Source: Spirogloea muscicola (taxonomy: Eukaryota > Streptophyta > Zygnematophyceae > Spirogloeales > Spirogloeaceae). Taken from it: a stretch of 22,791 nt of DNA. The stretch is from positions 1,587,075-1,609,865 of the forward strand of contig WELB01000003.1 in the NCBI GenBank assembly GCA_009602725.1. The letters are read 5' to 3'. Each line of letters begins with the position of its first letter. Position 1 is the stretch's first letter. The notes under the pieces are model-generated. The model saw only the letters and a program-made list of their open reading frames with translations, did not search any database and was not told the origin of the DNA. Below, one piece after another: positions 1 through 22,791 of the stretch. The translations under genes were made by a program, and so were the position numbers.

Positions 1-225
1 GTAGCAGGACACCAGACCCAAAGGCACCGAGCCACCGGGAAGGGCAGCACCCTGCTCCCGGCGCCGCTGGTCAGCTTGAGAGGCCAGCAGCGAAAGTAAC
101 GAGGACCACCGACCCCCGTAACACCCATGGATGTCCATGGCCAGGGGGTAAAAGGTATCACCCGCCGGGTGGTCCTTGTACTTGTGCAGCTTCTCCGCTC
201 GGCTACCTTCACAGCGTAGCCGGTC
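1..225 (-). mobile_element. Reverse-transcriptase-like C-terminal fragment (non-LTR retroelement), partial at the left edge
   Basis: Read on the minus strand, this stretch is open from 225 to the window edge, and an in-frame TGA lies just upstream at 228-226. The peptide has the pattern KLHKY...FYPLAMDIHGC...LLSLLASQA..RRR. From memory this resembles the segment C-terminal to the polymerase core of LINE-type reverse transcriptases (K-x-KY...F-x-P-x-x-x-E-x-x-G...LL-x-x-LA). It would sit directly before the module seen at 780-950 and 1,023-1,280. There is no start codon, so it is a broken or 5'-truncated copy, or an exon of an element that continues left. The identity is inferred from pattern only. 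Confidence 0.4.
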
Positions 226-239
226 TCAGAAAAAATGGA

Positions 240-480
240 AGAGAGAAGTGGCACTCCCAATGGGGGCACGGGCTGCGAAAAGCTAGCCCAAAAAGAATTC
301 ACAAAGGTTCAGAGGGGCCTACGAGCGGTGAGCAGCTACGAAGGGGCCTGAGGATGCAATGGTAAAACAGGGGGAGGATGGATCACTCAATAAGTACGAG
401 TGAGGAGCCTCAGATCCGACAGACTAGCGGCCGGGAAGCTATCACCCTGACGAAAGCCAGAACCCGCAGCGAGAAGAAAG
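240..480 (-). mobile_element. Degenerate LINE-type tail, copy A (ORF end plus 3' UTR)
   Basis: On the minus strand, about 390-478 encodes an ORF tail ending SGFRQGDSFPAASLSDLRLL, almost identical to copy B at 728-830. A shared 3'-UTR-like block follows at about 250-330, with the core GGGCTGGCTT..GCAGCC..GCCCC when read on the minus strand. Similarity stops abruptly near 480, as expected for a 5'-truncated insertion. The roughly 38 bp beyond that junction (478-512) recur at about 4,780-4,815. Confidence 0.55.
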
Positions 481-579
481 TGCTCGCCCATTGAGGATAG
501 GGGCTGCTTCCAGGTCTCGTCTGCCTGCATCTTTTCCAGCTTCGAGCTACTCTGACCTGAGGTTGCTCTTCCGCGGGTT

Positions 580-960
580 ATTGAAAGAAGTGGCACTCCA
601 AATGGGGGCAAGGGCTGTGATAAGCCAGCCCAAAAACTTGACAAGGGTTCAGAGGGGCCGACAAGCGTTTAGCAGCTACAGAGGGGCCTGAAGATGTCGT
701 GTTAGCACAGGGGGGAGGATGGATAACTCAGTAGTTACGAGTGAGGAGCCGCAGATCCGACAGACTAGCTGCCGGAAAACTATCCCCCTGCCGAAAGCCA
801 GAGGCCGCAGCGAGAGCACGGCCAGCACGCAGATGTAGAGCATGGGCTATGGACCGCTGGAGGGACACTGACAATCTCAACCGGTATACCTGAGCCCAGG
901 AGCCAGCTGCGTTGAAGTCAGCCGGCTCGCCGCGCATGCGAGACACAGCACGCCGCGCAA
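580..960 (-). mobile_element. Degenerate LINE-type tail, copy B (RT C-terminal module plus 3' UTR)
   Basis: A minus-strand open frame ending at 728 contains WAQVYRLRLSVSLQRS followed by AHALHLRAG and the SGFRQGDSFPAASLSDLRLL tail. The W...RLS..LQR..A..L..RA pattern is, from memory, typical of the extreme C-terminus of algal and fungal LINE reverse transcriptases. The 3'-UTR block at about 586-666 shares the copy A core. Copies A and B are direct repeats spaced about 340 bp apart, and both are inverted relative to copy C at 1,020-1,330. Confidence 0.6.
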
Positions 961-1019
961 GCCGGGCTAGCAGGTCGAGCGGGTATTGAGCTTCCGCCGC
1001 CACGAGCAACAGGGTGAGC

Positions 1020-1330
1020 AGCCTGGCTTTAATGTGGCCGGGTCCCTCGCTCAGGTCTACCGGATGCGCTTGGCTATCTCTTTGCAGCGGTCCCTTGCTT
1101 TCGCGGTTCACCTGCGCGCCGGCTGTGTCCCCTAGACAGGGCGAGAAGGCTGACTTCAACGCAGCTGGCTCGCTAGCGCAGGTGCCTTGCATGCGCCTGT
1201 CCAGATCCCTGCAGCGGTCCATGGTCCACGCCTTGCATCTCCGTGCTGGCTGTGCTCTAGCTGCCGCCTCTGGCTTTCGTCAAGGGACTGCTTTCCAGTG
1301 GCTGGTATGTCTGATTTGCGGTGTCTAGAG
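1020..1330 (+). mobile_element. Two tandem degenerate LINE-type ORF tails, copy C (plus strand)
   Basis: The first unit (about 1,023-1,133) reads AGSLAQVYRMRLAISLQRS then HLRAG and ends at TAG. The second (about 1,150-1,328) reads FNAAGSLAQVPCMRLSRS, LQRSMVHALHLRAG and ASGFRQG. The units are direct repeats about 127 bp apart. Both are inverted relative to copy B, so 780-945 and 1,150-1,320 form a long imperfect inverted repeat. The in-frame stops and short span show they are dead fragments. Confidence 0.6.
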
Positions 1331-1675
1331 GTTACTAGGGAAATATCCTACATGGATGCCCATGCTCCTGTACAGAATCAAGCCGACGCAGGTGAACAAG
1401 CCACAGCTATGCAATGTCAAGGCCAGGCTGCTGGATGCACAGATGGACAATCTGGACTTCATGAGTGCCACTATAGATGTAATTAGCAAGCTCAGAGCCG
1501 TCGTCGGTGTTATAATCGATGAGATAATTGAGCTGGGGCTGCACGCGCTAGCATTGTGCTGTTCACTGACTGATCTCATGATCGGTATCCGGCCATATCC
1601 GTACGACATACTGCCTCCGCTGGCCACTTCCTACGCCTTCAGTACCTCTCTGTCCTTGCTTAGTTATGTCTTTCA
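1330..1675. other. Unique island between LINE fragments, with an unassigned plus-strand ORF
   Basis: This stretch is flanked by LINE tail sequence on both sides and seems to interrupt one plus-strand tail, because the ORF end lies at 1,328 and its 3'-UTR block at about 1,680. A plus-strand ATG ORF starts at 1,356 and runs 112 codons into that block. Its middle is rich in hydrophobic residues (VISKLRAVVGVIIDEIIELG). I do not recognise it. It may be chance, or part of an inserted element. Confidence 0.25.
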
Positions 1676-1760
1676 TGCTTTTCGGCCCCTTTGAATCTTG
1701 TCAATATTTGGGGCTGGCTATTCACAGCTCTCGCCCCTTTGAAGTGCGACTTTCTTCCCA
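1675..1760 (+). repeat. LINE-type 3'-UTR block (plus orientation)
   Basis: Its reverse complement aligns with 582-666 (roughly 80% by eye), with the shared core GGGGCTGGCTATTCACAGCT and flanking CCCCTTTGAA. It is the plus-strand counterpart of the block ending copies A and B. Confidence 0.6.
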
Positions 1761-1864
1761 CTTTCTTCAGAAGATCTCAACTTTCCTTGGGTGCTCCCTC
1801 GTTGGCACCTAACGAGAAATAACAAACCAACAGCTCTTCCAAGGTACGGGTGGCTTTCAGCATG

Positions 1865-1946
1865 GGGCTCTTCTCAAAGGGGCCGAGGGCTGCAAAAAGC
1901 CAGCCCGAAAAAATGGACAAGGTCTGAAGGGGCCGGAAAGCGTTGA
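1865..1946 (-). repeat. LINE-type 3'-UTR block (minus orientation)
   Basis: A solo copy of the shared block. On the plus strand it reads AAAGGGGCCGAGGGCTGC, then AAAAAGCCAGCCCG, then GACAAGG and AAGGGGCCGGAAAGCG. No ORF tail is attached. With 2,155-2,242 it makes an inverted pair about 210 bp apart. Confidence 0.55.
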
Positions 1947-2154
1947 TACACACAATTAAGCAACTGTTACGAATGATGGTCATTAGTAACCTCTGGTTAG
2001 CCTGTGAGAGGCTTGCTTGCACTTCAGGGCAAGCCACGCCTTGGCAGCTACCTCTGACAAAGCGACTCTTTCCCAGCTGCTAATTTCTGCAACTAGTTGA
2101 CTACTAGGGGTTATTCAGCTTATAACTACGTCCTACTTACTATACCTTTGTGTG

Positions 2155-2242
2155 GCAAGCTCTCCGGCCCCTTCAAACCCTTCCCATCACTTTTGGGCTG
2201 GCTTCTCGCAGCCATCACCCTTTTCGAGAGCTACACCTTTCT
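2155..2242 (+). repeat. LINE-type 3'-UTR block (plus orientation)
   Basis: A solo copy with the shared core TTTTGGGCTGGCTTCTCGCA preceded by CCGGCCCCTTCAAACCCTTC. It is inverted relative to 1,865-1,946. From 2,243 to the TAF8 stop at 2,504 I see no further gene or element; that stretch is presumably the TAF8 3' flank. Confidence 0.55.
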
Positions 2243-2503
2243 GCATCTCTTCTGGTAGCAGTACTTTCAAGTAATGCAGGAGCGCTGCACACGCAACGTC
2301 TCTATTTCAACTTGCTGATGTTGCAAGCCCGATACTAGCAATCCTTGCACCTCAAAGGAACTCGTACTGCAAGCACGTATAATCGTCAACCGCTGCTTTG
2401 CCTCTTGCATAGCAATGCAATACAACATTCTGAATTGTTAGGACATTCTGGCCATCAAATTGAGAAGCTTATACATGAGCCCTACATCTAAGGCAATGGC
2501 AAT

Positions 2504-4440
2504 CTACGGGGCCTTCTCGGGACTGTGGCCCTCAGCATGCTGCTGCTTCTCAGCCTGCGCAAGGATCTGCTCAGCGCGCCGCCGACGTTCCAGCTTGTCC
2601 TCATCCTTGACGTTATCCGCCTCCCGCCTTTGCCGGGCCAGGCCCCCTCCCGCAGCCAACAGCGCCCGATTGGCCAGCCGACCCTTGGCCCTCGTCTTGC
2701 TGACCCAGTCAAAGGACAGCGGCATGAGCACCTGTGCTCGGTGCAAGGAGCCTGCTCAACACAACGAGACAAACAAATCAGGTCCTCTGTTCCATTGTTC
2801 AGCCCCAGATGGTCAATCCTCCTGTGTGCGCTTCTCAATGAACGATACAGAGGGGTCACGAGCTAACCGGTTGTTGCTATGGACAAACATTTGATTCCTA
2901 GACTGAGGGCCTTGAAGATCAAAACATGTGCTTAACTGCCGCACCATACCGGCGGTTTTAGCTCCAGTAACAACTTGGGAGTTGGGCTGGCTGCCGGTGC
3001 CGCGGTCTACGTCCATGCCATCATCGTCCTGTTGCTCAGCCTCCACGGCTCGGGCTTTTGCGGCCTCGAGCGCCGGCGCAAAGGCCTCAAGCACGGATGG
3101 CACCTGCGTCTCGCCAGCCGAAGGACCCATCGGCTGCGGCGCCGCCACCTCCAGCCCCAGCCGTGGAGGAGCGAGGAACGGGTTAGCCTCTATGGCGGCA
3201 GTGCCACCTCCAGCCTCCCTGGCGGCGGCTTCCTCGTCAACCAGTTGCATGCCTCCCTGCAAAAACGTCAGAGGTGCCCAATGTTGAGTTGAAGCAACGT
3301 TTAGCGAGCTTTCAGGTTCACCGTAGACATGGGCCACATTGCCGCCAAAGTTCACAACAGCTTAGACTTCCACCCCAAGACATCGTTCTAGCTTCAAACC
3401 TTCTCCAATATCAAACTTTCCAAGCAAGGGGAGAAGCGCTGACCTGCTCATTGAGGTTCCAGCGCTGCTGCAGGGCCACGCCGCCTCTGCCAGCGGTGGC
3501 ATCGAGTGGCGGCGCGGCGCGGCCGAAGCGCAGCTGCAGACGGCGGCTTAAAGAGACAAGGGACTTCTCAGCACGCCGGCGCTCCTTCCCAAGCTCAATG
3601 CTGTCCTTGCGAGGGTTGCTGGGCCGCTCTCGCCACACTGGTGTAGCCACGTATGTGTGTTGGTCGGGTAGCGCTGGCAGCCATTCAGGAATGTCACCAT
3701 GGGGCGGCTCTTCCCCACGCTGTGCAAAGCTCGGCGTCAAGCTGCCAGCCGCACCAAAGTACCGAGCTCCCATCAAGGCGTTGCAGTGCCTTAAATTCTG
3801 AGAGGTTGGTGCCGCGACCACATAAGATAGCTTGGGTGTAGCTTCAGGGTTAGGGTTTTCACTTTGGGGTCAGAGGTACCAGGATTTGGGCATCAGGCAC
3901 CAACCTGCGGGACTTCTTGCGGATGGGGAACTTGGGCACGGGCTGCGCAAACTGTGTGTCTGGAGTACAATGAGCAAAGCGTACGATGTCCGACGGCGGC
4001 GCGCCGACATCGCTGAGCGCCAGGAGTACATCTGCCAGGTGACTCTCCACTCGCCCGGCATGCTCCGTGTAAGCGTGCGCAGTGCCGCCAATCTCGCTGA
4101 GGTAGCGAATGAGCACGTCTGAACGAAGGAGGACGCACGCTCGCTGTCAGGCCGGGACACCTCCTGCAGCCAATTAATCAAGGGTCCGAGTCTAAGAAGC
4201 GGGAAATTTCGGGGATGAATTACTCTCGAGATTGATAGTAAGGCCTGGAGATGGAAGCTTGGCGCTGGCTCCCATCTCCCGCAGCGGCGGCCAGCTGCCA
4301 GTTGTGATGCCAGCAAGGGGGAAAAGAGTGGAACCTGCAAGCGTGTCGATGGCGGAGCGCTGGATGGCCTGGAAGCCGAAGCTCTCGCAGACTTGTGCGG
4401 CGACGACGCGCGCCAGCGCGCGGGCAAAGGCGTCGCTCAT
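2504..4440 (-). CDS. TAF8: Transcription initiation factor TFIID subunit 8 (TAF8)
   Basis: TFIID component that pairs through its histone fold with TAF10 in the nucleus (known for the family). The model has five exons, complement(4335..4440, 3905..4118, 3444..3741, 2950..3256, 2504..2751), and encodes 390 residues (Arabidopsis TAF8 about 350). The N-terminal bromodomain-associated histone fold (residues about 5-75) includes FQAIQRSAIDTLADVLIRYL and HAGRVESHLADVLLAL. The TAF8 signature follows at about 119-137: EEPPHGDIPEWLPALPDQHT. A basic helix (GKERRRAEKSLVSLSRRL), an NPFLAPPR motif, an acidic DDDGMDVD patch and a charged coiled tail (KLERRRRAEQILAQAEKQQ) come next. The start is the first ATG in the exon 1 frame. 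The last intron is least certain: a donor at 2,949 (GTATGG) with acceptor before 2,751 keeps frame, but a shorter exon 4 is possible. Confidence 0.9.
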
Positions 4441-4756
4441 CGCCGCAAGAACGCGGGCTGCGAGCTGCGGCACCCGGTGGGCTGCGGCAGTCCCGGCGCC
4501 CACCTCGGGATGAGCTGCGCGTCTGGCAGGGCCTGGCCAGGCGGGGAGGGCCGGCACGACCAGGCCCTGCACTCTGTGCCGGGGTCATGGACAGCAGCGG
4601 CGAGGCGGCACCCACGAGACGCCTGCTCACGCTGCGCTAGGGATGGGCAAGCGACACGAGAGGGCAACAAACGAGGGGCACCCAGCAGGGGGATAGTGGC
4701 TTTGGTTTCTTAGCGCTTCCTCTGGCTTCCTCTGGCCCTCTTCTCGTTCTTTGTTC

Positions 4757-4815
4757 ATTCTTTTTTGGGCTGGCTTGTCCAGCCCCTATCCTCAATGGGC
4801 GAGCCCTTTCTTTCT
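4757..4815 (+). repeat. Partial LINE-type 3'-UTR block
   Basis: TTTTTTGGGCTGGCTTGTCC is followed by AGCCCCTATCCTCAATGGGC. The first half matches the 3'-UTR core of the 1-2,340 cluster. The second half matches the reverse complement of 478-512. It lies in the TAF8 upstream region, so the family is dispersed beyond the left cluster. Confidence 0.5.
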
Positions 4816-4918
4816 TGATAGTGGCGGAGGGAGGGAGTAGAGGTAGAGGCGGCGACTGCGCGCGCAAGAGGCTGGCGGGCGAGCGCTAGAGTGAGTGTAT
4901 GGGAGGGAGTGAGAGTTG

Positions 4919-4924
4919 GAGAGA

Positions 4925-5010
<86 letters not shown>
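4919..5010 (+). repeat. (GA)n microsatellite
   Basis: Nearly uninterrupted GA dinucleotides, pure from about 4,930 to 5,010 (roughly 40 units), with shorter impure GA tracts on to about 5,100. It creates long artificial open frames of alternating Arg-Glu and Leu-Ser on the two strands. Confidence 0.97.
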
Positions 5011-5013
<3 letters not shown>

Positions 5014-5527
5014 ATCAAGGGGAGAGAGAGGGCCGGGGGGGGGGAGAGAGAGAGGCGGAATGTAGGGGGGAAAAATTAGGAGAGAGAGAGAGGGAGAGAG
5101 TGGGGGACCTGAAAGTTAGATGGTAGATCACACTCCAGGCTGTTGCCGCGGAGACTCGTTGGATCGCCATCTCTCGGCGCGCTGAGGCTTCCACTGCCCG
5201 TGCCGCATGGCCTTGGCCGCAGTCCACAGCTGCAGCGGCAGCGGCGTGAGCTGGCTCCCTGCCCAGTGCCTGCGGCTTCAAGACGGCCTGCAGCTGCGCT
5301 GCGGGACGATCATCGAAGCTGCGCGCTGCTAGAAGCTGAGGTGCGGCGGCCTTAGCCTCCAGTATGGGCTCCCGGCGATAGCAGTGGGCGCAGCCATGGG
5401 GGCTATCACATTTTCCTCCCAGGCGGCAGTGCTGGCGGCGGCAGCGGCATTGGCGGCAGCAACGGCTTGCGTCATGTACCACTAGCGCTGCTACGCTCAG
5501 CCTGTGCCTGGCGGGTAGCGGGCGGGG

Positions 5528-8500
5528 ATGGCGACCCTGCGTGAGAAGGTCATGAGCATGGAGAAGCTGCTTACGGCGGCCAACGATGACCACATTGCTG
5601 ACGGCTTGGCCACCAAGGACTCCACAATCACGGTACTGGTGTTGTGTCTGTCTCTGGCCAGTGTTGGACTGGCACTCTGTGAAGGTGCCGCTCAATGCAG
5701 GTCCATGCTTGATCGCCCTCATTGACGGCGCATGTTGCCGTGCCGGCGGGCAGGTGTGCCTCACCAGCCAGGACTGCAAGCTGCAGGAGCTGCCAGAGGA
5801 GCTTTTCACCTTCCCGGCGCTTGCGCAGCTCCAGGTTGCTGGCCACGAGCTGACGAGCCTGCCGCCGTCCATCGCTCGACTGACCAGCCTGACGAAGCTT
5901 GACGTTTCCGGGAACAAGCTGACCAGGTCTACAGCCGGGCTCGCCGCGCCAAGTACACTGCCGCTCGTCCCCTTTGCATGGCTGGTAGAAGCGCCGCGGC
6001 GTCAAGCCTTGATCAATGTGATGCAGGTGGCGGCAATTGCTCGCACTACTGTCCAATACTTCCTCTCTGAACCCAAGACTCAAAACCTTGAGCCTAAGAT
6101 CACAATCCCAAAGTCAGCTCATGAGAATCATCTCCACAGTAAAGTCCGGTAGAATGAGAGCTCTCACTCAGGTCGCTGGCCCACGTCTCCGGCTGCAGCC
6201 TCCCAGCAGAGATTGGGAGCCTGCCCTTCCTGGAGGACCTGGATGCCAGCCGCAACCTGCTGACAGCGCTGCCAGCAGAAATCGGCTGCCTGCATGCACT
6301 CAAGTTCCTCAACCTCATGGCCAATGAGCTTGTGGATTTGCCGGAGGAGATTGGGGAGCTCTCGGCCCTCTACCGTCTTGGCTTGAAGAGCAATAAGCTC
6401 AGGCATGTATCTCTGGGTGGGACATTATGCAACACGCTATGCCTCATCGCCCTTTTCTGCTGGCTCGTGGCATTGTGATAGCTAGACCAAGTCTGCCTGG
6501 GCTAAGTTGCTAAGATAACTAGCAATCGGGCCTTCTTCATGTCAGACATTCTACTTCTTGGACTTAGGGACAGCAGTTGGAGAGCTGACGGCATGCAAAT
6601 GCTTTGACCTGCGGAGCGCCCTGGCAGGCACCTGCCTGAGTCAGTGGGAAAGATGACGGGCCTTGTGGAGGTATTTCTGACGGACAACGTCCTGGAGAGG
6701 CTGCCCTCAAGCTTCGGCAGCCTGAAGAAGCTCTTCAAGCTGCAGGTGAGTGCTCAATCATGCCCCCTCACTATGTTGTCTCTCACAATATGGTCTTTAA
6801 CGATAATGTCCACATTCTAAAAATCTGGGCTGTATTGGATTTGCTGCTCCCAGACTTTGCGTGTGCACTTAGGCACACCTCAGCACCAATCATTGTGCAG
6901 GCTTCATTCAATCGGCTCAGAAGTCTGCCAGAGGAGATGGGAAACCTTCCAAATTTGGAGCTCCTGCGGGTGGCAGTCAATGACATAACCAGCATCCCGG
7001 CTGAATTTGGAGGCCTTGACAAACTTGCATGGCTCTCGTTAGCAGGCAATCCGGCATGCCCTTCGACCCCACCAGGAAGAGAAGCCATCCAGCGGCTGGA
7101 GTACCAGGAGCTCAGCCTTGACACACTTCTGGGTGACGGAGCATCTGGTGAGGGCCTGTGGTTTGGCATCATAGAATCAATAACATCATAGTATGCAACA
7201 ATCAAGAGCAGTGTTTGCAATCTTCATGAAAGCATTCTGTCGCTTGTTGCAGGCGATGTCTTTGCAGCAATCTGGCGTGGACGTACAGTCGCCTTCAAGC
7301 GCTTCAAAGCAGAGACGAGTCCTGATGGTCACTCAAGCTCCGAGATTGCAATCACTTGTGCTATGGAACATCCGAACCTCATCAACGTCATAGGCATTGT
7401 GGACGAACCTAAGGGACTGGTTGTGGAGCTTGTGAAGGGGAGGTACTGTGCATACCTCAGTGCTGAATTGTACACCATTTATATTGGTTGCAGATTGCAA
7501 GTAGCACCTTACTTTAGTGCGCCCCCTGAGTCCACAATGTAAGGGGAATACATTGGGTTTGCTTCAGATTGTTGCCTTTCATACACATTGTGCGCAAAGA
7601 TGCAGCAACAACAGAGATAAATTACGTCCTCAAATAGCCTACTACGTGCACTCACTATCAGCTATTCCTCGTTACATCGTGACTCATATGTGCATCGTGA
7701 TTTGTCAGACCTCTTGCAGCCAAGCCAAACTTTCAGTCCCTCCTTCGCTGCCGGTGGGAAGAGGGTGTTCTTTTCACCACAGACTACATCCTGAGGTAGA
7801 AGCTCTATTCTTCTTATGTATTTCAAGTGTACAGAAGGTGAATGCTTTTACACTGGGGCGCAAGCCACCTCGCAGTTGAGGGCCAAAAAAGGTCTAGGGT
7901 CTGACAAATCACAGGTGCCAATGTATCATTTACAATGGAATGGGTTTTGCTATCCTTGCCAGGGCCGCAAATGGAGTTGCCAGTGCACTTGCGTATATGC
8001 ATCAAAAGCACATCTGCCATGGAGATGTTTATGCGCACAATGTTATAGTTGCAGATGACGGGTTTGCTGTTCTGTGCGACTATGGTAGGAGCCCCAAAGC
8101 ACCATGATCCTACTTGGGCATGTAATCTTCTACTTGGTTTCCTTCTTGCTCGAAGTCCCTACTTGCAAACGCACCAAGTAGTCTGCTTGAAGTGCGAAGC
8201 GGAGTATGCTATCATGCTTGAAGTTGCCAGCTCCAGACTTGCACACCAGCCCTTACTTTCTTGTCTTGCTGGAGCTCAAGCACCGAAGGCATGCAGCCAG
8301 ACATCCTCACCACTCTCCGATCCCTCTGCAGGCGCATCTTTCTGCTATCAGCCTGGCCCAGTCAACTATGAAGCTCACGAAGTGCGAGCCTTTGGCTTGC
8401 TCCTCAATGACCTGGTCACAAGACTGGGTTCAGATGCAGACGGGAGCACAGTCAAGGAGGTGCACCGCTGGCCCAGACTCCGGTGCTGTTGTTGTCCTAT

Positions 8501-8638
8501 GTGCGCGGGCTTCGTCTTTCTGATCATGAAGGTCTGTGCATGCAGTTGACGAGGCTTGCAGAGGACTGTACCTTGGGAGCAGCAGCCACCAGACCTAGCT
8601 TTGAGGAGGTGCGCAGCCGTCTGGAACTTCTACTTTGA
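5528..8638 (+). CDS. Leucine-rich-repeat protein kinase with a shortened, atypical kinase domain
   Basis: Ten exons join in phase: 5528..5632, 5754..5926, 6199..6402, 6628..6745, 6901..7147, 7253..7442, 7709..7795, 7963..8084, 8332..8459, 8546..8638, giving 488 residues. Residues about 36-265 are plant-intracellular or bacterial style LRRs (LPEEL, LPAEIGSLPFLEDLDASRN, LPEEIGELSALYRLGLKSN). Residues about 276-487 are a kinase: glycine loop GDGASG (278-283), VAFK with K298, HGDVYAHN with D396 and N401, DYG at 414-416, then EVRAFG at 432-437. There is no signal peptide or membrane helix, so it is probably cytosolic. HRD is replaced by HGD, and only about 16 residues separate DYG from EVRAFG, so no APE-containing activation segment remains. 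Intron 3 has a GC donor. The start follows an in-frame TAG. Substrates are unknown. From memory, bacterial LRR kinases share the HGDxYAHN/EVRAFG pattern. Confidence 0.85.
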
Positions 8639-9443
8639 CTTCTACCTGACACAGTCGTGGTGGCGGCATGAGTTCAGAGGCAAGGCAAGCTGGTGCTTCG
8701 CAAGCCAACACTTTAGATTCTCAAGGAATTCTGGGCATGTTGCTCAGAGATTCAATATGTCATAACTTTCTTCTATTTGCTAATTGCTGCTCCTTTGGGA
8801 TGCCGTCGTGGGTTGTCCCGTCTTCTCTTGCAAGGCAACTTAAGGGCCGGTCTCTATACTAGTCTCTAGGCTGTGTCTATGCTAGTCGCTTGTGTGACAA
8901 AGACTGAGCATCGAAGTGTCCCTTAGTGGCTGGTGATGAGAGATATTTACCCTTTTGATGCCGCTTAAAGACATGGATATGGGGGAAATCACATATGTGC
9001 TTGATGGTCATACAAAACAGCTGTGCAATTCTGAATGCATCAGCAACATACTGATGACGGTGACATGACTTGGTGCTCACGAACTTGTGTACAATGAGCT
9101 TGAGTCTTGCTCAAGTACTGTGGTTAGGTTGACTTAAAGGTCTGTCCTTCTGGTCTATGGATCTCAGTTCACCAAAGCTTGGCCAACTAGAAGCTCATTG
9201 GACATTCCCTCGTAGCAAGGTCTCAGCTTATCACACACCTGACCTGTCACAGCAGACCACGACGCTTTGACACAAACCAAGAGGAGCTGGCATTGTGCAG
9301 CTTTCATCCAGGTGACTAGCCAGCTAGGCTACTGTATACAGCAGCAAAATGCTCAGGAGGCATCTAACATGGCTACCCTGCCGGCTACCCTGACGGCTAT
9401 TCCTTCCACGACTTGCCTCGTCACCACAGCTAAGCTTGTGCTT
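8639..9443. other. Convergent 3' intergenic region
   Basis: The LRR kinase ends at 8,638 and the minus-strand LEA gene ends at 9,444. The stretch should hold both 3' UTRs. I see no conserved coding segment, RNA gene or mobile element. A short imperfect duplication around 8,850-8,890 (CTATACTAGTCTC / CTATGCTAGTCGC) is the only structure noted. Confidence 0.4.
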
Positions 9444-10253
9444 TCACGAGCCAGTTCTAAATTTGCCCTCGTCAATCGGGATGCCTTCCCTTTCAGCGTG
9501 CTCGCCTCCTGATTCCTCGGTGGTCGACAAGCCTCCTTTCCTGCCCATCTCTTGGTAACCCTCCGGACCCAGCTCCTCCACCCTCGTGTGACCGCCCTTG
9601 CTGCGGCCTGCAGACAGTGTGCCAGGTCTGGCCTAAGACGATGTGCGCCGCTGATAGAGTGGCATGCATAGTCCAGGACGATAGAGCGGCATGCGTAGCC
9701 CAGGACGAGGATCATCACACATTGGGTCATGGCTAGCTTGCCTTCTGCAAGATGGATCTGAGCCTCCAATGACTTGCCGCTGGTGCCGCCTTGCACCACA
9801 GTTTCACCCTGCGACCCAGATTCAGGAACTCGCAAACGAAATATGAGCTTGGGCACGGCAAAGCTTGCCTGCAACGTGCTCATGCCTGACCCTGCGGCTA
9901 AATTATGGTCCAAGTAGGAATGTTAAGAGCTGCCTTGCAGCACGATTGCCGTGCAGCTTATCCCGAAATTACAGGTGGGAAATAATGAAGGCCACAATAG
10001 TACTTCTGAGACCCTGCGCTTCTGCTGCTGCTGCCGATTCTGGACTGTAGGACGAAGCAGGACAGCATTGTCATCGTGACAACGCCTCGACTGCATTTTG
10101 ACAGCCGAGGCCTGGAGTCCTGCTGCACTTGCTGGGGAGCATGCGGTCACAGGAGCCCACCTGACGGGCCCTCCGGTCGAGCTCCTGCCTCACATCCTCG
10201 GGCAGATGCTTGGCCTCCTCCACAGTGACCTGGTAATCGCCCTGCGCCTGCAT
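9444..10253 (-). CDS. Group 1 LEA (Em-type) desiccation protein, LEA copy 1 (5' end uncertain)
   Basis: Group 1 LEA proteins are small, very hydrophilic, disordered proteins that protect cells during drying (family knowledge). Exons: complement(10161..10253, 9742..9808, 9444..9607), 107 residues counted from the ATG at 10,253. Residues 1-31 are an algal module ([20 protein letters not shown]). Then comes the Em hallmark: [51 protein letters not shown], and a C-terminus [12 protein letters not shown]. The order and spacing match plant Em proteins with one 20-mer motif. Intron 2 has a GC donor (AG/GCAAGC). The frame stays open upstream of 10,253 into the assembly gap without another ATG. An Arg-rich presequence-like ORF beginning MAMAPLPASPPLLPAV at 10,438 is out of frame, so the true N-terminus may be longer. 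Confidence 0.88.
9653..9706 (+). repeat. 27-bp tandem duplication in LEA copy 1 intron 2
   Basis: Two adjacent 27-bp units, 9,653-9,679 and 9,680-9,706, each starting GATAGAG and ending CCAGGAC, differ at about three positions. They lie entirely within the intron (9,608-9,741). Confidence 0.85.
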
Positions 10254-10344
10254 CTTGGCAAAGCAGATACCGCAGCGACAAGCCGCACCTGCGCTCCGCA
10301 GTGACTCGCGGCCCTGGACGGCGAGCGCGCCCGCAGGCTTGTGC

Positions 10345-10375
10345 GGTGGCGGCGGCGGCGGCGGCGGCGGCGGAG
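10345..10375 (+). repeat. (GGC)n triplet tract
   Basis: About nine GGC triplets lie upstream of LEA copy 1, mirrored by a CCG tract at 10,761-10,795 upstream of LEA copy 2. Such tracts on both sides of an assembly gap are a likely cause of the gap. Confidence 0.85.
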
Positions 10376-10457
10376 GCGAGGGCGAGGGGGGACTGCAGGC
10401 AGCAATGGTGGGGAGGCGGGGAGGGGCGCCATGGCCATGCAGCCCGGGGGAGGGGGG

Positions 10458-10696
10458 NNNNNNNNNNNNNNNNNNNNNNNNNNNNNNNNNNNNNNNNNNN
10501 NNNNNNNNNNNNNNNNNNNNNNNNNNNNNNNNNNNNNNNNNNNNNNNNNNNNNNNNNNNNNNNNNNNNNNNNNNNNNNNNNNNNNNNNNNNNNNNNNNNN
10601 NNNNNNNNNNNNNNNNNNNNNNNNNNNNNNNNNNNNNNNNNNNNNNNNNNNNNNNNNNNNNNNNNNNNNNNNNNNNNNNNNNNNNNNNNNNNNNNN
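10458..10696. other. Assembly gap (239 N)
   Basis: Unresolved bases inside the head-to-head LEA spacer. They hide both LEA promoters and possibly the 5' end of LEA copy 1. The true length may differ from the number of N. Confidence 1.

Positions 10697-10760
<64 letters not shown>
10697..10760. repeat. Poly(T) homopolymer, 64 nt, abutting the gap
   Basis: An uninterrupted run of 64 T lies directly between the N block and the (CCG) tract. It may be a real homopolymer, a poly(A) tail of a minus-strand retroelement insertion, or a sequencing or gap-filling artefact. Because it borders Ns, its length should not be trusted. Confidence 0.95.
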
Positions 10761-10804
10761 CCGCCGTCGCCGCCGCCGCCGCCGCCGCCGGCGCCGTGAC
10801 CTGC

Positions 10805-11662
10805 ATGTCCGTCGCCAGGTCCTACTCGTCCCTTCGCGCGCTCGCCGCCTCCGCCGCCGGCTCGCGCCTGCCTGCGCTACGCAGCCTGCGCACCGCAGGC
10901 AGCCCGGCAGCGGCGGGCAGCGGGCCTGGGCGCCGCCGCCACTTCTCCAGGGCGCTCGAGATGCAGGGGCAGGGCGGAGAGCAGGTGACTGCGGAGGAGG
11001 CCAAGCACCTGCCGGAGGATAAGAAGCGAGAACTGGACCAGAGGGCTCGCCAGGTTGCGTCCGACGACCACATGTGCCGAGCAGGCCTGCAGGCCTTGGC
11101 TGCCATGTAGCTGCCTGCAGCCAGCTGCTTGGGGTCGCATCAGCGGCAGTAGCCCTTGCTGGGTGCACTTATTTGAGCAGAGACCAAGATCGCATGAAAC
11201 GGCAACTGAGCTCGAGCTCATATTTCACTCGTACTCTGATACCTGGGCTGCAGGGTGAGACTGTGGTGAAAGGCGGCACCAGCGGCAAGTCTTTGGAGGC
11301 TCAGATACACCTCGCAGAAGGCAAGCCAGCGCAGGCGCTCGGGGTCCTGAGTTCCCAGCTTTCTCGTTTAGCGTAATCACCTAGGTTTTGTACTTCACCG
11401 GCCCGTTTGCTGCAGCTGAGCTTGACGACACAGGTTGCAATCATGGATCAGGAATATTATCAATCCAGAAGCCGACCTTATGAGTTGACGTGTACTATCT
11501 GCAGGACGCAGCAAGGGTGGTCAGACGAGGGCTGAGGAGCTGGGCCCCGAAGGTTACCACGAGATGGGTAAGAAAGGGGGCCTGTCGAGTTCCGGAGCAG
11601 ATGGAGGAGAACGTGCTGCCCAAGAAGGCATCCCAATAGACGAAAGCAAGTTCACGAAATGA
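10805..11662 (+). CDS. Group 1 LEA (Em-type) protein with a predicted mitochondrial presequence, LEA copy 2
   Basis: Exons 10805..11053, 11254..11320 and 11505..11662 encode 157 residues. Residues 1-52 look like a mitochondrial targeting peptide: [20 protein letters not shown], rich in Arg, Ser and Ala, with no acidic residue until just before the module, ending [10 protein letters not shown]. Residues 53-83 are the conserved module ([20 protein letters not shown]). The Em core then follows: [48 protein letters not shown], and C-terminus [10 protein letters not shown]. Intron 1 (11,054-11,253) is phase 0. Intron 2 (11,321-11,504) has a GC donor and sits exactly where it does in copy 1. The gene is head to head with copy 1 across the gap. 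If the more internal Met53 were used, a cytosolic 105-residue form would result. The family is certain; the targeting is inferred. Confidence 0.92.
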
Positions 11663-13130
11663 ACGGCAACGATGAGTAGGTGTAGTCTGTGGCCCACTTA
11701 GAGACTCAAGCAGCAGCACGACCTCAAGAGTAACCTCAAGTTCAAATACTTGCTGCTCCAGTCACGGTCTTGTGATCACATTGCAATTGCAAGCTATACT
11801 TCAGCCCCCACAGTAGGCAGCGGCTGCGCCTGTTTCTGCTTTTGACGGTCAGGGCCGTGGGCACACCCTCTAGCATTCAACCCCCAGCGTGGCCTGCCGT
11901 GCAGAGCACCCAAGAGCGGCTCTTTCAGAAGAACGGTGCCAGCATCTGCATGAGCGCTTCGCTTCGCTGCCACAGAAATGGCTGTTTGTTGCCTATGCTT
12001 TTCTTTTCATGTATGATTCTGACATAGATAATCTCTGGCTCACGTACAATCCCAAAGGCCCACGTGCCTGACTTTGGGAGGGCGTTCGAAATGAGATGCC
12101 TTGATGCACACAAAAAACAAAGCAAAACATATAAAAGTCAGATTGATAATCGAGACGAGATGGAGGGTCTTTCGAAAATGAGGGCAGGTGTCCGTGTAAG
12201 CCCGCAACTCAGCCACGGCATACTATGCCAACGCAGATAGTAAATATGCCTGTCAGACAATCTGTCTCAGCAGAAGCCGTTGTGGATTTTCTCGCAGCTT
12301 CATTGCTTCACATTGTCGAGATTTGAGAAGCACAACGTGCACGCACGACACGCCGCATAATTGAGCAATGGCGAAGCACCGAGCGAGCGACAAGAGCGAC
12401 TTGGGCGTGCTCCTGCAGTTGTAGAGAGAGAGACGCTTCCAGGACAGGGCGGTGGCAGCTGTAGAGGACCTTTGCCGAAGCCTTACACTCTCCATCCCAG
12501 TCCTGCAGCCAGGCTTCCGAGGCCGTTAAGTGTGCGCCACGTGGCAGGGGCTTAGCTCAAGCTCAGCCGAGCTCCGCCCACTGAGCTCCGTACGGCCCCA
12601 TAAGACCCTGCATGGCTGCATCCAAAGCCCCGGCATGCCGCGCTCACGGCCCGTTGGCCGCGCCGAGAGCTACAGCGCCGCGCCCGCCATGGGCCTCCAT
12701 TTGAGCACCCTGCTCACACTGTGCTGAAGTTGCATGCCCCTGCGGAAGCTGTGATCGGCTGCGCTCCTCCTCGTACGGGGTGAGTTGGCCGCCTGTAGCC
12801 GCTGCTTCGCGCGCCACGTTGCGCCCTGAACGGCACAAGGCCTCGCTATGATTCTCGAATGCCTGCCGCCCTTTGCTGACGCTGCATGCAGCCGCCGCCT
12901 GCACGGCCTCCAGGGCGGAAGCGGAAGGCGAGGTGGGGTGAAAGGGCAGCAGCAACAGAGCAACTTAAAGCCTCACTTAAAGTGGTGAGGCTTTAAGTTG
13001 TTAGTGGACTACATTGTCTCTCAGTAAAAGCATAAGTACCCGTATCTCAATCGCTCTACCTGAGTTATCTGTAAATACAAATCCGTAGGATTTGTGGCGT
13101 AAAGTGAAGCTGATGATGCTGCAATAATGC
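11663..13130. other. Intergenic region between LEA copy 2 and the decayed third copy
   Basis: I see no credible gene. Short open frames such as an 18-codon ATG ORF at 12,368-12,424 and minus-strand frames at 12,253-12,963 lack recognisable motifs or convincing starts. It contains a TATA-like CATATAAAAG near 12,127, a 10-bp G-box palindrome at 12,536-12,545, a perfect hairpin at 12,961-13,000 and a smaller one at 13,077-13,095 (ACAAATCC..GGATTTGT). Confidence 0.4.
12961..13000. repeat. Perfect 16-bp inverted repeat (hairpin)
   Basis: Arms CAACTTAAAGCCTCAC (12,961-12,976) and GTGAGGCTTTAAGTTG (12,985-13,000) are exact reverse complements around an 8-nt loop. The centre itself contains the near-palindrome CACTTAAAGTG. 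It lies about 230 bp upstream of the decayed LEA copy. Its role is unknown; a miniature element remnant or a transcribed hairpin are possibilities. Confidence 0.9.
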
Positions 13131-13226
13131 TCCAGTCTCATCTTACTAGGTGCAGGCCGTCAATCTGCACTCGACCCTGCGGCTGCAAGAGACCACGGCA
13201 GCTTGAGGCCCTCCAAGGTGCTGAAA

Positions 13227-13779
13227 ATGCAGGAGCTGGGCGAGAAGCGCCAGCTGACCGTTGACGAGGCAAAGAAGCTGCCACAGAAGCTGTGGGAGGA
13301 GGTGAAGCAAGACCTTGACCAGAGGGCTGCCCAGGTTCACTCTCGAAACTCATGCGGCCACCGAGCAAGAGCAGGACTGCAAGAAGTCACATTGCAGCGC
13401 ATGCATCAGAGACTTGCGTCAAGGACAGTGATCTACCTCGTCCAGCCCTGGACTGATACGCAGGGTCGTGCGAGCTTAGGCAGCTGTCTCCTTTCTGCAC
13501 CTTCTCCAACTTACTCCATTATCTCAAACTGAGATGCAGGGTGAGACTGTGGTGGAAGGCGGCACCGGTGGCAAGTCTTTGGAGGCCCAGATACACCTTG
13601 CAGAAGGCAAGCCTGTCAGGATACTCCCCTCATACTCTTACCTATTCAGCTTGCTCGGAGGATTTAGCGTACTTGCAAAGGAGCGAGCAGGATAGATTCT
13701 TTGCCGGAAGTGGAGTGGGATGTGTGCAGGCCGCAGCAAGGGCGGCCACGCGAGGGCGAAGGAGCTAGATTCCAAGTGA
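13227..13779 (+). pseudogene. Group 1 LEA (Em-type) copy 3, truncated by nonsense codons
   Basis: The exon structure matches copies 1 and 2: 13227..13334, 13540..13606 (again 67 nt), then 13730 onward, with the same intron phases and the same GC donor (AG/GCAAGC at 13,607). The module is present but diverged (QLTVDEAKKLPQKLWEEVKQ), with a few extra residues. The Em core [20 protein letters not shown] is intact. Exon 3 reads GRSKGGHARAKELDSK and then hits TGA at 13,777-13,779, where the other copies continue with GYQEM. Beyond it, HQEMGKQAGLSSP is still recognisable before further TAG and TGA codons. There is no in-frame upstream ATG giving a presequence. A 74-residue product could still be made, but decay is the simpler reading. 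Confidence 0.85.
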
Positions 13780-15350
13780 CACCAAGAGATGGGTAAACAA
13801 GCTGGCCTGTCAAGTCCCAGCATTTAGTGAGGAGAATGCGCTGCAAGGATCGGGACCCGGTGATGAGAGGCATATTCTGGTTGTGAGCTCGCTGAGTTGT
13901 ACTAGAAGTAAATCGTCCCATATTCAGACTCAGGGCAGCAACGGTATCGCTGACAAACTTGTTGCTGCTGTGTATAAAGGTAGCTGGTTGCTTGCTCACA
14001 AACCCCAACCTGTCACGGTCATATTCCATGTGGCGCCATTGAGCTTTCAAAACCTACAAAACGGCACCCATCTCTGTACCTCGCTGATGGCAATGGCGTG
14101 GGCACACACTAGCAATCAATCTCGGAAGCATCCTGCCCAGCACGATCAGCACGAGCTGCTGGCTGCAAGGACGGCATCAAAGTGGGTACAAGGCCAGCAT
14201 CATTGCTGGCGCGTTTTGTTCTAAAAATGTTGATCGATACTTGCACTTTGTCAATGCTATGGGCATCAGGCATGCTAAGCTGCGAACTGCTTGCACTGGC
14301 AAACTCCCGCTGGTACTCATCTGCTAAGATCAAGTAATAGACTCCACTATCATGCTATGTAAAGCCTTGCCATTGAAGGTTGAGTATGAGTTTCCACCAG
14401 GTCTAACGTTACTTTTGGCTAGCAATTTCTATTCATAATGTGCACGCACAATCAGCTTGACATATACCTGCAAGATTGGCCCTCTTTTTAAAGTGTGGAC
14501 TTTAAAGAGTGGGACTTGCGCCATAAGTTGAGAGTGGTTGCAGGGGGGTATCTTTGTTAATCAAAAGCAGCACTGCAAAGCACATGATTCATTTGGAGTG
14601 CTCCAGTTGATAGTGAGCTATTGCGTGGAACGACACACTTGTGTGAAACTGCAGGAGCTGCTGCATTAGCTGCTTCCGAGCAGGTGCAGTTTCTGCAGTT
14701 TCTGCAGCTGCAGTCAGTGAGGAGGTGCAGTTTCTGCTTTGCCAAAGAAGCAGCTCCGTAGTGTAGCAGCTATGTGACCACAGCTCAGTGGAGACAGGCT
14801 GGAATTGGTGGCTTGGAATGCACCAAAGCGTCGCATAAGGAAGCCTGCTTAAAAGTACCATGCTAGAGGTGACCAGCCCTGCTACTTGACAAGGAGAAGA
14901 TCCCCAGGTAGCCCAATGCACCTGAGCATCACTTCAACTTTGACCTCATGACCAACAACCTGGACAAGTTTGTCTCCTTGTACGATAACTCCAAGCTCAA
15001 TGAACGATGACACATTCACCTGTCTTGCAGCCACTGCACGAAGTGTTCAGTGAGCATGCAGTATTGTGTATGATGTAGATGAAGGCACCATTGCCCTAGC
15101 CACTGATTGACCGCATACTGAACCTTACTTTAACTACAACATAGCCCAAGGTAAATGGCGTCCGCATCCTGGCAGCCACACGAGCAGGCCAATAGTCGCA
15201 TTCACCCTACCCTTTAGGTGAAAAGACGTCACTGACGGTGTTGAGGGAGCTGAGGGTGGCAGGTAGGAGGAACATAGAAGAAAGCGGCTGCTGATATGAA
15301 AGAATCGGCTGTGAAATGCCAGCCAGATGCATACAGGAACATAGAGGAGA
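13780..15350. other. Intergenic region between LEA copy 3 and SepSecS
   Basis: The first part carries the untranslated remnant of LEA exon 3 (to about 13,850). The rest has no gene I can defend. It includes a GCAGTTTCT-rich tract (14,688-14,735), an imperfect inverted repeat CTCTTTTTAAAGT/ACTTTAAAGAG (14,482-14,509) and a coding-like stretch listed separately at 14,915-15,010. Confidence 0.35.
14915..15010 (+). other. Short coding-like stretch of unknown identity
   Basis: Thirty-one sense codons before TGA read with protein-like composition: NAPEHHFNFDLMTNNLDKFV then SLYDNSKLNER. A TAG precedes it closely, after a possible CCCCAG acceptor. I do not recognise the family. It may be an orphan exon or gene remnant; nearby frames (for example EPYFNYNIAQ at about 15,119-15,148) could belong to the same relic. 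Confidence 0.25.
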
Positions 15351-15752
15351 ATGTCACTCAGCGGGAAGTCAACGGGTGCCTATATAGCCTACGGGCAGAC
15401 AGAAAGCTCAAGTAGAAGGCAGAAGCAGGGAGACAGGAAGAAGGCAAGTCGAGCTCGCTTTCCGCATGGAGCTGGCTTAGAGCTGACTGCATTTTCAGAA
15501 ATCGGAAAGACGAGCGGCAGGAAGAGGAGGAAGAGGAAGAGACAGAGAGCTGATCAGGTGCAGGCAGCGGTGGTGTGGCGAGGCAGCAAGGAAGCGGCGG
15601 CGCTGGCAGGGCGAGGCGACGGCGGCGGGAGCAGCGGCGCCTGGGGGCCGCGGCGGGGGTACGACAGGCGTACTTTGTGTGACGAGGCTACGGCCATTCT
15701 CCACCAGTTTTACGTGGGGACGCCACGAGCCGCCGCGAGGCAGGGGTTGTGA
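15351..15752 (+). other. Upstream ORF candidate in the SepSecS leader region
   Basis: An ATG ORF of 133 codons ends 22 nt before the SepSecS start. It is Arg/Lys-rich (GRKRRKRKRQRAD) and Gly/Ala-rich toward its end, with no family resemblance that I recognise. It could be a real uORF if transcription starts upstream of 15,351, or simply GC-rich leader and promoter sequence. No transcript evidence is available here. Confidence 0.25.
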
Positions 15753-15774
15753 GAACGCCGCGGGGGGCACCGCC

Positions 15775-18700
15775 ATGGACGAAGCGAGCCTGGCGCTGGC
15801 CGAGCGCCTCGTATCTCCGTCGTACATTCGGCAGGGCGGCCAGGCCCTGGCGCGCCGTCGCAAGATGGTGAGAGCGCGCCGCCGAGCTGCCCGGCGGCCA
15901 CCTCATGGTCTCCGTGCGGCGCTGCGCGCCTTGGTCTCTCGCTCAGCCGAGTGCGGCGGAGCGCCCCCCGGCGAGCAGGTGAAGGCGCTGCTGTCGCAGC
16001 GCCAGCTGCCGCGGGAGCCGTGGGACGACGACACCATCGAGTGGCTGATCCAGGTTATGCAATTTGCTCAGTCTCCGCGCACCTCTACGGTGCCTGCCTA
16101 AGCTGGCCGAGTGACCGTAGAGACGGGCAACAATTTGATAATTACGCAGACAGACAGACACTGCATGTCATTTAAAATTGCTCGCATCACTGCCGCTGAT
16201 GGAAGAGGGTGCACATTGCCATAAGAAGATGGTCAATGAGGTGCATGTAGTCAGCTGTGGCCAACTATCATGACATCAATCGCTCTGCTTGCAATGCAGG
16301 ACCTGGCACTCATGGACAGCAACAACTTTGTGGACAACGTTGGGATTGGGGAAAGAGAGGCCAGGTGCGCGAGCGAGTTAGTCAGGCGGCGGCACTATGG
16401 CCTCGCGCATGGCATAGGCCGCTCAGGCAACATCGCTGATGAGCAGCCCAAGGCGAGTGCAAATTGATGGTCCTGTTGAGCAGGTCCTTGTCATACGGTT
16501 GTTTTTTGTGCTGACAACTTCACTGTTCCAGGAATCAATATGAGAGACGTCGACTGTCTCCACTGTCTTCTTGTTAGCTTGACCCTGGTGATTGTTGCTT
16601 GCTTCCGGCACCATCAGGCTGCTGGCTCCACTCTTCTGGCCAGGGTGACAAATTATCTGGTCAGAGATGCCTTGGAAATCGCAGGCCTCAAGGGTATGTT
16701 CGTGTCTGACTTCTTAGCCATCTGCACTCAATTAGCTTTAGTCAAGCAGAGCCAAGCTGTGTGAGCAGGCATGACAAACTTATGGAGGAGGCTTGTTATG
16801 GTGTATGCAGATGTGGGTGCTGTGACAGTGCTGCCAATTGCAACAGGCATGACAATCACTATTACTCTCCTCGCATTAAGATCCAAGCGACCAGCATGTG
16901 CTAGGCAAGTGAATCTTATCATGTGCCCTATGATGCATGCCAGATCCTTGCAGTTGTTAGCCTTGTGCACTCTTCCTGGTTGGGTCACCAGACTATTCTC
17001 CATTCTACCACGCTTTGATCGGATTGAGAAGGTGATGGTACTCTTCCAGGTTCGTCCTATGGCCAAGAATGGACCAAAAGACGTGTGTGAAGGCAGTCAC
17101 ATCTGCTGGACTAGACCTCGTGGTTAGTCACATTGCTGGCTCTCTTCCTTGCAGGAGACTGCTGCGTATGCCACCTCTGCTACAACCCTATCTGGAAGCA
17201 TTGCTTGCACGCACTAACTGTGTATTAAGAGCACCGGCCGCAAGTAGTCCGTGTATTTTATTTGTACCAGCCACTTGCACAGAGATAGGCAGTTAATACT
17301 TACTTAGTGGACTGTGTGACAATGCAGGTAATTTCCAGCATTCTGGAGGAAGACCAAGTCTGTACAAATGTTACTCAAATTGAGCAGGAGATATGTACGA
17401 GGGGTGCAGATAACATTGTCTGCGTGCTCACCACCACGTCATGTTTCGCACCTCGAGCAGCTGACAGGTACTCAGCACCTAGTCCTCATGAAAAATCGCT
17501 GGCTTGGCAAGCTTAGGTCATTGCAGTTGACATGGAGGTGCTCTTGGCTCATGAGTGGTGTAGAGTGGAGGAGGTCGCCAAATTATGTCATCGCTATGGT
17601 GTGGGGCACATCATTAACAATGCGTATGGTGTGCAGGTATGTCTGCCTCATCAGATCTGTGTGGGTTCCACTAAGGATCCTCATTCAAATAGTCTCTGAC
17701 GATGCTGCACTGTTGCAGGCATCTTCAATCTGCGAGAGTGTAACAAGAGCCTGGAGGCGAGGACGGGTTGATGGTGTCATCCAAAGCACAGACAAGAACT
17801 TCATGGTCCCGGTATGATCAAGTTGCCTACCTATGCAAATGCAAAGAAATGAAGTACTGCCAAGTTGACTGCATCTCACTTCAACTTGACTTGTCCAGGT
17901 GGGAGGTGCCGTCCTCGCATCAGGAGCTAAAGATGCCTCGCTTGTGGACGCTGTGAATGCATTATACCCGGGTAAGTGGCTCAGCTGCTTGGTGGAGGAT
18001 AGAGAGCCTGATAGAAAGCCTTGCCATTTGGCAGTCTTGACTTCAAGGCAGCCTCTTCCTGAGCTGTTACTTACGCTTTCTTGCAGGACGAGCTTCAATG
18101 AGTCCGTTACTGGATGTTTTCATCACATTACTCTCTCTGGGGGCTTCAGGCAGGTCCTTGGTGACAGGAGCGCTTGTGTTGCGGGCTTCATTGCAGTAAA
18201 TCTCACACATTGTATATCATCTGTATGACTTTTGAAGACAATCTTTCAAAGTACATTTGTGTGATGCTCCAATAAGCAGGGTGGAGGAAGCTGCTGGAGC
18301 AGCGACAGACGGTCTTTACACATCTTCACAACGGTCTGGCAGCATTGGCAGAAGAGCAAGGTCTGTAGCTTTATGTTCCTTTTATGATACTGAGATTTTC
18401 ATATAGAAGATGTATTGTTATTGGTATTGTTTGGCCTTATATTTGTGATGTTGGTTTTGTCTTGCATGAAATGCTGCTGCTAAAAGGTAGGCCGCCTTAG
18501 CATCCTTGCTCATCCACTCAGTATGCAGAAGCCAGGCAATCCTTATTCTGCTAAAAGCTCCTCAATCTGCCTCCTATACCTGCAGGAGAGCGACTGCTCA
18601 GCACTCCCCAGAACCCCATCTCCATGGCCATGTCGCTTTCCACATTGCAGTCTCCTAGTGCAGGCGAGCAGGAACACATTGGACTGGGTAATCAAGAGTC

Positions 18701-19369
18701 TGCAGAAGCACCTGAGAAGGGCAGCTTGCGGCCACTGAGTGCATTGGCAAGAGAGGACAGAGGCAAGAGTCCTGCAATGGACCCCCCTCTGCAGTCTTCT
18801 GAGTCAGAGCTTTTAGGCAGGGCTGCACTGGAGCTTGAAGATAGCAAGCTGGAAGTTGAGCAAGAGCACACCGGTGGCTGTGGACGCAGCCTGACCTTTT
18901 TGGGCTCCATGCTCTTCATGAGGTACTATGCGGAGCTTGCCATGCGCTGTGTGAGGGCCAAGTGGTGCCACAGCATACCTTACTAAATATTTTACTTCTG
19001 TGCAACCTGAGCAGGTGCATCTCAGGTTGTCGCATTGTAGTGCCCAGAGAGAGGAAGACAGTGGGAGGTCATACATTTGATGGATATGGCTCATCCTATC
19101 ATAGGTCAGATTGCCCCAACTCTGGCCAACGGTGGTAATTACTGTACAGTGAAGGACAACGGCAAATGGTATGTATTGCTGTGCTTGACTTCTGGCTTTA
19201 TCATTTGTTATCCTACTCAGAGATAATGTGTGACTGCTCATCTTGTAGGTATCCAGTTCCATACCTGACTGCAGCTGCAGCCATAGGCACAACAATCCGT
19301 GATGTGGATACTTTCCTGGGGAGATTGAGGACAGCACTCATTGAGTTCAAGAACCTTAGACATCTGTAG
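15775..19369 (+). CDS. SEPSECS: O-phosphoseryl-tRNA(Sec):selenocysteinyl-tRNA synthase (SepSecS)
   Basis: PLP-dependent enzyme converting phosphoseryl-tRNA(Sec) to selenocysteinyl-tRNA(Sec) with selenophosphate. Fifteen exons: 15775..15867, 15979..16053, 16300..16452, 16618..16693, 16811..16904, 17050..17122, 17328..17467, 17564..17636, 17719..17811, 17899..17971, 18087..18149, 18280..18360, 18586..18922, 19015..19104, 19249..19369; 544 residues (human 501). Landmarks in order: [95 protein letters not shown] with the PLP lysine at K285, [33 protein letters not shown]. Exon 13 carries about 84 acidic, Ser-rich residues where the human protein has about 10. Introns 3, 5 and 11 need GC donors to stay in frame. 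Intron 1 (111 nt) is stop-free and a multiple of three. Its presence implies that the organism makes selenoproteins. Confidence 0.96.
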
Positions 19370-19768
19370 ACAGCAACATGCAATCCGACACCCAAGCATA
19401 CTCAACTTTCTGTGACTTTGATTCATTGTAGGTCCTCTGAGCCCAAAGAGACATTAAGCTGGAAAGACTGATATGAGGTCCCTAAATAGGAGCAGGAACA
19501 CAATCTAAAATTTGCTTTGAGTCAGACAGGTCAGTGGGGCTGGAGCTTGGTAGGTCCTGGACACTCTCAAGAACAGGAAGATGTCAACATGGAACGCACA
19601 AATCTACTGCGCAAACCGGTTGCCAAAGGCACCAAAATTGGTCTAAATCTCAGATCTCAGCACCATTTGTACTGACATCATAGCCTCATTGTAATTGCCT
19701 CTATCCTCAAACATATTCCGACCAAAAAGGAGGTGTCTTCTGCCTCGTGAAAATGTGACAAGACCTGG
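19370..19768. other. Convergent 3' intergenic region
   Basis: 399 bp lie between the SepSecS stop and the carrier stop on the other strand. This presumably contains both 3' UTRs. I see no ORF, RNA gene or repeat here. Confidence 0.5.
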
Positions 19769-22700
19769 CTACAGGGCATGCTGCTGCAGTCGCACTGCAG
19801 ATCCTGCCTCAGCACCGCCCTCTGCCAGGCGCTTGGCCTCCAACTCCTGCTTCTCCAAGGCACGTTTTGCCAGCTCGTACCCTGCAAAGTTCATAGCGCC
19901 CAGCGGAGCGATCCAGAAGAAGCGGGGCAAAGCCCCCTTGAAGAGTGCAGGCATACCCTCATTTGTAGCTATGGCTCTCCCTGTGGCCAGGAGCCCCATG
20001 GCCATTCCCGGCGCAGCAGTCATCATGCGCGTCTTGATCACATCAAAGGGCGTAGTGCAGACTGCCGCTGCTCCACCCGACGCGCCACCTACCACGATCG
20101 TCTCCCAGGGAGCGAGCTCTCGGTCCAGGAGCCTCCGCACTATCTGCCACCAGCACGTAAAGAAAGCCAGCCAAAAACAATACATTGTCTAAGCAGCTCA
20201 ACGTGGGCACGTCTATAGGTTGCTGAGCATAGCTTGTGCATATGGAGCCACTTCAAAGTTAACTTTCTTGTTGTAGCTGCTCACTCCCAACTTTTCACAT
20301 AAGGCGTGATAGAGAACACTGACCTTCTTGGCTTCCTCATAGATCACCATGCCGGCAACGTAGAAGGGCACCTCGCGGCAGAGCGTTGCACTTGTGCCTC
20401 TGAACAGGCCGGGCACTCCATCCTGCTGTATGGTGCCCACAAAAGCTTCCCAGACGTTAGGGTACAGCCCTGCCTGGAGCCGCTGCTTCAGAACTTCCCC
20501 AGGTATTCGCCATGCTGTGCCCAGCACTGCACTGCAGAACGATGATGTCGATTGGACCTGCAGTGCCGGAGGTCAGCTGTTACAGTAGCACAGGATCAGG
20601 GTCGCAGAACATTCTCAAAATAGAGGGCCACATGGACTTCACAAGCTGTTCTGAGGTGACCCGTGAGACATGCAATGGGAGCAAGCACCTGAATGTCAGG
20701 AAGCTTCGGTGCCACGTGTTTCAGAAGCACCTTTCCCACCTCGAACACTCCAGTTCTCAGGCCGTGACTGCATGACGTAGAGACAAGCTTGACAATCTAC
20801 CATAATGCCTGCCTCTATGACAGTAGCAGGCTCCAGCTTGTGCCCAGTTCACGAGGTCTAGCAGTCAAGAATTGTACGAGCAATCCAAGTACAGCGTTGG
20901 TGCATTTAACAATGCTGGCCAGGCAGTTCTTACCTCGTGAACTGGCCAATTATCGCAGGGATGGATCCTCGGTAGAGGCCAGTCAAACCGAGCTGCGGAA
21001 GGGTGCCGATGACATCGGAAAAGGAGAGCGTCGATGCTTGCACCCTAGTCTGCACCAGCCACAAGCCGCACACGCTTAATGAGCTCACGCTACTTTTCAT
21101 GATTGCTGCTCAAGCATGATGAGCACGAAGCTCAAGCAATACAAAGCAACAGATGAGTTACTGCAGAGTAACGGGCAAATGTATGTGCACTTGATTTACA
21201 AGCGCATCGTACAATGCTGGAAATGCAGTAAATTTTATTGTTGTCAGTCAGCACAGAGGATGCTGCCGAGCAGACCTTCAGGGTGTCAAGGGGGTGCATG
21301 ACGCAGGTGGACAGCCCACAGGCCAGGCCGCCCGCAAGGGCTGACTTGAGAACGCTGCCAGCCGGAATCATTGTGGGCGGGGACATGGGCACGACAGTAG
21401 CTGCCTCAAACCAAACCATGCTGAGGAGCACACAGATGAAGTAAGGGACATCAGGAACTGCACAGAGCACAGAGCTGATTGTTGCCATCATGAGCGAAGC
21501 AGTGCATTGCCAAATGGAGGTGGCACTTGGTCTACATGGATGGAACGATCGCTACCTGGCATCACCACCCAGGCGCTCTGGCGGGAGGAGCAACATGAAG
21601 TTCCGGAACTGGCCGTACGCCACCTGGCCCTCGTCATTGTCGGCATCCAGGCACCGCATCATCGCCTTGGCATTCTCCTCCGTGGCCGGCAGCCCGGCCC
21701 TGCGTAGTGAGTCCAGGACCTGACCCAGACACACCAGCCCCTTGCAGGATATCACTTGGCAATGGAGTTTACTTAGACAACCACAATAGAGGCAGGAGGT
21801 GAAGTTAGCACTTTGACAACGTATCCTTTGCTGCATATCATTCAAGGCAAGCTAATGGCATAAATGAAGCTGATGCTGACGATGCAGACCTGGCTCTTCT
21901 GGAGCGTGCCTGACTCGCTGAGGCTGAGGGAGTTGAAAGCGCGCAGCATGGTGGGCTCTTTCTGCTCCATGAGGAGGAGGAACTCGTCCCAGCCGAACGA
22001 CTTGGCCAGCCACGAGCGGCGGGCCCGGCGGAGGAACGACCGCGCGTAGCGCGGCGGCAGCTTCCGGCGGCGCATCAGCTCCTCCAGGTCGGCCAGCGTC
22101 ACCTGCCCGTTGGCGTCGCGGTCCAGCTCCCGGAAGAGCTTCCGACCTGCGCCCATCAGAAGAGTCACAATGCTGGAAGACAAGCTAGTGCACGGCTGAC
22201 CCAGTTTGAGTTTTGCGGCCGTTGCGCTCGGTCTTCGTCAGGGCATGCCCAAGTGCTGCATTACATGATCGCAGGAAATAACGGTGGCCTTGAATGCAGC
22301 AGGATGATGCCACAAAGACGACATTGTTATGATGCCACAGGATGACGCCACAAAGGCTACATTGTCATGAGAGCAGCAAACGAGCAACGAAACCAGTGCC
22401 GGTAACGGCTCCTGACCTTCCTCCTCGGTATACTGGAAGAAGTCCTGCACGGAGGACAGCCGGCGCTTGTCGGGGAAGGCCTGCCGGCCGTCGAAGAGGC
22501 GCCGGAGGACCCTGACGCGGGACAGCTTCGAGCGGACCTCCTCCAGGTCCACCAGCTTCGAGAGCTCCCACTTGGCTTCGACGTGGTCATGACCGCTGGC
22601 ACCTGGGTTGTGGGGCGCCAGCGGCAGTCTGCCGCTGCCGCTGCCGTTGACGGCGCCCTTCCGGCTCGTCGTCGGGACGTCGGCGCCGGCGTCCTCGCCG

Positions 22701-22791
22701 CCGCTTGGCAAGCCCGCCTCCGACGGTAGCCCCGGCGACGGCCCGCCGCCGACGCTGCCAACGCCGTCGCCGCCTTCCCGCAGGCGGGGCC
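19769..22791 (-). CDS. SAMTL: SAMTL-type mitochondrial carrier family protein with EF-hand-like N-terminal region (5' partial)
   Basis: Probable solute carrier resembling Arabidopsis At2g35800 (S-adenosylmethionine transporter-like) across its whole visible length. Exons: complement(22417..>22791, 21890..22146, 21556..21719, 21276..21420, 20934..21049, 20689..20767, 20324..20557, 19769..20143). The N-terminal region has FFQYTEEEGRKLFRELDRDA followed by NGQVTLADLEELMRRRKLPP, an EF-hand-like loop with Asp rather than Glu at position 12. A second, degenerate loop is DADNDEGQVAYGQF. Three carrier repeats follow, with signatures MHPLDTLKTRVQ, WRIPGEVLKQRLQ and TTPFDVIKTRMM, plus TSATLCREVPFYVAGMVIYE and ALPRFFWIAPLGAMNFAGYE. 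The first visible exon is open to the right edge and low-complexity (Gly, Ser, Pro), so the start and any organelle transit peptide lie outside. Substrate and membrane (plastid or mitochondrial) are inferred from homology only. Confidence 0.93.

Follow-up and report, generated by a model that had tools for sequence, protein, structure and literature searches.

Three genes of the Em type (group 1 LEA, Pfam family LEA_5) lie side by side at positions 9444 to 13779 of the window, that is, the whole stretch of 22,791 nucleotides of Spirogloea muscicola DNA that was analyzed. Two of them, copies A (minus strand) and B (plus strand), are intact and arranged head to head, and the third, copy C (plus strand), is truncated. 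In the reading that we favor, to which as a whole we assign a probability of roughly 0.85, A and B code for protectants of the group 1 LEA family whose origin by local duplication is older than the divergence of the three homologous copies of this block, the product of B is perhaps organellar, and C is a relic. Both products are predicted to be small, glycine-rich, very hydrophilic and probably disordered proteins which, by analogy to their relatives, would limit damage to proteins and membranes during drying, osmotic or freezing stress. A, the plain form, would most likely reside in the cytosol or nucleus, and B perhaps adds an organelle presequence alongside a cytosolic form made from an inner start codon. 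A point against this reading is that the protectant role is derived entirely from relatives.

Gene structure and family membership

All three copies share the three-exon layout of the original prediction (Table 1), with the final base of the stop codon of A at position 9444 and the final base of the premature stop of C at position 13779. With start codons placed by hand, copy A encodes 107 amino acids, and copy B encodes 157 amino acids or, via the inner ATG, 105. The stretch separating the divergent A and B, which is possibly a shared promoter, contains a run of 239 N at 10458-10696 followed by a poly-T run.

Table 1. Exons and other features of the LEA_5 cluster, in window positions.
Feature	Positions	Strand	Description
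Copy A exon 1	10161..10253	-	31 codons, MQAQGDYQ... to RRARQ; donor GT, phase 0
Copy A exon 2	9742..9808	-	67 nt; GC donor, phase 1
Copy A exon 3	9444..9607	-	GRSKGG...KGGLS..., then stop
A/B intergenic stretch, divergent	10254..10804	.	551 bp between the two ATGs; candidate shared promoter
Copy B N-terminal extension	10805..10960	+	52 codons, basic, Ser/Ala/Arg-rich; candidate organelle presequence
Copy B exon 1, part common with A	10961..11053	+	from inner ATG, ends RARQ
Copy B exon 1, whole	10805..11053	+	extension plus part common with A
Copy B exon 2	11254..11320	+	67 nt; GC donor
Copy B exon 3	11505..11662	+	GRSKGGQTR...IDESKFTK, then stop
Copy C exon 1	13227..13334	+	MQELGEKRQ...DQRAAQ
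Copy C exon 2	13540..13606	+	67 nt; GC donor
Copy C exon 3	13730..13779	+	premature stop; 20-mer motif mostly lost, C-terminal IDESKF region absent

The second exon had been described as an identical 67-nt exon in all copies. Its length and its phases (start 0, end 1) are indeed the same in A, B and C, but the sequences differ at 5 to 8 of the 67 bases. Exon boundaries and phases are common to A, B, C and a distant Em-type locus on contig C87, and from conservation we infer that the three copies are spliced as modeled. Intron 2 begins with GC rather than GT in A, B and C, as it does in seven of the nine copies of Em type in the genome, which allows for an error in the gene models and thus counts against the favored reading.

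The assignment to LEA_5 held up well: against a curated Pfam cut-off of 40 bits, copy A scored 126.2 bits (E-value 9.3e-37), copy B 133.6 bits (4.7e-39), copy C 62.2 bits (7.2e-17) and the C87 protein 126.9 bits. The composition of A, mature B and the C87 protein is hydrophilic (GRAVY -1.08 to -1.15) and rich in glycine (14.9-18.1%), with neither cysteine nor tryptophan. The 20-residue group 1 motif, in the form given in PMC8946055, is matched at 14 of 20 positions in A, at 14 of 20 in B and at 12 of 20 in the C87 protein; copy C is cut inside this motif and thus does not carry it as a whole. Likewise, the Em hallmarks that had been reported for all three copies are present as a full set in A and B, but copy C retains only the first (GETVV...SLEAQ) and an altered version of the second. 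None of the three proteins tried had a model in NCBIfam.

Copies of the block in the genome

A search of the genome identified at least 12 LEA_5 loci. Nine are of Em type, namely A and B three times each, C twice, and the distant locus on C87. The block is found in three homologous contig sets (C3; C36, where it is inverted; and C61 together with C32), among which identity is mostly 80-90%. The third set is broken between C61 and C32, and C36 has a gap at 61376-62182. Since all three sets contain the block at this level of identity, the duplication that gave rise to A, B and C predates their split, in agreement with the local duplication originally proposed. In a tree restricted to copies from this genome, the A copies form a group (81), and the B and C copies form clades (99 and 98, respectively). 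A genome-wide expansion of LEA_5 was considered and rejected, as one block, in its homologous copies, accounts for eight of the nine Em-type loci; the type II LEA_5 loci (n = 3) do not represent an expansion either and resemble a single locus present three times. A contiguous LEA_5 match at 66256-66600 of C36, at first a candidate single-exon retrocopy, turned out to be exon 2, intron 2 and exon 3 of the A copy of that contig, read in one frame.

Intact versions of A exist in all three sets, of B in two of three, and of C in none. The copy of B on C32, whose ATG lies 145 bases from the contig end, lacks both the donor and the 3' end of exon 1, and its distance from ATG to exon 2 is shorter by 75 bases. 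That B has not been kept intact in all sets is a further point against the favored reading.

The three contig sets might derive from three related algae assembled together, each of which would then possess A, B and sometimes C. We regard this as a serious possibility, albeit at somewhat less than even odds. Besides the block itself, two further regions occur three times, a stretch of contig C50 (80-88% identity) and the type II LEA_5 locus, whose main pieces are 80-84% identical, and the 153 Mb of the assembly equal about 3 x 51 Mb. However, two of the five loci tested, the Em locus of C87 and a stretch of C120, were found once, and a hybrid or polyploid nucleus would fit the three contig sets equally well. 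No match to rbcL was found in the genome.

Selection, the extension of copy B and the state of copy C

Purifying selection acts on copy A and mature B, with dN/dS of 0.14, 0.12 and 0.14 in the three pairs of A copies and 0.08 in the sole testable pair of B, the damaged exon 1 of the C32 copy being the reason for its exclusion. Of the 20 differences between the A copies of C3 and C36, 13 are changes in the third base of a codon (p 0.004), as are six of nine in mature B (p 0.04).

A basic N-terminal extension of 52 residues is present in the three B copies and lacking in A and the C87 protein. By analogy with Artemia it may be an organelle presequence, and it is conceivable, although we lean against it, that the extension is real and directs the protein to the mitochondrion (or plastid), so that the A/B pair would cover two compartments; organelle targeting of B is speculative. 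The extension is colinear in all three B copies, with the same ATG, the same end and no indel or stop. Its net charge is +8, +6 and +8, with one to two acidic residues among the 52, and in copy A no frame is conserved ahead of the ATG, since the leaders of the A copies differ by frame-breaking indels. Both the cytosol and mitochondria contain group 1 LEA proteins in Artemia (PMC8946055). Inspected by eye, copy B shows T at both -3 and +4 around its outer ATG and G at -3 before its inner one; given these contexts, both forms could be made from one mRNA via leaky scanning, a process shown for weak start contexts in a green alga (PMC11892635).

Several observations speak against a functional extension. 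Its maximum hydrophobic moment was reached by 1273, 1742 and 1537 of 2000 shuffles in the three copies, third positions make up 8 of its 16 variable columns, a bias short of significance (p 0.13), and its dN/dS values are 0.48, 0.20 and 0.39. The divergence of the extension between C3 and C36 (11/156) is slightly below that of the B introns (8-10%, with 0-1 gap columns), and the lack of indels therefore means little, because the introns are near-gapless at similar divergence. Moreover, basic peptides also arise in another frame of the local GC-rich DNA. Unlikely, and more so than targeting by itself, is the wider scenario of an Em pair in which B gained a presequence and a shared control region would ensure that cytosol and mitochondrion or plastid are protected together, as an independent parallel to Artemia. 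Among the literature matches listed (titles and beginnings of abstracts), there was no organelle-targeted Em protein from an alga, which does not imply absence from print. If B were organelle-targeted, cytosolic and organellar protection could be separated genetically.

That copy C is a shortened working gene is improbable: nine of the 12 differences between its C3 and C32 versions in the first 74 codons fall at third positions (p 0.004) and dN/dS is 0.20, but in C3 its frame ends at a premature stop, in C32 the expected start position carries no ATG, and C36 lacks the copy at the corresponding place. The 20-mer motif is cut in C3 and degraded in C32, and neither version retains the C-terminal region.

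Relation to known Em proteins and host biology

Em proteins are known best from seeds. Those of land plants resemble the products of A and B in that LEA_5 extends over the mature protein, the 20-residue motif occurs once and the composition is hydrophilic and glycine-rich. The LEA_5 genes of Arabidopsis, rice and tigernut each have just one intron, of phase 1 (PMC11902115), and a phase 1 intron is also found in A, B, C and the C87 gene, the comparison being one of phase. In contrast, the algal Em genes have two introns, the extra one in phase 0 and located before GETVV, and they further differ in the GC donor of intron 2 (7/9 copies) and the N-terminal extension on B.

The range of Em proteins that accompanied the original prediction (seed plants, bacteria and Artemia) is incomplete, as the published record of LEA5 includes both chlorophyte and streptophyte algae (PMC7289719; chlorophytes in Table 1). 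The occurrence of Em proteins in algae is thus not new, and chlorophyte LEA5, compared by family listing alone, belongs to the same family as A and B. A duplicated and constrained Em pair with a phase 1 intron fits the proposed presence of LEA5 in the green-plant ancestor (PMC7289719), and the A/B pair offers a simple system to probe Em function.

Like the algal cluster, the AfLEA1 family of Artemia comprises several group 1 proteins that resemble one another; those of Artemia are found in both cytosol and mitochondrion (PMC8946055). Artemia group 1 proteins contain two to eight repeats of the 20-mer and the algal proteins one. GsiB-like bacterial general stress proteins of the KGG type belong to the same Pfam family as the algal copies, and Bacillus subtilis was the only match among the 14 control genomes in the LEA_5 search. 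Against plasmid records, the C87 protein had no match at an E-value of 1 or better, and for type II LEA_5 the single, weak match (E 0.4) was a general stress protein of Weissella. Bacterial or viral relatives were also sought by short exact peptide patterns, and the 242 + 164 pattern matches in genome and viral contigs included no tblastn relative, a result of such patterns that does not imply absence.

A lichen lifestyle had been proposed as well and is not borne out. GH8, a horizontally acquired gene, is reported from 11 of 13 Trebouxiophyceae that are symbiotic and from 5 of 23 that are not (PMC11126685), and an exon-by-exon search of the genome turned up neither a PF01270 match nor a candidate. 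The evidence against a lichen lifestyle is mild, because such a search can miss a gene and the GH8 rule was drawn from Trebouxiophyceae. The proposed green-alga host, on the other hand, fits, on modest evidence from one contig end and from a gene neighbor. Among 20 contig ends examined, one has plant-type CCCTAAA repeats (4 units) and seven consist entirely of N, and a SepSecS gene neighbors the LEA_5 cluster.

Gene models and the LEA_5 family

The Em-type copies A, B and C share the same three-exon plan (Table), and their translations match Pfam LEA_5 with E-values of 9.3e-37, 4.7e-39, and 7.2e-17, respectively. The window spans positions 1587075-1609865 of contig C3, and the cluster occupies 9444-13779 of it. 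The coordinates and Em motifs of the original prediction were correct, as was its count of two intact genes and one decayed gene on this contig (C3). Its "identical" second exon proved constant in length (67 nt) and phases but not in sequence, as 5–8 of the 67 bases differ.

Table. Predicted genes in the window (window positions).
Feature	Position	Strand	Remarks
Copy A	exons 10253-10161, 9808-9742, 9607-9444	minus	107 aa
Copy B	exons 10805-11053, 11254-11320, 11505-11662	plus	157 aa; 105 aa from inner ATG 10961
Copy C	exons 13227-13334, 13540-13606, 13730-13779	plus	74 aa up to premature stop
Gene with Bromo_TP (bromodomain-associated domain) as first part	~2500-4450	minus	Pfam E 5.9e-6
LRR and protein-kinase gene	~5519-8635	plus	two kinase frames tried, one above and one below the Pfam cut-off
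SepSecS (O-phosphoseryl-tRNA selenium transferase)	~15780-19370	plus	Pfam match in 3 of 4 open frames tried
Mitochondrial carrier with EF-hand region	~19770-22790	minus	probably calcium-regulated

A search of the whole assembly (153 Mb, 471 contigs) yielded 18 LEA_5 exon matches, which resolve into at least 12 loci. Nine of these belong to the Em type, namely three copies of A (C3, C36, C61), three of B (C3, C36, C32), two of C (C3, C32), and a single, more distant copy on C87 (synonymous distances of 1.8, 2.3, and 1.4 to A, B, and C of C3). The other three, on C1, C10, and C190, represent a second, KGG-rich type, with a Pfam E-value of 1.2e-13 for the C190 protein after its exons were joined by eye. 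Within this second type, which has KGG repeats (loci L018, L017, and L019, respectively), two copies appear to use GC and one GT as the donor after the first exon, judged by eye from the residue that follows the exon.

Exon 1 of the Em-type genes ends in phase 0 just ahead of GETVV, and exon 3 is joined in phase 1. The intron 2 donor is GC (GCAAGC or GCAAGT) in seven of the nine Em-type copies compared and GT in the C87 gene and the C32 copy of C; in C87, the GC donor sits in intron 1 instead. According to an excerpt of the literature, the LEA_5 genes of Arabidopsis, rice, and tigernut contain one intron, in phase 1 (PMC11902115). The algal genes carry one intron more than these, and their intron 2, also in phase 1, may share an ancient origin with the plant intron.

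A, B read from its inner ATG (mature B), and the C87 protein are very hydrophilic (GRAVY about -1.1), glycine-rich, and free of Cys and Trp, a composition expected for the mostly disordered group 1 LEA proteins. LEA proteins are thought to shield proteins and membranes in drying cells (excerpts of PMC8946055, PMC8073698); by analogy with these relatives, the three proteins would protect proteins and membranes during drying.

Three sets of the block

The Em genes are flanked by the LRR-kinase gene on the left and by the SepSecS and carrier genes on the right. C36 carries the cluster and both flanks in inverted orientation (89–90% identity), and a third set is split between C61 (left flank, 87%) and C32 (right flank, 89%, stopping at a contig end). 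Pieces covering the Em genes are ~79–86% identical between sets, and some intergenic pieces fall to 71–77%. Among five loci tested, three were found three times (the Em block, the KGG-rich locus, and a stretch of C50) and two once (C87 and C120). These counts point either to a nucleus that is hybrid or polyploid or to three relatives mixed together. In the third set, the break falls between the A and B genes, close to a run of N (C61 from 532567, with 802 N at 532918-533719; C32 end at 951368), and would stem either from wrongly joined scaffolds or from a genuine rearrangement. C36 60088-63563 (~3.5 kb, 807 of these N) is without counterpart between window positions 12422 and 12500.

A is intact in all three sets and B in two; the C32 copy of B, close to the contig end, lacks the end of exon 1 and its donor. 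C has a premature stop on C3 and, on C32, no ATG where the start is expected, and both copies miss the C-terminal region. On C36, C is absent from its place, window position 13009 being joined to 14168 with no N at the junction; since the 807-N gap lies 1.8 kb away, this copy may have moved elsewhere. dN/dS amounts to 0.12–0.14 for A (three pairs), 0.08 for mature B (one pair), and 0.20 for C (one pair). Nine of the 12 differences between the C copies occupy third codon positions (p 0.004), a pattern pointing to a probably late loss of function. In the tree of the copies in this genome, B and C form separate clades (support 99 and 98), which places the local duplication before the divergence of the three sets.

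The N-terminal extension of B

LEA5 has been reported from chlorophytes before (excerpt of PMC7289719, including Table 1). A GH8 gene, linked to lichen-forming Trebouxiophyceae in the part of PMC11126685 consulted, was not found in the genome by an exon-by-exon search, which can miss genes. The cluster therefore adds to a family already known from green algae, and the feature worth a bench test is the extension of B.

This extension comprises 52 codons ahead of the ATG common to A and B. It is colinear in all three B copies and basic (net charge +8, +6, and +8), with one or two acidic residues, whereas the A leaders show no conserved frame upstream of their ATG and contain frame-breaking indels between copies. 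These features would fit an organelle-targeting presequence, a reading that we nevertheless regard as rather doubtful: the hydrophobic moment does not exceed that of shuffles, third positions make up only eight of the 16 variable columns (p 0.13), dN/dS is 0.20–0.48, and both the divergence and the lack of indels are close to those of the introns of B. The outer ATG of B lies in a weak context and the inner ATG in a better one, so that leaky scanning, demonstrated in a green alga (excerpt of PMC11892635), would allow both forms.

Other features of the window

The SepSecS gene makes it probable that the alga synthesizes selenoproteins. Reading by eye showed a short dispersed repeat with arms GGGCTGGCT and AGCCAGCCC at 240-310, 585-660, 1660-1740, 1870-1930, 2155-2225, and 4727-4812, all on the left side of the window. 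As a separate observation, 38 of the 40 scored candidates (out of 880 at first look) in the search with locus L016 fell on an 80-base stretch, L016 2112-2201.
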